Source: Asticcacaulis excentricus
GTDB taxonomy: Bacteria > Pseudomonadota > Alphaproteobacteria > Caulobacterales > Caulobacteraceae
DNA length: 64,000 nucleotides
Assembly (NCBI RefSeq): GCF_003966695.1
Contig: NZ_AP018827.1
Location: forward strand, 682,001 to 746,000
Direction: 5' to 3'
The translations under genes and the position numbers were made by a program. The notes beneath the pieces were generated by a model that worked only from the letters and a program-made list of their open reading frames with translations, ran no database searches and was not told the DNA's origin. Positions 1 to 64,000 of this stretch are shown piece after piece. How positions within the stretch are numbered: position 1 is the first letter of the stretch; each line of letters opens with the position of its first letter.

Positions 1-1461
1 AAGGCCGCCTATCTGGGGGCCGAGGCCTTTGAGCGTGTCTGTGGTGAGGCGCGCGCCTATGTTGAACAGGGACGCGGCGTGTTGACCATCGAAACGCCGG
101 ATACGCATTTCGATGCCTTCATGAACCGCTGGCTGGCGCGGCAGGTCTATTATCACGGCGACACCAACCGCCTGACCACCGATCCTCAGACGCGCAACTA
201 TCTTCAGGACGCGCTGGGCATGGTGTTTGTGCGCCCGCAAAGCGCCAGAGAGTCACTGCTTTATGCCCTGTCAAAGCAAAACGCCGACGGCTCTATGCCC
301 GACGGCATCAAACTCTACGACGGAGCGCAGTTCAGCTTCATCAATCAGGTGCCGCATACGGACCATTGTGTGTGGCTGTTTATCCTGCTCGAGGCCTATC
401 TCGATGAGACCGATGACTATGCGGTGCTGGACGCCGAGCTTGACGGCCAAAGCGTGCGGGCGCGGCTGGAGGCGGCGCTGCGCTGGCTGCTCAAGACCCG
501 TGACCATCGCCGGCTGAGCTATATTGATCAGGGCGACTGGAACGACCCGATGAATATGGTCGGCTGGAAGGGCAAGGGGGTGTCCGGCTGGCTGACCCTC
601 GCCGTGGCCTATGCCCTGCGCCTGTGGGGGCGTCTGTCGGGAGAGACGCAGCCCTGGGCGGCCGAGGCCGAGGCGATGAACGCGGCCATGAACACGCATC
701 TGTGGGACGGCGACTGGTTCGGGCGGGGGATTACCGACGACGACGTGACCTTTGGCATCAAGCGCGATCCGGAGGGGCGGCTGTATCTTAATCCGCAGAG
801 CTTTGCCCTTCTGTCGGGCGCGGCTTCGGCGGTGCAGGCCGAGCGCATGGTGCAGGCCGTGGCGGCGGAACTTGAGACGCCCTATGGTGTCGAAATGCTG
901 GGCCCACCCTACACAAAGATGCGCGAAGATGTCGGGCGTCTGACGCAAAAATCGCCCGGCGTGGCGGAAAACGGCTCGGTCTATAACCACGCGGCGGCGT
1001 TTTATATCTATAGCCTGACGCAGGTGAAGAAAGGTGAAAAAGCCTTTGAACTGATGCGTAAAATGCTCGCCGGTGTCGATGAATCCGACTATGTGCAGCG
1101 CGGTCAGTTTCCGGTCTTCATCCCCAACTATTACCGCGGTGATTTCCATGCCCATCCGCGCACGGCGGGCCGGTCTTCGCAGTTGTTCAACACCGGCACC
1201 GTGGCCTGGGTCTATCGCAGTCTGATCGAGGGGCTGTTTGGTCTGAAAGGTACGCGCGAGGGCTTAAGCGTGCAGCCCTGTCTGCCGCCGCACTGGACCG
1301 AGGCCAAGGCGACGCGGTTGTTCCGTGGATCGACCTACCACGTCACCTATCGCCGGGGCGGCACTCCGGGCCTGACTCTCAATGGTCAGCCGATTGCGGG
1401 CAACGTGCTGCCACTGCCTGAACAGCCGGGGGTATTTGAGGTCGAGGTCGGTCTTCCGTAA
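1..1461 (+). CDS. GH94-type glycoside phosphorylase / cyclic beta-glucan processing protein, 3' part only
   Basis: The reading frame is open from base 1, so the N-terminal part lies left of the window; a GTG at 79 is internal. The visible 486 residues are the C-terminal (alpha/alpha)6-barrel and tail of the GH94 (former GT36) family, which includes cellobiose, chitobiose and beta-1,2-glucan phosphorylases and the processing domain of cyclic glucan synthases. The key motif GDWNDPMNMVG, about residues 178-188 of the visible part, carries the Asp expected to be the general acid. Further family-like stretches are NGSVYNHAAAFYIY and RTAGRSSQLFNTGT. GH94 enzymes split beta-glucosidic bonds with phosphate to yield a sugar-1-phosphate, usually in the cytoplasm. 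It ends 3 bp from the convergent GH127 gene. The substrate cannot be told from this part. Confidence 0.8.
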   Translation, partial: KAAYLGAEAFERVCGEARAYVEQGRGVLTIETPDTHFDAFMNRWLARQVYYHGDTNRLTTDPQTRNYLQDALGMVFVRPQSARESLLYALSKQNADGSMPDGIKLYDGAQFSFINQVPHTDHCVWLFILLEAYLDETDDYAVLDAELDGQSVRARLEAALRWLLKTRDHRRLSYIDQGDWNDPMNMVGWKGKGVSGWLTLAVAYALRLWGRLSGETQPWAAEAEAMNAAMNTHLWDGDWFGRGITDDDVTFGIKRDPEGRLYLNPQSFALLSGAASAVQAERMVQAVAAELETPYGVEMLGPPYTKMREDVGRLTQKSPGVAENGSVYNHAAAFYIYSLTQVKKGEKAFELMRKMLAGVDESDYVQRGQFPVFIPNYYRGDFHAHPRTAGRSSQLFNTGTVAWVYRSLIEGLFGLKGTREGLSVQPCLPPHWTEAKATRLFRGSTYHVTYRRGGTPGLTLNGQPIAGNVLPLPEQPGVFEVEVGLP

Positions 1462-1464
1462 GCC

Positions 1465-3780
1465 TTACACCTTCGCGGCGCGCAAAATCCGCGCCTCATA
1501 GACATAAGCCCACTGATCGCGGTCAGCCTCGAAGCGCACCCGCACCTTGCTCTTGCCCGCCGTCAACGCCGGGGGCAGGAGGTAGGTGAGGATATTGCGC
1601 GCCACCGTCGCTTCGCCGGGCAGAGTCTCGGTCGCGAGCACCTGCCCTTCGACCAGCAGACGGAAGGATTTGTTGCGGTCGCGCCCGGCATAGGCGACCT
1701 GTAGCACCAGCGGCCCGTCGGTGATTTTCAGATCAAAAGCCAGATAGCCCTTTTGAATCAACCGCCCGCGTTCAGCGATATGGGTGATGGTTGCCGTATT
1801 GGGCGTGCCGTCAAAGGCGTGGTCGGTTTCCGGCTGCTGCTCACCCAGCCGAATGAAATCCACTGTTCGGGCGGCCATATCGGCGCGGTCCTTCGCCGCC
1901 TGACGCCATACGGCCTCTTCGCCAACCCATTCCGCGCTGCCGAAACGGCGGAAATAGACGGCGGTGCGGTTGCGGTGTTGCAGGAAGAAGGGGGTAAGGC
2001 TGAGGTCGCCCGGCTTGCCCCGCGTCCCCAGTCGATACTGATGCAAGCCCCCGGCGGCGACCAGTTGGGGCGCCGCCTCATCGGACACCAGCGCCGGATC
2101 GACGCCTTCCCACGGCTGATCCGACGGGCCAAGATCACCGGCCAGCACCAGCGGCCCGCTGAGGAAGGCGATCAGTTTGGCATCGTCCGGCATGGCTTCG
2201 ACGCGCAAAGGCATGGGCAGGCGCAACTCAACACGGTCGCCGCTTTTCAGCCCCGTAAGCCGCAGATAACCGCCCTGACGTACCCCCGCCGCCTTGCCGT
2301 TTACCCTCAGCACAGGGGCGTCGCACCAACCGGGTACGCGCAAATCGAGCGATTTGGGGGCCTTGCGCACCGTAATCACCATCTGATCGGACAGGGGGAA
2401 GGCAGTGTCCATCTCAAGCTGCGCTTCGGGCGCGTTGAGGGTCGAGGCGTAATAGAGGTTCACCGCCACGTCATCGCCGCGCTTCCAGTATATGCTTTCA
2501 CCATGCTTGGAATGGCTTTCCATGCCCGACCCGACGCAGCACCAGAAGTCGTTGGTCGGGTCCGAATGCACGCGCCCAAGCCCCGAAGCCAGTCCGGTGA
2601 AATAGGTGAACATGCCCGTTTGCGGGTCTTGCTGGCTCATGATGTGGTTGAGGTGGGCCCGCTCATAGAAGTCAAACAGGGCCGCATCGCCGCTCCAGCC
2701 ATAAAGATGCCGCGTCAGGCGCAGCATATTGTAGCTGTTGCAGGCCTCGCAGGTCTGCTGATCGAGACGGTTGGCCAGTTGCCGCGGCGCACCAAAATGT
2801 TCGTGGTCGGAATTGCCGCCGATGACGTAGGAGTGGTCGCGCGTCACGGTCTGCCAGAAAAAGCGCGCGATGCGCGCATCTTCGGCGTTTTGCGTCAGTT
2901 CATAAAGGCGGGCGGAGCCGACGATCTTAGGGATCTGCGTATTGGCGTGCTTTCCGGCCAGTTCGTCGCGCCCGGCGGCCAGCGGATCGACAATGGCGCG
3001 GTGACGCAGACGCTGCGACAGGGTGAGCCAGCGCGGATTCTGCGTTCGCGCATAGAGTTCGGCATAGGACTCGGTCAGGCCGCCATGTTCGGCGCGCAGG
3101 ATTTCCTGGATCTGCGCGTCGCTCAGGCCTTCGAGAATGGTCCCCAGATAGTCGCCCAGCCCCGTGGCGACGCTCAGGCCATCGGTCAATCCGGCGTGCT
3201 GATGCGCGTCGAGCGTCCCGGCAAACACCTTGTGATAGGTGTAAAGCGGCACCCAGCCGCCGTTCAGATCAAATCCGGAGGTGCGGATGTCGCCTTTACG
3301 CAGTTCCTCATAGATGATCTTGCCGTCCACTTCCTGACCGTTGCGACCCACGGTCGTGCCGCCCGCATAGCCGTCGCCGTGTTTGGCCTGAATGGTCTTC
3401 AGTTCGCTCAGCACATAGGCGGCGAGGTCACGAAATTCGGGTTTGCCCGTCTGCGCGTACATCAGCGATACGGCGGACAGGTAGTGGCCGAGGCTATGGC
3501 CCGCAATGCCGCGCGCTTCCCAGCCGCCATAGACCTGGCCCCTGGGTTCCATCCCGGCGCCTTTGCGGAAATTGTGCAGAAAGCGGTCAGGTGACAGCGA
3601 CAGAAGATAGCGCTGGTTGGCCTCGATGGAGGTCAGGAAGATCGACGGCTTAAGCCGCACCTGCGACAGCGGGAAGGGGGTCGCGGGTATAGCCTCAGGC
3701 GTCACGGCCCCGGCGGCGGTCGCGCCCACAGCCATCCCCAGTCCTGCGGCCGTTATGCCGCGTCGCGTCCATCCCTGCAT
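1465..3780 (-). CDS. GH127 (DUF1680) beta-L-arabinofuranosidase, Tat-exported
   Basis: This is a 771-residue GH127 family protein. The N-terminus has a twin-arginine signal (TRRGITAAGLGMAVGA), so it is probably exported folded to the periplasm. The core starts near residue 35 with PLSQVRLKPSIF. The zinc/nucleophile site known from HypBA1 is recognisable: QTCEACNSYN (E345, C347) and FWCCVGSG (C414, C415, one of them the nucleophile); E327 in SDHEHFG is the likely acid/base. The C-terminal about 150 residues form beta-rich domains seen in long members of the family. GH127 enzymes remove beta-L-arabinofuranose from plant glycans. A paralogue lies at 38486-40864. It diverges from the PL10 lyase gene, with a shared 161 bp control region. 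Confidence 0.9.
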   Translation of the reverse strand: MQGWTRRGITAAGLGMAVGATAAGAVTPEAIPATPFPLSQVRLKPSIFLTSIEANQRYLLSLSPDRFLHNFRKGAGMEPRGQVYGGWEARGIAGHSLGHYLSAVSLMYAQTGKPEFRDLAAYVLSELKTIQAKHGDGYAGGTTVGRNGQEVDGKIIYEELRKGDIRTSGFDLNGGWVPLYTYHKVFAGTLDAHQHAGLTDGLSVATGLGDYLGTILEGLSDAQIQEILRAEHGGLTESYAELYARTQNPRWLTLSQRLRHRAIVDPLAAGRDELAGKHANTQIPKIVGSARLYELTQNAEDARIARFFWQTVTRDHSYVIGGNSDHEHFGAPRQLANRLDQQTCEACNSYNMLRLTRHLYGWSGDAALFDFYERAHLNHIMSQQDPQTGMFTYFTGLASGLGRVHSDPTNDFWCCVGSGMESHSKHGESIYWKRGDDVAVNLYYASTLNAPEAQLEMDTAFPLSDQMVITVRKAPKSLDLRVPGWCDAPVLRVNGKAAGVRQGGYLRLTGLKSGDRVELRLPMPLRVEAMPDDAKLIAFLSGPLVLAGDLGPSDQPWEGVDPALVSDEAAPQLVAAGGLHQYRLGTRGKPGDLSLTPFFLQHRNRTAVYFRRFGSAEWVGEEAVWRQAAKDRADMAARTVDFIRLGEQQPETDHAFDGTPNTATITHIAERGRLIQKGYLAFDLKITDGPLVLQVAYAGRDRNKSFRLLVEGQVLATETLPGEATVARNILTYLLPPALTAGKSKVRVRFEADRDQWAYVYEARILRAAKV

Positions 3781-3804
3781 GACTCACTCCTGTTGTGTTT
3801 TCTT

Positions 3805-3816
3805 GGACTATAGTCC
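3805..3816. promoter_or_regulatory. Perfect 12-bp palindrome, candidate operator
   Basis: GGACTATAGTCC is a perfect palindrome 25 bp upstream of the GH127 start, in the divergent gap shared with the PL10 lyase. A similar core (GTCTATAGAC) appears in the ribokinase gap at 12327-12336. GntR-type regulators bind short palindromes of this kind, but the factor is unknown. Confidence 0.35.
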
Positions 3817-3941
3817 GTCATTTGTCTGAGTAAAATCAAGCTTGCACAGAGCGACGGATTCCGGCTTGCCACACGTTTGACACCGGTATCATATAGGCCC
3901 AACCAGAACAGACATAATTCTAATATCTCCGGGGAAATGCC

Positions 3942-5237
3942 ATGCACCGCCGTACCTTGCTCACCAGCCTTGTCACCTTGCCTTTTGCCGCGCCTCTTCT
4001 GGCGCAGGCGGCGCAGATTGGCGTCAATACGCCGTTTCCACCGCTCAACCCTGAGCGCATCAAGGCCATCGCGCCCGCGGCGGAGCAGGCGGCGTGGCTT
4101 GACTATCTGACGCGATCGCAGGCGCAACTGGCCGCCGATCAGGCCGCTTTGATGGCCGAGCGCAAGGGGCTGAGCATAATCCCGGCGGACCCCAAAACCG
4201 GCGACGGTGAAAAGACCATGCCGCTCGATAAACCTGTTGAATGGTATGCCTCGGCAGAAGGCCGCAAGGTCGCCGACAATATCGTCAGTTTCCAGACGCC
4301 CGCCGGCGGCTGGGGCAAGAACCAGCCGCACGACAGCGAGCCGCGCGCGAAGGGGCAGCATTTTGTCGCCGGGAATAGCCTTCAAACCAAGCCTGCCGGT
4401 GATTTCGACGCGCCGACCGTTCCGGGCTGGAGCTATGTCGGGACCATCGACAACGGGGCCACGATAAGCGAGACGCGGTTTCTGGCGCTGGCCTTTAACG
4501 CCACACAGGACATGCGCTATCGTGACGCCGCGATCCGTGGTCTGACCTATCTTCTCAATGCGCAGTTCCCGAATGGCGGCTGGCCGCAGGTGTGGCCGCT
4601 GATGGGGGGCTATCACGATGCCATGACGCTGAATGATAACGCCATGATCTCGGTATCGCGTCTGGTGGGCGATGCCGGACGTGGCGAGACGGGCTTTGGC
4701 TTCCTGCCGGCCGACCTGCGCACGCGCCTGCTGGCGGCGGAACAACGTGCCTTGGCCGTCTTCCTCAAATCGCAGGTGGTGATCGACGGTAAACTGACCA
4801 TGTGGGCGCAGCAATACGATGCCCTGACCCTGACGCCCTCATCGGCGCGCAATTACGAGATGCCATCGTTGAGTTCGTCGGAAAGCGGATCACTGCTGGT
4901 CTATCTGATGAAGCAGCCCAACCCGTCGGCTGAGATGAAGGCGGCGATTGTGGCCGGGGTCGCGACACTGGAGGCCACAAAGATCGAAGGCAAGGCCTTT
5001 GAGAAGACGCCGGATGGCAAGGACCGTCTGCTGGTCGATAAGCCGGGCGCCGGACCGATCTGGGCGCGCTATTACGATCTCAAAACGATGAAGCCCATCT
5101 TCGGTAACCGTACCAAGACCCTGCACGATACGATTAATGATGTGGAGCCGGAACGCCGCCGCGGCTATTCGTGGTTTGGCAGCGGCCCGCAAAGCGCGCT
5201 CAAGGCCTATGTCACCTGGAAGGCGAAACATGGCTGA
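3942..5237 (+). CDS. pelA: PL10 pectate lyase, exported
   Basis: A 431-residue protein with an N-terminal export signal (MHRRTLLTSLVTLPFAAPLLAQA), probably Tat or Sec. The body matches the PL10 pectate lyase family, which cleaves polygalacturonate by beta-elimination: SFQTPAGGWGKNQ (about 116-128), GTIDNGATISETRFLA, the repeat-like NGGWPQVWP (211-219), and the C-terminal DVEPERRRGYSWFG. Length is usual for single-domain PL10. A GGGGAAA stretch lies just ahead of the ATG. It is transcribed away from the GH127 gene at 1465-3780, so pectin backbone cleavage and arabinose removal share a regulatory region. The symbol pelA is by family resemblance only. Confidence 0.9.
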   Translation: MHRRTLLTSLVTLPFAAPLLAQAAQIGVNTPFPPLNPERIKAIAPAAEQAAWLDYLTRSQAQLAADQAALMAERKGLSIIPADPKTGDGEKTMPLDKPVEWYASAEGRKVADNIVSFQTPAGGWGKNQPHDSEPRAKGQHFVAGNSLQTKPAGDFDAPTVPGWSYVGTIDNGATISETRFLALAFNATQDMRYRDAAIRGLTYLLNAQFPNGGWPQVWPLMGGYHDAMTLNDNAMISVSRLVGDAGRGETGFGFLPADLRTRLLAAEQRALAVFLKSQVVIDGKLTMWAQQYDALTLTPSSARNYEMPSLSSSESGSLLVYLMKQPNPSAEMKAAIVAGVATLEATKIEGKAFEKTPDGKDRLLVDKPGAGPIWARYYDLKTMKPIFGNRTKTLHDTINDVEPERRRGYSWFGSGPQSALKAYVTWKAKHG

Positions 5238-5295
5238 GTCGCTCCGAATGGAATACTTATCAGGGGCGTGATCACTTTGGGCGGACTGGCTTTCA

Positions 5296-5790
5296 ATGGT
5301 CAGTCTGCACCCTGAAAAACGCTTTGAAGTCATCCGCATGGCCAAACCCTACCCGGCCTCTCCGTTGAACCTGTCGCCACTGACGCAGACAGGTGAGGGG
5401 CCGATCCGCATTCTTGTGGTGGAAGATAATCCCGCCAACGCGCTGGTGGCCAGCCTGTTCCTTGAACAGATGGGCTATGCCCACGACCGCGCCGAAAATG
5501 GCCGCGAAGCGATTGAGGCTTATCAGGCCGGGCGTTACGGCCTGATCCTGATGGACCTTCAGATGCCGGAGATGGATGGCTACGAGGCGACCCGCCGCAT
5601 CCGGGCGCTGGAGCGCGAAACCGGGCGCGCGGCCGTGCCCATTGTGGCCCTGACCGCGCACGCCCTCAGTGGCGACCGCGAGGCCTGTTTGCTGGCCGGG
5701 ATGGATGCGTACCTCTCCAAGCCTTTCAGGCCGGATGAGTTGCAGGCGTGTCTGGAGCGCCTGACCGCCGCAAGGCCACCCGTCGCATAA
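5296..5790 (+). CDS. Single-domain response regulator (receiver only)
   Basis: A 164-residue CheY-like receiver with no output domain. Key residues are E43/D44 (VVEDN), the phospho-acceptor D87 in LMDLQMPEMDG, a Thr in VALTAHAL and the Lys in LSKPF. The DLQMPEMDGYEATRRIR and VALTAHA signatures resemble receivers of hybrid histidine kinases, so it may get phosphate through a phosphorelay. The first 37 residues are an extension before the fold; a second ATG at 5338 would trim 14 of them, and neither start has a strong ribosome site. It lies 58 bp after the PL10 gene. No partner kinase is in the window. Confidence 0.85.
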   Translation: MVSLHPEKRFEVIRMAKPYPASPLNLSPLTQTGEGPIRILVVEDNPANALVASLFLEQMGYAHDRAENGREAIEAYQAGRYGLILMDLQMPEMDGYEATRRIRALERETGRAAVPIVALTAHALSGDREACLLAGMDAYLSKPFRPDELQACLERLTAARPPVA

Positions 5791-5881
5791 GGCCTCTCAA
5801 CCCATCGGGCGACACGCCGTCCCGCGCCATCAATAACTGCACGATGGGTTCGGACAACAGGTCTTCGAGACGCGGGTTCAT
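5726..5881 (-). CDS. Small 51-residue protein, possibly iron regulated
   Basis: The ATG at 5881 is preceded by a good ribosome site (GGGAG, 8 nt before it), which supports a start here rather than further upstream. The product begins MNPRLEDLLSEPIVQLLMARDGV and is helical and basic at its C-terminus (GLMRRVALRRSG). I do not recognise a family. Its tail overlaps the end of the receiver gene on the other strand by 65 bp. The start lies 28 bp from the Fur-like palindrome at 5909-5950, which also faces the gene at 5981, so the two small genes probably form an iron-responsive divergent pair. That is an inference from position only. Confidence 0.5.
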   Translation of the reverse strand: MNPRLEDLLSEPIVQLLMARDGVSPDGLRGLMRRVALRRSGAPDTPATHPA

Positions 5882-5908
5882 CGGTCTTACTCCCATAGAG
5901 ATTTCAAT

Positions 5909-5950
5909 TTGCGACTCGTTCTCAATAATGCTAATGAGAATTATTCGCAA
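5909..5950. promoter_or_regulatory. Fur-like box, large symmetric palindrome
   Basis: The sequence has TTGCGA at 5909, TTCTCA at 5919, TGAGAA at 5935 and TCGCAA at 5945, all symmetric about 5929.5. The part at 5935-5949 (TGAGAATTATTCGCA) is close to the 7-1-7 Fur consensus TGATAATnATTATCA. It sits between two divergent small genes, which suggests both are repressed by Fur when iron is plentiful. Confidence 0.65.
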
Positions 5951-5980
5951 TTGTTAATCCGTACAGGAGGCGGTTTTCTC

Positions 5981-6475
5981 ATGGCACAGGTGGCTTCAGA
6001 CAGGGGGCGTGATCTTCGTCAGTTGCGCTATGCCGAGCACTTTCTGACCTGGGCGTTGCGCACCTCGGTGGCCTGCTCGCCTCAGTGTCGTCTGTTGCAG
6101 CGTGAGTTCGCGCACGCCTTTGGTCCGGAGCCGTCCGAAGGGCTGAAAGCCTTTCACAGCTGGCTTTTAGCCTTGGCTAAAGGTCGGCGGCGGCTGGAGA
6201 TCGGGCGTCCGGGCCTGATCGCCCTGACCCGTGACGAGGAGATGCTTCTGAGCCTGCTCACCCACGCTCAGACGCAAGAGGTGGACCGCTTTACCGCTCA
6301 GGCGCGGTTTGTACTGGGAGCGGAACCCTCAGTCGACCTTTATGCGGCGGCCCGCCATCTGATGGAGCTGATGGCGCAACGCGGCCACGGCCTGCCGGTC
6401 AGCGCGGCCGTCGGACGTGACCTGCCAACAGTCCTGCCCTGCGTCGGACAGCCGCCGCAACTGAGGGCGATTTAA
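5981..6475 (+). CDS. Hypothetical 164-residue protein downstream of Fur-like box
   Basis: An excellent ribosome site (AGGAGG, 10 nt before the ATG) fixes the start at 5981. The protein begins MAQVASDRGRDL and is mostly helical, with a CSPQCRLLQREF segment near residues 32-43 whose Cys-x3-Cys pair could bind metal or form a disulfide. There is no signal peptide or membrane span. I do not recognise the family with certainty. The palindromic Fur-like box lies 31 bp upstream, so a role in iron starvation is a reasonable guess. The stop overlaps that of the convergent glycosyltransferase gene. Confidence 0.75.
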   Translation: MAQVASDRGRDLRQLRYAEHFLTWALRTSVACSPQCRLLQREFAHAFGPEPSEGLKAFHSWLLALAKGRRRLEIGRPGLIALTRDEEMLLSLLTHAQTQEVDRFTAQARFVLGAEPSVDLYAAARHLMELMAQRGHGLPVSAAVGRDLPTVLPCVGQPPQLRAI

Positions 6476-9400
6476 GGCTGCGGGGTTGACGCCGGGGCGA
6501 CGCGCCCGCTGCGCTCCAGCTTGCCCCAACCGACCGCCAGCCCGCGCCCGGCCGAGGCCAGCGCCTTCAGCACCACATAGTACATGATCTGACGATAGAC
6601 GAAGCGTTGCGACAGTAGCCAGAAGACGGGGTAGCGCTTTTCGCGCGGCTCCAGCATGTAGGCGATCCAGCCGCACAGGGCGTCGATGGCCGCAAACACC
6701 GTCCAGTAGATCAGCATACGCTCCAGCGTGCCATCGGTCTGGTTCAGTCCGTGCTGGCTGATCGTCCAGGCGGTGGCGGCAATATTGATCAGCAGGGCCA
6801 AATCAATCAGCGGGGAAATCACCGAAAAGCCTATCTGGAAAATCCACGCCTGCGGCAGGCCGATACGCGCCAGCCCCTTGGGCTTGCCCTCTTTGAGGAT
6901 GCGGCGGTGCTTCCACAGGCATTGCAGCGTGCCGAAGGCCCATCGGTAGCGTTGTTTGATCAGGGCGGCGAAGCTTTCGGGCGCTTCGGTCCACGCCACG
7001 GCGTCCTGATCATAGGCCACGGCCCAGCCGCGCCGCTGAATGGCAATGGTCAGATCCTGATCCTCAGCCAGCGTGTCGTGCGGATAGCCGCCGACCTCTT
7101 CGAGCGCCGAACGTCGCCACGCCCCGACCGCGCCGGGCACCACCATCATGGCGCCGAAGGTGGCCAGTGCGGAACGTTCCAGATTCTGCGCCGTCACATA
7201 CTCCACGCCCTGCCAGCGGGTGACGAAGTTAAAGCGGTTACCGACCTTGGCATTACCCGCCACCGCGCCGATCTCGGGCCGGATGAACCAGCGCACCAGT
7301 CGCGCAATGGTTTCCGGTTCGAACTGTGTATCGGCATCGAGTGCAATAATGATTTCGCCTTTGGCTCTGGCGATACCGTTGTTAACGGCGGTCGCCTTGC
7401 CGGCATTGGCCTGAGTGATCAGGGTGACGCGCGGTTCGTCTGCAAAGGCGCGCGTCACGATGGCGCTGGTCTCATCTTTTGAGCCGTCATCGACCACCAC
7501 CACCTCGATATCGACATCGACGCTGGTCAAAACGCGGCGCACCGAGGCCTCGATGACGCGGGCTTCGTTAAAGGCGGGGATGATGACGCTGACCTGCCGC
7601 GCATGGACAAAGTCGGCGATACGTCCGTCATCGGTTTCGGCTGGCGGGTCCATATGGCCGCTATAGTCGGCCCAGATGGCCATAACGCTGAGGATGATGG
7701 CGCGCAAAACCCCCAGCACAATGGCGGCGATAAACAGCCATTGCAGGCCAATCGCCCCCCAGGCCAGCAGCATGAACACGCCGACATCGAAGCGCACGGC
7801 GGCCAGATCACTGCCTGACAGGGCGGGCATGGCCTGCGCCGCCGGCAGGTCGGTCAGACCGCTCACGGTCGTGAACTGATAGCCTTGCGCCTTCAGGGTC
7901 CGGATGATGTGCGGCAGGGCGTCGATGGTCTGCTGACGATCACCGCCGGAATCGTGCATCAGCACGATCTGACCTGAGCGGCAGTTGTTGACGTCTTCTT
8001 TGCAGGCCTCGGACGCGGCACTGGCGGCCCCGTCAGCGACGCCTTTCAGGACATTGTCGATGATGGCCTGCACGCCCGGCTTTTGCCAGTCTTCGGAATC
8101 AACGTGCAAACCGACGCTGGTATAGCCCATCTGCTGCCCCAGCAGGGCGGGGGCCAGCTCGTTTTCGGTCGTGGGTTCCGCATCCCCGAAATAGGGGGCG
8201 CGCAGCCAGCGCAGGGAACGCCCCGTATAGGCTTCGACCACGCGCTGCGTCGAGTTCAGCTCTACCTTCGCCCATTCGGCGGGGATATTGGCCATGTTGG
8301 GGTGGGTATAGGTGTGGTTGCCCAACTCATTCCCCTCAGCCAGCATGGTCTTCAGAAGGAAGGGGTGACCCAGCGCCTTTTCCCCAATCACGAAGAAGGT
8401 CGCCGGGACGTGTTCGGCCTTCAGGATTTGCAGCACCTTGGGCGTCCACTTCGGATCGGGACCATCGTCGAAGGTGAGGGCGATATAACCGGGTTTGAAA
8501 CCGGTACGGCGCACCACATAAGGGGTGGGCAGGGTCTGATAGACCTGATTTTGCGCCATGCGCTGGGCGTCAAACTGGACTGTGCGGTGCCCGAAGGTTG
8601 GCGTGGCGCTGATGCGCAGGATTTCACCCGCGCCTTCGACATCGACATTGCCCGCCGGTTTCAGCGTCGTCAGATCAGGCGTGGTCTGGCCCTGAAAATG
8701 CGCAAAATCCTGCCAGATGCCGGGGTCTTCGGAGCCCAGACGCCACAGCGCCACGCCATAGGCATCGGTGGCGTGAACGGCCAGCAGTTGATTCCACGCG
8801 CTGACGGCATCGAGCATCCACACTTCGTGATTGACGCCGTTTTCCTGATAGGCAAAGCCGCTGTTGCCGGTCGCGCGGTCGAAGGCGACGGGGGCTTCGG
8901 AATCGTGGGCGATCAGCCAGGCATCCCCCACCGTCAGGACTGTGGTGCCGAATTTTGACCAGTCATAGGCGTAGTTGCCGATACAGACGATGGCCTTATC
9001 CGCCGGGACGGCCTTCATGGCCGCCGCCAGACGCCCCTCGAACCAGTCCTGCGCGGCGATCGGGCCCGCCTTATCGACCATAGAATGCTGATCATAGACC
9101 ATCAGGAACAGCTTGTCGGTCACCTGCGCAAAGGCCGACAGGTTCCAGTCGGGGTCATCGACAGGCACGGTGGCGGTGACGGAATATCCCCTGGCCCCCA
9201 GACGCGCGCGCGCCTCTTTCAGGAAGGCGAGATAGGGTTTGAGGGCGGCGGGTTCCAGATTTTCAAAGTCGAAAACAACACCGCTTGATTTTTCCTGTCT
9301 CAGCGTGTCTTCGATCTGCGCCAGCAGTTGCGTCCGGGCGGCGACATTGGTCAGCAGGCGATGCGTGTTTTCGCGTTCAAAGCCCTTGAGCGAGGTGTTC

Positions 9401-9861
9401 TGCACCATGGTCAGCAGGACGGGCGGCTTTTTGGCGGCCGCCAACACCTTATGAAAACGCACATCCGGCTGATAGCTATAGGTGTTTTGCGGGCCGGAGA
9501 CGCTGGCAAAGGCCCCGATCACCACGTCCATGTCGCTGGCGTGGGACTCAAAAGCGGCGCGGCTGCCATCGTCCCAAGGCACGTAAAAGCCGATGATTTT
9601 CTGCGGCGTATCCGCGTGACGGGTCAGATTGCGAAAGCGGTGCGGATGGCGCGCATCGTGGGTCTGGAAGGTCCAGCGCGACGCATGTGAGACCTCCATA
9701 TGTAGGTCGAGTTGACGCGGCACCGGCACAAACAGGACCGACAGGATCAGACCCAGAAACAACAGGGTAGCGGCCGCCGCCAGCGCAATCACGCCCATCA
9801 GCGTGGCCTTGTTGCGCTTGCCTGACGGATCATAAAAGACCGGTGTTTTCATCTTACGCAC
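6472..9861 (-). CDS. Three-domain membrane protein: GH18-like hydrolase, NodB polysaccharide deacetylase and GT2 glycosyltransferase
   Basis: An 1129-residue protein with three enzymes in one chain. After an N-terminal membrane anchor (about 21-45) comes a YaaH-type GH18-like domain (about 85-395, VVFDFENLEP with D198/E200). Next is a NodB/CE4 deacetylase (about 455-670, TFDDGPDP at 463 and HTYTH at 516-520). After membrane spans at about 694-728 follows a processive GT2 domain (DDG 791-793, DAD 842-844, EDQD 933-936, QRYRW 970-974) and C-terminal spans. This predicts synthesis of a beta-linked N-acetylhexosamine polymer inside, with deacetylation and trimming outside, like PgaB/PgaC combined. 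Start is GTG 9861 or ATG 9852; neither has a strong ribosome site. Confidence 0.9.
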   Translation of the reverse strand: MRKMKTPVFYDPSGKRNKATLMGVIALAAAATLLFLGLILSVLFVPVPRQLDLHMEVSHASRWTFQTHDARHPHRFRNLTRHADTPQKIIGFYVPWDDGSRAAFESHASDMDVVIGAFASVSGPQNTYSYQPDVRFHKVLAAAKKPPVLLTMVQNTSLKGFERENTHRLLTNVAARTQLLAQIEDTLRQEKSSGVVFDFENLEPAALKPYLAFLKEARARLGARGYSVTATVPVDDPDWNLSAFAQVTDKLFLMVYDQHSMVDKAGPIAAQDWFEGRLAAAMKAVPADKAIVCIGNYAYDWSKFGTTVLTVGDAWLIAHDSEAPVAFDRATGNSGFAYQENGVNHEVWMLDAVSAWNQLLAVHATDAYGVALWRLGSEDPGIWQDFAHFQGQTTPDLTTLKPAGNVDVEGAGEILRISATPTFGHRTVQFDAQRMAQNQVYQTLPTPYVVRRTGFKPGYIALTFDDGPDPKWTPKVLQILKAEHVPATFFVIGEKALGHPFLLKTMLAEGNELGNHTYTHPNMANIPAEWAKVELNSTQRVVEAYTGRSLRWLRAPYFGDAEPTTENELAPALLGQQMGYTSVGLHVDSEDWQKPGVQAIIDNVLKGVADGAASAASEACKEDVNNCRSGQIVLMHDSGGDRQQTIDALPHIIRTLKAQGYQFTTVSGLTDLPAAQAMPALSGSDLAAVRFDVGVFMLLAWGAIGLQWLFIAAIVLGVLRAIILSVMAIWADYSGHMDPPAETDDGRIADFVHARQVSVIIPAFNEARVIEASVRRVLTSVDVDIEVVVVDDGSKDETSAIVTRAFADEPRVTLITQANAGKATAVNNGIARAKGEIIIALDADTQFEPETIARLVRWFIRPEIGAVAGNAKVGNRFNFVTRWQGVEYVTAQNLERSALATFGAMMVVPGAVGAWRRSALEEVGGYPHDTLAEDQDLTIAIQRRGWAVAYDQDAVAWTEAPESFAALIKQRYRWAFGTLQCLWKHRRILKEGKPKGLARIGLPQAWIFQIGFSVISPLIDLALLINIAATAWTISQHGLNQTDGTLERMLIYWTVFAAIDALCGWIAYMLEPREKRYPVFWLLSQRFVYRQIMYYVVLKALASAGRGLAVGWGKLERSGRVAPASTPQP

Positions 9862-10010
9862 GCTTCAAAAAGTGGGGTCGCATTTCCCGAAAGGGGATAC
9901 CGGGGCGGAATGCGCGCGCTTCGTGTCAAAATTGAGATAACTGCAATCGATTTTATAAACACCGTTTGCGTTTTTGGAATCACCCACAGTTTGAGGCTGC
10001 CGCAGGCAAC

Positions 10011-10024
10011 GGAAACCGGTTACC
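10011..10024. promoter_or_regulatory. LacI-type operator candidate upstream of PL1 lyase
   Basis: GGAAACCGGTTACC is a 14-bp near-perfect palindrome with a central CG and one mismatched pair, the usual shape of LacI-family operators. It lies 67 bp ahead of the pectate lyase start. The rest of the 229 bp gap (9862-10090) shows no gene. A LacI regulator is encoded at 45213-46202, but any link is a guess. Confidence 0.45.
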
Positions 10025-10090
10025 CTCACCGTAGAATGTCGTGAACTCCGGCCAAAGACGGCGAGGAAAAAACGAAACAGGGAAAACACA

Positions 10091-11344
10091 ATGCCACACC
10101 GCCTTCATCGCCGGGCGATTCTGAGCGGCCTGATCAGCGCCGCAGCCTCTCCCGTGCACGGCGCGCAAAGGCCTGCGCTGATCCGGGTGACGACTCTTGA
10201 TCCCGAAGGCCCCGGATCATTGAAGGCGGCGCTTGACGCCAAAGGTCCGCGTCTTGTGGTGTTTGAGGTTGGTGGTGTCATCGACCTCAATAAAACCACT
10301 CTGGTCATTCGCGAGCCGTACCTCACCCTGGCCGGAGAGACTGCACCGGCGCCGGGGATTACCCTGATCCGGGGCGGGATCAGCGTGCAGAGCCATCACG
10401 TGGTCATCCGGCACATCGCCGTGCGTCCCGGCACCGCCGGTATGCCGGAGCGCTCAGGCTTTGAGCCGGATGGCCTGTCCTGCACGGCGGCGCACGACGT
10501 CCTGATCGAACAGTGCAGCTTTACCTGGGCGGTGGATGAGGCCCTGTCGGCCTCCGGACCGCGCTTTGAGGGCGCAACACCGGACGATTGGCGACGCAAC
10601 ACGTCACATACTATTGTGTTCAGAAACAATCTGATCGGCGAAAGTCTTCATCACGCCAGCCACGCCAAAGGGCCGCATTCGATGGGGTCGCTGCTGCATG
10701 ACAATGTGACGGGGGCGCTGTTGATGGGCAATCTCTATGCCCACAACAATGAGCGTCATCCGCTGATCAAGGGCGGAGCGCAGGCGGTTGTGGTCAACAA
10801 TGTCTTCGTCAATCCGGGCTCGGCCTGCGCGCAATATACGCTGGTCGAAGACCAGTGGAAGGGACGCACCCCCATCGCCGGTAAGCTTCTGCTGCGCGGC
10901 AATGTGATGCGCGGCGGGTTCAATACGCGGTCCAATCTGGGTTTGCTGAAATTCGGCGGGGCCGGTGACCTCGATCTGCACGCCGCCGACAATATCGCCA
11001 CCTATGCCGATGGCCGCCCGGCCCCGATGATCGCCTACTATCAGGCGCGGTCGGATGGCTATGAAGACACTGCCCCCTATCGCCCCAAGGCGTGGATTCG
11101 CGCTGTGCCCAGGGAAAGCCTGTGGCCGCAGGGCTTAACCTTACGGCCCGCCGCCGACATCGAAAGCCATGTCTATCGCCGCGTCGGCGCACGACCGTGG
11201 GCGCGCGATCCGATCGACGCCCGCATTATTGCGGAGGCGCAGGCGGGCAAGGGGCGCATTATCGACAGGGAAACCGACGTCGGTGGCTATCCGCGACGGA
11301 CCGCGACCCGCCTGGCGTTTCATGAGTCCTATCTGATAAAATAG
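10091..11344 (+). CDS. PL1-type pectate lyase, exported
   Basis: A 417-residue protein with an RR-containing signal (HRRAILSGLISAAASPVHGA), then a right-handed beta-helix fold typical of PL1 pectate lyases: FEVGGVIDL near residue 57, LTLAGETAPAPGITL, HHVVIRHIAVRPG, DGLSCTAAHDVLIEQCSFTWAVDEALS and NLYAHNNERHPLIKGGAQAVVVNN. The Asp/Glu residues in the DGLS and WAVDEA segments are the expected calcium ligands. It would cleave polygalacturonate in the periplasm or outside. With the PL10 lyase at 3942 it gives two backbone-cleaving enzymes of different families. The start follows an A-rich stretch without a clear Shine-Dalgarno. A LacI-type palindrome lies upstream. Confidence 0.88.
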   Translation: MPHRLHRRAILSGLISAAASPVHGAQRPALIRVTTLDPEGPGSLKAALDAKGPRLVVFEVGGVIDLNKTTLVIREPYLTLAGETAPAPGITLIRGGISVQSHHVVIRHIAVRPGTAGMPERSGFEPDGLSCTAAHDVLIEQCSFTWAVDEALSASGPRFEGATPDDWRRNTSHTIVFRNNLIGESLHHASHAKGPHSMGSLLHDNVTGALLMGNLYAHNNERHPLIKGGAQAVVVNNVFVNPGSACAQYTLVEDQWKGRTPIAGKLLLRGNVMRGGFNTRSNLGLLKFGGAGDLDLHAADNIATYADGRPAPMIAYYQARSDGYEDTAPYRPKAWIRAVPRESLWPQGLTLRPAADIESHVYRRVGARPWARDPIDARIIAEAQAGKGRIIDRETDVGGYPRRTATRLAFHESYLIK

Positions 11345-11347
11345 ATA

Positions 11348-12268
11348 CTAACCCCGCTCGCGCAGAAACGCCTCTACCTCCGCCGCCGTCGGGGCGGCGT
11401 CGGCCGAGCGGCGCGTGACCGAAATAGCCGACGCCGCCGAGGCGTAGCGCATGGCCGACACGTAGTCGTCGCCCAGAACCAGTCGCGCCGCCAGTGCACC
11501 ATTGAACACGTCACCCGCGCCCACCGCATCCACCGCTTCAACCTTGAAGGCCGGCAGGCGCACCAGTTCACCGTCAATCAGGCCGGCGCAGCCATTGGCT
11601 CCCAGCGTCGTGATGACGGTTTCCGCCCCATGCGCGCGCAGGGTCTGCATGGCACGGATCAGCGAGTCATCGTCCTGTCCGTCTATGCCGGTCAGTTTGG
11701 CCAGTTCGGTTTCATTGGGCGTCACCACCTCGCACAGGGGCAGGAGGTCAAAGACGCCGCTATCGACCGGGGCCGGGTTGAGAATGGTCTTGACGCCGTT
11801 CGCCGTGGCGATTTCCAGCGCGGCCTTCAGCGTATCGAGCGGCGTTTCAAGCTGCACAACCAGCGCCCCGGCCGAAGTGATCAGCGCCTCGGCGGCCTCC
11901 GCATGGGCGGGCGTCAGGCGGGCATTGGCCGCAGAGGAGACGACGATCATGTTCTGACCATCGGGCGCGACAAGAATATTGGCCATGCCGGTGCCGACAC
12001 CGTCCAGCACCACCACAGAGGCGTCATCCACGCCGCGTTTTTTGAGGAAATCGCGCGCCATGCCGCCGAAATTGTCATCGCCCACCGCGCCGACCATGCG
12101 CGTTTTGACACCGGCCTGCGCCGTTGCCACCGCCTGATTGAGCCCCTTGCCGCCCATGGCCACCGCCGTATCGTGGCCCATGATCGTCTCATTAGGTTTG
12201 GGCAGGGCATCAACCCGGATAAAGAAGTCCACATTGATTGAGCCGAGGACGAGAATGGAGGCGCTCAC
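11348..12268 (-). CDS. rbsK: Ribokinase (PfkB family)
   Basis: A PfkB-family sugar kinase, about 306 residues from the GTG at 12268, which has a clear AAAGGGA ribosome site 5-6 nt ahead; a GTG at 12289 would add 7 residues but has none. Family signatures are LGSINVDFFIRVDALP, the GGKGLNQAVA sugar-binding motif and the C-terminal AVDAVGAGDVFNGALAA, whose Asp is the catalytic base and whose GAGD forms the anion hole. It phosphorylates D-ribose to ribose-5-phosphate with ATP. It is divergent from the DUF2608/nucleoside hydrolase/RhaT-like group, suggesting it uses the ribose released from nucleosides. Confidence 0.9.
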   Translation of the reverse strand: MSASILVLGSINVDFFIRVDALPKPNETIMGHDTAVAMGGKGLNQAVATAQAGVKTRMVGAVGDDNFGGMARDFLKKRGVDDASVVVLDGVGTGMANILVAPDGQNMIVVSSAANARLTPAHAEAAEALITSAGALVVQLETPLDTLKAALEIATANGVKTILNPAPVDSGVFDLLPLCEVVTPNETELAKLTGIDGQDDDSLIRAMQTLRAHGAETVITTLGANGCAGLIDGELVRLPAFKVEAVDAVGAGDVFNGALAARLVLGDDYVSAMRYASAASAISVTRRSADAAPTAAEVEAFLRERG

Positions 12269-12309
12269 GAAAATCCCTTTGGTTGACACCGGCAGCGAGG
12301 CAGGTAATT

Positions 12310-12350
12310 AAACGTTTCACAAATCGGTCTATAGACGATGTCTGTAGACA
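12310..12350. promoter_or_regulatory. Divergent control region with three palindromes
   Basis: The gap between ribokinase and the DUF2608 gene contains AAACGTTT at 12310-12317 (LacI-like core with central CG), the perfect palindrome GTCTATAGAC at 12327-12336, and TGTCTGTAGACA at 12339-12350 (5-bp arms). The last two are close and similar, like a tandem operator. They probably control both directions. The protein that binds is not known. Confidence 0.45.
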
Positions 12351-12448
12351 GTTGGCCTTGCGACAAACAAGGCACTGATCTAAGCCTGATCCGCGCGTTT
12401 TGCCAAGTCAGGGCAGGGCGCTCCGGCTACTCATTTTCAGGAAATCCC

Positions 12449-13402
12449 ATGCGTTTCCCAACTCTTGCGGCTGCGCTGGCCGCTTTGGCCCTCAGCACCA
12501 CCGCCCTTTCGGGTCAGGCCTTTGCGGCGGCTGAGCATCCGCCCGTACCGGCAGAAGGCTTCTATACGACCTCTGACCTGCGTAGCGCTGCCGATCTGGC
12601 GCTGGCCGATCAAGCCGCAAAAAAACGCGTGCTGTTCGTGGTCGATATCGACGACACCATCCTGACCGTGCCGCAGGACCTGGGGTCCGAGGCCTGGCTT
12701 TCGGAGCGCATGGCCGCCATAAAGGCGCGCACCCCGGCGGGTCAGACACCGGATTACGAGCCGATCTTTTACGAACAGGCCCTGTGGTATCAGGTGACGA
12801 ACATGGTGCCGACTCAGGCCGATGGTCCGGCGGTGCTGGCCGGGCTTCAGGACGCCGGGATTCCCGTCTATGCCCTGACGGCGCGTGACCCGAACCTGCG
12901 CGGGCAGACCGAACGCGCCCTGTCAAGGGCGGGTTATGACCTGTCGAAAGCGCCCGATTGCGCCAAACCCCTGTGCACCCGGCGGGGGCGTCTGCGCGAC
13001 AGTGAAATCCGCGCAGCGGGCGCGGCGCTGAAGGTCACGCTGAGCAACACCGCCTATAAGGATGTGACGGTTCAGGACGGTGTCATGATGGTCGCCGGTC
13101 AGGACAAGGGCATTATGCTCCTGCTGCTGATGGGCAGCCTGGGTAAGTTCGATGCCGTCTATTTTGTCGATGATAGCCAGCGCAATATCGACAATATGGT
13201 GCGCGCGGCCAAGGTCACCAAAACACCCCTCTATATCTATCGCTACACCGGCGTCCTGCCCAAGGTCGAGGCGCTGCATAAGGATAAGGCGCGCCTCAGC
13301 GCCGCTGATGCCGTGTCGGATGCGACCCGCACCGTCATGTGCCTTCAGGTGCAGTCCGACCTGTGCACCTATACCCACACGAGCGCAGACCCTTCGAAAT
13401 GA
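12449..13402 (+). CDS. DUF2608 (HAD-like) exported protein
   Basis: The start at 12449 is chosen because AGGAAA lies just before it and the product then begins with a clean signal peptide (MRFPTLAAALAALALSTTALSGQAFA). The mature part of about 290 residues has HAD-like features: VVDIDDTIL near residue 70 (the DxD motif of HAD phosphatases), YALTAR and YFVDDSQRNIDNM. This fits DUF2608, a family of predicted periplasmic HAD-type hydrolases. A phosphatase acting on nucleotides would make sense here, since the next gene is a nucleoside hydrolase whose ATG overlaps this stop (ATGA), but the substrate is not shown by sequence. Confidence 0.8.
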   Translation: MRFPTLAAALAALALSTTALSGQAFAAAEHPPVPAEGFYTTSDLRSAADLALADQAAKKRVLFVVDIDDTILTVPQDLGSEAWLSERMAAIKARTPAGQTPDYEPIFYEQALWYQVTNMVPTQADGPAVLAGLQDAGIPVYALTARDPNLRGQTERALSRAGYDLSKAPDCAKPLCTRRGRLRDSEIRAAGAALKVTLSNTAYKDVTVQDGVMMVAGQDKGIMLLLLMGSLGKFDAVYFVDDSQRNIDNMVRAAKVTKTPLYIYRYTGVLPKVEALHKDKARLSAADAVSDATRTVMCLQVQSDLCTYTHTSADPSK

Positions 13403-14385
13403 GTAAGATGAAGATTATTTTCGACACCGATCCGGGCATCGACGACGCCATGGCGCTGGCCTATCTGGGGGCGCAGCCGCAGGCTGAATTGCTGGCGCTG
13501 ACGACCGTGTTCGGCAATGGCGGGGTGGAAATCACCACGCGCAATGCCCTCTATCTGACGCAGCGTTTCGGCATCGAGGTGCCGGTCTATCGCGGGGCGC
13601 ATACGCCGCTGGTCCTGCCAGCGCCGACGCCTGCGCCGCACGTGCATGGCTATGATGGTCTGGGCGATATTGGCGCGCTGGAGGGATTTAACGCCGAACC
13701 GCAGGCGACCTTTGCGCCGCAACGCATCGTCGAGCTGATCCGCGAATTTCCGGGCGAAGTGACGCTGCTGGCCGTCGGGCCACTGACCAATTTGGCGCTG
13801 GCGCTTGACCTTGATCCGGAAATCACCGGTCTGGTCAAGGAGGTGGTGATCATGGGCGGTGCCTTCGGCTGGGGCCCGCGTCGCGGCAATGTCTCGCCCG
13901 TGGCCGAAGCCAATATCATCAATGACCCGCACGCGGCGGACAAGGTCCTGACGGCCAACTGGCCTTTGCGTGCTGTCGGTCTGGATGTCACCACCCAATG
14001 TATCCTGTCCACCGCAGCGGCGCGTGAGCTGGGCCGCACGGCGGGTGAAACGGGGCAGTTCCTGTTCGACATCTCGCGCGGCTATGAAAAGCTCTATACC
14101 GAACGCGACGGCTTTGCCGGCTGCGCCATGCACGATGTGGCCGCCGCCATTGCTGTGTTTGAACCACACCTGTTCGGCTATGCGCGCGGCACGATTCGCG
14201 CCGTGACGGACGGGATCGCCATCGGTCAGACCATACTGAAAGAAGAGGGCCGCAGCTTCCCGCCGGGGCCGTGGGACGATCTGCCGGTGCAGGCCGTCTG
14301 CCGTGACGTAGATGTTGAGGGCGTGCTGAGCGCCTATCATTCGGTGTTAAGCGCCCACTATGGTGGACTGAAAACGGCGGTCTGA
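13399..14385 (+). CDS. Inosine-uridine-preferring nucleoside hydrolase family protein
   Basis: A 328-residue member of the IUNH family. The calcium-binding N-terminal motif DTDPGIDDAMAL (D9, D11, D15, D16) is complete; VTLLAVGPLTNLALAL and VVIMGGAF are also family stretches, and a His-containing CAMHDVAA segment sits where the active-site His/Asp are expected. It splits nucleosides into base and ribose. There is no signal peptide. The ATG overlaps the stop of the DUF2608 gene (ATGA), which indicates translational coupling. Together with ribokinase next door it makes a short nucleoside-to-ribose-5-phosphate route. Confidence 0.92.
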   Translation: MSKMKIIFDTDPGIDDAMALAYLGAQPQAELLALTTVFGNGGVEITTRNALYLTQRFGIEVPVYRGAHTPLVLPAPTPAPHVHGYDGLGDIGALEGFNAEPQATFAPQRIVELIREFPGEVTLLAVGPLTNLALALDLDPEITGLVKEVVIMGGAFGWGPRRGNVSPVAEANIINDPHAADKVLTANWPLRAVGLDVTTQCILSTAAARELGRTAGETGQFLFDISRGYEKLYTERDGFAGCAMHDVAAAIAVFEPHLFGYARGTIRAVTDGIAIGQTILKEEGRSFPPGPWDDLPVQAVCRDVDVEGVLSAYHSVLSAHYGGLKTAV

Positions 14386-14479
14386 GCGCGTCTGACGAAA
14401 ATTTTAGAACGGCATTGCGTATATCGGGACATGAAGTTAGCATAAGCGGACAAAATCAATCATAAGGAAGCGTCCGCCT

Positions 14480-15559
14480 ATGACTCCCAACCCGCTGATC
14501 GGCGTCTTTTTTCACTGGCTGGGCGGTCTCGCCTCGGCCTCCTTCTACGTGCCCTATAAAAAGATCAGACTGTGGTCGTGGGAGATATTCTGGCTGACTG
14601 GCGGCATTTTTTCGTGGCTGATCGCGCCGTGGATATTTGCCTATTTTCAGACGTCTGACCTGTTTGGCGTGCTGGGTGGGGCGTCCCCGACCACGTGGTT
14701 CTGGTGCGTCTTCTGGGGCCTGTTGTGGGGCTTTGGCGGCCTGACCTTCGGCCTGACCATGCGCTATCTGGGCCTGAGCCTCGGCATGGCGGTGGCTCTG
14801 GGCCTGACCACGGTAATTGGCACGTTGGGCGAACCCATCTTCACCGGCAAGATCATCGGCCTGATCCAGACGCTGAGTGGGCAGGTGACCCTGTTCGGTG
14901 TTCTGGTGGTGTTGGGCGGTATCATTCTGGTGGCGCGCGCCGGTCACGCCAAAGAGAAGGAAGTCACCGAAGTCTCTGAAAGCCTGAAAGAATTCAACCT
15001 GACCAAGGGCCTGCTCGTGGCGGTCTTTTGCGGCATCATGTCGTCGTGCTTTGCCTTTGGCCTAGCCGCCGGGGCACCTGTGCGCGAAGCCTCAGCCGCC
15101 GCCGGAACCGGGCCGCTGTGGGTCGGTCTGCCGGTCCTGTGCATGGTTTTGCTGGGCGGTTTGACCACCAATCTCGTATGGTCCGGCTATCTGATCCTCA
15201 AGAATAAATCGGCTTCCGAATGGGTGGGCAAGCCGCGCACCGCTGCGGAAGACAAGGGCAAGATTCCCCTGCTGATCAACTATCTGCTGGCGGCACTGGG
15301 CGGCACGCTGTGGTATTTCCAGTTCTTCTTCTACACCATGGGTGAAAGCCAGATGGGCGAATACGGCTTCTCGTCGTGGACGCTGCACATGGCCTCGATC
15401 ATCCTGTTTTCGACCCTGTGGGGTTTCGCGCTGAAAGAATGGGCCGGGACTTCGGCCAAAACCAAGGCGCTGGTCTGGGGCGGTATCGCGCTGCTGGTCG
15501 GCTCGACCGTGATCATCGGCATCGGCAATATGCTGGCCGGGCAGGCGGCCGGACACTGA
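14480..15559 (+). CDS. RhaT-family sugar/proton symporter
   Basis: A 359-residue integral membrane protein with about ten spans, matching the L-rhamnose-H+ symporter RhaT family: FFHWLGGLASASFYVPYKKIRLWSWE at the N-terminus, WGFGGLTFGLTMRYLG, and GVSLG-like LGLTTVIGTLGEPIF. AAGGAAG lies 10 nt before the ATG. A rhamnose substrate would fit a pectin (rhamnogalacturonan) user, but the gene sits behind a nucleoside hydrolase, so a nucleoside or ribose substrate is also possible. No rhamnose isomerase or kinase is in the window. It follows the hydrolase after a 94 bp gap in which I see no other feature. Confidence 0.85.
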   Translation: MTPNPLIGVFFHWLGGLASASFYVPYKKIRLWSWEIFWLTGGIFSWLIAPWIFAYFQTSDLFGVLGGASPTTWFWCVFWGLLWGFGGLTFGLTMRYLGLSLGMAVALGLTTVIGTLGEPIFTGKIIGLIQTLSGQVTLFGVLVVLGGIILVARAGHAKEKEVTEVSESLKEFNLTKGLLVAVFCGIMSSCFAFGLAAGAPVREASAAAGTGPLWVGLPVLCMVLLGGLTTNLVWSGYLILKNKSASEWVGKPRTAAEDKGKIPLLINYLLAALGGTLWYFQFFFYTMGESQMGEYGFSSWTLHMASIILFSTLWGFALKEWAGTSAKTKALVWGGIALLVGSTVIIGIGNMLAGQAAGH

Positions 15560-15562
15560 GTC

Positions 15563-15600
15563 AGAGCGGAATGACCTTTGATGGAGTCGTTCCGCTTCAG
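15563..15600 (+). repeat. Partial copy of dispersed palindromic repeat (family A)
   Basis: Just after the RhaT-like stop, AGCGGAATGAC and GTCGTTCCGCT form an imperfect stem. The segment resembles the left end of the 124-bp repeat at 48062-48185 (AGCGAAATGAC...TGGAATCGTC). It could act as a weak terminator. Confidence 0.45.
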
Positions 15601-15697
15601 AAACCACAGATCACACAGATCACACAGATTTTCCGTGTTGGTGCCACCAGCACAGGTGCTTAGCGCCTTTCTGTGAAATCTGTGTGATCTGTGGTTT
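15601..15697. repeat. Inverted repeat built of CACAGATCACACAGAT units
   Basis: The left arm at 15601-15620 starts AAACCACAGATCACACAGAT and is followed by a second direct unit; the right arm at 15678-15697 is its 20-bp perfect reverse complement. The loop of about 57 bp has no open frame. The remaining part of the 358-bp gap to 15917 is AT-rich and I see no gene in it. Similar CACAGAT-type intergenic repeats occur in many bacteria. Confidence 0.7.
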
Positions 15698-15917
15698 AAA
15701 CAAAACAATCCAAAATTAAAATCAATTGAGTTGGCGATAAGGATGGGCTTCCCTCTTCATCACCTTTTCTGATTTGTCGATTAAGAAATTATCACACTTA
15801 AAACACGAAAACGGTTTGGACAAAATAAAATCATTTAAGTAGGAATAAAGGGCGCTTCCGGCGTATCCTGCCTCCCGCGGTGCGGCCTTGCGCACTGTCC
15901 AACGAAGGTGACTTCCC

Positions 15918-16979
15918 ATGTCCGTCAGGCCGTCTGCCTCGCTCACTGTTCCGCCTTCGGCATCGTCTCAGATGCCGTCGCAACTGGTGTGGTATGCGCG
16001 TTGCCCGACCCTGACGGCCATGGGCCTTTTGGCGCATCGCGGCGTGTTGCAGCGGGAATTTCGACGCGATCCGGTTAATTTTGTCTCGGTGCGCGAAACC
16101 TCGTTGCCGTCGGTACGGCAGGGCTATCTCGATCATTCTCTGGCCAATCTGGTTCGCGAGGGCGATGCGGCCACCGCCTTGTGGTCTTATGGTGTCAATG
16201 AGCGCTCGCGGCTTCTGGCCATCGGGCACACCTGGCATACGGTGCTGGTTGTGGCGCCCGCGCGGTCATCCATTAGCGACCTTGCCCACCTCAAAGGGCG
16301 CACGCTGGCCCTGCCGCGCGAAGCGGGCGGCTTTTCGCCGGCGCGGGTGCGCTCACTGCGCGCCTGGGAAAGTATTCTGGACGTCAGCGGTCTGAAACCG
16401 GCCGAGGTGACCTTCTTCAATATCGTCGCCGGGCACCCGTCTACGCCCTTTGGCGATATTGCGCGGCGTGAAATAGAGGCGGTTATGAGCGGTCAGGCCG
16501 ATGCCGGTCTCCTGTTCGGGGCCAAGGGGATCGAGCTGGCGCGCACGGCGGGTTTAAAAATTGTCCATGCGTTTGAGGCGGCGGATATCCGCAGCGATTC
16601 CCGGCTCAAGAGGCTGGTCGAACTGCGCACCCTGACCATCGACTACCCGTTTCTGGAGGCCAATGAGGCGATTGTGTCGCGTCTGGTTCAGGCTCTGGCC
16701 GGGGCCGCCGACTGGGCGCGCAGCTTCCCGAAACAGGCCCTGTCGCACATTGCCGAAGAGGGCAAGGTCGAGGCCGACGATGCCGTGCGGGCCTATGGGG
16801 ACCTTATTCCCGAGAGCACCGCGCTGGGGGCCGAAGCGGCGCGGCTGGCGGACATAAAGGGCCTGCTCGACTGGCTGAAGCAGCGTCAGGCGGTGCCGGA
16901 GATGCTGGACCTCGGTGACTGGAGCCGTACCGATCTGCTGACCACCAAAGAGGTTAAAAGCTTGAACGCCGTCGCCTGA
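15918..16979 (+). CDS. DszB-like protein of the NMT1/periplasmic-binding fold
   Basis: A 353-residue protein without a signal peptide. It resembles the DszB desulfinase family, which has the fold of ABC substrate-binding proteins but works as a cytoplasmic enzyme: LVWYARCPTLTAMGLLA aligns with the DszB segment holding its catalytic Cys27 (here C29), R67 could match the catalytic Arg, and WARSFPKQALSHIAEEGKVEADDAV follows the family pattern. DszB removes sulfinate from 2-hydroxybiphenyl-2-sulfinate; the substrate here need not be the same. The DszB His60 has no obvious partner. It could instead be a solute-binding protein that lost its export signal. A terminator follows at 17048. Confidence 0.65.
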   Translation: MSVRPSASLTVPPSASSQMPSQLVWYARCPTLTAMGLLAHRGVLQREFRRDPVNFVSVRETSLPSVRQGYLDHSLANLVREGDAATALWSYGVNERSRLLAIGHTWHTVLVVAPARSSISDLAHLKGRTLALPREAGGFSPARVRSLRAWESILDVSGLKPAEVTFFNIVAGHPSTPFGDIARREIEAVMSGQADAGLLFGAKGIELARTAGLKIVHAFEAADIRSDSRLKRLVELRTLTIDYPFLEANEAIVSRLVQALAGAADWARSFPKQALSHIAEEGKVEADDAVRAYGDLIPESTALGAEAARLADIKGLLDWLKQRQAVPEMLDLGDWSRTDLLTTKEVKSLNAVA

Positions 16980-17047
16980 TCTATCCCCTTTATCAGCGAT
17001 GGCTTCGGGGTGACGCGGTGTTGATGTGACGCCGCCGCGTCGCCGAA

Positions 17048-17079
17048 AAGGCCCGGGAGTGGTGCCCCGGGCCTTTTTC
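17048..17079 (+). terminator. Rho-independent terminator
   Basis: A GC-rich stem (GGCCCGGG paired with CCCCGGGCC around a 7-nt loop) is followed by TTTTT. It ends the DszB-like gene. Confidence 0.85.
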
Positions 17080-17150
17080 TCGTCTGCGCCTGCCCTTGAC
17101 AAGGCGCGCGGCGCACCGCCTACTTTGTCTATTGTTCTGTGGGGATGTCC

Positions 17151-18470
17151 ATGCGCCGCCTGTTACCCGTGATGACCGCTGCCCTTATGGGGCTCTCGAT
17201 GCCCGCTCTGGCAGAGCCGGACTATGTTGCCGCGATCCGCGCCGACTATCAGAAGGATCTGGGGGCTATGTGGGACTGGTTCCACCGTAACCCCGAACTG
17301 TCGATGCTGGAGAGCAAGACCGCCGCGCGCATGGCCAAGGAATTGCGCGCCACCGGGGCCGAGGTAACGGAAAAGGTCGGGGGCACGGGCGTGGTGGCGG
17401 TGATCCGTAATGGTCCCGGCCCGGTCGTCATGCTGCGCGCCGATATGGATGGCCTGCCGGTCAAGGAAGCGTCGGGCCTTGCCAACGCTTCGACCGCGAA
17501 GCAGGTCGGCATGGACGGCGTTGAATACCCCGTCATGCACGCCTGCGGTCACGACACGCACATCACGGCCATGGTAGCCACGGTGCGTCAGCTTCAGCGG
17601 CTCAAGTCGCAATGGAAGGGCACGCTGGTCATTGTCATCCAGCCGGGTGAGGAGCGGGCCATGGGGGCCAAGGCCATGCTGAAGGACGGGCTCTATACCC
17701 GCTTCCCCAAGCCCGATTATGCGCTGGCCTTCCACGTCAATTCGCAAATGCCGACGGGCAAGGTGGCCGCTTCGGAAAACATCCAGTATTCCTCGTCTGA
17801 CTCCATCGACATCCACGTGCATGGCGTCGGCGCGCACGGTGCGTCGCCGCATCAGGGCAAGGACCCGGTCTATATCGGCAGCCAGATCGTTATCGCCCTG
17901 CAAGGGCTGATCAGCCGCGAACGCCCGCCGCTGAGCCCCGGCGTGATCACGGTCGGGGCCTTCCACGCGGGCAGCAAACACAACATCATTTCCGATGCGG
18001 CTGAGCTTCAGGTGACGGTACGCGCCAATGACGAAGTGACACGCGCGCAACTGGTGGATGGCGTCAAGCGTGTGGCGGTCAATATGGGCCGGGTTAACGG
18101 CCTGCCCGACGACAAGCTGCCGGAGGTCAATGTCGTCGAAGGCACCCCCACGACCATCAATGACACGGCACTGGCACGCCGTCTGAACGGAGCGATTGCC
18201 GCGGCTCTGGGGCCGAACACGGTCGTGCCATTCCAGCAGATGGGCATGGGGGCGGAGGACTTCGCCTATTTCGTTCAACCAGACCTCAAGGTGCCAGGCT
18301 ATTATTTCGCCGTCGGTGGCACGCCTCAGGCGGCGCTAGATGCGGCGAAAGCTGGCGGCCCGGCGGTGGCTTCGCACCACTCGGCCTTGTTCAAGATCGA
18401 CCCGGAGGCGACCATTGTCACCGGCGCGTCGGCCATGACGGCGGCAGCACTGGACCTGCTCAAGCCGTAA
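17151..18470 (+). CDS. M20D-family amidohydrolase/peptidase, exported
   Basis: About 439 residues; start ATG 17151 chosen because GGGG lies 6 nt ahead and the product then begins with a tidy signal peptide (MRRLLPVMTAALMGLSMPALA). GTG 17139 and ATG 17145 are alternatives. It belongs to the M20D metallo-amidohydrolases (IAA-amino acid hydrolase/hippurate hydrolase type): LRADMDGLPV, the metal site VMHACGHDTH, QPGEE with the catalytic Glu, and MGAEDFAYF near the C-terminus. It releases acids or amino acids from amide conjugates, here in the periplasm. The TAA stop is the first three bases of a 129-bp palindromic repeat. Confidence 0.9.
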   Translation: MRRLLPVMTAALMGLSMPALAEPDYVAAIRADYQKDLGAMWDWFHRNPELSMLESKTAARMAKELRATGAEVTEKVGGTGVVAVIRNGPGPVVMLRADMDGLPVKEASGLANASTAKQVGMDGVEYPVMHACGHDTHITAMVATVRQLQRLKSQWKGTLVIVIQPGEERAMGAKAMLKDGLYTRFPKPDYALAFHVNSQMPTGKVAASENIQYSSSDSIDIHVHGVGAHGASPHQGKDPVYIGSQIVIALQGLISRERPPLSPGVITVGAFHAGSKHNIISDAAELQVTVRANDEVTRAQLVDGVKRVAVNMGRVNGLPDDKLPEVNVVEGTPTTINDTALARRLNGAIAAALGPNTVVPFQQMGMGAEDFAYFVQPDLKVPGYYFAVGGTPQAALDAAKAGGPAVASHHSALFKIDPEATIVTGASAMTAAALDLLKP

Positions 18471-18596
18471 TACCAAGGGTCATTGAAAATGACTCTTGGT
18501 ATTCCATTCGAGACTGTCTCATGTCACTGACACATATGAGACAGTCTCGTTTCTTCAATGGCCGGATGCGGTCAGCATCTTCGGCCGTTGGTATAA
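18468..18596 (+). repeat. 129-bp dispersed palindromic repeat, family B copy 1
   Basis: Three hairpins in a row: TACCAAGGGTCATT/AATGACTCTTGGTA, then CGAGACTGTCTCAT...ATGAGACAGTCTCG, then GGCCGGATGC... ending TCGGCC. The reverse complement of 43746-43874 matches it nearly base for base. It begins with the TAA stop of the M20 gene and probably helps end transcription. Confidence 0.9.
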
Positions 18597-18657
18597 GGCA
18601 GGTGGCTCTTGACTCCTGACCCCGCACGCGCTTTGTGCCGGTTTCAGGAGTAACGGG

Positions 18658-19722
18658 ATGAGCAGGATGACACAGGTGCCGCGCGACTGGCTGATTGAGG
18701 CGGTGCGCCGCATCGAGGCGGATTTCAACCGTTCCTCCGACACGCACTTGATCCATCATGAGGTGGCGGCGTTTCCGGGCGTGCAGCTCTATTTCAAGGA
18801 CGAGTCGTCGCACCCGACCGGCAGCCTGAAACATCGGCTGGCGCGCTCGCTGATCCTCTATGCCCTGTGCAATGAGTGGATCGGGCCGCAAACCACCCTG
18901 ATCGAGTCCTCGTCGGGTTCGACCGCTGTCTCCGAGGCCTATTTCGCGCGCCTGTTGGGGCTGCGCTTTATCGCCGTGGTGCCGAAGTCGGTGGCGCAGG
19001 CCAAGATCGACGCCATTCACTTTCAGGGTGGCGAGGTGCACGGCGTCGATGACCCCAATGCCGTCTATGCCGAGGCGCAACGTCTGGCCGAGGAAACCGG
19101 CGGCCACTATCTCGATCAGTTCACCTATGCCGAACGCGCCACCGACTGGCGCGGTAATAACAATATCGCCGAAAGCCTGTTCAGCCAGATGACCGCCGAA
19201 CCCTATCCGGTGCCGAGCTGGCTGGTGACCGGGGCCGGAACCGGCGGCACGTCTGCGACCCTGGGGCGCTATATCCGCTATCGCCGCCTGCCGACGCGCT
19301 TGTGTGTGGCAGACCCCGAAGGCTCAGTCTTCCATCGCCACTATCACGACCGCAGCGTTCGAATGATCGACCGTTGCGGTTCGTGCATCGAAGGGATCGG
19401 ACGCCCGCGTGTCGAGCCGAGCTTTATCCCGTCGCTGATCGACCGCATGGAGGTGGTGACAGACGCCCAGTCGATCGCCGCCGTGCGTCTGTTGTCGGAG
19501 CGTCTGGGCCGGCGCGTCGGCGGCTCGACCGGCACCAATCTGTGGGCCTGTGTCCGTCTGATGCAGGAGATGGCGCAGAAGGGCGAAACGGGCTCTATCG
19601 TCACCATTCTTTGCGATGGGGGTGAGCGCTACGCCGACACCTATTATAATGATGCGTGGCTTATGGCGCGCGCCATAGACTGGCGCACGCCCTATGTAGT
19701 CCTAAAAACCCTTATGGGATAG
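18658..19722 (+). CDS. PLP-dependent cysteine synthase-family protein, L-cysteine desulfhydrase-like
   Basis: A 354-residue fold-type II PLP enzyme. [13 protein letters not shown] carries the PLP lysine (K58); [15 protein letters not shown] is the substrate loop; [15 protein letters not shown] is the phosphate-binding loop. The [13 protein letters not shown]...YALCNEWI pattern is closer to the Cds1 L-cysteine desulfhydrases of actinobacteria than to CysK/CysM. These produce H2S, pyruvate and ammonia from cysteine. AGGAG lies 8 nt ahead of the ATG. With the DszB-like gene upstream it hints at sulfur metabolism, though cysteine synthesis cannot be excluded. It ends 3 bp from a convergent dioxygenase gene. 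Confidence 0.85.
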
Positions 19723-19725
19723 GGG

Positions 19726-20652
19726 TCAGATCGTGATCCCCAGCGTGATGGTGCCGGTATAACCGTTGGTAGTGTCACCGCTAAGGCTGATGGTTTGCGC
19801 AGCCAGTTGCGATGATGACAGGTCACTGAAGACATTGTCCGTAGCAAACGTGATGCCGTTCAGGGCCGTCGTCGAGGCACTGTATCCTGAGACCGTGCTG
19901 TAAACCGTAGAGCAGACCGTCCGATCCAGCGCGAATTGCGTTGTCTTTATCTTGTTGGCATAGCTGGTGGCGGCAGCCAGGCTGGGGTAGACCTCAACGT
20001 GGATATGCGGCATCCGCCCAGTATAACAACCGGGGAAGATGGTGGTAAAGGTGACCTTACCGTTTGAGTCGCTCACCTGTATCCCGCGCAGATAGTTCTG
20101 AGCGGTTATGGTCGAGGAATAGAGCGAATAAAGCCCGTCGCGGGTGCAGTGCCAGATGTAAACCACATAACCGGCAAGGGGAGTACATCCGCTGCCTGAG
20201 TTGACCAGCGATATGGTCAGGGTCAGGGGCAGACCCGGTGCCGTACCTGAGGCTGATCCCACCGAAGTGCGTATGTCTGAACGATTGATGCCTGAGATGG
20301 CCAGTGCGTTGATGACACTGCCAGAAACGGTGTTAGAACCGTCGCCGGGATATGGTCCCTCAGTTTCATTTGAAAAGGTTGTGCAGGTGCCGCTGGCGGA
20401 GGACGAACTGCTCGAAGCAGAACTGCTGCTGGACGATGAACTGGCCGTAGACGATGAAGACGAGGATGTGGCTACGCTTGTCGTGCTTGACCCACCACCA
20501 CCACCGCCACCACATGCGGCCGTGAAGCTGGACCCGAAAGCGACCGTCCCCAGCATAGCCATCGCGCGCCGACGTGAAAGCGACTGAATGAGGTCCTGGA
20601 GGCTGCCTTCATCCTTGTGATAGGAGGGGGTGTTCGGGTTGTCGTGGGTCAT
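19726..20652 (-). CDS. Intradiol dioxygenase-like Tat lipoprotein
   Basis: A 308-residue protein. The N-terminus has SRRRAMAMLGTVAFGSSF, a twin-arginine signal, followed by a lipobox (TAAC, C47), then a Gly run and an unusually long poly-Ser linker (about 54-86). The globular part is an intradiol ring-cleavage dioxygenase fold with likely iron ligands Y174 (DGLYS), Y209 (PGCYTGR), H215 and H217 (PHIH). Classical members open catechols between the hydroxyls; the exported lipoprotein type may act on plant phenolics outside the cytoplasm. Its Ser/Gly tracts are low complexity. A palindrome lies just upstream of the start. Confidence 0.85.
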   Translation of the reverse strand: MTHDNPNTPSYHKDEGSLQDLIQSLSRRRAMAMLGTVAFGSSFTAACGGGGGGGSSTTSVATSSSSSSTASSSSSSSSASSSSSSASGTCTTFSNETEGPYPGDGSNTVSGSVINALAISGINRSDIRTSVGSASGTAPGLPLTLTISLVNSGSGCTPLAGYVVYIWHCTRDGLYSLYSSTITAQNYLRGIQVSDSNGKVTFTTIFPGCYTGRMPHIHVEVYPSLAAATSYANKIKTTQFALDRTVCSTVYSTVSGYSASTTALNGITFATDNVFSDLSSSQLAAQTISLSGDTTNGYTGTITLGITI

Positions 20653-20666
20653 CGATTCGCCTTTAC

Positions 20667-20680
20667 TGCAATCTATTGCA
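20667..20680. promoter_or_regulatory. Palindrome in leader of dioxygenase gene
   Basis: TGCAATCTATTGCA (perfect 6-bp arms, 2-bp spacer) lies 15 bp upstream of the minus-strand ATG at 20652. Its position fits an operator. No candidate regulator is adjacent. Confidence 0.35.
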
Positions 20681-20734
20681 AGGGTTATCCCAACCGATTA
20701 AGGCGAATCTTGTTATGTGAACATTTCAACCCTG

Positions 20735-21721
20735 TCACAATGACGTCAGGGCATTCCGGGGTAACAGAATATCGGAAATGCCGCGTTCGCCACCCGCCTT
20801 CGACAGTTGCACGACAACGTCGATCAGGCCGGACGCATAGGCGATGGTTTCCGGACGCGACAGGGCCATGCCGGTCTGCATCACCATCAGAGCGATCTGT
20901 TCCAGCGCGCCCTGCGGCGTGTTGGCGTGCACTGTGGTGAAGGAGCCGGGGTGGCCGGTATTGATGGCACGCAGGAAGGTCACGGCTTCGGCGCCGCGGA
21001 TTTCGCCGACGATGATGCGGTCCGGGCGCAGGCGCAACGACGCCTGCAACAGGTCATTGACTGTCACCTTGGCTTCGCCCAGTTCGCCCTTGACGGCCAC
21101 AAGTCCCAGCGCATTGGGCTGATGCACGGCGATTTCCGGCGTGTCCTCGACCAGAATGACGCGCTCTTCATTGGGCACAGCGCTCAAGAGCGCGTTGAGG
21201 AAGGTCGTCTTGCCCGAAGAGGTGCCACCCGAAATCAGGATGGTCTTGCGCTCGGTCACCGCCTGTTTGAGGAAGGCGACCGGATTGGCACGGGCGGCGC
21301 GCTGTTCGTCGGCCGGATTGCCATAGGCCGGGGCGCGGATGGGTCCGCGATCATAGGCCTCCAGCGGCCGGTTGACCATCAGGTGGCGGCGGATGGCGAT
21401 GGCCCAGTGGCGGCGTGTGGCAGGCGGCCCGACGATCTGCACACGCTCACCCGACGGCAGGGTGGCCGCCAGCATGGGGTTTTCGCGGTTGATACCCTGA
21501 TGGCTGATGCGCGCGATTTGCGCCGCCAGCCGGTTGAGCAGGCCGTCGTCGATGTCGGGTGCATCAAAGCGCTGCATATGCGGCTGACCACTGATTTCGA
21601 CCCACACTTCACCGGGGCGATTGACCATGACCTCGGTCACTTCGGCGCGGTCAAGCCACTGCCGGAAGGGGGCCAGATAGGCCTTCAGATAGACGCCTTC
21701 GGTCGGTAGGGCTTCGGTCAT
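20735..21721 (-). CDS. virB11: T4SS ATPase VirB11
   Basis: A 328-residue hexameric secretion ATPase. GGTSSGKTT (165-173) is the Walker A motif; VILVEDTPEI is the Asp-box/Walker B region; LRLRPDRIIVGEIRG is the strongly conserved family signature; TGHPGSFTTVHANTP is the His box. The length is normal. It powers pilus assembly and substrate transfer at the inner membrane together with VirB4. Its ATG overlaps the virB10 stop by 4 bases (ATGA). It is the last gene of the operon; 82 bp separate it from the dioxygenase gene upstream of it in transcription order on the left. Confidence 0.95.
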   Translation of the reverse strand: MTEALPTEGVYLKAYLAPFRQWLDRAEVTEVMVNRPGEVWVEISGQPHMQRFDAPDIDDGLLNRLAAQIARISHQGINRENPMLAATLPSGERVQIVGPPATRRHWAIAIRRHLMVNRPLEAYDRGPIRAPAYGNPADEQRAARANPVAFLKQAVTERKTILISGGTSSGKTTFLNALLSAVPNEERVILVEDTPEIAVHQPNALGLVAVKGELGEAKVTVNDLLQASLRLRPDRIIVGEIRGAEAVTFLRAINTGHPGSFTTVHANTPQGALEQIALMVMQTGMALSRPETIAYASGLIDVVVQLSKAGGERGISDILLPRNALTSL

Positions 21722-22812
21722 AGCGAGAAGTCGAGATCGCGGGAAACGAAGACCTGAATCGGCGTGCCCTGCGCCACGCGCACGGTCGGGCCGATCTTTG
21801 AGTCCGCCTGAAGCGCGGCTGTGGCGGCGTTATTGGCCCCCTGCGCCGTGCCGATGACGATGGTGTTGCTGTCCCCATTGGACGCATTGGCAAGGCCACC
21901 GATGATCGACAGCAGCATGGCCGAGCCGAAGCGCTTGAAGAAGTGCGTATCGACATCACCCGTCTGACCCGCCTGACCCAGATTGTCGGTTGAAGGGTCG
22001 GTCAGGACGATGGCCGTGCCGTCCGGACGGATCAGGCGCGTCCAGGTGATGAACAGGCGGTTTTGCCCGCTTTGCAGGCCCGACCGGTAAGAGCCGATCA
22101 GACGCGAGCCCCGCGGGATCAGGACGCGCGAGCCGTCGAAACTGCGCACATCACGCGACACCAGCGCGCGTGTATAGCCGGGCAGGTCAGAATTGAGCGC
22201 GGTTTCCAGCACCGCCGGGATCAGGGTCCCTTGCGATACGGTGCGCGACGGCGTGGTAATGCGCGTGGCGCGCACCTGACGTGTCGGGTCAAGGCTGGTC
22301 AGGGCGGCAACCGAATTGCCATCCATTACATTACCTTCGGCCTTTTGCGCCGGGGCAGCGGCCTGAGCGGCATTGGCCGCCGGATCGGGGTCGGGGGCCG
22401 AAACGTCGTAGATCAGGGCGTTGGCGCGGGCGTTATTGGCATCGGCCACGGGGGCGGCCCCCCCTGCCTGAGGCGGTTGCGGCTGGGCCACCGGTGGGCC
22501 TTCAGGCAGCGCCACGGGCGGCAGTTCGACCACCGTGCCATTCTGCCCCGGCGGCTGCGGCGCGGGTTGCGCCGGTTGCGCCTGCGGCGGCCGGGTTTGC
22601 GCCGCCTGACGGTTGTTGTTCATGAACACCAGAGTGAGCGCACCCAGAAACACCGCGCCCATAATGCCACCGGCCAGCACCAGACTGTCTTTCAGCGTCG
22701 ATTTCGAGGCCACTTGCGGCAGGGCATTGACCGAGGCAACGCCAAGGTCGGAACGGTCAAGGGTTTTGCGCGGATCGCTTTGCGGATCATGGGAGGGCAG
22801 ACGGGTCTTCAT
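21718..22812 (-). CDS. virB10: T4SS core protein VirB10/TrbI
   Basis: A 364-residue protein: cytoplasmic N-terminus, one membrane span (about 45-63, LVLAGGIMGAVFLGALTLVF), a Pro-rich periplasmic linker (PPQAQPAQPAPQPPGQ), and the TrbI beta-barrel domain (about 185-364) with GTLIPAVLETALNSDLPG and the GSRLIGSYRSGLQSGQNRL motif. It spans both membranes and forms the outer-membrane core with VirB9 and normally VirB7. The stop overlaps virB11; the start is 2 bp after the virB9 stop. The Pro/Ala/Gln linker is shorter than in pTi VirB10. Confidence 0.95.
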   Translation of the reverse strand: MKTRLPSHDPQSDPRKTLDRSDLGVASVNALPQVASKSTLKDSLVLAGGIMGAVFLGALTLVFMNNNRQAAQTRPPQAQPAQPAPQPPGQNGTVVELPPVALPEGPPVAQPQPPQAGGAAPVADANNARANALIYDVSAPDPDPAANAAQAAAPAQKAEGNVMDGNSVAALTSLDPTRQVRATRITTPSRTVSQGTLIPAVLETALNSDLPGYTRALVSRDVRSFDGSRVLIPRGSRLIGSYRSGLQSGQNRLFITWTRLIRPDGTAIVLTDPSTDNLGQAGQTGDVDTHFFKRFGSAMLLSIIGGLANASNGDSNTIVIGTAQGANNAATAALQADSKIGPTVRVAQGTPIQVFVSRDLDFSL

Positions 22813-22814
22813 GA

Positions 22815-23657
22815 TCAGTCCTCCTTGCGCCCGAACCAGCCGGTTCGTTTTTTCGGGGTGGTGGCCGCATCGGCCTTGCGCAGGGTTTCCGGACGCGGCT
22901 GCGGCGACAGGGCGTCGAGCGCCGGCGGCACATAGGCGTCATTATAAACCGTGGCCGTCAGGTCGCCGCGACGCAGGACAAAGGCTGGGCCGACCTGTTC
23001 GATGACGATAAAGCCCTCGCGGTAGCCAAAATTGACCAGAGTCTCCTTGCCGTCCAGCACCGCATAGATGGCCGGAAACGGCACGCCTTCGCCCCACATC
23101 AGATAGGTCGATTGCCCGTCATCGAACAGGCGCATGGGCACCAGAGAGGGGTCCCCGGCATAGGTGTAGCTGGTGTTGCGCTTTTCCGGCAGGGTGGAGA
23201 CGGGCTTGGCCGGGGACGCCGGTGCGGCGGCGGCCTTTTCGGCGGCTTCGCGGGCCTCTTCTTCATCCTTGGGGTAGGTGAAGCGCAGGTCGTAGATCAC
23301 CTCACCGCGTTTGCAGGCGGCAGCGTCCTTGGTGCGCAGTTCGAAGGCATAGGTGCGGCGGTTGGTGACGACCGACAGATTGGTGAAGGCCCCGCGTTGA
23401 AACGGCTTCACGAACATCAGATTGCCGCGCTTGTTAGGTGTGGCCTGCCACTGGGCGGCATCACCCACGGCGACATTCTCGATCTTTTCGTTGTCGGCGA
23501 AGGTGATCATGGTCTGAAAGCTGACGCAGGTATCGAGGCGGATAACCTCTCCATCGACATAGGTGATGGTGCGGATGCGGCTGTCCTGCGCCTGAGCGGG
23601 CGCGACGGCGAGCAATGGCACGGCGATCAGCAGGGAAAGGGTAGAGGCGAACTTCAT
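22815..23657 (-). CDS. virB9: T4SS core protein VirB9
   Basis: 280 residues starting at ATG 23657, which overlaps the virB6 stop (ATGA); the frame continues upstream but only as a shadow of virB6. A signal peptide (MKFASTLSLLIAVPLLAVAPAQA) is followed by the VirB9/TrbG N-terminal domain (IRTITYVDGEVIRLDTCVSFQTMI, TNLSVVTNRRTYAFEL) and a C-terminal domain with PMRLFDDGQSTYLMWGEG and VNFGYREGFIVIEQV. VirB9 builds the outer-membrane ring with VirB10. Partners VirB7 and VirB8 are not encoded next to it, which is unusual. Confidence 0.93.
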   Translation of the reverse strand: MKFASTLSLLIAVPLLAVAPAQAQDSRIRTITYVDGEVIRLDTCVSFQTMITFADNEKIENVAVGDAAQWQATPNKRGNLMFVKPFQRGAFTNLSVVTNRRTYAFELRTKDAAACKRGEVIYDLRFTYPKDEEEAREAAEKAAAAPASPAKPVSTLPEKRNTSYTYAGDPSLVPMRLFDDGQSTYLMWGEGVPFPAIYAVLDGKETLVNFGYREGFIVIEQVGPAFVLRRGDLTATVYNDAYVPPALDALSPQPRPETLRKADAATTPKKRTGWFGRKED

Positions 23658-24913
23658 GAACCGGGGGCCTTTGAAAGGGGCGTCGGGGTCGGGGCGGTTT
23701 TGGCGGACGAAGAGGCGGGGGCGGCAGAGCCGGGCGCAGCGCGGAACCTTTGGCCCAGCCCCTGACGGCGCGTCACGCCGCCGGACAGTTGCCCCGCCTG
23801 GGGCGTCGCGGAGAGGGTGGTGGTCACGGTCTGCACCCGCGTGTCGCGGCTGGAGCTGCGGCCCCCGACGGCGGCAGACTGGCTGTTCTGCGTGATGAGG
23901 GTCGAGCCTCCGGCAGCGGCGATCACAGCGGCCGAGGTCACGGCGGCGGCCTGTACGTCGGCGGCGCTGTCGCCGCCTCCGCGCAGCGGGTTCCAGTTTT
24001 TGACGATATTGAAGGCCACCACCATCAGCAGGATGAGGAAAGCCGCGTAAATCACAGAACCCATGAACAAAATAACGATCGGCTGAATATCGCGGACCGT
24101 CTGCATCGGGTCGCCGGATATGGCCAGAATGGCGGGGGTCAGCAGGGCCAGAGCCGCCGATCCCCCCAGCGTCACCAGCATGGGGATAAAGGCAAAGCCG
24201 ATTGACGTTCGCAACCAACCTTCGAACAGGCCGCGCGTCTGGGTAAACAGGGCAAAGACGACGAACAGCGGCCCCAGGGCCAGCAAAAGCGTCAGGATGA
24301 GGCGCGACAGGACCAGCACGCCCACGGTGGACAGCAGCAGGATCAGGCCCGAACTCCACAACATGTCCGAGGCCGACGATTTGCCATTACGGATGGGCGG
24401 GGCGATGGGCTGCGGGTTTTGTACACTGGGGGCCGCGGTCGCCGCTGGGGCGGCCTGCGACGTCTGTTCAAACGCGGTGGCCGCGTCAGCAAAGTGCACG
24501 AACAGCACGTCGAGCCGCTTGGCAAAGGCGGCGCTGGCCCCCTCATTGGAACCGGTCAGCGCAGCGGCAATTTCGTCCGGGCCGCGCGTCAGCAGGTTAT
24601 AGACCACGGTCTGATAGGCGGGCCAGGCCGTAACAAAGGTCAGGACCAGACCAATGGCCAGCACCTTCGGCGTCATGGTGGTCAGGGTCAGGCGCGTGCG
24701 CCCGGTGATCAGTCCGAAGGCCAGAAAAGCGATATAGAGGGTCAGGCAGATGGTCAGGGCCGTGCCCAGATAGCCGCCAGTGCCGAACAAACGCCCGAAG
24801 CTGTCTTCAACCACGCGCCCGATCTGACAGTCCACGCTCATCAGCGCGCCTGAAATACCCGTATCGCCGCTGAGCGGCATACCGGGGCAGGTGGTGGGTG
24901 GCGGCGGCATCAT
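23654..24913 (-). CDS. virB6: T4SS inner-membrane protein VirB6/TrbL
   Basis: 419 residues from ATG 24913, which overlaps the virB4 stop (ATGA). About six to seven membrane spans, e.g. YLGTALTICLTLYIAFLAFGL, VLAIGLVLTFVTAW, LILLLSTVGVLVLSRLILTLLLALGPLFVVFALF and IVILFMGSVIYAAFLILLMVVAF. This matches the polytopic VirB6/TrbL family. The last 110 residues are a Ser/Ala/Thr-rich soluble tail ending in Pro-rich sequence, longer than in plain VirB6. The protein forms part of the inner-membrane channel. Confidence 0.9.
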   Translation of the reverse strand: MMPPPPTTCPGMPLSGDTGISGALMSVDCQIGRVVEDSFGRLFGTGGYLGTALTICLTLYIAFLAFGLITGRTRLTLTTMTPKVLAIGLVLTFVTAWPAYQTVVYNLLTRGPDEIAAALTGSNEGASAAFAKRLDVLFVHFADAATAFEQTSQAAPAATAAPSVQNPQPIAPPIRNGKSSASDMLWSSGLILLLSTVGVLVLSRLILTLLLALGPLFVVFALFTQTRGLFEGWLRTSIGFAFIPMLVTLGGSAALALLTPAILAISGDPMQTVRDIQPIVILFMGSVIYAAFLILLMVVAFNIVKNWNPLRGGGDSAADVQAAAVTSAAVIAAAGGSTLITQNSQSAAVGGRSSSRDTRVQTVTTTLSATPQAGQLSGGVTRRQGLGQRFRAAPGSAAPASSSAKTAPTPTPLSKAPGS

Positions 24914-27336
24914 GCGGATACACGCTCCGTTTGGCCAAAGCCGGGCCACGGCGTGCCGGTGAGGGCTTCGAACCACGCCGACGGCGCGTCGCCATGCGTT
25001 TCGCGCAGTTCGTCCAGCTTGCGCACCGTCGATTCCCGCCCCGACAGCAGGGTCAGGATTTCCGGCGTCCCCGACAGGTCGAGGCGCGCCACGACCGAGT
25101 GGTTGCCGTGCTTGACCAGGAAGGCGCGCGAATGCGGCGGCAGGGCGCGCACCAGCCCGACCTCGTGCGCGCTGAGGCCGAAGCCTTCGCCATAGTCTTC
25201 GAAACGGGCACGCGGATTGGGCATGAAGATCTGCGTCGCCGCCTGCTCGATAATCGCCGAGGAGATGCGGCTGTCGAGGGCGTCACCGGCGCTTTGCGTG
25301 CCGAAACCAAGGATGGCGTTACGCTTTCTGAGCGTCTTCATCCAGTCGCGGATGCGCGCGGCAAATACCTCATCGTCCAGCGCCTTCCAGCCTTCGTCGA
25401 TCAGGATCATGGCCGGGGTGCCGTCCAGACGCTCCTCGATACGGTGGAAGAGGTACATCATGATCGGCCCGCGCAAGATCGGTGCGTCGAGGAACTGCGT
25501 CATGTCGAAGCCCAGAACGCGCGCCGACAGGTCGAGCTGATCCGCCTCGTTATCGAACAGCCACGCCCATTCGCCCGCCCCGACCCAGGGCGCCAGACGC
25601 GCCGCCAAATCGGTCTGGCTGGGGCGACGGAAGCCCCCGAGCAACTCCTGAAAATAGCGCAGGCGGCGATAGGCCGGGGCCTGTGCGTACATGGCGTCGA
25701 TGGCCGAGGCTATGATGGCCTCGTCCTCCGGCGGCAGGGCCGGGCCTTCGCCAGCGATCAGTCGCGACAGCAGGTCACGCAGAAAGCCGCGATTGATGGC
25801 GCTGTCGGGCAGTTGCAGCGGGTTGAAGCCGCTGGGTTCCCCGGCGCACAGGGTGGCGTAGTGGCCGCCGATAGCGCGGATGAAGATTTCCGAACCGCGA
25901 TCCTTGTCGAAGATAATGGTGCGCGGACGCGCCTTCTGGGCCTGCGCGGCGAGGAAGTTGAGCACCACGGTCTTGCCCGATCCCGACGGCCCGATCAGGG
26001 TGAAGTTACCGAGGTCCGAGGCGTGGAAGTTGAAGAAGTAGGGCGTGGCCGCCGTCGTTTCAAAGACGGTGATGGCCTCACCCCAGTGGTTGCCGGTGGC
26101 CTGACCCAAGGCAAAGCCGTGCAGGCTGGCCAGACCGGCGAAGGCCGAGACCGAAATCAGCGCCTTACGCGCGATAAAGGCCTCATTGCCCGGAAACTGC
26201 GCCCAGAAGGCCGGTTCGAGATTGATGTCTTCGCGGACCGCCATCGCCCCCGTATCGGCCAGGGCCGAGGTGACCTGCGCCGCCGCCTGATCGAGCGCGC
26301 TGAGGCCCGGTGCGCGCACGCACACGCTCAGGTGATGTTCGCCCAGAGCCGTCTGACCCGACGCCAGTTCATCCTTGGCCGCCATCAGGCCGGCACGCAG
26401 GGTAATGCCGTCATCATCAGCGGCGCGCAGACGGCGTAAAGCCAGATTGACGCGCTCCAGTCCGATCTGACGGTCTACGAACTGAAAGCTCTGCGACACG
26501 GTCATTTCATAGGGCAGGTGCAGCAGGGCATCGAGCATCCCCGGCGCAGCCTGCGGCGGATATTCCTTCACCGAAATGAGCGCACCGAACGATTTGTCCG
26601 CGCCCGCGCTTTTCATTTCAAAGGCATCGACGCCAAAGCTCAGGCGCTGATAGGGCAGGTACTGCCCCACATCGTCGCGCGCCAGCGGATCGGGCTTGAG
26701 CACCGGGCGCATTTCCCCGTGCATCAGGGCCGACAGCAGTTCCAGCGGCTCCGAACAGCGGCCGCCGCGCGTCTCATAGGAGGTCAGAAGCCGCGGGCCA
26801 TAACGCCCCAGCGCCGCCATCAGGGCATCGCGCGCCGCATCAAGGTCGCGCAGTTCCGCCCCCAGACCGTCGCGGTCCGCTCCGGATTGCGCGCCAAACA
26901 GCTTCCCAAGGCTTTCCGACAGACCGGCCTTACCACGCGCCGGGCGGCGCAGAAGGGTGATAAACAGGTCGTTGACGAACAGTTCGCGCGATTGCAGGCG
27001 GTCCTGCCAGCGATCATTGATGTAACCGGCTATGGGGTCGTCGTACTGACCGCTGCTGGTCACCGACACCTTGCGGCGCACGATATGGTGGTGCAGCACC
27101 AGCCGCGAATCCCCGATGGCGCGCAGGGCGCTTTCCCGCAGGGCGTGCAGGCTGTTGAGATCGGTCGTATCCGCCGTTTCAAAACCAAAGCCGTCGATAT
27201 AGAGGGCCTGCATCAGCGACCCGTCGCGCAGGGTAACCGTATGGTCATTATAGAGATGGGCATAGGGCAGGCGGTCACCGATCCGCTGCTCCTTGGCGCC
27301 CAGACTCATGACTTGCCCGAACAGGCCGTTACTCAT
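24910..27336 (-). CDS. virB4: T4SS ATPase VirB4
   Basis: An 808-residue ATPase of the VirB4/TrbE/TraC family. The N-terminal part (about 1-430) starts with the usual LPYAHLYNDHTVTLRDGSLMQALYIDGF; the C-terminal ATPase has Walker A GPSGSGKT (449-456), and MILIDEGWKALDD as Walker B, with FGTQSAGDAL afterwards. It drives pilin extraction and translocation at the inner membrane. The start is 9 bp after the virB3 stop. Length and motifs look intact. Confidence 0.95.
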   Translation of the reverse strand: MSNGLFGQVMSLGAKEQRIGDRLPYAHLYNDHTVTLRDGSLMQALYIDGFGFETADTTDLNSLHALRESALRAIGDSRLVLHHHIVRRKVSVTSSGQYDDPIAGYINDRWQDRLQSRELFVNDLFITLLRRPARGKAGLSESLGKLFGAQSGADRDGLGAELRDLDAARDALMAALGRYGPRLLTSYETRGGRCSEPLELLSALMHGEMRPVLKPDPLARDDVGQYLPYQRLSFGVDAFEMKSAGADKSFGALISVKEYPPQAAPGMLDALLHLPYEMTVSQSFQFVDRQIGLERVNLALRRLRAADDDGITLRAGLMAAKDELASGQTALGEHHLSVCVRAPGLSALDQAAAQVTSALADTGAMAVREDINLEPAFWAQFPGNEAFIARKALISVSAFAGLASLHGFALGQATGNHWGEAITVFETTAATPYFFNFHASDLGNFTLIGPSGSGKTVVLNFLAAQAQKARPRTIIFDKDRGSEIFIRAIGGHYATLCAGEPSGFNPLQLPDSAINRGFLRDLLSRLIAGEGPALPPEDEAIIASAIDAMYAQAPAYRRLRYFQELLGGFRRPSQTDLAARLAPWVGAGEWAWLFDNEADQLDLSARVLGFDMTQFLDAPILRGPIMMYLFHRIEERLDGTPAMILIDEGWKALDDEVFAARIRDWMKTLRKRNAILGFGTQSAGDALDSRISSAIIEQAATQIFMPNPRARFEDYGEGFGLSAHEVGLVRALPPHSRAFLVKHGNHSVVARLDLSGTPEILTLLSGRESTVRKLDELRETHGDAPSAWFEALTGTPWPGFGQTERVSA

Positions 27337-27345
27337 GCGAAAACC

Positions 27346-27642
27346 TTACGGTAGATAGGAGTTGCAGCGCCAGAACTTGTAATTCCGGATGCGCGGGGTG
27401 CGGCTCACCTTGGTGAACCACAGGTCGAACAGGCGCGGTTCACGCAGGCAGGCCAGATAGCCGACCGCGTGCACCAGAAGCGCAATCCCCAGAGCCCAGA
27501 ACGACCGCGTGACCAGAAAGGCCTCGGTGGTGATCATGAAGTTGAGGATGAAGTAGGAATAGGTCACACCCGCAAACATTTGCGGCTGAGTCAGCGCCCG
27601 GAAGATGGGCGCCTTGACCAGAGCGACGGTCTCTTCGCTCAT
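27346..27642 (-). CDS. virB3: T4SS protein VirB3
   Basis: A 98-residue inner-membrane protein: PIFRALTQPQMFAGVTY at the N-terminus is the VirB3 signature (xxLTRP/QxxxGV type), followed by two spans (YFILNFMITTEAFLV, ALGIALLVHAVGYLACL) and a basic C-terminal tail. It assists VirB4 in pilus assembly. It is separated by 3 bp from the virB2 stop and 9 bp from virB4. Confidence 0.9.
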   Translation of the reverse strand: MSEETVALVKAPIFRALTQPQMFAGVTYSYFILNFMITTEAFLVTRSFWALGIALLVHAVGYLACLREPRLFDLWFTKVSRTPRIRNYKFWRCNSYLP

Positions 27643-27645
27643 GCC

Positions 27646-27936
27646 TCAGCCCACGGCCGTGCGGATGCCCGCCACGATGGTGGCTGCGCCAAACAGGATG
27701 AAGATGCCGAGGATGACGGTGGCCCCGAAGCGCCAGTTCATGCGGCCCGACAGCATCATGAAGCCGACGGCGGCCACGGCGATCACGGCCACGGCGGTGG
27801 CGACATTGCCGAGCAGCGTGCCCTGAATCCAGCCGAGCGCATTGACGATGGGGCTAGAACCAGCGGGGTCCTGCGCAAAGGCCGGAGACGCGGCCAGCAG
27901 GGGCAGGAGGGCGGGCAGGAATTTACGGACGTTCAT
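27646..27936 (-). CDS. virB2: T4SS pilin VirB2/TrbC
   Basis: A 96-residue pilin precursor with a signal peptide (MNVRKFLPALLPLLAASPAFA) and two hydrophobic helices (GNVATAVAVIAVAAVGFMMLSG and FGATVILGIFILFGAATIVAG) separated by a short basic loop (RMNWR). This is the VirB2/TrbC layout. Processed pilin would be about 75 residues. Confidence 0.9.
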   Translation of the reverse strand: MNVRKFLPALLPLLAASPAFAQDPAGSSPIVNALGWIQGTLLGNVATAVAVIAVAAVGFMMLSGRMNWRFGATVILGIFILFGAATIVAGIRTAVG

Positions 27937-27946
27937 GGGTCTATCC

Positions 27947-28501
27947 TTACGAGCAGGTCTCGGTCGGTTGAGGATCGGTCTTTACGCTGAGCCGGTCAAG
28001 GCTTCGGGCGACATAGGCCTGGGTTTCGGCATAGGGCGGCACGCCGCCGTGACGGTTGACTGCGCCAGCCCCGGCATTATAGGCCGCCAGCGCCAGATCA
28101 ATGCGACCGTCAAAGCGGTCCAACTGACGGCGCAGATAGGCGGCACCGCCGAACACATTGCCCCGCGGATCAAAGGGATCGACGCCCAGTTCGGCGGCGG
28201 TGGCGGGCATAAGCTGCATCAGGCCGATGGCGCCGCGCGGCGACACGGCCTTGGGGTTAAAACCCGACTCCTGACGAATGACGGCGATCAGAAAGTCAGT
28301 GCTGAGATTATAGCGTTCGGCGGCGGCCTTGATCACATCCTGATAGGGCAGGGATGTCGCGTGAACGGTCGCGGGCGGTACGGAAGCGCACAGGGTGTGG
28401 TAGTCGCCATTGTCGGCCACCTCAAACACCTGCGCAGCCGCGGGTAAAGCGGCACAGAGTACCGCCCCCATCGTTCCCGCTGCTGTCAAAACTGCCCGCA
28501 C
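27947..28501 (-). CDS. virB1: T4SS lytic transglycosylase VirB1
   Basis: About 184 residues from GTG 28501, chosen because AAGGAG lies 6 nt ahead; GTG 28519 is an alternative. A signal peptide ending ALPAAAQ is followed by an SLT lytic transglycosylase domain: AVIRQESGFNP has the catalytic Glu, PRGAIGLMQLMPATA and NVFGGAAYLRRQLDRF are the following motifs, and LALAAYNAGAGAV closes the fold. It opens peptidoglycan for the secretion channel. It is the first gene of the virB operon. The 197-bp gap upstream shows no gene. Confidence 0.92.
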   Translation of the reverse strand: MRAVLTAAGTMGAVLCAALPAAAQVFEVADNGDYHTLCASVPPATVHATSLPYQDVIKAAAERYNLSTDFLIAVIRQESGFNPKAVSPRGAIGLMQLMPATAAELGVDPFDPRGNVFGGAAYLRRQLDRFDGRIDLALAAYNAGAGAVNRHGGVPPYAETQAYVARSLDRLSVKTDPQPTETCS

Positions 28502-28698
28502 GGGCCGCTCCTTGCTCACACTCTGTCCCGCACCCTGTATCGCGTCACGCCGGCACCGATCCGGCGCTGGCGTCCTCTGGTCAAGCGGCTCTAACAGTTA
28601 AGTTTGTCAGATTTGTTACGCCTGCCCGTCAATGATCCTTGCACGGAGAATTTTTGCGATTCGCCGCCAAAGTCAGCATACACCGCGCGGTCGTGAAT

Positions 28699-30246
28699 TT
28701 ACAGGAAGCCAAGATTGGGCTGTGAGAAATTGCGCAGATTGGGGAAGATGGTGTTGAGGTCGGTGTCCGACACGCCGAACCAGCGCCCCAGCGTCGCCGC
28801 GTACTGATCAACCGAGGTGGTGGGGATAAAGGAAGCCCCCACCATGTTGGGGTTGGCAAAGCCGGACACGTCCATGCCCACCGTGGGGAACTGCCCGTAC
28901 ATGTCGCCGCCCTTCACCGCGCCGCCCATGATCAGTTGTGGACCGGCCCAGGCGTGATCGGTGCCATCGCCATTGGTGTTGAAGGTGCGCGAGAAATCGG
29001 ACGCCGTAAAGGTCGTCACATTGGCGCGCATATCGACGCCGTTGATATTGGCCAGCGTGCTGTCGAGATAACTCATCGCCTGCGCCACCTTGGCAAGGTT
29101 GTTCGACTGATCGCGGTTCTGGTTGTCGTGGCTGTCCCAGCCGCCCAGCGACACCATGAAGACCTGGCGCTTGACGCCAAAGGCCGGGGCGGCGGCGATC
29201 ATGCGCGCGACGGTACGCATCTGCAGGGCCAGACTGTTGGTTTCGGTCGCCCCGGTGGCCGGATTGGTATAGGTCGGCGGCGAAGGCACGGCGGTGACAA
29301 CGGCGCGGCTGAACACTTCATTGACGACGCTGGCCGCCCCGACCGAACGCGCATTGATGCGCCCCAGATCATTGGCAAAGTCCGACGCCGTGACGGTGTC
29401 ATTGATGATGGTCTTCAGTTCACCCGGTGCCGCGGAAGACCCGAACAGGGTCGTGGCCGTGGTGCCATTGACTGTCACCGCCGGGGCGGCATTGGTCGAA
29501 AGCGGGTACTGCACTACGGACTGCCCGGACAGGAAAACCGCCGTACCCCCCGCCGTAATGGCCGTGAAGATGGTGTTCTGGCCATTCATATTCATCAGCA
29601 TATCGCCCATGCGCCCGCCCCAGCCGGTGCGCGCGCCTTCGGCGGCCCCGGCCTGCCAGGTTGATTGCTGGTCATTATGCGAAAACAGGTTGGCGGGCAG
29701 GGGCACACTGCGGGCCTGATACTGCGCCTTGGTGGTCGGCTGGATCAGCGTGCCAACATTGGCGAGAACCGCCAGCCGCCCCTGATCAAACAGGGTTTTA
29801 CACGGGCTCATCAGCGGGTGCAGACCAAAGGTGCGCGACGTGGCATTGGTGCCGGCCGGGATGGCCTGCGCCGTCTTGGGCGCGATGGGCAGGACGCCGC
29901 CCCAATGCTCAGGTTTGCCGAGCGCCGAGGCCCGACCCGTGACGGCATTGACCTGCCCCACAGGCGTCGGCGCAGTACCCACCGGCATCAGGGCAATCGG
30001 GTCGGTCCCCTGATTGCGCGCGGCGAAATAGCGGCCCCACGAGTCGGTATCGGTGGCCAGCACCATATTGTTGGCGTCATTGCCGCCAAACAGGAAGACG
30101 CAGACCAGCGCCTTATAGTCCGGGGCGCTTTGCCCGGCGGCCGAGCCCACGGCGGCCAGTTGCAGGCCAAAGGAGGTGGCTGTGGTCAGGCCGGCAAGGC
30201 CAGCCCCAAGACGAAAGAAGGCGCGGCGATCGATCTGGGAGGTCAT
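28699..30246 (-). CDS. DUF1501 protein, Tat-exported
   Basis: 515 residues from ATG 30246, 13 bp after the DUF1800 gene stop. The N-terminus (DRRAFFRLGAGLAGLTTATSFG) is a twin-arginine signal. The DUF1501 family, related to sulfatase/alkaline-phosphatase-like folds, is recognised from VCVFLFGGNDANNMVLA, FSHNDQQSTWQAG, GWDSHDNQNR and the C-terminal PTVGMDVSG. Such proteins are nearly always coded beside DUF1800 proteins, as here. The function is unknown; export and folding before export suggest a cofactor or metal. Confidence 0.9.
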   Translation of the reverse strand: MTSQIDRRAFFRLGAGLAGLTTATSFGLQLAAVGSAAGQSAPDYKALVCVFLFGGNDANNMVLATDTDSWGRYFAARNQGTDPIALMPVGTAPTPVGQVNAVTGRASALGKPEHWGGVLPIAPKTAQAIPAGTNATSRTFGLHPLMSPCKTLFDQGRLAVLANVGTLIQPTTKAQYQARSVPLPANLFSHNDQQSTWQAGAAEGARTGWGGRMGDMLMNMNGQNTIFTAITAGGTAVFLSGQSVVQYPLSTNAAPAVTVNGTTATTLFGSSAAPGELKTIINDTVTASDFANDLGRINARSVGAASVVNEVFSRAVVTAVPSPPTYTNPATGATETNSLALQMRTVARMIAAAPAFGVKRQVFMVSLGGWDSHDNQNRDQSNNLAKVAQAMSYLDSTLANINGVDMRANVTTFTASDFSRTFNTNGDGTDHAWAGPQLIMGGAVKGGDMYGQFPTVGMDVSGFANPNMVGASFIPTTSVDQYAATLGRWFGVSDTDLNTIFPNLRNFSQPNLGFL

Positions 30247-30259
30247 GAGTGCACCGTTC

Positions 30260-32053
30260 CTATCGCTGGGCTGAATATTCAGGAGAAGCCATGCCGAGGA
30301 AGATGGCGAGCTTGACCCGGTTGAGTTTGGCGGTGTCGATCTGGGCTTGTGTCCCATTGGCCGGAACATTGACGCCAATGACCGAATTGGTGATGCGCGT
30401 CTTCAGGGTCGCGGACATGCCGCCCCCGTACAGCAGCAGGTCGATGCGATCGACAAGCGCCGCGGGGTTGTCCGCCAGGGCCAGTTCCTTGGTATAGGCC
30501 GATTTGATGTCGCTGCTGCTGCCGATGCCGGAATTGATCGTCGTCTGCATCAGGTTGATATAGGCCGCCGTCGTCACTTCATCGGCGATCTGCAATTCCG
30601 GTGCGACCTTATTCTTGCTGCCCAGCGTGGTGTTGGGCGGCACATAGCCCGGACGGAAGAAGTTGAACACCGACGGCGACGTCATGGGCGCCTGATTGAG
30701 CGAGGTCTGAGCCGCTGTTGAGGTCATCAGCCACTTGCCGCTGGTCGAGGTCGTCTCGAACGACCGCATCCAGTGGGTCAGGCGGATCACCGGCTCGCGC
30801 AGCTTGCCATAGGTGGCGTCGGTCGAGGGGGTACGCGCTTCGCTGTCGAGCAGGATGGCGCGCACCACGGCCCCCATATCCCCGCGAACACCGGAGCCAT
30901 TATTGTTAAATACGGCGGCGACGCGACCGACATAGGCCGGAGAGGGGTTGGAGGTGACCAGACGCTGGATCAGTTGCCTGGAGATAAAGGGCCCGACATT
31001 CGGATGGTTATAAAGCGCGTCAAGCGCCACCTTGACCTCGCCATTCGTATCGGCGGTCGTGGACGCCGGGATGGTGGTGCCCAGAAACGTCTTGGCTGAT
31101 GTCGAATGAAAATTGTTATAGGCGATCATCGGTTGGGTGTAGGCCTCAGCCACACGACTGCCGCCGCCAAAGGTCGAGTTGGTCGGGGTCGGGTGATACC
31201 ACGACAGGCCGGTGAACACCTTGGCCAGCCCCTGAATATCGGGGGTGCTGTAGGTGGGGGTGGTATTGCCGAGAAGGTCGGTCTTGGGCGTGCCGTCGGC
31301 ATTCAACTGCACCAGACCGATGGTGAAAAGCTGCATCACTTCGCGGGCGTAGTTTTCGTCCGGATTACGCCCGGTGGCCGCGTTTTCCTTCTGGTTGGCC
31401 AGATAGGTCAGGTACTGGCCCATGGCCGGATGGTAGGTGACGTCTTCCAGCAGGGTGCGGAAATTGCCAAAGGCATTGCGGCCCAGCATGTCGTAGTAGG
31501 AGGCCAGGGTCCGCGTATCAATATTGCTGACGTAGGAGGCGACAAAGATTTCAGACAAGGCGAACTTCACCCGCTGGCGCAGTTGGTCCGGTGATGTGAC
31601 GGCCTGACGGTAGAAACTTTCGTAAAACTGCGTCGAGGAGAGGCTGGCATTGGCATTGGCGGCTTTAAGCTCGACCAGCCGTGCATCCATTTCCGACAGG
31701 TGCGTCGGCCCCAGCGGCAGGGCCATCTGCGCGGTTATCCAGTCGCCATAGCTGGTTGCGGTGACCGAGGCAATCTCGGCATCGGTGGGGCCAAACGTCG
31801 CCTGAGCCAGAAAGCGGCTGGCCTCCGTGTTGGTCGGCTTGGCCACAACCGGAGGCGGGGTCGTTCCGCCACCCCCTGAAGCGTTGCCGCCACCCCCGCC
31901 GCCGCCTCCACAGGCGGACAGGACCACAAATGACGCGATAACGCAGCCATGAGAGATCTTAGCGAGAAGGGATCGGGAACGCTTGTGGCTGTAGGGCAAG
32001 GCTGCCGGCTCAAACCTAGCCAATGTTTGATGCAAGTCCCTGAAAAACAGCAT
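30260..32053 (-). CDS. DUF1800 lipoprotein
   Basis: About 597 residues from ATG 32053; ATG 32068 and GTG 32092 are alternatives and none has a strong ribosome site. A long basic N-terminus leads to a lipobox (VVLSAC) and a Gly-rich linker. The DUF1800 core (about 90-590) shows ASRFLAQATFGPTDAEI, DQLRQRVKFALSEIFVVS-like sequence, NFRTLLEDVTYHPAMGQYL, NPDENYAREVMQLFTIGLVQLN, and SPSVFNFFRPGY. The function is unknown; the family pairs with DUF1501 proteins. An inverted repeat covers the start region. Confidence 0.88.
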   Translation of the reverse strand: MLFFRDLHQTLARFEPAALPYSHKRSRSLLAKISHGCVIASFVVLSACGGGGGGGGNASGGGGTTPPPVVAKPTNTEASRFLAQATFGPTDAEIASVTATSYGDWITAQMALPLGPTHLSEMDARLVELKAANANASLSSTQFYESFYRQAVTSPDQLRQRVKFALSEIFVASYVSNIDTRTLASYYDMLGRNAFGNFRTLLEDVTYHPAMGQYLTYLANQKENAATGRNPDENYAREVMQLFTIGLVQLNADGTPKTDLLGNTTPTYSTPDIQGLAKVFTGLSWYHPTPTNSTFGGGSRVAEAYTQPMIAYNNFHSTSAKTFLGTTIPASTTADTNGEVKVALDALYNHPNVGPFISRQLIQRLVTSNPSPAYVGRVAAVFNNNGSGVRGDMGAVVRAILLDSEARTPSTDATYGKLREPVIRLTHWMRSFETTSTSGKWLMTSTAAQTSLNQAPMTSPSVFNFFRPGYVPPNTTLGSKNKVAPELQIADEVTTAAYINLMQTTINSGIGSSSDIKSAYTKELALADNPAALVDRIDLLLYGGGMSATLKTRITNSVIGVNVPANGTQAQIDTAKLNRVKLAIFLGMASPEYSAQR

Positions 32054-32055
32054 AA

Positions 32056-32089
32056 ATTCACGCCCCATTACATGCGGTCGGGCGTGAAT
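32056..32089. promoter_or_regulatory. 10-bp inverted repeat across the DUF1800 start region
   Basis: ATTCACGCCC at 32056-32065 and GGGCGTGAAT at 32080-32089 are perfect reverse complements with a 14-bp spacer. They overlap the possible start codons of the DUF1800 gene. This could be an operator or an mRNA hairpin controlling translation. The rest of the gap to 32344 (about 250 bp) is AT-rich with no gene seen. Confidence 0.45.
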
Positions 32090-32344
32090 CACACTGTCGT
32101 AATCAACCCCGCCTTATCCTTGGTCAACAGACATAAGCTGTCGCTGTTAACAATTCATGACATAATTCAGTCGATGAGAACAGCGATCTCAGATAGCTTT
32201 TTTTGTGTCGCGTAGGGGTTAAAACGCGCCTTCGGTTGCGTGACGGCTGAAATCTGTTTAAGAGGCAAAAACCGATTTTACGCTCGATTTTTTACTGCCG
32301 AATTCGCCAGCCTGGTCATCAGGTCGAATTATCAGGATTGATGG

Positions 32345-33217
32345 ATGTTCAAGAAGATACGCAAGGCCGTTGTTCCCGTGGCTGGTTTGGGGACGCGGGT
32401 ACTGCCCGGGACCAAGGTGGTCCCGAAAGAGCTTCTGAACGTGGTGGACCGTCCCGTACTCTCCTATGTCGTAGAGGAGGCGCGCGCCGCCGGTATTGAG
32501 CACTTTGTTTTTGTCACCGGTCGCTCAAAAGGCGCCATTGAGGACTATTTTGACCATCAGGTTGAGCTTGAGGCGCAACTCGCGGCCAAGAATAATTCTG
32601 GTGCGCTGAATCAATTGCTCGCCGAACTGCCCAAAGAGGGGGAGATGAGCTTTGTGCGCCAGATGCAGCCAAAAGGTCTGGGGCACGCCGTATGGTGCGC
32701 TCGTGACATCATCGGGGATGAGCCTTTTGCTGTCATCCTGCCGGATATGGTGATGGATGCCGAAGTGCCCGCGCTTAAACAGGCGGTGGACGCTCACGAT
32801 CAGGTGGGTGGCAATATCATCGTCGTTGAAGCCGTTCCGCATGAACAGACTCACCGCTATGGTGTCGTGGCGCTTGAGACCCAGAACGGACGTCTGAACA
32901 AGATGACCGGTATGGTCGAAAAGCCAGCTCCGGGGACTGCCCCTTCAAATTTGATCGTGTCGGGCCGCTACATTCTGCAGCCTGAAATATTTGAGCTGCT
33001 GGCCACTCAGGAACGCGGCGTAGGGGGGGAAATCCAACTTACGGACTCCATGTTCCGCCTCATGGAAACACAGAGCTTTCATGCGCTGGAATATGAAGGT
33101 ATGACCTACGACTGTGGTGACAAGATCGGTCTGTTGCGTGCCAATGTGGCTTTGGCGCTCAAGCGGTCCGATCTGGGGGACGCCGCACGTGCGGCGATTC
33201 AACCGCTCTTTTTCTGA
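32345..33217 (+). CDS. galU: UTP-glucose-1-phosphate uridylyltransferase
   Basis: A 290-residue nucleotidyltransferase. The N-terminal motif AGLGTRVLPGTKVVPKELLNVVDRP is the GalU signature; EYEGMTYDCGDKIGLLRANV is the conserved C-terminal segment. It makes UDP-glucose from UTP and glucose-1-phosphate. AGGA lies about 8 nt before the ATG. It is followed after 32 bp by a phosphohexomutase gene, which would supply glucose-1-phosphate; the two give UDP-glucose and GDP-mannose precursors for envelope polysaccharide. Confidence 0.95.
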   Translation: MFKKIRKAVVPVAGLGTRVLPGTKVVPKELLNVVDRPVLSYVVEEARAAGIEHFVFVTGRSKGAIEDYFDHQVELEAQLAAKNNSGALNQLLAELPKEGEMSFVRQMQPKGLGHAVWCARDIIGDEPFAVILPDMVMDAEVPALKQAVDAHDQVGGNIIVVEAVPHEQTHRYGVVALETQNGRLNKMTGMVEKPAPGTAPSNLIVSGRYILQPEIFELLATQERGVGGEIQLTDSMFRLMETQSFHALEYEGMTYDCGDKIGLLRANVALALKRSDLGDAARAAIQPLFF

Positions 33218-33249
33218 TTTTATTCAACTTATTTTTACGAGAGGTTTTC

Positions 33250-34755
33250 ATGACCGTTCTTCTTCCTCGCACCGACCTTGTTCCCAATACATTTGAATTT
33301 GAAACCGAGGCCTTCGTCAAAACGACGGGTTTCCGCGAATATGACGCCCGCTGGGTGTTCGGCAAGGAGATCAACCTGCTGGGCATTCAGGCCCTGGGGC
33401 TGGGGCTGGGCAGCTACATCCATGAACGCGGTGTGAAGCCGCGCATCGTGGTCGGTCACGACTATCGCTCCTACTCGATCAATATCAAGAACGCCCTGAT
33501 CATCGGCCTCATTCAGGCCGGTTGCGAAGTGCTGGATATCGGCTTGTGCCTGTCGCCGATCGCCTATTTTGCGCAGTTCGACCTCGATGCGCCGTGCGTG
33601 GCCATGGTCACGGCTTCGCACAATGAAAACGGCTGGACCGGCGTCAAGATGGGCTGTCAGGCTCCGCTGACCTTCGGCCCGGATGAGATTGGCCGCATGA
33701 AGGACATCATCATGGCGGGTGCCGGCGTTGAACGTGCCGGCGGCTCACTCACCCTGGTTCAGGGCGTACAGGAACGCTATCTCGCCGACGTCGCTTCAAA
33801 GGCGCAACTGAAGCGCAAACTGAAGGTCATCTGCGCCTGCGGTAACGGCACGGCCGGTGCCTTCGCACCGCAGGCCTTGCGCGCCATGGGGGCCGAGGTG
33901 ATCGAGATGGACACCGTCCTCGACAACACCTTCCCTAAATATAATCCGAACCCGGAAGACCATCATATGCTGATGGAAATGGCCAAGGCCGTTAAGGAAT
34001 ACGGTGCCGATCTGGCGCTGGGCTTCGACGGTGACGGTGATCGTTGTGGTGTCGTCGATGACACGGGTGAAGAGATCTTTGCCGACAAGATCGGCCTGAT
34101 GCTGGCGCGTGACCTGTCGGCGCTGCACAAGGACGCGACCTTCGTTGTCGATGTGAAATCGACGGGTCTTTACAAGACCGATGAGGTGCTGAAGGCCAAC
34201 GGCGCGCAAACCGTCTATTGGAAGACGGGCCACTCCTACATCAAGCGCAAGACGTCGGAACTGAAGGCCTTGGCGGGCTTTGAAAAGTCGGGTCACTTCT
34301 TCTTCAACAGCCCGATTGGCCTGGGTTACGACGACGGTATTGTCGCCGCGGCTGCGGTTTTGGCCATGCTTGACCGCAATCCGGGTAAGTCCCTGAGCCA
34401 GCTCAAAGACGCCCTGCCGGTGGCCTATACGTCGCTCACCATGTCGCCGCATTGCGCCGACGAAGTGAAGTATCAGATCCTCGAAAAGATCGTGCAGGAA
34501 TATGTCGATCTGCACGCCAAGGGCGGTGAAATCCTTGGCCGTAAGATCATCGAAGTCATCACGGTCAACGGCGCGCGCGTGCACCTCGATGACGGTTCGT
34601 GGGTGCTGGTGCGTGCCTCATCGAACAAGCCGGAACTGGTGGTCGTGGTCGAAAGCCTGACCTCCGCCGATGACATGCGCGACCTGTTCCACAAGGAAGT
34701 GAAGCCGCGCCTGGCCGCATATCCGGAAATCGGTGGTTATAATCAGGAAATTTAA
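33250..34755 (+). CDS. Phosphomannomutase/phosphoglucomutase
   Basis: A 501-residue alpha-D-phosphohexomutase. The phospho-serine loop is MVTASHNENGWTG (S123), the metal loop is FDGDGDRCG, the sugar-specificity loop is near GFEKSGHFFF, and the phosphate-binding loop near VRASSNKPELVVV (RxSxNxP). It interconverts mannose- or glucose-6-phosphate and the 1-phosphates. GAGAGG lies 6 nt ahead of the ATG. It is probably cotranscribed with galU. A Rho-independent terminator follows. Confidence 0.93.
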   Translation: MTVLLPRTDLVPNTFEFETEAFVKTTGFREYDARWVFGKEINLLGIQALGLGLGSYIHERGVKPRIVVGHDYRSYSINIKNALIIGLIQAGCEVLDIGLCLSPIAYFAQFDLDAPCVAMVTASHNENGWTGVKMGCQAPLTFGPDEIGRMKDIIMAGAGVERAGGSLTLVQGVQERYLADVASKAQLKRKLKVICACGNGTAGAFAPQALRAMGAEVIEMDTVLDNTFPKYNPNPEDHHMLMEMAKAVKEYGADLALGFDGDGDRCGVVDDTGEEIFADKIGLMLARDLSALHKDATFVVDVKSTGLYKTDEVLKANGAQTVYWKTGHSYIKRKTSELKALAGFEKSGHFFFNSPIGLGYDDGIVAAAAVLAMLDRNPGKSLSQLKDALPVAYTSLTMSPHCADEVKYQILEKIVQEYVDLHAKGGEILGRKIIEVITVNGARVHLDDGSWVLVRASSNKPELVVVVESLTSADDMRDLFHKEVKPRLAAYPEIGGYNQEI

Positions 34756-34817
34756 ACACAAGAATTCGACCGCTTTAAGGTCAGTCTTTAAGTGTTCAAA
34801 GCGAATGCGGTTTAACA

Positions 34818-34852
34818 AGGGAGTGCCTGAACAGGGCGCTCCCTTTCTTTTA
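34818..34852 (+). terminator. Rho-independent terminator after phosphohexomutase
   Basis: AAGGGAGTGCC and GGGCGCTCCCTT pair around a 6-nt loop, followed by TCTTTT. It closes the galU operon. Confidence 0.85.
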
Positions 34853-34931
34853 GATCTAAGATCCCAACCTAATCAGTATATTGATTTGTCGTCCGAACAC
34901 GGACTCTCTTGGTGTGTAAGCAGGAGGATGA

Positions 34932-35365
34932 ATGATGGCTGGTGAGTTTTGGCTGAGCGATGCGTAATGGTCGGCTATCGAACCGGTGCTGCCAAATGTT
35001 TATTCAGGGGCCCGCCGGGAGGATGACCGGCGGGTCATCAGCGGCATCGTTCATGTCCTGAAATCGGGCTGCCGCTGGCAGGATTGCCCCTCTGTCTATG
35101 GCCCGCCAACGACCATCTATAACCGCTTTCATCGCTGGTCAGGACGACGCCTCTGGCATAAGATTCCGGAGGCTTTGTTAAAGGCCTTTACCAACGATGA
35201 GCCTATGATCGACTCGACGACGGTCAAGGCTCACCGCTCTGCGGGCGGCGGAAAAGGGGGGCGCACTACCGGGCCATCGGTCGCTCACGCGATGATGCCG
35301 GCCATTACTGGCGCAAGCTTAGTGGCCTTTTCTATGAAAACCTCATGACCGCGCCACCACAATAA
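34932..35365 (+). pseudogene. Degraded IS5-family transposase remnant
   Basis: ATG at 34932 opens MMAGEFWLSDA, then an in-frame TAA (34965-34967) stands where IS5 transposases have Gln (SDAQW). The frame resumes with DDRRVISGIVHVLKSGCRWQDCP, YNRFHRWS and IDSTTVKAHRSAGGGKGG. A frameshift near 35265 moves the AIGRSR segment to the next frame, which runs to 35365. The rest of the transposase is missing and no clear terminal repeats are seen. The flank to 35700 is AT-rich, with one strong hairpin and no convincing gene. Confidence 0.8.
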
Positions 35366-35549
35366 CTCCGACAATTATTTTTATCAATCGTATATTTTAT
35401 ATTTGACCCCACCGACTAAGCAGGATTACATTTTTGATGGGTGCAGCACTCTTGGTTCCGGTGAAGAGGCCTGTGCCCGGCTTACCGTGCGGCCTCTGAT
35501 TACATTGTAGACTTCCTCCGGGTTATCAGAGTCCGCCAGTCCCTTGGAT

Positions 35550-35583
35550 GTCCACCACCCCTCGCTTTTGTCGGGTGGTGGAC
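35550..35583 (+). terminator. Perfect 11-bp hairpin upstream of DUF5695 gene
   Basis: GTCCACCACCC pairs with GGGTGGTGGAC around a 12-nt loop; the following ACCTTCTTTCTTTC is pyrimidine-rich. It may be a terminator or an attenuator in the leader of the gene at 35701. Confidence 0.5.
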
Positions 35584-35700
35584 ACCTTCTTTCTTTCAGT
35601 CGGCCTCCGCAAACCTTGTGGATAAGCCAAACCCCAAACACGAAAAAGAAACCTGAGTATTTTTCGTGAATAACCCCCTTTTCACCCGACGGAGTGAACC

Positions 35701-38469
35701 ATGACGCCATCCGCCGTATCGACCTTTACCCGCCGTACCAGTCTGACGGCTATGGCCGCAGCACTGGCCGCGCCCGCTCTGGCGCAGGCCGCTGATACAG
35801 CGGGGCTGGCCTGGAACAGCCCGGAGGCGCAAACCACCGTTCACGAAACGCCGGACTTTCATATCGAGCTTCAGGAAACCTCCCAGACCCTCGTCTCACT
35901 GGCCCCCAAGGGCGTAGAGGGCGGCTTCGACTTCGCCCCGCGCCACCGTTTCACCCAGCGTCTGGGCGATGGGTGCTATCGTCTGGGGGATCTCGACCTG
36001 CGTGTGCGTGTTGAGGGCGAGGAGGGGTGGCGCGACCATTCGACGGCCTATCGCCGCGTCAAGGTCAAGGCTCTGCCCAAGCCGAAAGGCGCTTTGGCCT
36101 CGGCGGACATCACCGCCAGCCTCGGTGCCGATATGCCGCTGAAGGTGGTGCGGACGTGGAGCGTGTCTGAGGGCAAGCTGGTCCTGCGCTTTACCCTGAC
36201 GAACCCCACGCAGAAGACGATTGAAGTCGGCGGTCTGGGCATGGCCATGGTCTTCGACAATATCATCAGCGGGCGTCACCTTGATGAGGCCCACGATGTC
36301 GCCTCCTTTTACGACCCTTACGTCGGCCTGAATGCCGGTTATCTTCAGGTCAACCGCCTGAACGGGCAGGGGCCGTCGCTGCTGGTCCTGCCCGCCAGCG
36401 ATACGGCGAAGTTCGAGCTGTACAAGCCGATCCTCAACACGCGCGACGCCGATAAAAAGCCGGCCATCTACAGCGATATCGAGCCCCGAAACATGACGTT
36501 CGAAGGCTTCTATAGCTGGATGACGCACGCCAAAGGCTTTGCCGACAGCGAATGGAAGGGCGTCGAACAGTGGAATACGCCGACTTCACTGATGTTGAAG
36601 CCGGGGCAATCGACCAGCGTGGCGCTGAAATTCGTACTGTCGCCCTCGATCCGTGAGATCGAGCCGACCCTGATCAAACAGGGCCGTCCGGTCGCCGTCG
36701 GTATTCCCGGTTATGTGGTTCCGACCGACCTGCCCGCCGACCTGTTTGTCCATGCGCCCAAGGCGGTAAAGGCCTTCGCGGTGCATCCGCAGGGCGCGCT
36801 GGAGGTCACGCCTGCGGGCGCTATCAAAGGCGGCTGGCTGAAATACAGCGTGGCGGGCAAGACGCTGGGCCGCGCGCGCCTGACCCTGTCCTATGCCGAC
36901 GGCACGCAGCAGACCGTCCATTACAAGGTGACCAAGCCGCAAGCCGAGGCCGTGGCCGATATGGGGCACTTCCTGACCACGAAGCAGTGGTACGAAAACC
37001 CCGATGATCCGTTCAAACGCTCGCCGTCGATCATGATTTACGACCGCGAAGAGAACGCGCTGGTGCTTCAGGACAATCGCGTCTGGGTGTCGGGCCTGTC
37101 GGACGAAGGCGGGGCCGGGGCGTGGCTGGCGGCCATCATGAAACAGCTCGACAATCCGAAGCCCGAAGAGGTGCAAAAGTTTGAGCGCTTCGCCAACACT
37201 ACCCTGTGGGGGCAAATCCAGACTCCGGAAGGCCCCGATAAGTACGGCGTGCGCAAGTCGGTGATGTTCTATGACCCCGAAGGGATGCCCAAGGGCACCT
37301 ATGATGCCTCTCTGAACTGGAAGGTGTGGTCGGCCTGGGACCGCAAGCACGCCGCCGATCTGGGGCGGTCCTACAACTATCCGCACCCGGCGGCAGCGTG
37401 GTGGACGCTGTATCGCCTCGGCCGCTACCACACGGGCATGACGGCTGGCGAAACCTGGCAGACCTATCTGACGCGGGCGGCGGAAACCATCAAGGCCATG
37501 ATGAGCAAGGCGCCCTACTATACACAGTTCGGGCAGATGGAAGGCGATGTCTTCCTCTACATTCTGCTTGATCTGAAGCGGGAAGGCTGGACCGAACTGG
37601 CCGCAGAGGTCGAGGCGTTGATGAAGGGCCGCGTCGAAATCTGGAAGACGCTGAAATACCCGTTCGGCTCGGAAATGCCGTGGGACTCCACCGGTCAGGC
37701 CGAAGTCTATATGTGGATGCGCTATTTCGGCCATCAGGATAAGGCCGATGTCACGCGCGAAGTCATCATGGCCTATGACCCGGCCATCCCGCACTGGGGC
37801 TATAACGGCTCGGCGCGTCGCTTCTGGGACTTCCTCTATGCCGGCAAGCTGTCGCGGATTGAGCGTCAGTTGCACCATTACGGCTCGTCGCTGAATGCCG
37901 TGCCGCTGTTCGACGCCTACCGCGAAACGCCGGATGACCTCTATATGCTGCGCGTCGCCTATGGCGGCCTGATGGGCTCACTGACCAATATCGACGCAGA
38001 GGGTTTTGCCTCGGCGGCCTTCCATTCCTTCCCGGACGCCATGAAGTGGGACGCCATCAATGGCGACTATGGCATGAGTTTCTTCGGTCACGCCGTGACC
38101 TCGGCCTCGTATCTGGTTAAACACCCGGTGTTCGGCTGGACCGGCTTTGGCGGCGTAGTCAAAACGACCGATGGGATGATCCGCCTTGCGCCGAAGGACA
38201 GCGCCCGCCGCCGCGTCTTTATCGCTCCGGCGGGTCTGTGGATCACGCTGGATGCGGGTAAGATCGCGGAGGTCGCCTATGACAGCGTCAGCGGCAAGGT
38301 GCACCTGACCCTGGCCGCTGCCGACGCCCAGACGCCCGTCGCCTACGTGAATTTTGAAACCACGGTGAAGGGGGCCAGGCCCTATAGCCTCAAGGCCGAT
38401 AAGGCTCTGGGTGCCTATGCGATACCGCTGAAGGCTGAACCCGTCACCATAGACCTGATCCGCGCCTGA
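35701..38469 (+). CDS. DUF5695 protein, Tat-exported, probable glycan-active enzyme
   Basis: A 922-residue protein with a twin-arginine signal (FTRRTSLTAMAAALAAPALAQA). The first half is beta-rich (about 40-400); the second half (about 420-790) is likely an (alpha/alpha)-barrel, with WYENPDDPFKRSPSIMIYDREENALVLQDNR, EGGAGAWLAA, YNYPHPAAAWWTLYRLGRYH and PWDSTGQAEVYMWMRYFG. This fits DUF5695, which occurs in polysaccharide-use loci. No reaction has been assigned that I can name with certainty. It lies 16 bp upstream of a GH127 gene and is probably cotranscribed, so a role in the same plant-glycan pathway is likely. Confidence 0.8.
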   Translation: MTPSAVSTFTRRTSLTAMAAALAAPALAQAADTAGLAWNSPEAQTTVHETPDFHIELQETSQTLVSLAPKGVEGGFDFAPRHRFTQRLGDGCYRLGDLDLRVRVEGEEGWRDHSTAYRRVKVKALPKPKGALASADITASLGADMPLKVVRTWSVSEGKLVLRFTLTNPTQKTIEVGGLGMAMVFDNIISGRHLDEAHDVASFYDPYVGLNAGYLQVNRLNGQGPSLLVLPASDTAKFELYKPILNTRDADKKPAIYSDIEPRNMTFEGFYSWMTHAKGFADSEWKGVEQWNTPTSLMLKPGQSTSVALKFVLSPSIREIEPTLIKQGRPVAVGIPGYVVPTDLPADLFVHAPKAVKAFAVHPQGALEVTPAGAIKGGWLKYSVAGKTLGRARLTLSYADGTQQTVHYKVTKPQAEAVADMGHFLTTKQWYENPDDPFKRSPSIMIYDREENALVLQDNRVWVSGLSDEGGAGAWLAAIMKQLDNPKPEEVQKFERFANTTLWGQIQTPEGPDKYGVRKSVMFYDPEGMPKGTYDASLNWKVWSAWDRKHAADLGRSYNYPHPAAAWWTLYRLGRYHTGMTAGETWQTYLTRAAETIKAMMSKAPYYTQFGQMEGDVFLYILLDLKREGWTELAAEVEALMKGRVEIWKTLKYPFGSEMPWDSTGQAEVYMWMRYFGHQDKADVTREVIMAYDPAIPHWGYNGSARRFWDFLYAGKLSRIERQLHHYGSSLNAVPLFDAYRETPDDLYMLRVAYGGLMGSLTNIDAEGFASAAFHSFPDAMKWDAINGDYGMSFFGHAVTSASYLVKHPVFGWTGFGGVVKTTDGMIRLAPKDSARRRVFIAPAGLWITLDAGKIAEVAYDSVSGKVHLTLAAADAQTPVAYVNFETTVKGARPYSLKADKALGAYAIPLKAEPVTIDLIRA

Positions 38470-38485
38470 CACAGGGAAACGCCAG

Positions 38486-40864
38486 ATGATCCGCACGACC
38501 TTTCAAACCGATCGCCGCGCCCTGTTGTGTGGGGCCGGGGCCCTGACGCTTCTGACCGCGATCGGCGGGCCGGCCGTGGCCTCAGCCCCCATCGTCGCTA
38601 CGCCCATTCCGCTAACACAGGTGCGCCTGCTGCCGTCGCCCTTCCTTGACGCTGTAGAGGCCAACCGTCGCTACCTGCTGTTCTTGTCGCCCGACCGCTT
38701 CCTGCACAATTATCACAAGTTTGCCGGTCTGCCGGTGAAGGGGGAGATTTACGGCGGTTGGGAGTCCGACACCATCGCGGGTGAGGGGCTGGGGCACTAT
38801 CTGTCGGCTCTGTCGCTGATGCACGCCCAGACGGGTGATGCCGAATGTGTGACCCGCATCCACTACATTATTTCCGAACTCGAAAAGGTGCAGTCGGCGC
38901 ATGGCGACGGCTATGCGGCGGGCTTTATGCGCAAGCGTAAGGACGGCTCCATCGTTGATGGCAAGGAAATCTTCCCCGAAATCATGGCGGGCGATATCCG
39001 CTCGGCGGGCTTCGATCTCAATGGCTGTTGGGTGCCCTTCTATAACTGGCATAAGCTGTTTGCCGGGCTTCTGGACGCGCAGGCCTATTGCGGTATCGAC
39101 CGCGGCATCCCGGTGGCCGAAAAGCTGGGTGGCTATATCGAAAAGGTCTTTGCGGCGCTGGACGACGCTCAGACGCAGAAGGTGCTCGATTGCGAACACG
39201 GCGGCATCAATGAGAGCTTCGCTGAACTGTATAGCCGCACGAACAATCCGCGCTGGCTGAAACTGTCGGAGCGGCTCTATCACCATCGGATGCTCGACCC
39301 GCTGGCGGCCCGTGAAGACAAGCTGGCCAACAATCACGCCAATACGCAGGTGCCCAAGCTGATCGGTCTGGCACGCCTTTATGAACTGACGCAGAAGCCG
39401 CCGTATCAGACCGCCTCCAGCTTCTTCTGGGAGCGCGTCGTCAACCACCACAGCTTTGTGATTGGCGGCAATGCCGACCGGGAATATTTCTTCGAACCGG
39501 ACACCATTTCAGCCCATATCACCGAGCAGACCTGCGAGAGCTGCAACACCTACAATATGTTGAAGCTGACGCGCCACCTGTATAGCTGGTCGCCCAAGGC
39601 GGCGTGGTTCGACTATTACGAGCGGGCTCACCTCAACCACATGCTGGCGCATCAGAACCCGAAAACCGGCATGTTCACCTATATGATGCCGCTAATGTCG
39701 GGGACGGCACGCGAATATTCCGATCCGGAAAATTCGTTCTGGTGCTGCGTCCTGTCGGGGATCGAAACCCATTCCAAGCACGGGGACTCGATCTACTGGC
39801 AGCAGGACAAGACGCTGTTCGTCAACCTGTTCATCCCGTCAAAGGTCAACTGGGCGGCGCAAAAGGCGGCGTTCGAACTGACGACCAAATACCCCTATGA
39901 GGGGCAGGTGGCGCTGAAACTAAACCAGCTTTCGGGCACGAAGACCTTTACCGTGGCCGTGCGTATCCCCGGCTGGGCCAAAACCTCAACCCTACGCGTC
40001 AATGGCAAGCCGGCCCTGGCCAGGATGAGCGACGGCTATGCCCTGATCACCCGCAAATGGCGCGCGGGCGACGTGGTGACGCTCGACCTGCCGCTGGCGC
40101 TGCGTTTTGAGACCGCAGCGGGTGATGACAAGGTCGTGGCCCTGCTGCGCGGCCCGATGGTGCTGGCCGCCGATCTGGGGCCAGCGGATAAGCCGTGGGA
40201 AGGCGATGCCCCGGCACTGGTCGGCTCCGATCTGATCGGCAGCTTCCAACCCGTCTCGGTGGCCGAAGCGGTATATGTATCCAAAGGCTCAGGACGTCCG
40301 GGGGATATGACCTTCCGTCCTTTCTATGCGCAGTACGAACGCCGCACGGCGGTCTATTTCAACCGCTATAGCGATGCCGAATGGGCGCAGGCTCAGGTCG
40401 CCTATCGCGCTGAACAGGCCCGCCTGAAAGACATCGCCAACCGTTCGGTCGATGTCATGCATCTGGGCGAAATGCAGCCCGAACGCGACCACAACCTGCA
40501 AACCGGCGGCAACTCCTACCCGGTGGTCTATCGCGCCCGCAATGGCCGCGACGCCCGCACCGGCGGCTTCTTCAGCTTTGAGATGAAGACGACCAAGGAC
40601 GGCAAAAACGATTCTGGCCCGCTGGTGCTTCAGGCGACCTATTGGGGCTCGGAATTCAACCGCAGCTTCACCATCGAGATTGACGGCACGGTCATCGCGC
40701 ATGAGCGCCTGTCGGGTCGTCAGCCGGGTGCGTGGATCGACGTTGATTATCCCATTCCGCACGAACTGACGCGCGGCAAACAAAAGGTCACAATCAAGTT
40801 CAATCCACAGGAAGGCAAGACGGCCGGTCCGGTCTTTGGGGTGCGCCTGTTTACAAAAGCGTAA
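38486..40864 (+). CDS. GH127 (DUF1680) beta-L-arabinofuranosidase, second paralogue
   Basis: A 792-residue paralogue of the gene at 1465-3780 with the same architecture. A twin-arginine signal (TDRRALLCGAGALTLLTAIGG) precedes the catalytic barrel. Catalytic/zinc residues are present: EQTCESCNTYN (E351, C353), FWCCVLSG (C420, C421), and E333 in ADREYFF as likely acid/base. AGGGAAA lies upstream of the ATG. It is the second gene of the operon with DUF5695. Differences from the first copy around the active site (AHITEQTCES against ANRLDQQTCEA) suggest a different linkage or substrate. Confidence 0.9.
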   Translation: MIRTTFQTDRRALLCGAGALTLLTAIGGPAVASAPIVATPIPLTQVRLLPSPFLDAVEANRRYLLFLSPDRFLHNYHKFAGLPVKGEIYGGWESDTIAGEGLGHYLSALSLMHAQTGDAECVTRIHYIISELEKVQSAHGDGYAAGFMRKRKDGSIVDGKEIFPEIMAGDIRSAGFDLNGCWVPFYNWHKLFAGLLDAQAYCGIDRGIPVAEKLGGYIEKVFAALDDAQTQKVLDCEHGGINESFAELYSRTNNPRWLKLSERLYHHRMLDPLAAREDKLANNHANTQVPKLIGLARLYELTQKPPYQTASSFFWERVVNHHSFVIGGNADREYFFEPDTISAHITEQTCESCNTYNMLKLTRHLYSWSPKAAWFDYYERAHLNHMLAHQNPKTGMFTYMMPLMSGTAREYSDPENSFWCCVLSGIETHSKHGDSIYWQQDKTLFVNLFIPSKVNWAAQKAAFELTTKYPYEGQVALKLNQLSGTKTFTVAVRIPGWAKTSTLRVNGKPALARMSDGYALITRKWRAGDVVTLDLPLALRFETAAGDDKVVALLRGPMVLAADLGPADKPWEGDAPALVGSDLIGSFQPVSVAEAVYVSKGSGRPGDMTFRPFYAQYERRTAVYFNRYSDAEWAQAQVAYRAEQARLKDIANRSVDVMHLGEMQPERDHNLQTGGNSYPVVYRARNGRDARTGGFFSFEMKTTKDGKNDSGPLVLQATYWGSEFNRSFTIEIDGTVIAHERLSGRQPGAWIDVDYPIPHELTRGKQKVTIKFNPQEGKTAGPVFGVRLFTKA

Positions 40865-40972
40865 AATCAACCGGATTTGATGCTCTCCTGAGCCCGGCAT
40901 TTGTGTTTGTTTCGGGTGCAGGTCGGCTTTGAACCGATAGGCAAGCAGGGGAATTCCTGCTAAACAGAGCGC

Positions 40973-41326
40973 ATGTGGAAGCGACTGAGCCGTATTGCCG
41001 GATTGCTGGCCTTCGTCCTGGCGACGATGGCGGGACCGGTCGTGGCGCAAGCGCAAAACGCCAGTGTTGCCGAGCCCATGCCCTGTCACAAGATGACAAT
41101 GGGTGAACAGGCAACGCCGCACAACAAACACCCTGTCGAAAAGTCACATTCCGATTGCGGCAGCGCCTGTCAGTGCCCAGTCAGCCACTGCGCCACCGGA
41201 GCGCTGAGTCTGCCACCGGTGGCGTCCCCCATGGTCTATGACGGCCCCATGCGCACAGCTTTTGGCAGAGATCAACGGTTGCGCTTTGCCCTCAGCGACG
41301 ATCTGATGCGCCCGCCGCGTGCCTGA
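40973..41326 (+). CDS. Small periplasmic Cys/His/Met-rich protein of copper operon
   Basis: A 117-residue protein with a signal peptide (RIAGLLAFVLATMAGPVVAQA) and metal-binding-looking segments PCHKMTMGEQ and SDCGSACQCPVSHC. It resembles CopL/DUF2946-type leader proteins found ahead of copA in copper-resistance operons, but similarity is by layout only. AGCAGG and CCTGCT (40944-40961) flank a 6-bp centre just ahead of the start and may be an operator or RNA hairpin. The copA start is 61 bp downstream of its stop. Confidence 0.7.
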   Translation: MWKRLSRIAGLLAFVLATMAGPVVAQAQNASVAEPMPCHKMTMGEQATPHNKHPVEKSHSDCGSACQCPVSHCATGALSLPPVASPMVYDGPMRTAFGRDQRLRFALSDDLMRPPRA

Positions 41327-41387
41327 AAACCGGACTCGCATCGCGCCCAGACCGGGCGCGACTCGTCACGTTTTCAGGAAAACACTC

Positions 41388-43019
41388 ATGAAATCCATGC
41401 TTTTGGCGGGTTTCTTCAGCCTGTGCGCCTCTGTGGCCCTGGCCGAAACCCGCACCTATGACCTGACTATATCGCAGGTCCAGTCCACGGTGGGCGGCAA
41501 ACCCGTCCCCAAGATTGCAGTCAACGGCACCATTCCCGGCCCCGTCCTGCGTTTCACCGAAGGCGATGAGGCAGTCATTCACGTCACCAACCGCTTGAAA
41601 ACGCCAACCTCGGTCCACTGGCACGGCTTGCTGCTACCGGGTGTGATGGACGGCGCGCCGGGCTTCAACGGCTTCAAGGGCATAGCGCCGGGTGAGACCT
41701 TCACCTATCGTTTCCCAGTCCGCCAGTCGGGCACCTACTGGTACCACTCGCATTCGTTAGGGCAGGAGGCGGACGGCCTGTATGCGGGCATCGTCATCGC
41801 CCCCAAAACGCCGGACCCCATTCAGGCCGACCGCGATTACGTGGTGCTGCTGTCCGATTATCATCAGGACAGCGCGGCGCGCATTCAGGCCAACCTCAAA
41901 AAGTCGTCCGACTATTATCAGTACAAACGCCGCACCGTGGGTGACTTGCTTAAGGGCGCACATCAAGAGGGGCTTGGTAAGGCTCTGAAATCAGCCGGTG
42001 AGTGGGGAAAGATGCGTATGCTCCCCACCGACCTGTCCGACGTCACCGGCTACCGCTTTCTGGTCAACGGCCTGACGAATGCCCAGAACTGGACGGGCCT
42101 GTTCCGGCCGGGTGAGCGGGTGCGCCTGCGCTTTATCAATGCCTCGGCGATGACCATGTACGATGTGCGCATTCCGGGCCTGAAGATGACGGTCGTAGCC
42201 GCCGATGGCCGCCCGGTGCAGCCGGTCGAGGTCGATGAGTTCCGCTTCGGAAATGCTGAAACCTACGATGTCATCGTCACGCCGCGCGAAGACCGCGCCT
42301 ATACGATTGCCGCTGAGTCGCTTGATCGCGAAGGCTTTGCATTGGGCACGCTGGCCCCGCGCGAAGGGATGACCGGCGACATCCCGGCGCATCGCCCGCG
42401 CGCCGTGCTCAGGATGGGTGACATGAATATGGACGTCATGATGCGCGATGACCCCAATATGGATATGAGCCAGATGGACCACGACAGCGGATGGGCCGAC
42501 ACCGGCGCGCCCAAAGGGGCCGTGGTGCTCGACTATGCGCAGTTGAAAAGCCTGACGCCTCAAAGTGACACGCGCGCCCCTACGCGCTTTATCAAGGTGG
42601 TACTGGGCGGCAGTATGGAGCGCTATATCTGGACGATAAACGGCAGGACGTTCAGCCCGCAAGACGGCATTGCACTGGGCTATAATGAGCGGGTGCGGTT
42701 GATCTACGTCAATGAAACCATGATGGCGCATCCCTTACATCTGCACGGCATGTTCGTGCAGCTTGAAAACGGACAGGATACGGATCGCCTGCCGGACAAA
42801 CATACGGTGATCGTGCCGCCGGGTCAGACCGTGTCGGTTCTGCTCTCGGCCACCGAGCCCGGTGACTGGCCCTATCACTGCCACCTGATGTTCCATATGC
42901 AGTCGGGTATGATGACGACCTTGCGCGTCGCTGCACCGGAAGCGGGTTTTGTGCCCCCGGCTGCGCAACCCGCTCCGGACCACACGTCACACGGGGAGGG
43001 CCATCATGCACATCATTAA
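41388..43019 (+). CDS. copA: Copper resistance multicopper oxidase CopA
   Basis: 543 residues from ATG 41388, which has AGGAAAA ahead; upstream in-frame sequence overlaps the previous gene. A Sec-type signal (MLLAGFFSLCASVALA) is followed by three cupredoxin domains. Copper ligands: HWHG (77-80), WYHSHS (118-123), HPLHLHG and WPYHCHLMFHM near the C-terminus. A Met/Asp/His-rich stretch (MDVMMRDDPNMDMSQMDHD) in the middle is typical of periplasmic CopA and binds Cu(I). It oxidises cuprous copper in the periplasm. Unlike many CopA proteins, the signal has no twin arginine. It overlaps copB by 14 bp. Confidence 0.93.
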   Translation: MKSMLLAGFFSLCASVALAETRTYDLTISQVQSTVGGKPVPKIAVNGTIPGPVLRFTEGDEAVIHVTNRLKTPTSVHWHGLLLPGVMDGAPGFNGFKGIAPGETFTYRFPVRQSGTYWYHSHSLGQEADGLYAGIVIAPKTPDPIQADRDYVVLLSDYHQDSAARIQANLKKSSDYYQYKRRTVGDLLKGAHQEGLGKALKSAGEWGKMRMLPTDLSDVTGYRFLVNGLTNAQNWTGLFRPGERVRLRFINASAMTMYDVRIPGLKMTVVAADGRPVQPVEVDEFRFGNAETYDVIVTPREDRAYTIAAESLDREGFALGTLAPREGMTGDIPAHRPRAVLRMGDMNMDVMMRDDPNMDMSQMDHDSGWADTGAPKGAVVLDYAQLKSLTPQSDTRAPTRFIKVVLGGSMERYIWTINGRTFSPQDGIALGYNERVRLIYVNETMMAHPLHLHGMFVQLENGQDTDRLPDKHTVIVPPGQTVSVLLSATEPGDWPYHCHLMFHMQSGMMTTLRVAAPEAGFVPPAAQPAPDHTSHGEGHHAHH

Positions 43020-43695
43020 AGCAGTGGCGCTTTTCATTTTGCTGCCCTCAGCCGCTGTGGCCCAACACGACCATTCGGCCACCTATCACGCGGTATGGCT
43101 GGAAACCGCCTACAGCCGGCACGATGGGCAGGACACGGCGCATTGGGACGCCGACGGCTGGGTCGGTGGCGATACGCACAAACTGTGGCTGAAAAGCGAA
43201 GGTGAGGTGCGCGACGGCGATAGCGAAGGCGAAGTCTGGGCGCTCTACAGCCGCAATGTCTCGACCTTCTGGGACGCGCAGATCGGTGTGCGTCATGATT
43301 TCGGGATAGGGGATCGCACCTGGCTGGCGGTGGGTGTCAATGGTCTGGCGCCCTATTTCTTCGAGACCGAAGCGCATCTGTTGCTGGGTGAGGACGGGAC
43401 CGTCGGCGCGCGGCTGCGGCAGGAAAACGACCTGCTGCTGACCAATCGCCTGATCTTGTCGCCCTCGCTGGAGCTCAATGCGGTCAGTCAGGCCAATCCG
43501 CCGCACGGCACGGGCTCCGGCCTGACCGATGCGACGGCGGCCCTGCAACTGCGCTATGAGGTCAACCGCCGCTTTGCGCCCTATGTCCAGCTTGATCATC
43601 AGCGCAAGCTGGGGGACACGGCCAAACGCGCGCGGGCAGCGGGAGAACCAGATGAAGACACCCGTGTAAGTCTCGGTGTACGCTGGCTATTCTAA
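43006..43695 (+). CDS. copB: Outer-membrane copper resistance protein CopB
   Basis: 229 residues from ATG 43006, after GGGGAGGG. A signal peptide (MHIIKAVALFILLPSAAVAQ) leads to a beta-barrel of the CopB family: YHAVWLETAYSRHDGQDTAHWDADGWVGGD, LYSRNVSTFWDAQIGVRHDF, and the C-terminal VSLGVRWLF ending in Phe, as outer-membrane barrels do. The Met-rich N-terminal repeat of longer CopB proteins is missing; only HDH remains. It is translationally coupled with copA. A GC-rich hairpin follows. Confidence 0.9.
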   Translation: MHIIKAVALFILLPSAAVAQHDHSATYHAVWLETAYSRHDGQDTAHWDADGWVGGDTHKLWLKSEGEVRDGDSEGEVWALYSRNVSTFWDAQIGVRHDFGIGDRTWLAVGVNGLAPYFFETEAHLLLGEDGTVGARLRQENDLLLTNRLILSPSLELNAVSQANPPHGTGSGLTDATAALQLRYEVNRRFAPYVQLDHQRKLGDTAKRARAAGEPDEDTRVSLGVRWLF

Positions 43696-43707
43696 AAAAT
43701 GAGAAAG

Positions 43708-43730
43708 GCGTCCGGAGCGATCCGGACGCC
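43708..43730 (+). terminator. GC-rich hairpin after copB
   Basis: GGCGTCCGG pairs with CCGGACGCC around a 5-nt loop, 12 bp after the copB stop. There is no T-run, so it may stabilise the 3' end or work together with the repeat that follows. Confidence 0.55.
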
Positions 43731-43745
43731 GCAATTTCGCATGGT

Positions 43746-43874
43746 TTATACCAACGGCCGAAGATGCTGACCGCATCCGGCCGTTGAAAACTCGAGAATG
43801 TCTCATATGTATCAGTGACATGAGAAATTCTCGAACGGAATACCAAGAGTCATTTCCAATGACCCTTGGTATTA
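43746..43874 (-). repeat. 129-bp dispersed palindromic repeat, family B copy 2
   Basis: The reverse complement matches 18468-18596 along its full length with a few substitutions, most of them in the stems, e.g. GAGACTGTCTCAT against GAGAATTTCTCAT. It lies between the convergent ends of copB and the porin gene, 5 bp from the porin stop. Confidence 0.9.
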
Positions 43875-43879
43875 CAGGC

Positions 43880-45094
43880 CTACAGCTTGTATTCTAGGCC
43901 GATCCACACCTTGCGACGTGACGCCGGCATGGACGTGTTTGCGCGCTCGAAATCAGCGTATTTGACACTGACCGTCAGGTTCTTGGTCAGGGCCGCCGAG
44001 GCCAGCGCGTCCCATTCCTTGCCCACGGCGCGGCTGTTGCGATCCGTTTTGAAGTCGTGATAGCTGAGCGTCAGGGTCGGCTTCTTGAAGGGCCCGATCT
44101 GGGTCGGATGCGCGTAAGTGGTCGTTAAGCTGAGGTCATTCAGACCATCCGGCAATATCTTGTTACCGCTGGTCGAAAAGGCATCGGCCCAGCCGCGGAC
44201 ATTGTGGGCGCTGCCGATGGGGGTGATGAAGCCGCGCACCCCATTGCCTTCATTCTTCTCATAGGCCGCTGTGACCTTCCAGCGTCCATGATTGACGCCC
44301 ACCTCGCCATTCACAGCCTTGAGGCTGAAATCGCTGGGGTTATTGCCGTGATCGATCTGCTTGGCGATGACGCCGGCATAGGTCAGTTTCGTCGTCTTGC
44401 TGAGCGGCTTTTCACCGCTGAAACGCAGGCCCGTGGTCAGGGTTGAGTTATAGGCCGAATTCTTGAAATCGAGCGCATAGACAAAGCCCTGCACCTTCAG
44501 GGCCGGGGTGGCCGCATAGCCGACATTGAGGATGTGGCTGTCGGAATCCCAATCGGCATATTCACCCGCCGTGCGGTTGATCTTGGTCAGATAGGCATAG
44601 GTTGCGGACCACTTGCCCTTCTTGACGTCCACTCGCAGGGCATCGAAGGTCATTTCGTCCTGACGCCAGCCGGAATTGCCAACGAAACGGTTGTCATCGA
44701 TCAGGATGCGCTGACGCCCGGCCGTCACCGTCGTTGCGGCATTGGGCGTCCAGGTCAGTTGCAGACGGTTCAGTTCGGTGACTTCCGGGTCGTTGACCGA
44801 GGCGTAGCTCGTCTTGCCGTTATAGCCCGAATTGTAGTCGTCTTTGAGCGCGCGCACGTCCTCGAATTCGACGAGGATCTTGACCTTGCCGAACTGACCG
44901 CTCTCGAAACCAACGCGGTTGCGCCACGTCAGGGCGTCAGCGTCATTCAACCCGGCTTGCGACACGCTTTCGCTGCGCAGGCGCGATTCCAGGATGGGTT
45001 TGGACTTGGCGAGGGCTTCGGAAAAGCTGTCGGCGTGGGCACCGCCGGCGATACCGGCCAAGGCGAGGGTGCTGAGCGAAACGCGAACAATCAT
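43880..45094 (-). CDS. Outer-membrane beta-barrel porin, alginate-export-like
   Basis: A 404-residue protein with a signal peptide (VSLSTLALAGIAGGAHA), then alternating amphipathic strands and an end in Leu (WIGLEYKL). The pattern LTWRNRVGFESGQFGKVKILVEFEDV, VTAGRQRILIDDNRFVGNSGWRQDEMTFDALRV resembles the alginate-export/OprD-like porin family; the QRI...DDNRFVG motif is typical. It probably takes up oligosaccharides or sugar acids. It lies downstream of an MFS transporter and a LacI regulator on the same strand, with a 118-bp gap containing a palindrome, so it is likely under that regulator. Confidence 0.8.
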   Translation of the reverse strand: MIVRVSLSTLALAGIAGGAHADSFSEALAKSKPILESRLRSESVSQAGLNDADALTWRNRVGFESGQFGKVKILVEFEDVRALKDDYNSGYNGKTSYASVNDPEVTELNRLQLTWTPNAATTVTAGRQRILIDDNRFVGNSGWRQDEMTFDALRVDVKKGKWSATYAYLTKINRTAGEYADWDSDSHILNVGYAATPALKVQGFVYALDFKNSAYNSTLTTGLRFSGEKPLSKTTKLTYAGVIAKQIDHGNNPSDFSLKAVNGEVGVNHGRWKVTAAYEKNEGNGVRGFITPIGSAHNVRGWADAFSTSGNKILPDGLNDLSLTTTYAHPTQIGPFKKPTLTLSYHDFKTDRNSRAVGKEWDALASAALTKNLTVSVKYADFERANTSMPASRRKVWIGLEYKL

Positions 45095-45160
45095 AGACGT
45101 ACTCCAACTGGCGTGCGCCTTCCGAAATGTATGAACAAGGTCCGTACACAGATGCGCGCA

Positions 45161-45173
45161 CTTTCAATGAAAG
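45161..45173. promoter_or_regulatory. Palindrome upstream of porin gene
   Basis: CTTTCAATGAAAG is a perfect 13-bp palindrome around a single A, 67 bp ahead of the porin start and 40 bp after the LacI gene stop. It is a possible operator for the porin. Confidence 0.35.
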
Positions 45174-45212
45174 TAAGCGTCTCATAAAAATGGTAATTTT
45201 TTGCAAACGCCG

Positions 45213-46202
45213 TTACGCGAGCGTTCGCGTCGATTCCCGCACGATCAGGGTGGTGTCAAAAACGACCCGCGCAGGGGTGCCGGTGTCGCGTTGCAGCAGG
45301 CGATCCACGGCCTCATTAGCCATGTCTTCGATGGGCATTTCGACCGTCGTCAAGGCCGGGGCCGAGGTACCAACCCACGGCGCGTCACCAAAGCCGATAA
45401 CCGACAGGTCTTCGGGCACCCTCAACCCACTGCGTGCGGCGCGTCGGACAATGGCCAGCGCAATCTGATCCGTACCGGCGAAAATGGCAGTGACGTCGCG
45501 GCGGTCGATGGCCGCCCCCACGGCGGGCTCCAGATCGTCGGAAAAGGCGGTTTCCACATGAAAAACGCACTCAGCATGGCCGCTTAAAGCGGCGCGGAAG
45601 CCTTCGCAGCGTTCGGTCATACTGCTGAGGCTCATCGGGCCGGATACGAGGCCGACCTTACGGTGACCGCCCGCCAGCAGATGTGCCGCCGCCTGCTGCC
45701 CACCGCCAAAATAGTCGGCCAGCACCAGCGACAAACCCGTCGCCTTACGGTCCATCACCACGGTCGGCAATCCCGGTGTTACGGTCTGGGCGTCGAGGTC
45801 CTGCACGGGAAACCACACCAGTCCGTCGGCCCCGCGCTCTATCAGGCTGGCTATGGCCTGCTGCTCCAGTCCGATATCGCCTTCGGTATCAGCGATGATC
45901 ACGTAATGGCCGCTGGCGCGCGCCCGACGCATAACCGCCTGCGCTAGGGCGGTGAAGAAGGGATTGGCGAAGTCGGGCAGGATAAGCCCCAGCGTCCCCG
46001 TGCGCCCGGTGCGTACCGCCCGCGCCGACAGATTCTGTCGATAGCCCAGATCGGCGGCGACCCTGAGGATATGGGCGCGTACCTCCCGGCCCAGCGAGCC
46101 CGTGCCATTGATGGCGTAGGAGGCACTGGCCAGAGAGACGTCGGCGGCTTTAGCCACGTCTTTCAGCGTGATACGTTTCGCGGTGCGCCCCTCATCCGCC
46201 AT
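45213..46202 (-). CDS. LacI-family transcriptional regulator
   Basis: 329 residues from ATG 46202, which lies 2 bp after the MFS stop. The N-terminal helix-turn-helix (ITLKDVAKAADVSLASASYAIN, about 10-31) and hinge helix (NLSARAVRTGRTGTLGLILPD) are typical of LacI/PurR proteins; the rest is a sugar-binding fold with IFAGTDQIALAIVRRA and LSVIGFGDAPW. It probably represses the MFS and porin genes and responds to a sugar or sugar acid. Its ligand cannot be read from sequence. Candidate operators are TTCCGC-N4-GCGGAA at 47543 and the palindrome at 45161. Confidence 0.92.
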   Translation of the reverse strand: MADEGRTAKRITLKDVAKAADVSLASASYAINGTGSLGREVRAHILRVAADLGYRQNLSARAVRTGRTGTLGLILPDFANPFFTALAQAVMRRARASGHYVIIADTEGDIGLEQQAIASLIERGADGLVWFPVQDLDAQTVTPGLPTVVMDRKATGLSLVLADYFGGGQQAAAHLLAGGHRKVGLVSGPMSLSSMTERCEGFRAALSGHAECVFHVETAFSDDLEPAVGAAIDRRDVTAIFAGTDQIALAIVRRAARSGLRVPEDLSVIGFGDAPWVGTSAPALTTVEMPIEDMANEAVDRLLQRDTGTPARVVFDTTLIVRESTRTLA

Positions 46203-46204
46203 GC

Positions 46205-47491
46205 TCAAACCTCGTCCTTGCCGGAGGCGAAGATGCAGACCAGCGTGATCAGCGCCGCCACCAGAAGGTAATAACCGACATAGCTCAGCCCGTAATTGGC
46301 CTGAAGCCACGTCGCGGCATAGGGGGCCAGCGACGCCCCGACAATGCCCGCGAAATTGAAGGTGAGGGAGGCCCCTGTATAGCGCACATTGGCCGGGAAG
46401 GGGGCCGCCAGCGCCGTACCGATCAGGGCATAGGTCATACCCATCAGCGCCATGGCAGCCACCGAAAAGACGAAGATGCCGCCCTCATTGCCCATCAACG
46501 GCGCCAGCGCGAACGAGAAGACCGCAATCAACGCTGTGGTCAGGATCAGGATTTCGCGGCGGCCAAAGCGCTCCGCCAGCTTGGCCGACAGGGGGATAAA
46601 CAGACCAAAGGCAATCGAGCCCAGAATCTGCACCTCAAGCGCTTCCACAAACGGGATTTTCAGCACCTTCACATTGTAGGAGAGGAGCCACGCGCTTCCG
46701 ATGTAAAAGAGTACAAAGGTGACGAGTGCCACAAAGGTGCCGAGAAACAATGAGCGCTTGTGCCGGCCGAAAATTTCGACCAGCGGCACCTTGACCCGTT
46801 CTTCCTTGTCGATGGCGGCCTGAAACTCCGGCGTCTCGGTGATCGACAGACGCACCCACAGCCCGACCCCGATCAGGGCCAGAGAGGCGATAAACGGCAC
46901 GCGCCAGCCCCAGCTCAGCAGGTCTTCCTGCGAGATGAAGTGCAGCAACACCCAGAAGGCCCCGGACGACAGCAGCAGGCCGATAGGCGCCCCCAATTGC
47001 GGGAACATGCCATACCAGGACCGCTTGCCTTCCGGCGCATTTTCGGTGGCCAACAGCACGGCGCCCCCCCATTCGCCGCCCAGACCAAAGCCTTGCCCGA
47101 AGCGGCACAAGGACAAAAGGAGCGGGGCCACCACGCCAATCTGCGCATAGCTGGGCAGGCAGCCGATCAGGACGGTGGAAATCCCCATGGTCAGCAGCGC
47201 CGCCACCAGCGTCGCCTTGCGCCCGATGCGGTCGCCGAAATGCCCGAACACCATGGCCCCGACAGGACGCGCGAAAAAGGCGATGGAGAAGGTGGCGAAG
47301 GATTGCAGCAGGGCCGAAGTCGGGTCGCTGGTCGGAAAGAACAGGGACGGAAAGACCAGCACGGCCGCCGTGGCATAGACGTAGAAGTCGAAAAATTCGA
47401 TGGTCGTGCCGATCAGGCTGGCCAGCAGGACCTGCGCCGGTGAATTGACGGGTTTGTGGCCGGTGATAGCCGCCGGAGAGGCATTGGACAT
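46205..47491 (-). CDS. MFS metabolite:H+ symporter
   Basis: A 428-residue transporter with 12 predicted spans, of the MHS (metabolite:H+ symporter) type: TTIEFFDFYVYATAAVLVFPSLFF at the start, the loop 2-3 signature GHFGDRIGRKATLV, and RFGQGFGLGGEWGGAVLLATENAP, the MHS hallmark. Relatives carry organic acids such as shikimate, citrate or ketoglutarate, so a uronic-acid breakdown product is a reasonable guess here. It is translationally close to the LacI gene (2 bp). Confidence 0.9.
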   Translation of the reverse strand: MSNASPAAITGHKPVNSPAQVLLASLIGTTIEFFDFYVYATAAVLVFPSLFFPTSDPTSALLQSFATFSIAFFARPVGAMVFGHFGDRIGRKATLVAALLTMGISTVLIGCLPSYAQIGVVAPLLLSLCRFGQGFGLGGEWGGAVLLATENAPEGKRSWYGMFPQLGAPIGLLLSSGAFWVLLHFISQEDLLSWGWRVPFIASLALIGVGLWVRLSITETPEFQAAIDKEERVKVPLVEIFGRHKRSLFLGTFVALVTFVLFYIGSAWLLSYNVKVLKIPFVEALEVQILGSIAFGLFIPLSAKLAERFGRREILILTTALIAVFSFALAPLMGNEGGIFVFSVAAMALMGMTYALIGTALAAPFPANVRYTGASLTFNFAGIVGASLAPYAATWLQANYGLSYVGYYLLVAALITLVCIFASGKDEV

Positions 47492-47542
47492 GGACGGAAT
47501 CCCGAAATCCCTGTGATGTGGTTATGTTCCGCCTAACTCATT

Positions 47543-47558
47543 TTCCGCCGTAGCGGAA
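47543..47558. promoter_or_regulatory. Palindrome upstream of MFS gene
   Basis: TTCCGC and GCGGAA flank CGTA, 52 bp upstream of the MFS start, in the gap shared with the divergent lipoprotein gene. It may be the operator of the LacI regulator. Confidence 0.35.
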
Positions 47559-47638
47559 GCCTCCGTCACCGGCTCGACGTATGGCGCGCTTATTTTGTGC
47601 CCCTTACAGTCGCGCATCGGATCAGATGGAGATGTTTC

Positions 47639-48064
47639 ATGACCCCACTATGGAAATCGGGCACGGTCTTGATCGTGGTTTCGGCACTGCTGATGGCCTG
47701 TTCCGCACAACCCTCTCAGCCCGCGGCTGAAGAGGCGTCCCAAAGTGCCGTGAGCGAAACTCCGGTATCGGTCGTCTCGTCAAGCGCCTCTGCCTTTGAT
47801 TATGCCGGACGCTGGACGGGCGTGGAGGGCACCTACATGACCATTACGCCGCAAGCGGACAAGGCTTATCAGGTGGTGATTGCCGATCTCGACGGGCCCA
47901 AAACCTATGCGGGGACGCTGCAAGCCGACGGTCTGCATATTGAACGCAATGGCACGCCGCTGGTCATCGTGCCCGGAGACGGCGAGGCGACCGGCATGAA
48001 ATGGCTGGCGGAAAAGTCCGGCTGTCTGATCGTGGCGGCCAACGAAGGCTATTGCCGCGATTAG
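47639..48064 (+). CDS. Small lipoprotein of unknown function
   Basis: 141 residues from ATG 47639, with GGAG about 9 nt ahead. The N-terminus is a lipoprotein signal with lipobox LMAC (C20 or so), followed by a Ser/Ala/Glu-rich linker and a small beta-rich domain (FDYAGRWTGVEGTYMTITPQ...YQVVIADLDGPKTYAGTL). The GRWTGVEGTYMTI pattern is common in small periplasmic beta-barrel lipoproteins, but I cannot name the family. Its TAG stop is the first triplet of a 124-bp dispersed repeat. Confidence 0.8.
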   Translation: MTPLWKSGTVLIVVSALLMACSAQPSQPAAEEASQSAVSETPVSVVSSSASAFDYAGRWTGVEGTYMTITPQADKAYQVVIADLDGPKTYAGTLQADGLHIERNGTPLVIVPGDGEATGMKWLAEKSGCLIVAANEGYCRD

Positions 48065-48185
48065 AGCGAAATGACTTTGAGTGGAATCGTCATTTCTCTC
48101 TAAATTTTTGTTTTGTCGCGATGTTTTTGCGGAAAACCGCTCACACTTTTGGCTTCGCCGAAATCCGTTTCCGCACATCGCTCTA
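48062..48185 (+). repeat. 124-bp dispersed palindromic repeat, family A copy 1
   Basis: Begins TAGAGCG and ends CGCTCTA. It shares TTTTGTTTTGTC, GAAAACCG and CTTTTGGCTTCGCCGAA in the same order and spacing with the reverse complement of 58477-58600. The first TAG is the stop codon of the lipoprotein gene. Confidence 0.85.
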
Positions 48186-48223
48186 AAAAAACCGGCTCCG
48201 TTTCCGGGGCCGGTCTCTTTTTT
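48185..48223. terminator. Bidirectional terminator
   Basis: ACCGGCTCC and GGGGCCGGT form a stem around a short loop. An A-run (48186-48191) lies on the left and CTCTTTTTT on the right, so it can serve both the lipoprotein gene and the convergent receiver gene. Confidence 0.8.
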
Positions 48224-48240
48224 CGTGGCTGTGTGATCTT

Positions 48241-49008
48241 TTAAGAAGCCATCAGCTTGATAGCCGTGTTGATCAGCTCGACCGGGCGGAACGGCTTCTG
48301 AATTTCAGCATCGGCCCCGGCGGCCATGGCGGCCGACGTGGCGCGGTCCGAGCTGACGCGCGCATCCAGACCCGCCGACATGGCGAGAATTCGCACATTG
48401 GGCCAGGTCGATTTGATCACACGAATGCCCTGAAGCCCGCCCATGCCCGGCATGAAGATGTCCGAGACGATCAGATCGACGTGGGCGATGTCTTCGTTGT
48501 CCAGCGCCTCTTCCATGCTGTGAGCGATGGACACCCGATAGCCGTTATCCGAGAGGGTTTGCGCGGTCAGCGTCGCCACCGTATGGCTGTCGTCAATGAC
48601 CAGAGCGTGCTTGCGCTTGCGGCCCTCAGAGGCGTCGGCCTGCGCCGACTCCACGATGGCGCGCATCTGCTGCCGCGAAAAGGGCTTACGCAGGACGTAA
48701 TCGACATTGGTGCTGCGCGCCAGTTTCAGCGTGCTGTCCACCGAAGCGTCGCGTGACCCGGCGGTCATGATGGCGATGGTGGCGTCCAGCGCGCGGTCGC
48801 GGATTTGCGTAATGTGGTCAAGGCTATTGTCTTCGCCCAGAAACACATCGACGAAAATCAGGTTCGGCCGTTGCTGCAACAGCACGTCATGACATTCGGC
48901 CAGGGAGCGCGCGACCACATAGTCCCAGTCTTCGTCCTTGAGCATCCGCCCGACGATATTTGCCTGGGTCATGCTGTCTTCGATAACCAGCGCCAGTCCT
49001 TCAGCCAT
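48241..49008 (-). CDS. Double-receiver response regulator
   Basis: 255 residues from ATG 49008, with GAGG about 6 nt ahead. Two CheY-like domains in tandem: the first (about 1-118) has VIEDS, LIFVDVF with an acceptor Asp, and RKPF; the second (about 133-255) has VIDDS, LIVSDIFMPGMGG with an acceptor Asp, and QKPF. There is no DNA-binding or enzymatic output domain. Two-receiver proteins act as phosphate sinks or relay integrators. It is next to the flagellin gene, so motility or cell-cycle signalling is a guess. Confidence 0.88.
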   Translation of the reverse strand: MAEGLALVIEDSMTQANIVGRMLKDEDWDYVVARSLAECHDVLLQQRPNLIFVDVFLGEDNSLDHITQIRDRALDATIAIMTAGSRDASVDSTLKLARSTNVDYVLRKPFSRQQMRAIVESAQADASEGRKRKHALVIDDSHTVATLTAQTLSDNGYRVSIAHSMEEALDNEDIAHVDLIVSDIFMPGMGGLQGIRVIKSTWPNVRILAMSAGLDARVSSDRATSAAMAAGADAEIQKPFRPVELINTAIKLMAS

Positions 49009-49130
49009 TCTTGCCTCGTTTGAGATGAGCCGCACAGGGTGCGAACAGGGAATGGCATACCCAATACAATGTTATTCTTAATAATTCCCCCTGTGGAGCC
49101 TTCTGTGGAGCTTTTGGGCCTTATCCGGGC

Positions 49131-49217
49131 AAAAAAAAAAGCCGCGCGAAACCGCACGGCCTTAAGGTCAATACAGGGAGGAAAGCCCCGAAGGGCGACG
49201 GTGCAGGACACCGCGTT
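49131..49217 (-). ncRNA. Candidate small regulatory RNA with anti-Shine-Dalgarno motif
   Basis: Read on the minus strand from about 49217: hairpin CGGTG-TCCTG-CACCG, then GCCC-TTCG-GGGC (a UUCG tetraloop), then an unpaired TTTCCTCCCTG, and finally a GC stem (GCCGTGCG-GTTT-CGCGCGGC) followed by ten T. The TCCTCCC stretch can pair with ribosome-binding sites, as in several alphaproteobacterial trans-acting sRNAs. There is no open frame of note. A matching promoter lies immediately upstream. About 87 nt long. Confidence 0.65.
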
Positions 49218-49222
49218 CTCTT

Positions 49223-49251
49223 GTCGTACAATTGGCGGAACAAACATTCAA
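49223..49251 (-). promoter_or_regulatory. Promoter of the candidate small RNA
   Basis: On the minus strand TTGAAT (-35, 49246-49251) and TACGAC (-10, 49223-49228) are separated by exactly 17 bp, placing the transcription start near 49217. Confidence 0.55.
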
Positions 49252-49303
49252 GGGTAAAATTACTTTTCAAAATTAAAAAACAGGATTCTTTTTTTGCGCG
49301 CCA

Positions 49304-49318
49304 TTAAACCGAAGTTAA
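49304..49318. promoter_or_regulatory. CtrA binding box upstream of flagellin
   Basis: TTAA-ACCGAAG-TTAA matches the Caulobacter CtrA full site TTAA-N7-TTAA exactly. It lies 83 bp ahead of the flagellin start and about 55 bp upstream of the small-RNA promoter. The rest of the 392-bp gap (49009-49400) holds the small RNA. Confidence 0.65.
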
Positions 49319-49400
49319 ACGCGATCGGATAGCATGGTTATTGAGCGAAGCTCCCGTTCGACAAAAGACGACCGGCCACAGGGTAGGGGACACACGAAGC

Positions 49401-50228
49401 GTGAACTCCATCAACACCAATGTCGGGGCCATGCAGGCCCTGCAAATGCTGAACGCGACCTCGAAAGAGCTGAACGCGACGCAGGCGCGTATTTCCTCCG
49501 GCCTGAAAATCGCCAGCGCCAAGGACGATGCGTCGGGCTGGGTCATGGCACAGGGTCAGAGGGCCCAGATACGCGCGCTGGATGCGGTCAAGGAATCTTT
49601 GTCCCGCAATGGCTCGGTAGTGGATGTGGCCATGACCGCCGGCGAGAGTATTTCTGACCTTTTGATGGAGCTGAAAGAAAAGGCGCTGGCCGCCTCTGAT
49701 CCGTCGCTGAACACCACGGCCCGACGCGCGCTGAATGACGATTTCGTCGCCATCCGCAACCAGATTGCTCAGTCGATCCGCAACGCCACGTTTAACGGGG
49801 TCAACCTGCTGAACGGATCGCGCACCTCGATTGCGGCTCTGGCCAATGCCGATGGCAGTGACACCCTGACGGTCATGGCGCAAAACCTGTCTCTGGGCGG
49901 CAGCATCCTGACCTTAAGCAGCGGAGCGGGTTTTGCCAGCGCTATGTCGGCGCAGGGACTGATCGCTACGCTGGACAGCTCGATCAGCAATATCTCCGTG
50001 GCGATGGCGCGTCTGGGGGCATCCTCCAGAGCGCTGGACCGCCACACGACCTTTATCGGCAAGTTGCAGGATACGCTTGAGGTCAATGTCGGCCGACTGG
50101 TCGATGCCGACATGGCCAAGGAGAGCAGTAAACTTCAGGCGCTTCAGCTCAAGCAGCAACTGGCAATCCAGACCCTGAGCGTCGCCAACCGCTCACAATC
50201 CTTTTTGCTGCAACTGTTTGGGCGATAG
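49401..50228 (+). CDS. Flagellin
   Basis: 275 residues from GTG 49401, so that the product begins with the usual SINTNVGAMQALQMLN; upstream in-frame codons would add 20 residues unlike any flagellin. The N-terminal D0/D1 helices (to about 140, with AQARISSGLKIASAKDDASGWVMAQ) and C-terminal D1/D0 helices (about 215-275, ending SVANRSQSFLLQLFGR) are present, with a short variable centre. The size equals Caulobacter flagellins, which lack D2/D3. It is exported by the flagellar apparatus. A CtrA box lies upstream, in keeping with cell-cycle control. No other flagellar genes are in the window. Confidence 0.92.
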   Translation: MNSINTNVGAMQALQMLNATSKELNATQARISSGLKIASAKDDASGWVMAQGQRAQIRALDAVKESLSRNGSVVDVAMTAGESISDLLMELKEKALAASDPSLNTTARRALNDDFVAIRNQIAQSIRNATFNGVNLLNGSRTSIAALANADGSDTLTVMAQNLSLGGSILTLSSGAGFASAMSAQGLIATLDSSISNISVAMARLGASSRALDRHTTFIGKLQDTLEVNVGRLVDADMAKESSKLQALQLKQQLAIQTLSVANRSQSFLLQLFGR

Positions 50229-50230
50229 AA

Positions 50231-50254
50231 GCCGGGGCTGGCGTCCACCCCGGC
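50231..50254 (+). terminator. Hairpin after flagellin gene
   Basis: GCCGGGG pairs with CCCCGGC around a 10-nt loop, 2 bp after the flagellin stop. There is no T-run, so it may protect the mRNA end rather than end transcription alone. Confidence 0.5.
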
Positions 50255-50320
50255 AGACTACATATGAAATACGCATAATATAGATTATGGGAAATAAAAA
50301 GCCGTAAGGCGGCGGTGCTC

Positions 50321-50635
50321 TTAATGCCGCAGCCGTGACACCGGCTCAGACAGTTTGAGTGCCGCCTGCATATGGCCGGACGTGGCACAGGCCGCCGCAT
50401 CGACCACAGCATCAAAGGCATCGGCCAGATCCATTTGCCGGGCCGCCAGCGCTTTCAGCATCTGACGCACATAATAACCGATGACGGCCATGGCGTAGTC
50501 GGTCTTGCCGTCGATCTGGCTGGCGATGATTTCCACCAGTTCAAGCTCGGCTTCTTCAGGCGGCAGGTCCCGGCGCGTAAAGGCGCATAGCGTGGCACCG
50601 ACCGAACGTTCAATCAACGACGGATGGGTCTGCAT
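50321..50635 (-). CDS. Hypothetical 104-residue helical protein
   Basis: Start ATG 50635; GTG 50644 is an alternative. The sequence (MQTHPSLIERSVGATLCAF... VEIIASQIDGKTDYAMAVIGYYVRQMLKALAARQMDLADAFDAVVDAA) is helical, without a signal peptide or membrane span. Codon use matches its neighbours, which supports a real gene. I do not recognise a family. It lies between flagellin and serS on the opposite strand to flagellin; a motility role is only suggested by position. Confidence 0.65.
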   Translation of the reverse strand: MQTHPSLIERSVGATLCAFTRRDLPPEEAELELVEIIASQIDGKTDYAMAVIGYYVRQMLKALAARQMDLADAFDAVVDAAACATSGHMQAALKLSEPVSRLRH

Positions 50636-50716
50636 GGCACTCACTCGAAAACAGGCTGAGATTATGCCACTGCTTTTATAAAAAATCTATCCACAGGCGA
50701 ATTTACCCTGTTGGCC

Positions 50717-52102
50717 TCAGCCGATGTGCGTCAGCCCGCCCATATAGGGTTGCAGCACGCTCGGAATAGCGATACGACCGCCCTCGTCCTGATAGTTTTC
50801 CATGATGGCCACCAGCGTGCGGCCGACCGCGAGCCCTGAGCCATTCAGTGTATGCAGGAAGCGCGTGCCCTTTTCACCGGCCTTGCGCGTGCGGGCGTCC
50901 ATGCGGCGGGCCTGAAAATCCCCGCAGTTGGAGCAGGACGAGATTTCACGGTAGGTGTTCTGCGACGGCAGCCACACCTCAAGGTCATAGGTCTTGCGCG
51001 CGCCAAAGCCCATATCTCCCGTACACAGCAGCATGGTGCGGAAGCTGAGGTCGAGCTTTTTGAGGATGGCTTCGGCGCATTCGGTCATGCGCTCGTGCTC
51101 CGCCGCCGACTGTTCCGGCGTGGTGATCGACACCAGCTCGACCTTCTGGAACTGATGCTGACGGATCATGCCCTTGGTATCGCGGCCCGCCGAACCCGCT
51201 TCGGCGCGGAAGCAGTTGGTCAGGGCCGTCAGACGCAACGGCAGCTCCTCTTCCGCCGTGATGGCTTCGCGGACAAGGTTGGTCAGTGACACTTCGGCGG
51301 TGGGGATGAGCGCTAGCCTACCACTTTGCATGAGTTTTAGATTCACTGCCATAATTGCCTGTGCGGCGTCGTGGATTGGCCATTCTAGTAAATCTTCAGC
51401 GGATATGTCGAAATTGTCTCCGGACAAGGCGAAAAACAAATCCTCTTCAAATTTCGGCAGTTGCCCCGTACCGAACAGCGCGTGGTCCTTGACCAGTACC
51501 GGCGGATTGACCTCAGTATAACCGTGCTCGGTGGTCTGGGTGTCGAGCATCCACTGACCGATGGCGCGCTCCAGCCGCGCCAGTTGCCCCTTGAGCACCA
51601 CAAAGCGCGAGCCGGACATTTTCGCCGCCGCTTCAAAGTCCATCAGTTTGAGCGCTTCACCCAGATCGGCGTGATCCTTGGCCGGGAAGCTGAGGATATT
51701 CGGCGCGCCGTGTCTGCGGATTTCAACATTGCCGCCCTCGTCTTCGCCCAGCGGCACGTCGTCAAACGGAATATTGGGCAGCGAGGCCAGAAGGGTGCGC
51801 AGGTCCTCTTCGGTCTGACGCTCGGTCTCCTGCGCCTCGGCAATCGCGCCTTTCAGGCCCTCGACCTCGGTCATCAGTTCCGCGGCCCGCGCTTCGTCCT
51901 TCTGCGCCTTGGCCTTGCCGATTTCACCGGAGAGCTTCTTCAACTGCGCCTGATTGGTCTCGAACGCCGTCTTGGCGGCGCGGAGGGCCTTATCCAGCGA
52001 CAGCAGCGCATCAACATCCGCTTGCGCCGACTCGCGGCCCCGCGATGACCAGCCCTTGACATAGGCTTCAGGTGTTTCGCGTAAGGCTTTGATATCGTGC
52101 AT
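50717..52102 (-). CDS. serS: Seryl-tRNA synthetase with an internal insertion
   Basis: 461 residues from ATG 52102, with GAGG ahead. The N-terminal coiled-coil arm (about 30-105) grips tRNA-Ser; class II motifs follow: TEVNPPVLV (motif 1 region), [21 protein letters not shown] (motif 2) and [20 protein letters not shown] (motif 3). Between [13 protein letters not shown] and [14 protein letters not shown], where other SerS have a few residues, there are about 39 extra (224-262). The DNA for this stretch is about 48% GC, well below its surroundings. The protein is otherwise complete and essential, so the insertion must be tolerated. Confidence 0.95.
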
Positions 52103-52136
52103 GGAAGTGTCCTCAAGGTCTCGATGAACAGGTCGC

Positions 52137-52260
52137 CCCACCCACCGCTTCGCGGTCCCCCTTCCCCGCTGCGCCGGGAAGGAGGAAAAATCCTTCCCCG
52201 TTTACGGGGAAGGTGGATTTCTCGTCAATGCTTCATTGACGAGAAAGACGGAAGGGGGAT
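52137..52260. repeat. Composite palindromic repeat between serS and tatC
   Basis: Contains CCTTCCCCG-TTTA-CGGGGAAGG (52192-52213) and CTCGTCAATG-CTT-CATTGACGAG (52221-52243), flanked by CCCCCTTCCCCG on the left and GGAAGGGGG on the right. No gene is seen. It resembles the C/G-rich intergenic elements between genes in other alphaproteobacteria. Confidence 0.75.
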
Positions 52261-52263
52261 GGC

Positions 52264-53163
52264 TTAGCTTACGATCGAGGGCTCTTTGCGCCGCCATTCG
52301 ATCATCCGCACACACAGGATCGATATTTCGTACAAGAGCACGATGGGGATGGCGAGCATGAGCTGCGAAATGGGGTCCGGCGGCGTGACCACGGCGGCGA
52401 CGACCACGATCCCCAGAATGGCGTAACGCCGGCCCGACGACAGCATTTTCGATGACACCATACCGGTCAGACCCAGCAGCGTCAGGACAATCGGCAACTG
52501 AAAGCAGGCCCCGAAGGCCAGCATCAGGGTGGTGACCAACGACAGATATTCCGACACCTTGGGCATCAGTTGCACGGTGACGGCCCCTGCCCCCAGAATC
52601 TGCTGGCTCAAGCTGAACCACAGCACCATTGGCAGAATGATGAAATAGACGAGCAGAGCTCCCATGACGAACAGCACAGGCGCGGCAATCAGAAACGGCA
52701 AAAAGGCCATGCGCTCGCGCTTATAGAGGCCGGGGGCCACGAAGCGATAGAGATGCCAGGCGATCACCGGAAAGCTGAGGATAACCGCGCCAAAGCCCGC
52801 CATCTTCATCTTGGTGAAGAGGAATTCCAGCGGCGCCGTGGTGATCAGCGCCACGCTGTTCTTGGCCTGCGGCACCTCTTTGAGGCCCAGAATGATCTCG
52901 ATCAGGTCGAACGGCCCTGCCCCATGCCCGCCGTGGGCGCGCGACGCCTCGAACATGCGGTTGGCCATCTCATAGGGATGGGTCAGGAAGATGTAGATGG
53001 GCTCGGCAAAGCCAAAGCACAGCAGAAAGGCCGCCACAAAGGCCACGACCATCCAGATCAGACGCGAGCGCAACTCGATCAGGTGGTCCATCAGCGGCGC
53101 GCGCGACGCCTCGATTTCGGCCTCGTCCGGGTGGAGGTCGTCTTTGGTCACCAGATCGTTCAT
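52264..53163 (-). CDS. tatC: Twin-arginine translocase subunit TatC
   Basis: A 299-residue integral membrane protein with six spans. MDHLIELRSRLIWMVVAFVAAF at about 24-45 is the TatC signature; FTKMKMAGFGAVILSFPVIAWHLYRFVAPGLYKRER is the conserved second-third segment. It recognises twin-arginine signals with TatB. Its ATG overlaps the tatB stop (ATGA). Several predicted Tat substrates are coded in this same window. Confidence 0.95.
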   Translation of the reverse strand: MNDLVTKDDLHPDEAEIEASRAPLMDHLIELRSRLIWMVVAFVAAFLLCFGFAEPIYIFLTHPYEMANRMFEASRAHGGHGAGPFDLIEIILGLKEVPQAKNSVALITTAPLEFLFTKMKMAGFGAVILSFPVIAWHLYRFVAPGLYKRERMAFLPFLIAAPVLFVMGALLVYFIILPMVLWFSLSQQILGAGAVTVQLMPKVSEYLSLVTTLMLAFGACFQLPIVLTLLGLTGMVSSKMLSSGRRYAILGIVVVAAVVTPPDPISQLMLAIPIVLLYEISILCVRMIEWRRKEPSIVS

Positions 53164-53753
53164 GACGGGAGAGTCTCAGTCGTCTTTTTGGCGCGGCTGC
53201 GTTTGGGTTTGGGCGCAGGGGCGTCTGTTTCGGCTTCGGCCATAACCGGTGCGTTTTCAGGGGCTTCTGCGGCTTTCTTCGCACGCGGCTTGCGCGGCTT
53301 TGGGGTTGGCTCCGTTGCCGCAGGGTCCGCCGCCGGGTTGGGCACGTCGGGCTCATCGGTCAGGGACGGCTTGCCGAAATCCGCCGGGGTGTGGCCATGA
53401 TCGTAAGCATCGGGCGACGGCACATCAACGCTGTCGCTGTAATAGTGGCCCTTGGGCGGGATGGCGTCGTTGATCTCGCCTTCGATGCGCCGCATGTCTT
53501 CGCGGATGTCGTCGATGACCGGCGAGGTCACATTGCCGGAGCGCAGGGCCTCAACCTCCTTGCGCAGATCGTCGAGTTCCGACTGACGCGCCATGTCGTC
53601 AAAAGAAGTGCGGAATTCGTCGGCCATGGAGCGCATCTTGGCCACAAAGCGACCCAGTTGCCGCAACAGCTTCGGCAAGTCCTTGGGCCCCACCACAATC
53701 AGGGCCACCACCGCAATGAGTACGAGCTCAGAGCCCCCAATACCGGGCAGCAT
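53160..53753 (-). CDS. tatB: Twin-arginine translocase subunit TatB
   Basis: A 197-residue protein: an N-terminal membrane helix (MLPGIGGSELVLIAVVALIVVGPKDLPKLL, with the typical GPK/RxxP), an amphipathic helix (RQLGRFVAKMRSMADEFR), then a long Pro/Lys/Ala-rich cytoplasmic tail ending KKTTETLPS. The tail is longer than that of E. coli TatB by its Lys-rich end. It forms the receptor complex with TatC and is coupled to it by a 4-bp overlap. Confidence 0.93.
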   Translation of the reverse strand: MLPGIGGSELVLIAVVALIVVGPKDLPKLLRQLGRFVAKMRSMADEFRTSFDDMARQSELDDLRKEVEALRSGNVTSPVIDDIREDMRRIEGEINDAIPPKGHYYSDSVDVPSPDAYDHGHTPADFGKPSLTDEPDVPNPAADPAATEPTPKPRKPRAKKAAEAPENAPVMAEAETDAPAPKPKRSRAKKTTETLPS

Positions 53754-53780
53754 TCAAATTACGCCTTAGGGTCAGAACAT

Positions 53781-53814
53781 GAAAAAGCAACCGCCCCTTT
53801 TCAAGGAGAGGCGG
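53781..53814 (-). terminator. Hairpin with T-run between tatA and tatB
   Basis: Read on the minus strand, ACCGCCTCTCCTT and AAGGGGCGGT form a stem, followed by TTGCTTTTTC. It lies within the tat operon, after tatA and before tatB, so it may trim tatBC expression relative to tatA. Confidence 0.7.
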
Positions 53815-53839
53815 TCACGCAAAAAACAACGAAAAAGGC

Positions 53840-54046
53840 TTAGGCCGCGTCCTTGTCGGTGACGGTCTTGGCCGTTTCGGGCTTGGCTTCGTCCTTCTTG
53901 ACGTCCTCGTCCTTAAGGCCGTCCTTGAACGCCTTGATGCCCTTAGCGGCATCGCCCATCAGGCCCGACAGCTTGCCACGGCCGCCAAACAGCAGCAGCG
54001 CGACAACCGCGACGATGGCCCAGTGCCAGATGCTCATGCTACCCAT
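53840..54046 (-). CDS. tatA: Twin-arginine translocase subunit TatA
   Basis: 68 residues from ATG 54046 (GGAG about 7 nt ahead); ATG 54037 is possible. [41 protein letters not shown] is the TatA helix, with the FGxGK hinge, and amphipathic helix, followed by an acidic/basic tail. It oligomerises to form the channel. TatA is usually far more abundant than TatBC, which fits the terminator-like hairpin after the gene. Confidence 0.93.
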
Positions 54047-54166
54047 GTCAGATCTCCATACGCGCGGCGCTGCCTCGCGGCGGCGCATCTTCGGGATACA
54101 AGTATTGCTCTCTTATAGGCGTATTGTAGGCGTACATCAAAGCGAAAATAAGCCCAATTTAACCGT

Positions 54167-54838
54167 CTAATCGCGTTCGCCGTCGGCGCTTTCAAAGAAA
54201 TCCTGTGCAAACTCGACCTGTTCCATCTCCTCAAGGCCGATGGGGTCTTCGGCTTCCCGCGCACCGCCGGGTTCCGGGATGACGAAATCGGCGGGGACAT
54301 TGAGATCGAGCAGACCGGCGGCGCGCATATCCGCCGCGCCGGGCAGGTCGTGCAGGCTGGGCAAGGAAAAGACCTCCAGGAAATGCTCGGTCGTGCCGTA
54401 GGTGACCGGGCGGCCCGGTGAGCGCCGGCGCCCGCGCAGGCGGATCAGATTCATCTCGTGCAACACGTCCAGCGTGCCGCGCGACAGACCGACGCCGCGG
54501 ATCGTCTCGATCTCCGCCCGCGTGACCGGCTGGTGATAGGCGATGATGGCCAGAGTCTCCAAAGCCGCCTTCGACAGACGGCGCGGTTCTTCGCGTTCTT
54601 CGACCATCAGGTAGCCGAGGTCGGCCGCGGTGCGAAACTGCCATTTGTCGGCGACGACCTCTAACGTCACACCCCGGTCGGCATAACGCGCTTTCAAGGC
54701 CGCCAATGCCTTACCCACATCCGCGCCTTCGGGCAGACGCCGCGCCAGATCGGCCGCCGACAGGGGGGCAGCGGCGGCAAACAACAGGGCCTCAATGGCG
54801 CGTTCGATATCGAGTTTGGCAGACAAATCGGGGGTCAT
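54167..54838 (-). CDS. scpB: Segregation and condensation protein ScpB
   Basis: A 223-residue protein with two winged-helix domains. IERAIEALLFAAAAPLSAADLARRLP near the start and RRLSKAALETLAIIAYHQPVTRAEIETIRGVGLSRGTLDVLHEMNLIRLRGRRRSPGRPVTYGTTEHFLEVF are the ScpB signature (EIE.IRGV.. and PGRP..Y.TT..FL). It binds ScpA and the SMC kleisin complex for chromosome segregation. The usual tight scpA-scpB junction is here opened by a palindromic repeat of about 130 bp. Confidence 0.95.
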   Translation of the reverse strand: MTPDLSAKLDIERAIEALLFAAAAPLSAADLARRLPEGADVGKALAALKARYADRGVTLEVVADKWQFRTAADLGYLMVEEREEPRRLSKAALETLAIIAYHQPVTRAEIETIRGVGLSRGTLDVLHEMNLIRLRGRRRSPGRPVTYGTTEHFLEVFSLPSLHDLPGAADMRAAGLLDLNVPADFVIPEPGGAREAEDPIGLEEMEQVEFAQDFFESADGERD

Positions 54839-54843
54839 GCGAT

Positions 54844-54975
54844 CCTCCTCCCCTGCGCAGCGGGGGAGGTGTCACGGCTTGTCCGTGACGGAGGGGGCGC
54901 GCCATATGGAAAGCCCCCCTCCGTCTCGCTACCTGTCGGTAGCGATCCACCTCCCCCAAGCGAGTTGGGGAAGTA
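54844..54975. repeat. Composite palindromic repeat between scpA and scpB
   Basis: Stems include CTCCCCTGCG/CGCAGCGGGGGAG, GTCACGG-CTTGT-CCGTGAC, GGAGGGGGC/GCCCCCCTCC, and TCGCTACC-TGTC-GGTAGCGA. No open frame is seen. The element occupies most of the gap between two genes that usually abut. Confidence 0.8.
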
Positions 54976-54989
54976 TGATAGAAAAGCGG

Positions 54990-55847
54990 TCATCGTCCCT
55001 CCATCAGCGGCGGACGGCGGCGCAGGTAAAGCGTGTCAAACGTGCCCAGTTGCTGCACCTGCATCAGGCCTTCTTTCGTCAGTTCCAACCCGGCCGACAG
55101 GGTAGAGGCGACGTAAGACGCGCGGCGCGGACCGCCCTCACCCACCGGCTGCGGCGCAATCTCATCGAGCGGCGTCCAGTCCGATAACTGCGGCAGCACA
55201 TCGCGCAGATGGTCGCGCGCATCCTCCAGCGGGAAGGCCTCGACGCGCATGGTGGGGTCGTAATGGCGGGCGATTTCGCGCTGCCTCTGAGTGACATAGG
55301 CCCCCATCAGATCGAACAGCGACACATCCAGACGCGACGACGGCAGGATGACCGTGGCCTGCGGATCACCGCGCGCAAACACGTCGCGTTTGAGCTGAGG
55401 TCGAGAGGTAATGGCCTCCACCGCCTTGCGAATGGCCTCCAGCTTTTTCAGGCGAAAGGCCAGCGCGGTGGCCAGTTCTTCCGGTTCCGGCTCATCGCTT
55501 TTCTTGCGTTCGGGCACCGGCAGCAGCAGACGCGATTTGAGATAGGCCAGCCACGAGGCCATCACCAGATAGTCGGCGGCCAGCGAAAAACGCAGACGTC
55601 GTGCCTGCTGGATGAAGGCCAGATATTGCTCGGCCAGTCGCGTGATCGAGATTTTCAGCAGATCGACCTTTTGCTGCCGCGCCAGCTCCAGCAGCACGTG
55701 CAGGGGGCCTTCGTAACCATCGAGATCGAGCAGGAGGGCGTCGTCGGCCTCGATCTCCGGCACGGGCGCGGCATCGGCCGTGAAATCGAGGCGGTGTTGA
55801 AACACCTCGTTCTCAAGCCCCGGCAAAGCGCCCCCGCGCCCGGTCAC
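54990..55847 (-). CDS. scpA: Segregation and condensation protein ScpA
   Basis: A 285-residue kleisin. The N-terminus (DDALLLDLDGYEGPLHVLLELARQQKVDLLKISITRLAEQYLAFI) matches the ScpA SMC-neck binding domain; YLVMASWLAYLKSRLLLP is the next helix. The C-terminal winged helix ends GLMQVQQLGTFDTLYLRRRP. The start is GTG 55847, 3 bp after the nagZ stop. It links the SMC heads and holds ScpB. Confidence 0.93.
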   Translation of the reverse strand: MTGRGGALPGLENEVFQHRLDFTADAAPVPEIEADDALLLDLDGYEGPLHVLLELARQQKVDLLKISITRLAEQYLAFIQQARRLRFSLAADYLVMASWLAYLKSRLLLPVPERKKSDEPEPEELATALAFRLKKLEAIRKAVEAITSRPQLKRDVFARGDPQATVILPSSRLDVSLFDLMGAYVTQRQREIARHYDPTMRVEAFPLEDARDHLRDVLPQLSDWTPLDEIAPQPVGEGGPRRASYVASTLSAGLELTKEGLMQVQQLGTFDTLYLRRRPPLMEGR

Positions 55848-55850
55848 GGC

Positions 55851-56942
55851 TTAATAGACCTCCTGATAGGCGGTCGGATCGACGAAATCCTCGTACTCTT
55901 CGCGCACGGTGACCGGACGGTGCAGCAGCACCTGAAGGCGGCCACGCGCCTCTTCGACGTTCAGCGGTTCGACCTTGTGCTTAAGGCGCAGGAGCGCGCG
56001 TTCAAGACGCTGCTGAACCTTGCCGCGGATGGTTGGCACAAAGACCGACACGGCCTTCATTTCCTCAAGGTCGCCGCTGCAATGCAGGACGATGTCGCAA
56101 CCAGCCCTAAGAGACGCGCGCGCCCGTGCCCCCACGGGTCCTTTCAGCGCGCCCATGCCGATGTCGTCGCTGAGCAGCAGGCCGTCAAAGCCGATCTCTT
56201 CGCGGATGACCTTGATCACCTTTTTGGAGGTGGTGGCCGGGTTGCGGCGGTCAATCGCCGTGTAAACGACGTGCGCCGTCATGGCCAAAGGCATGTCGGC
56301 ATTGACGGCAAAGGGGAGAAAATCGGCCTTTTCCAACTCATCACGACGCGCCTTGACGACCGGCAGTTCGTGATGCGAATCGACCTGTGCGCGACCGTGA
56401 CCGGGCGCGTGCTTGATCACCGGCAGCACGCCACCGGCCAAAAAGCCTTCGGCGGCGGCCCGGCCCATGACAGCCACGGTCTCGGCGGTCAGGCCATAGG
56501 CGCGGTCACCGACCACATCGTGCGTCCCGGCCTGCGGCACGTCGAGAACCGGCGCACAATCCACATTGACGCCCAGCGCGCGCAGGTCATGCGCCATCAG
56601 TTGCGCCCCCATGCGGACGTATTCACGCTGTTCAAACGGAGAATTGGCCACGGCCTCATAGGCGGCGGCGGGCGGATAGGACGGCCAGTGCGGGGCTTTG
56701 AAACGCTGCACGCGGCCGCCCTCCTGATCGACCAGGATCAGCACATCGGGGTGCCCGGCCGCCGCTTTCAGCGCGTTGATCAGGGCGCGGACCTGCTCCG
56801 GTGTGTCGATATTGCGCTTAAACAGGATGAAGCCCAGCGGCTTTTTGGCGGCAAAAAACGCCTGTTCAGCGGCGGTCAGCTCAAGCCCGGCACAGCCATA
56901 GATGGCGGCGGAAACCTTAGCTTTCTGTTTGATATTCAGCAT
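55851..56942 (-). CDS. nagZ: Beta-N-acetylhexosaminidase NagZ
   Basis: A 363-residue GH3 enzyme. LGFILFKRNIDTPEQVRALI and LILVDQEGGRVQRFK are the N-terminal family motifs; VIKHAPGHGRAQVDSHHELPVV carries the catalytic His/Asp pair of bacterial NagZ, and LLLSDDIGMGAL carries the nucleophile Asp. It removes N-acetylglucosamine from muropeptides in the cytoplasm for cell-wall recycling. It is followed closely by scpA in the same direction. Confidence 0.95.
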   Translation of the reverse strand: MLNIKQKAKVSAAIYGCAGLELTAAEQAFFAAKKPLGFILFKRNIDTPEQVRALINALKAAAGHPDVLILVDQEGGRVQRFKAPHWPSYPPAAAYEAVANSPFEQREYVRMGAQLMAHDLRALGVNVDCAPVLDVPQAGTHDVVGDRAYGLTAETVAVMGRAAAEGFLAGGVLPVIKHAPGHGRAQVDSHHELPVVKARRDELEKADFLPFAVNADMPLAMTAHVVYTAIDRRNPATTSKKVIKVIREEIGFDGLLLSDDIGMGALKGPVGARARASLRAGCDIVLHCSGDLEEMKAVSVFVPTIRGKVQQRLERALLRLKHKVEPLNVEEARGRLQVLLHRPVTVREEYEDFVDPTAYQEVY

Positions 56943-56956
56943 GTTTTACCGGACTC

Positions 56957-57751
56957 TTACTTTACGAAACAGGTCTTGCCCGCCGATTTCAGCGCGTTGC
57001 AGAACTGCTGCGCCTTATCCTTGGAGGCAAAGCCGCTAAAGGAGGTTCTGTAAAAAGTCGATCCGTCGCGATCGACCTTTTCGACCACCTTGCGCGTGCC
57101 ACCGACGAACAGGCCGTAGGACGAGGCCAGGGCGGCAAATTCGCGGTCAGCGATGGCCTGCGAGGAGAAGGCGCCGATCTGCACCGATGCGCCGCCGGAG
57201 GTCGTCGCCACAACGGGTTTCGGTTCGGGCTTGGCGTCTGCGGTCTTGACCGGTTCGGCGGGTTTCGTGGCCACAGGGGCCGGTTGCGCGGGTTTGGTGG
57301 CTGCGGGCGCAGGCTGTGTCGGTTGTGTCGGCTGGGTGGCCGGCGGCAGCAGGTTCTCATTAACGCTGGGGGCTGCCGGTGCCGCCGCCGAAGCGGCTTC
57401 GCGGGCCTGCGGGGCCTCGGTATCATTGGCAAAGACCGGCGCGGTGCCCGAGGCATGGGCTTCCTGATTGACCGACGGATCCAGCAGGTCCTCATCGCTC
57501 AGCGGCTTGGCCTCCTCGATATTGCCGTCCTTATAGGCCGTCAGCGGGTCGCCGACATCGCTCACCTTACGCGTATTCAAGCCCGAATTATAGAACAGCA
57601 CGACCGCCAGCAGCAGCACCACCAGCACGATAAACGACGCGATCAGGGTGATCGGGGTCTGATCCCGCTTCGGCGCGGGACGACGGCTGTCGTAGCTCAG
57701 ATGATCCTCGGTCGGCGGCGTGTAGGTGCCGCGTTCGTTGTCTTCCACCAT
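56957..57751 (-). CDS. SPOR-domain membrane protein
   Basis: 264 residues. A cytoplasmic N-terminus rich in charged residues precedes one span (about 35-55, ITLIASFIVLVVLLLAVVLFY). A long Pro/Ala/Thr/Lys linker leads to a C-terminal SPOR domain (about 185-264, ASVQIGAFSSQAIADREFAALASSYG... STFYRTSFSGFASKDKAQQFCNALKSAGKTCFV), which binds denuded peptidoglycan at the division site. Position ahead of nagZ and scpA is as in Caulobacter relatives. The 239 bp upstream to 57990 contain no gene that I can see. Confidence 0.9.
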   Translation of the reverse strand: MVEDNERGTYTPPTEDHLSYDSRRPAPKRDQTPITLIASFIVLVVLLLAVVLFYNSGLNTRKVSDVGDPLTAYKDGNIEEAKPLSDEDLLDPSVNQEAHASGTAPVFANDTEAPQAREAASAAAPAAPSVNENLLPPATQPTQPTQPAPAATKPAQPAPVATKPAEPVKTADAKPEPKPVVATTSGGASVQIGAFSSQAIADREFAALASSYGLFVGGTRKVVEKVDRDGSTFYRTSFSGFASKDKAQQFCNALKSAGKTCFVK

Positions 57752-57990
57752 GACCTTAAAAATCCTGTAGTTGCGCCTTTACGAATCATGCGCAGCAAAG
57801 CACGCCATTTTGGCAGGCTTAAGTCCATACGAAAAGAGAGGCCCGTCTAAAAAGCGGTGCGCGATCTTTATGCTCACCTGTTTTTGAGAGCGCGCCGCGA
57901 TTTTAGCGTTAGCGATAGCGCTTTTGGAATACGACTGTCAGTTGCGATTTAATAACCCTTTCCGTGTTAGCTTATAACGCGGAGGACCGA

Positions 57991-58479
57991 ATGGGCCAGC
58001 TCACAGACAAAGACAGGCTGATCTTCATGGCGCACAGCGATCTGCGCGTAATGGTCCTGCGTCCGGTCGGGACCCTGTCGCCGGAAGACCTTATCGAGCA
58101 GTTTTTCCTGTCGCTCAAGCGCGTGGAGCGGCCGTGGCTTTATCACCGGCTGGTCGATATGCGGCGCTATGACCGCGATTTCGGCGCCGAACACGTCACT
58201 ACCCTAGCCAAACGCTGGCAGACCGTGCGCGGCCGTCATAGCTGCTATGCCCATGTGGCGCTGGTCTCACCGGTCAGATGCCCGCGCTGGCACGTTGCGG
58301 CACCGCTGCCCGGCTTTCCCAATGAGACCCTGTGCCGTTTCACCAGCTATTCGTATGCCTTCAACTGGCTGACCGCGACGGATCGGCACGCCTATCTGTC
58401 CCAGATTGCAGAGGTGCCCGCGGATCAGGCGCGCAAACCCCGGCCAGCGTCTTTTTCGGGCGATCTGGTCCTCGATTAG
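57991..58479 (+). CDS. Hypothetical 162-residue protein
   Basis: ATG 57991 has GGAGG 6 nt ahead, a strong ribosome site. The product (MGQLTDKDRLIFMAHSDLRVMVLRPVGTLSPEDLIEQFFLSLKRVERPWLYHRLVDMRRYDRDF) has no signal peptide or span. The alternating strand/helix pattern with LVDMRRYD recalls STAS-like or PAS-neighbour domains of Caulobacterales, but I cannot assign a family. The TAG stop is the first triplet of a 124-bp repeat. Confidence 0.75.
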   Translation: MGQLTDKDRLIFMAHSDLRVMVLRPVGTLSPEDLIEQFFLSLKRVERPWLYHRLVDMRRYDRDFGAEHVTTLAKRWQTVRGRHSCYAHVALVSPVRCPRWHVAAPLPGFPNETLCRFTSYSYAFNWLTATDRHAYLSQIAEVPADQARKPRPASFSGDLVLD

Positions 58480-58600
58480 AGCGCATTCCGAAACGAAGTT
58501 CGGCGAAGCCAAAAGTGTGCAACGGTTTTCGGAATCAAATGCGAGACAAAACAAAATGTTAGAGCGAGATTTCGATTCAATCTGTACGAAATCCGCTCTA
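58477..58600 (-). repeat. 124-bp dispersed palindromic repeat, family A copy 2
   Basis: Starts TAGAGCG and ends CGCTCTA, like copy 1 at 48062-48185 read in the opposite direction; shared blocks include CTTTTGGCTTCGCCGAA and TTTTGTTTTGTC. Its TAG is the stop codon of the preceding gene. Confidence 0.85.
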
Positions 58601-58618
58601 GGCCCCAAGACTGTGCAT

Positions 58619-59536
58619 TCAGGCGTGTTCGGGGAGCGCCGCCTGCGGCCTCAGCGCGCCCTTCCACACCAGATAGGCAATCCCGGCGATCAGGACGGCA
58701 GACGTAACGACGCTGCCTTCCGGGCCAAACTTGCCGCCGGTAATCCACCACGCGGCACCTGTCGATTTGAGATCGGTGACCAGCGGCAGGACATCGAGGT
58801 TCTGACCGCTGACTTCGACGCCGAACCCGGCCCCCAGAAGGAAATTCCATGCGCTGTGCCACGCACACACGCCCCATAGCGAGCGCTCCTGAATGGTGTA
58901 GAGACTGAAAAAGATACCGACCAGAACGATATTGGTCAGGCCGAGAAAAAGCTCCTTCGACGGCGGGATATTGGCCGCGTGCAGCAGGGAGAAGACCAAC
59001 ATGCTGACGCCTATGCCCCAGTAGATGCCGTGACGTGACGCCACGACCTGCATCAGATAGCCCCGCATGGCAATCTCTTCGGTCGCCCCCTGCACCATAA
59101 AGCCCGCAAAGATGGCGGCGATGGGCACAAAGGTCATCAGACCGGGCTTACCCCACGCGCCGAGACTTTCGATCGTGTATCCCCCGGCCAGCCAGATACC
59201 GCCAATGGCCGCCGCAGCAAAGCCGAAGCCGATCCCCAACCCCCTCAGATAGCGTTTCAGGCCGTCCCGGTTGAAGCCGAGCGCGGCGATCCCTCGCCGC
59301 TCGAACAGAAAGGTCCAGAGGAAGAAGATCAGGGCGATCGGCGCAAAAAACAGCAGCATCAGCGCGTCGGCGCGCCAGTCGATGCCGGTCTCTAAAGGCA
59401 GTTTCAGCCACGTCATCGCTATCACGACGGGGATCTGCCCCAGAATGATAAAAACGATGGTGAGCACAATCGCCGCCCACGTCCAGGTGCGGCGCGCCCT
59501 TGCTGGACGCGGTGCGTAAAGATCAATACCTGCCAT
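58619..59536 (-). CDS. CPBP-family intramembrane metalloprotease
   Basis: 305 residues from ATG 59536 (AGGGG ahead). About seven to eight membrane spans. The CPBP/Abi signature is GATEEIAMRGYLMQ (E153, E154, R158), followed by SMLVFSLLHAANI with the conserved His and LVGIFFSLYTIQERSLWGVCAWHSAWNFL with HxxxN-like residues. These proteases are related to type II CAAX prenyl endopeptidases. The target is unknown; no bacteriocin cluster is beside it. Confidence 0.9.
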   Translation of the reverse strand: MAGIDLYAPRPARARRTWTWAAIVLTIVFIILGQIPVVIAMTWLKLPLETGIDWRADALMLLFFAPIALIFFLWTFLFERRGIAALGFNRDGLKRYLRGLGIGFGFAAAAIGGIWLAGGYTIESLGAWGKPGLMTFVPIAAIFAGFMVQGATEEIAMRGYLMQVVASRHGIYWGIGVSMLVFSLLHAANIPPSKELFLGLTNIVLVGIFFSLYTIQERSLWGVCAWHSAWNFLLGAGFGVEVSGQNLDVLPLVTDLKSTGAAWWITGGKFGPEGSVVTSAVLIAGIAYLVWKGALRPQAALPEHA

Positions 59537-59591
59537 GCGGAACCCCTGAGTAACGCCCCACAGTCTCATCAAATGAAACCCACGGCAAGCC

Positions 59592-61169
59592 TCAGCCTGT
59601 GCCCGCCAGAGGTTCGAGAACGCTCAGATGATCCGCCTCCTGCGCTGGTTTGTCCCAGCGGATGCGGCTGATACGTGGGAAGCGCAGAGCGAAGCCGGAC
59701 TTGTGGCGCTTGGACCGGTTGACCGCATCGAAGGCCACTTCAAACACCAGTTCTTTCTTCACTTCGCGCACCGGCCCGAAGCTGTTGAGCGTGTTGTGGC
59801 GCACCCATTTGTCGAGGTCTTTCAACTCGGCGTCGGTAAAGCCAAAATAGGCCTTGCCGATGGGCAGGAGCTGATTGCCGGACCACAGACCGAAGGTGAA
59901 GTCCGAATAGAAGCTCGAGCGTTTGCCCGATCCGCGTTGCGCGTACATCAGTACCGCATCGACCCGCTTGGGGTTGATTTTCCACTTGTACCACGGTCCC
60001 GTCGGTCGCCCGGCGACGTAGGCGCTGTCGCGGCGTTTCAGCATCAGGCCTTCGATGACTGAGGCGTTATCGACGCTGGCGCGCAAGGCCTCCAGTTCGG
60101 CAAAATCGCCATAGGGCAGTTGCGGCGACAAACGGATGCCGTCGGGGTGGTGGCGCTCAAGGGTGGCCTGCAACAGGGCGCGACGCTGGTCATAGGGGCA
60201 GGCGCGCACGTCCTCGCCCTCCAGAAACAGCACGTCATAGGCCACAATCGCCGCTGGATAGTCGGCCATATATTTTGCCGAAGGGGCCTTGCGCCCCAGC
60301 CGCTGTTGCAGATCGTTGAACGTCCCCGTCTCTTCGCCGCGCTGCACCAGCAGTTCGCCATCCAGCACCGCATGAAAATTCAGATGCGCCAGAACGTCCG
60401 GAAACGACCCGGAAATATCGTCACCGGTGCGCGTAAACAGGGCGCGACCGATGCCCGAATGCACGACCTGCACGCGGATGCCGTCATACTTCCATTCGGC
60501 GGCATAGGTGTCGGGCGTGATCAGGGCGTGGTCCCTGACCTCCAGCGGGTGGGCCAGCATGACCGGGGTGAAGGTCAGGCGCTCGCTGACGACCGGTTCC
60601 GGCCCCCGCCCTTCCAGCCAGTCAAACAACGGTTGATAGGGCGGGTCTATGCCATGCCACAGGCTCTCGATGCGCTCGACCGGCTGATCACCGAATTTCG
60701 CCAGCACCTGCTTGAGCAGGCGCGCCGACACACCGATACGCAGCGCCCCGGCCCCGATCTTGAGCAAAGCCCAGCGTTCGGGCGAGGTCAGCCGATCGAG
60801 CAACGCTGCCACATAGTTGGGCAGTTGCGCTTTGGGCGTATGGCGCAAGGCCTCAACCAAATCATGCAAAGCTGGCAGGTCGCTCTGTTCGGCTTCTGGC
60901 GCAGGCCACAGATGGGCGACGGTTTCCGACAGTTCGCCGACATAGTCGTGGCTGAGGGCCAGAAGCGTTGGATCGACCCGCGCGCGGATCAGCTCCAGAA
61001 CCATTGCGCGCCGGAAATTGGGCAGGGACAGGTCGCCGGCGATGATCGCCACCGCATAGCCGCGGTCAGGATCGGGCGTGGTACGCAGATAGTCGAGCAG
61101 CAGCCGCGTCTTGCCCAGCGTCGATGGCTCGTAATAGAGGCTTTCCAGCAGACGGGAAAAGGCTTTCAT
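59592..61169 (-). CDS. ATP-dependent DNA ligase
   Basis: A 525-residue ligase. The nucleotidyltransferase motif EWKYDGIRVQVV places the adenylated lysine at K227; VLDGELLV is motif III, GLMLKRRDSAYVAG motif IV and WYKWKINPK motif V. The N-terminal about 200 residues form a DNA-binding domain, and the end has the RISRIRWDKPAQEADHL tail of this type. It is the partner of the MBL nuclease whose stop it overlaps (ATGA), as in the ligase-associated repair group. It would seal DNA breaks independently of NAD-dependent LigA. Confidence 0.93.
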   Translation of the reverse strand: MKAFSRLLESLYYEPSTLGKTRLLLDYLRTTPDPDRGYAVAIIAGDLSLPNFRRAMVLELIRARVDPTLLALSHDYVGELSETVAHLWPAPEAEQSDLPALHDLVEALRHTPKAQLPNYVAALLDRLTSPERWALLKIGAGALRIGVSARLLKQVLAKFGDQPVERIESLWHGIDPPYQPLFDWLEGRGPEPVVSERLTFTPVMLAHPLEVRDHALITPDTYAAEWKYDGIRVQVVHSGIGRALFTRTGDDISGSFPDVLAHLNFHAVLDGELLVQRGEETGTFNDLQQRLGRKAPSAKYMADYPAAIVAYDVLFLEGEDVRACPYDQRRALLQATLERHHPDGIRLSPQLPYGDFAELEALRASVDNASVIEGLMLKRRDSAYVAGRPTGPWYKWKINPKRVDAVLMYAQRGSGKRSSFYSDFTFGLWSGNQLLPIGKAYFGFTDAELKDLDKWVRHNTLNSFGPVREVKKELVFEVAFDAVNRSKRHKSGFALRFPRISRIRWDKPAQEADHLSVLEPLAGTG

Positions 61170-62176
61170 TCCGCGTCATCCTCGTAGCCGATCAGGTGCA
61201 GGGCGCGGGCCTTAAGCCCCATCTGCGTCGCCTGATGCACCAGCGCGTCGTCGCGGCCGTGCGTCACCCACACCTCCGGCGCGCCGACATCTCTCAGGGT
61301 CTCGATCAGTTCGTCCCAATCGGCATGGTCGGAAATCACCAGCGGCAGTTCGACGCCCTTCTGTTTGGCGCGCGCCCGTATGCGCATCCAGCCGGAGGCC
61401 GCCGCCGTCAGCACCTCCGGCAGGCGCCGTGACCAGCGGTCCTTGAGCGCCGAGGGCGGACACAGGACGATTCTCCCCGCCAGAGTCCGGGCGTTTTCCG
61501 CCGTCACCGGCGCCAAGGCCCCCAGATCGACCCCAAGCGATTGATAAAGGTCGCACAATCGCTGCATGGCGCCGTGCAGATAGAGGGTTTCGACATAGCC
61601 CGCCGCGCGCAGGGCGCAGATGACGCGCTGACACTTGCCCAGAGCGTAGGCCCCAACGAGGTGACAGCGGTCCGGAAACTGCCGCAGCGAGGCCAGCAAG
61701 CGCGCAATCTCGTCCCCCAAAGGCGGATGGCGAAACACCGGCAGGGCAAAGGTCGCCTCGGTGACAAACACGTCGCACGGCACCGGCTCAAACGGCACGC
61801 AGGTGGGATCGGCCCGGCGTTTGTAATCGCCGGAAAAGACGATGGTGCCCCCCTCATATTCGAGCCGCGCCTGCGCCGAACCCAAAATATGTCCCGCCGG
61901 GTGCAGGCTGAGGCGCACGCCATTGAGGTCAACGATTTGCCCATAGGCCAGCGGGTGCTCGGCCTCGCTGAAATGGTTGTCGCCATAGCGGCTGCGCATG
62001 ATGGCGAGCGTTTCCGGCGTGGCGAAGACGTGCTGATGACCGGCGCGGGCGTGATCGGCGTGGCCGTGCGTCACGACGGCGCGTTCGACCGGCTGCATGG
62101 GGTCGATAAAGAAGTCACCGGGCCGGCACCATACGCCTTGCGGCCGCACTTCGATCCAGTCACGCGGGTGGGTCAC
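61166..62176 (-). CDS. Ligase-associated DNA exonuclease (metallo-beta-lactamase fold)
   Basis: A 336-residue MBL-fold nuclease. THGHADHARAGH (36-47) is the metal motif, LHPAGHILGSAQARLEY and GDYKRRADPTCVPFEPVPCDVFVTEATF are the beta-CASP-type motifs, as in ligase-associated exonucleases related to Artemis/SNM1. It ends in GYEDDAE. It is coded upstream of the ligase with a 4-bp overlap and divergent from the Lhr-type helicase. Confidence 0.92.
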   Translation of the reverse strand: MTHPRDWIEVRPQGVWCRPGDFFIDPMQPVERAVVTHGHADHARAGHQHVFATPETLAIMRSRYGDNHFSEAEHPLAYGQIVDLNGVRLSLHPAGHILGSAQARLEYEGGTIVFSGDYKRRADPTCVPFEPVPCDVFVTEATFALPVFRHPPLGDEIARLLASLRQFPDRCHLVGAYALGKCQRVICALRAAGYVETLYLHGAMQRLCDLYQSLGVDLGALAPVTAENARTLAGRIVLCPPSALKDRWSRRLPEVLTAAASGWMRIRARAKQKGVELPLVISDHADWDELIETLRDVGAPEVWVTHGRDDALVHQATQMGLKARALHLIGYEDDAE

Positions 62177-62251
62177 TGATCACCCCGGCGGTCCTGAACG
62201 TAACAGGCGGCATAACTGCCTTTTTATGACCGTTCACGTTAAAAGCGTCCC

Positions 62252-64000
62252 ATGACGATACCTGATGCCTTCCAGTCGTGGTTTAGTTCGCAAGGCTGGA
62301 CCCTGTTGCCGCATCAGCGTGAGATGACGGCGCGCTTTGCTGCCGGGCGCTCGACGCTTCTGACCGCGCCGACCGGCACCGGAAAGACGCTGGCGGGGTT
62401 TCTGGGGTCCCTGATTGATATTACGCAGACGCGGCCAAACGGTTTGCATACCCTGTATATTTCGCCGCTGAAGGCGTTAAATTACGATATCGAACGCAAT
62501 GTCACGGCAATGATTGAGGCGCTCAGCCTGCCCGTGCGTGTGGAAAGCCGCACGGGGGATACGTCGCCATATCGCCGCCAGCGCCAGCGCGCTAACCCGC
62601 CGCATATCCTGCTGACGACACCGGAATCGCTGATGCTGCTGCTCTCCTATCCGGAGGCCGCACAGATGTTCGCTACGCTGAAGGCCGTCATTATCGACGA
62701 AATCCATCAGGTGGCGGCGTCGCGTCGCGGCGACCTCATCGCGCTGGCACTGGCGCAGCTTGAGGCCTTCAGCCCCGGCTTTTGCCGCATTGGGTTGTCG
62801 GCCACGGTGGCAGAGCCTGAGCGGTTCTGCGACTGGCTGGGGCACGAGGATAACGCCGTTGACCCTCTCGACAGCCGCACCCTGGGCATGGCCGAGGCCG
62901 CACCGGAGGTCACCATACTGCCTACGCACAAAGCGCCGCCCTATAATGGCTTCATGGCGCAATACGCGGTGCCGGAAATCCTGTCCGAAATCGCAAAGGC
63001 GCGCACCGCCATCGTCTTCGTCAATACCCGCGCGCAAGCCGAACTGTTGTTTCAGTTCCTGTGGGAGGGCAATGAAGAGGCGCTGCCCATCGCTATCTAC
63101 CACGCCTCGCTGACGCGCGAGATGCGCCTGAAGACCATCAGCCTGATGGCCGCCGGCAAGTTGCGGGCATTGGTCGCCACCTCGGCCATCGAACTGGGCA
63201 TCGACTGGGGCGATGTCGATCTGGTCATACAGGTCGGGGCACCCAAGGGCGTCAGCCGCCTTTTGCAACGCATCGGCCGGTCAAACCACCGCGTCGATGT
63301 GCCGTCAAAGGCCTTTCTGTGCCCGGCCAATCGCTTTGAGGTGCTGGAATGCGAAGCGGCCATTGCCGCGATCCGCGCCGGGAAACTCGACGGCGATGTC
63401 CCCCAGCCGGGGGCGCAGGACGTACTGGCGCAATTCATCCTCAATGCGGCGTGCAGCGCACCGGTGAGGCCCGAAGCCCTCTATGCCATTGTCCGGACTG
63501 CGTGGTCCTATCGCGACCTGAGCTATGCGCAGTTCGAGACCCTGTTCCGCTTTGTCGTCGATGGCGGCTATGTGCTGCGCAATTACGATCGCTGGCACCG
63601 CCTGAGCGAAACCGAACAGGGGTGGATACCGGCCTCCGCCCAGATCGCCCGCCGTCATCGCCAGAATATCGGCGTCATTATCGAGGCCGGAAAGCTCAAG
63701 GTGCGGCGTCTGCACGGGCGCGGCGGGAAATATCTGGGGGAAATCGAGGAACAGTTCGGACAGTCCATGCGACCCGGCGATACCTTCTTCTTCGCCGGTG
63801 AGGTGCTGGCCTTTGAGCGCATCCACGACATGACGCTCGATGCCCGCCCCAGTGCCGCCAAAGAACCATTATTGCCCACCTATTCCGGCGGGCAGATGCC
63901 GCTTTCGACCTTCCTGGCCGACGGGGTGCGCGGCCTGTTGCAGTCGGAGGCGACGCTTGGCGAATTGCCCGGCGAGGTGCGCGACTGGCTGAGGCTGCAA
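62252..64000 (+). CDS. Ligase-associated DEAD/DEAH helicase (Lhr-type), 5' part
   Basis: The frame stays open from ATG 62252 to the window edge, giving 583 residues without the end. Superfamily 2 motifs: HQ (Q-motif-like, PHQREMT), Walker A APTGTGKT (39-46), DEIH (149-152), GLSAT, LVATSAIELGIDWGDVDLVIQVGAPK and LQRIGRSNHR. It belongs to the large Lhr family, here the form linked with an ATP-dependent ligase and an MBL exonuclease for DNA repair. In related genomes a metallophosphoesterase follows; that would lie outside the window. The 75 bp between it and the exonuclease hold the divergent promoters. Confidence 0.93.
   Translation, partial: MTIPDAFQSWFSSQGWTLLPHQREMTARFAAGRSTLLTAPTGTGKTLAGFLGSLIDITQTRPNGLHTLYISPLKALNYDIERNVTAMIEALSLPVRVESRTGDTSPYRRQRQRANPPHILLTTPESLMLLLSYPEAAQMFATLKAVIIDEIHQVAASRRGDLIALALAQLEAFSPGFCRIGLSATVAEPERFCDWLGHEDNAVDPLDSRTLGMAEAAPEVTILPTHKAPPYNGFMAQYAVPEILSEIAKARTAIVFVNTRAQAELLFQFLWEGNEEALPIAIYHASLTREMRLKTISLMAAGKLRALVATSAIELGIDWGDVDLVIQVGAPKGVSRLLQRIGRSNHRVDVPSKAFLCPANRFEVLECEAAIAAIRAGKLDGDVPQPGAQDVLAQFILNAACSAPVRPEALYAIVRTAWSYRDLSYAQFETLFRFVVDGGYVLRNYDRWHRLSETEQGWIPASAQIARRHRQNIGVIIEAGKLKVRRLHGRGGKYLGEIEEQFGQSMRPGDTFFFAGEVLAFERIHDMTLDARPSAAKEPLLPTYSGGQMPLSTFLADGVRGLLQSEATLGELPGEVRDWLRLQ

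Follow-up and report, generated by a model that had tools for sequence, protein, structure and literature searches.

Introduction

A 2005 survey (PMC1273637) already regarded the suhB element as probably a noncoding RNA that has a promoter and a terminator of its own and occurs in multiple copies, four of them in Caulobacter. The SisA-D RNAs of Caulobacter crescentus have three features in common, namely a hairpin, a terminator and, in single-stranded form, UUUCCUCCCU (PMC12559287); many mRNAs are repressed by SisA through this UUUCCUCCCU seed, with which CrfA, a sponge RNA, pairs as well. The evidence for SisA-D in that organism came from Hfq RIL-seq, Northern blots, structure probing and reporters (PMC12559287), and all four RNAs (i.e., R0014, R0133, R0143 and R0157) are Hfq-enriched according to Table 1 of PMC11005374. 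The three Caulobacter copies other than SisA lie at locations different from the N-formylglutamate amidohydrolase gene (PMC12559287). Several sibling alphaR8 RNAs are present per genome in Caulobacterales, and whether these siblings are redundant or act separately was an issue left open in PMC12559287.

Here we describe an element located beside a flagellin gene in the window (i.e., the whole stretch of 64,000 nucleotides of Asticcacaulis excentricus DNA that was analysed). Like SisA-D (PMC12559287), the flagellin-side RNA carries the UUUCCUCCCU core after a hairpin, ends in a terminator and belongs to a set of four copies per genome, and, as with SisA, one Asticcacaulis sibling (C1:122191-122266) adjoins an N-formylglutamate amidohydrolase gene; unlike SisA, the present copy sits between flagellin and response-regulator genes, and its expression and targets are putative. 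With MmgR of Sinorhizobium meliloti (PMC7143759) it shares the RF00519 family, the size class (77 nt for MmgR) and an anti-Shine-Dalgarno motif, whereas MmgR is a sole copy linked to polyhydroxybutyrate and nitrogen status. AbcR1 and AbcR2 (alphar15; PMC7143759) also have CU-rich anti-Shine-Dalgarno motifs, and AbcR is Hfq-bound, but these RNAs are 120 and 114 nt in length and are marked by two unpaired motifs of this kind, as opposed to one in the flagellin-side RNA, which matches RF00519.

The flagellin-side element is an extra copy of the known alphaR8 sRNA family, of which the copy and its genomic address are new and the kind of RNA is known. An alphaR8 copy beside flagellin seems to be undescribed in the literature searched, which lay mostly outside subscription journals; this search returned nothing on an Asticcacaulis sRNA together with flagellin and, by title among the papers listed, no link of mmgR or alphaR8 with the flagellum or flagellin, and neither "flagell" nor "fljK" occurs in the main text of PMC12559287. 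We consider it about 90% probable that the element is a paralogous alphaR8 (suhB/mmgR/SisA-D) gene for an Hfq-dependent base-pairing sRNA that blocks ribosome sites via its seed. The gene would have a promoter and a terminator of its own and yield an RNA of approximately 85 nt, in which UUUCCUCCCU would be displayed with a tight hairpin on one side and the terminator on the other. With help from Hfq, this seed would pair to G/A-rich ribosome-binding sites of several mRNAs and so block their translation, and the three siblings that share the seed would act alongside it. We infer transcription, Hfq binding, repression and targets of the flagellin-side RNA, and by analogy with SisA it most likely represses mRNAs through the seed.

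Identification of the flagellin-side RNA

The following features were located on the minus strand of the window.

49131..49216 (-): flagellin-side RNA of the alphaR8 (suhB/mmgR) family, approximately 85 nt, from RF00519 match, fold and compensatory pairs; 5' end putative
49198..49214 (-): 5' hairpin of the predicted fold; changes on both sides in 1/7 pairs (six loci) and 7/7 pairs (51-sequence alignment)
49185..49196 (-): GCCC-UUCG-GGGC hairpin of the predicted fold, 5' of the core; 100% of cells paired in both alignments
49175..49184 (-): UUUCCUCCCU core, the seed through which the family pairs with mRNAs and sponges, identical to the alphaR8 10-mer in PMC12559287
49131..49163 (-): Rho-independent terminator with an 11-bp stem and U tail, from terminator scan and fold; hairpin at 49163-49138
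49223..49251 (-): putative promoter read from the sequence, TTGAAT (49251-49246), 17-base spacer, TACGAC (49228-49223)

A scan of the 64-kb window with 4227 Rfam families gave a sole match at curated thresholds, RF00519 (suhB, "Makes More Granules Regulator RNA (mmgR)"), at 49124-49203 on the minus strand, with a score of 46.2 bits against a gathering threshold of 41. The hallmarks of alphaR8 were evident in the flagellin-side RNA as a hairpin directly 5' of the core and a Rho-independent terminator, the stem of which leads into ten T (49140-49131). An N-formylglutamate amidohydrolase gene, usual beside the main alphaR8 copy and non-defining for paralogues, was absent from its neighbours. An hfq gene was found in the same genome.

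The fold of the 85-nt RNA (49216-49132) had a predicted energy of -35.2 kcal/mol compared with a mean of -24.4 for shuffled sequences (z -3.77), and none of 200 shuffles was as stable. In this fold the core at 49184-49175 is single-stranded, TTTCCTCCCTG lies within the unpaired stretch 49184-49164, and the unpaired segment between the UUCG hairpin and the terminator reads UUUCCUCCCUG.

The sequence features named by the original prediction were confirmed as real. All parts of the TTGAAT-N17-TACGAC promoter that it had proposed were read at 49251-49223, the TCCTCCC motif that it had called exposed sits in the unpaired stretch of the predicted fold, and its regulatory RNA of about 87 nt corresponds to an RNA of trans-acting type, about 85 nt long, whose anti-Shine-Dalgarno core is exposed and whose RF00519 score is above threshold. 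From its proposal of three hairpins and a terminator, the UUCG loop and the terminator were recovered while a separate fourth hairpin was not, the terminator being the third.

The two promoter elements hold 4/6 and 3/6 consensus bases, and this putative promoter scored below the threshold of a simple sigma-70 scan, which did not list it. ATTCAA (TTGAAT reversed) and TACAA (TTGTA reversed) were invariant in 6/6 aligned loci, and promoter identity dropped to 39% in G015, the most distant of the loci. The sequence places the probable start of transcription at approximately 49217-49215.

Conservation of structure

Compensatory changes, the absence of which the original prediction had named as grounds for its rejection, were noted in two alignments. 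In a plain sequence alignment of the six closest loci, changes on both sides were seen in 3/22 pairs, a count reached by 2/500 shuffles; in an alignment of 51 copies (50 distinct), which was fitted to the structure and hence leans towards it, such changes were seen in 20/22 pairs and 0/500 shuffles reached this count. The latter set comprised 51 matches, one from each of 51 sources chosen against repeats of one copy. The core UUUCCUCCCU was invariant in all six aligned flagellin-side loci. Identity of the RNA body in five comparisons was 98, 94, 91, 85 and 71%, compared with 90, 78, 57, 48 and 56% for the spacer at 49251-49300.

These results bear on two other accounts of the element. A sequence relic, i.e., a duplicate that is silent or out of use, would fit the lowest score among the four copies of the genome and the weak promoter match, but is improbable given the invariant core, the compensatory changes among the six loci and the stronger conservation of the RNA body than of the spacer in 5/5 comparisons. 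A small protein gene is suggested by a mechanical open reading frame of 92 codons that spans 48969-49247 on the minus strand; the chance that this frame accounts for the element is practically negligible, as close relatives differ by a single-base gap within the aligned RNA region, which puts their reading frames out of register but leaves the RNA helices in place. Against the alphaR8 sRNA reading itself stand the same two points, weakest copy and poor promoter match, together with the low promoter identity in G015.

Copies in the genome and in relatives

Four copies of RF00519 scored over threshold in the genome (3.79 Mb, 3 contigs), of which the flagellin-side copy was the weakest, the others scoring 66.1, 61.4 and 54.2 bits. 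Apart from the sibling at the amidohydrolase gene, one lies between FeoB and permease genes and one between pectinesterase-like and IclR-type regulator genes. At least one copy over threshold was present in 56 of 61 genomes (i.e., this genome and 60 relatives).

The exact 10-mer core is common to the flagellin-side RNA and its three siblings. Its complement AGGGAGGAAA occurs at 5 places genome-wide, 4 of them in the four alphaR8 genes, while a reversed control pattern occurs at 0. The remaining place, which has a minus-strand reading frame on either side (one of them judged DsbA-like by eye), was considered as a perfect sponge for the core and rejected, for on that strand the sequence is the core itself and not its complement.

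The second hairpin is GCCC-UUCG-GGGC in the flagellin-side copy as opposed to GCCCUUCCUGGGC in the three siblings of the same genome. The 4-base loop was dismissed as a peculiarity of the flagellin-side copy, since a pattern scan found at least 119 matching stretches, in many alphaproteobacteria and a few other bacteria. In a tree of the 51 copies, which at approximately 100 columns is too short to settle grouping, the flagellin-side copy clustered with those of G001, G023 and G010, while those of G019 and G015 fell outside. Common descent of the six flagellin-side loci is argued from their shared flanks.

Elsewhere in the genome, at about 1501-1573 of stretch L005 (G000:C1:2326417-2326489), a suhB-like match was noted that scored below threshold (30.1 bits) and has TTTCTCCCTG where the core would be. 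Inverted repeats near this match resemble, by eye, those beside the sibling in stretch L001.

The flagellin-side address across the genus

Upstream of the RNA, the divergent flagellin gene and its control region comprise the following features.

49304..49318 (+): TTAA-N7-TTAA, a CtrA-type box that probably belongs to the flagellin promoter; in 5/5 loci with an intact flagellin gene, missing in G010
49378..49390 (+): ACAGGGTAGGGGA in the flagellin leader, a potential pairing partner of the core (predicted seed duplex -17.5 kcal/mol)
49401..50228 (+): flagellin gene, divergent from the RNA and a possible target of it; GTG start at 49401-49403, Pfam domains Flagellin_N and Flagellin_C at 49404-50225

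A search with the 321-bp stretch from the RNA to the flagellin start located the flagellin-side address in 6 of 25 genus genomes, with a near-complete match in five (its own genome G000, G001, G023, G010 and G019) and a match in two pieces in G015; in the other 19, only pieces of the RNA part were found among the matches listed. The covariance search of relatives called for by the original prediction gave RF00519 scores over cut-off at 5/5 related flagellin-side loci. Neither CCTCCCT nor TTTCCTCC was present on either strand in any of 11 stretches upstream of flagellin genes elsewhere, which comprised 655-733 nt at ten flagellin genes of other genus members (approximately two thirds identical) and 72 nt, up to a contig end, in one other genus of the family.

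In G010, tblastn found no flagellin at the locus, where the flanking genes on both sides are in place. A remnant of approximately 100 bp of the flagellin 5' end is present, in which GTG has become GGG and a stop codon interrupts the frame, and the RNA is kept, with a body 91% identical to the copy in the window and a score of 46.8 bits. Since flagellin was lost and the RNA kept, the RNA stands on its own; the sequence of this one genome is the best evidence that it is independent of the flagellin gene. The tie of the RNA to flagellin and CtrA implied by the original prediction does not hold in G010, which keeps the RNA and has neither of the others. At approximately 3250-3835 of stretch L070 (G010), flagellin has given way to unrelated DNA that follows the decayed remnant and is, by eye, like a fragment of an insertion sequence.

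The arrangement also departs from the original prediction, in which the RNA lay opposite the flagellin leader: the RNA is upstream and divergent, with the box at 49304-49318 and the GTG start of flagellin at 49401. If flagellin transcription begins past the CtrA-type box, the two transcripts would not overlap as those of a cis-antisense pair would. We take TTAA-N7-TTAA to be the CtrA box consensus. The divergent box that had been placed near the RNA promoter lies approximately 53 bp upstream of the -35, and in relatives it tracks flagellin and not the RNA; because all five loci with flagellin have the box and it is broken in G010, it probably serves flagellin. CtrA control of the flagellin-side RNA found no support, as G010 retains the RNA but not the full box.

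In G015 the RNA and flagellin are found together elsewhere, on C2, beside a TonB receptor gene. This location counts against a cis-acting leader of the downstream response-regulator gene (48241-49005, minus strand), with the terminator as an attenuator, as the response regulator was not matched in the G015 stretch (L072). Such a leader would agree with the position of this gene, on the same strand and approximately 125 bp away, and with the identity of 99.2-99.6% of its receiver-domain protein in the four related loci that hold it; the family structure, including its own terminator, is nevertheless common to copies with other neighbours, and a cis-acting role is very improbable.

Pairing with the flagellin leader

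The preferred reading, a base-pairing sRNA with several targets, is compatible with a narrower one in which the RNA is a dedicated regulator of the adjacent flagellin, blocking the ribosome site ACAGGGTAGGGGA and so tying filament synthesis to the signal of the RNA. Duplex predictions gave some encouragement to this idea. The duplex of core and ACAGGGTAGGGGA comprises 12 bp, including a single bulge, plus a short extension, and the seed-leader duplex in the other four loci with intact flagellin ranged from -15.6 to -17.6. Cofolding with the whole RNA gave 21 bp over 49378-49403, which spans the ribosome site and start codon and opens the UUCG hairpin. The other three flagellin genes of the genome paired more weakly with the seed (-13.0, -8.8 and -12.5) and with the whole RNA (-7.1, -3.9 and -7.0, compared with -11.1 for the adjacent flagellin), where flagellin windows lay 3 nt downstream of the GTG in seed computations and at the GTG in whole-RNA pairing. 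When the earliest starts of 288 other predicted genes were used, 12 (seed) and 28 (whole RNA) paired as well as or better than flagellin, ranks that are rough because starts came from a crude ORF picker.

Controls pointed the other way. With best starts, 47/288 (seed) and 104/288 (whole RNA) of these genes paired as well as flagellin, and dinucleotide-shuffled leaders were as strong in 249/2000 (seed) and 195/500 (whole RNA) cases. At the four other flagellin loci, 163, 159, 39 and 264 of 300 shuffles were as strong (whole RNA). The three siblings paired about equally with the flagellin leader (seed, -16.8, -16.5 and -20.2; whole RNA, -11.0, -11.6 and -13.0), and 4 of 10 genus flagellin leaders from genomes without a linked RNA reached -17.7 to -19.3 in slightly longer windows. 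Moreover, the RNA persists in G010 without flagellin, and the leader of G015 is without the CAGGG half of the site. Given the shuffle controls, gene ranks, and pairing by siblings and of unlinked leaders, the adjacent flagellin is kept as a possible target, one candidate among many suggested by sequence, and dedicated regulation is doubtful.

Further signs of a special relation were considered and rejected. The 21-bp pairing of the whole RNA at the flagellin start was no stronger than that of shuffled leaders (the above 195/500), and flagellin-specific co-adaptation of the post-core CCCUGUAUUGA was discounted, its first part, CCCUGUA, being common to the three siblings. In G010 and G019, both RNA and mRNA had changed in the post-core region and pairing was not restored. 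An 11-base match, TCAATACAGGG, occurs in another flagellin gene, carried by the second replicon; it lies approximately 90-100 nt into that gene, within the stretch for a conserved protein motif.

A bolder proposal, on which we place distinctly long odds, is that an alphaR8 paralogue in one Asticcacaulis group was recruited beside a CtrA-controlled flagellin and represses that flagellin, among other mRNAs, at the ribosome site; the whole-RNA shuffle control weakens both this and dedicated regulation. If recruitment did occur, one flagellin subunit would come under the influence of carbon or starvation signals, and a CrfA-like sponge might serve as the off switch. The flagellin-side copy, with its readable history (left behind after flagellin loss in one genome), offers a testable case for siblings gaining separate jobs.

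Neighbouring sequences

In the four related loci that hold the highly conserved response-regulator protein, which carries receiver domains, flagellin was identical in two, 79% identical in one and lost in one. In G015, an open reading frame with Cas9-like HNH and RuvC_III domains (L072:4317-5711, minus strand) adjoins the flagellin/alphaR8 pair. In the window, 48063-48186 (extent by eye) is a copy of a dispersed repeat; the genome holds 41 occurrences of its 21-base core, AAAAGTGTGAGCGGTTTTCCG, when at most one mismatch is allowed, compared with 0 for a reversed control.
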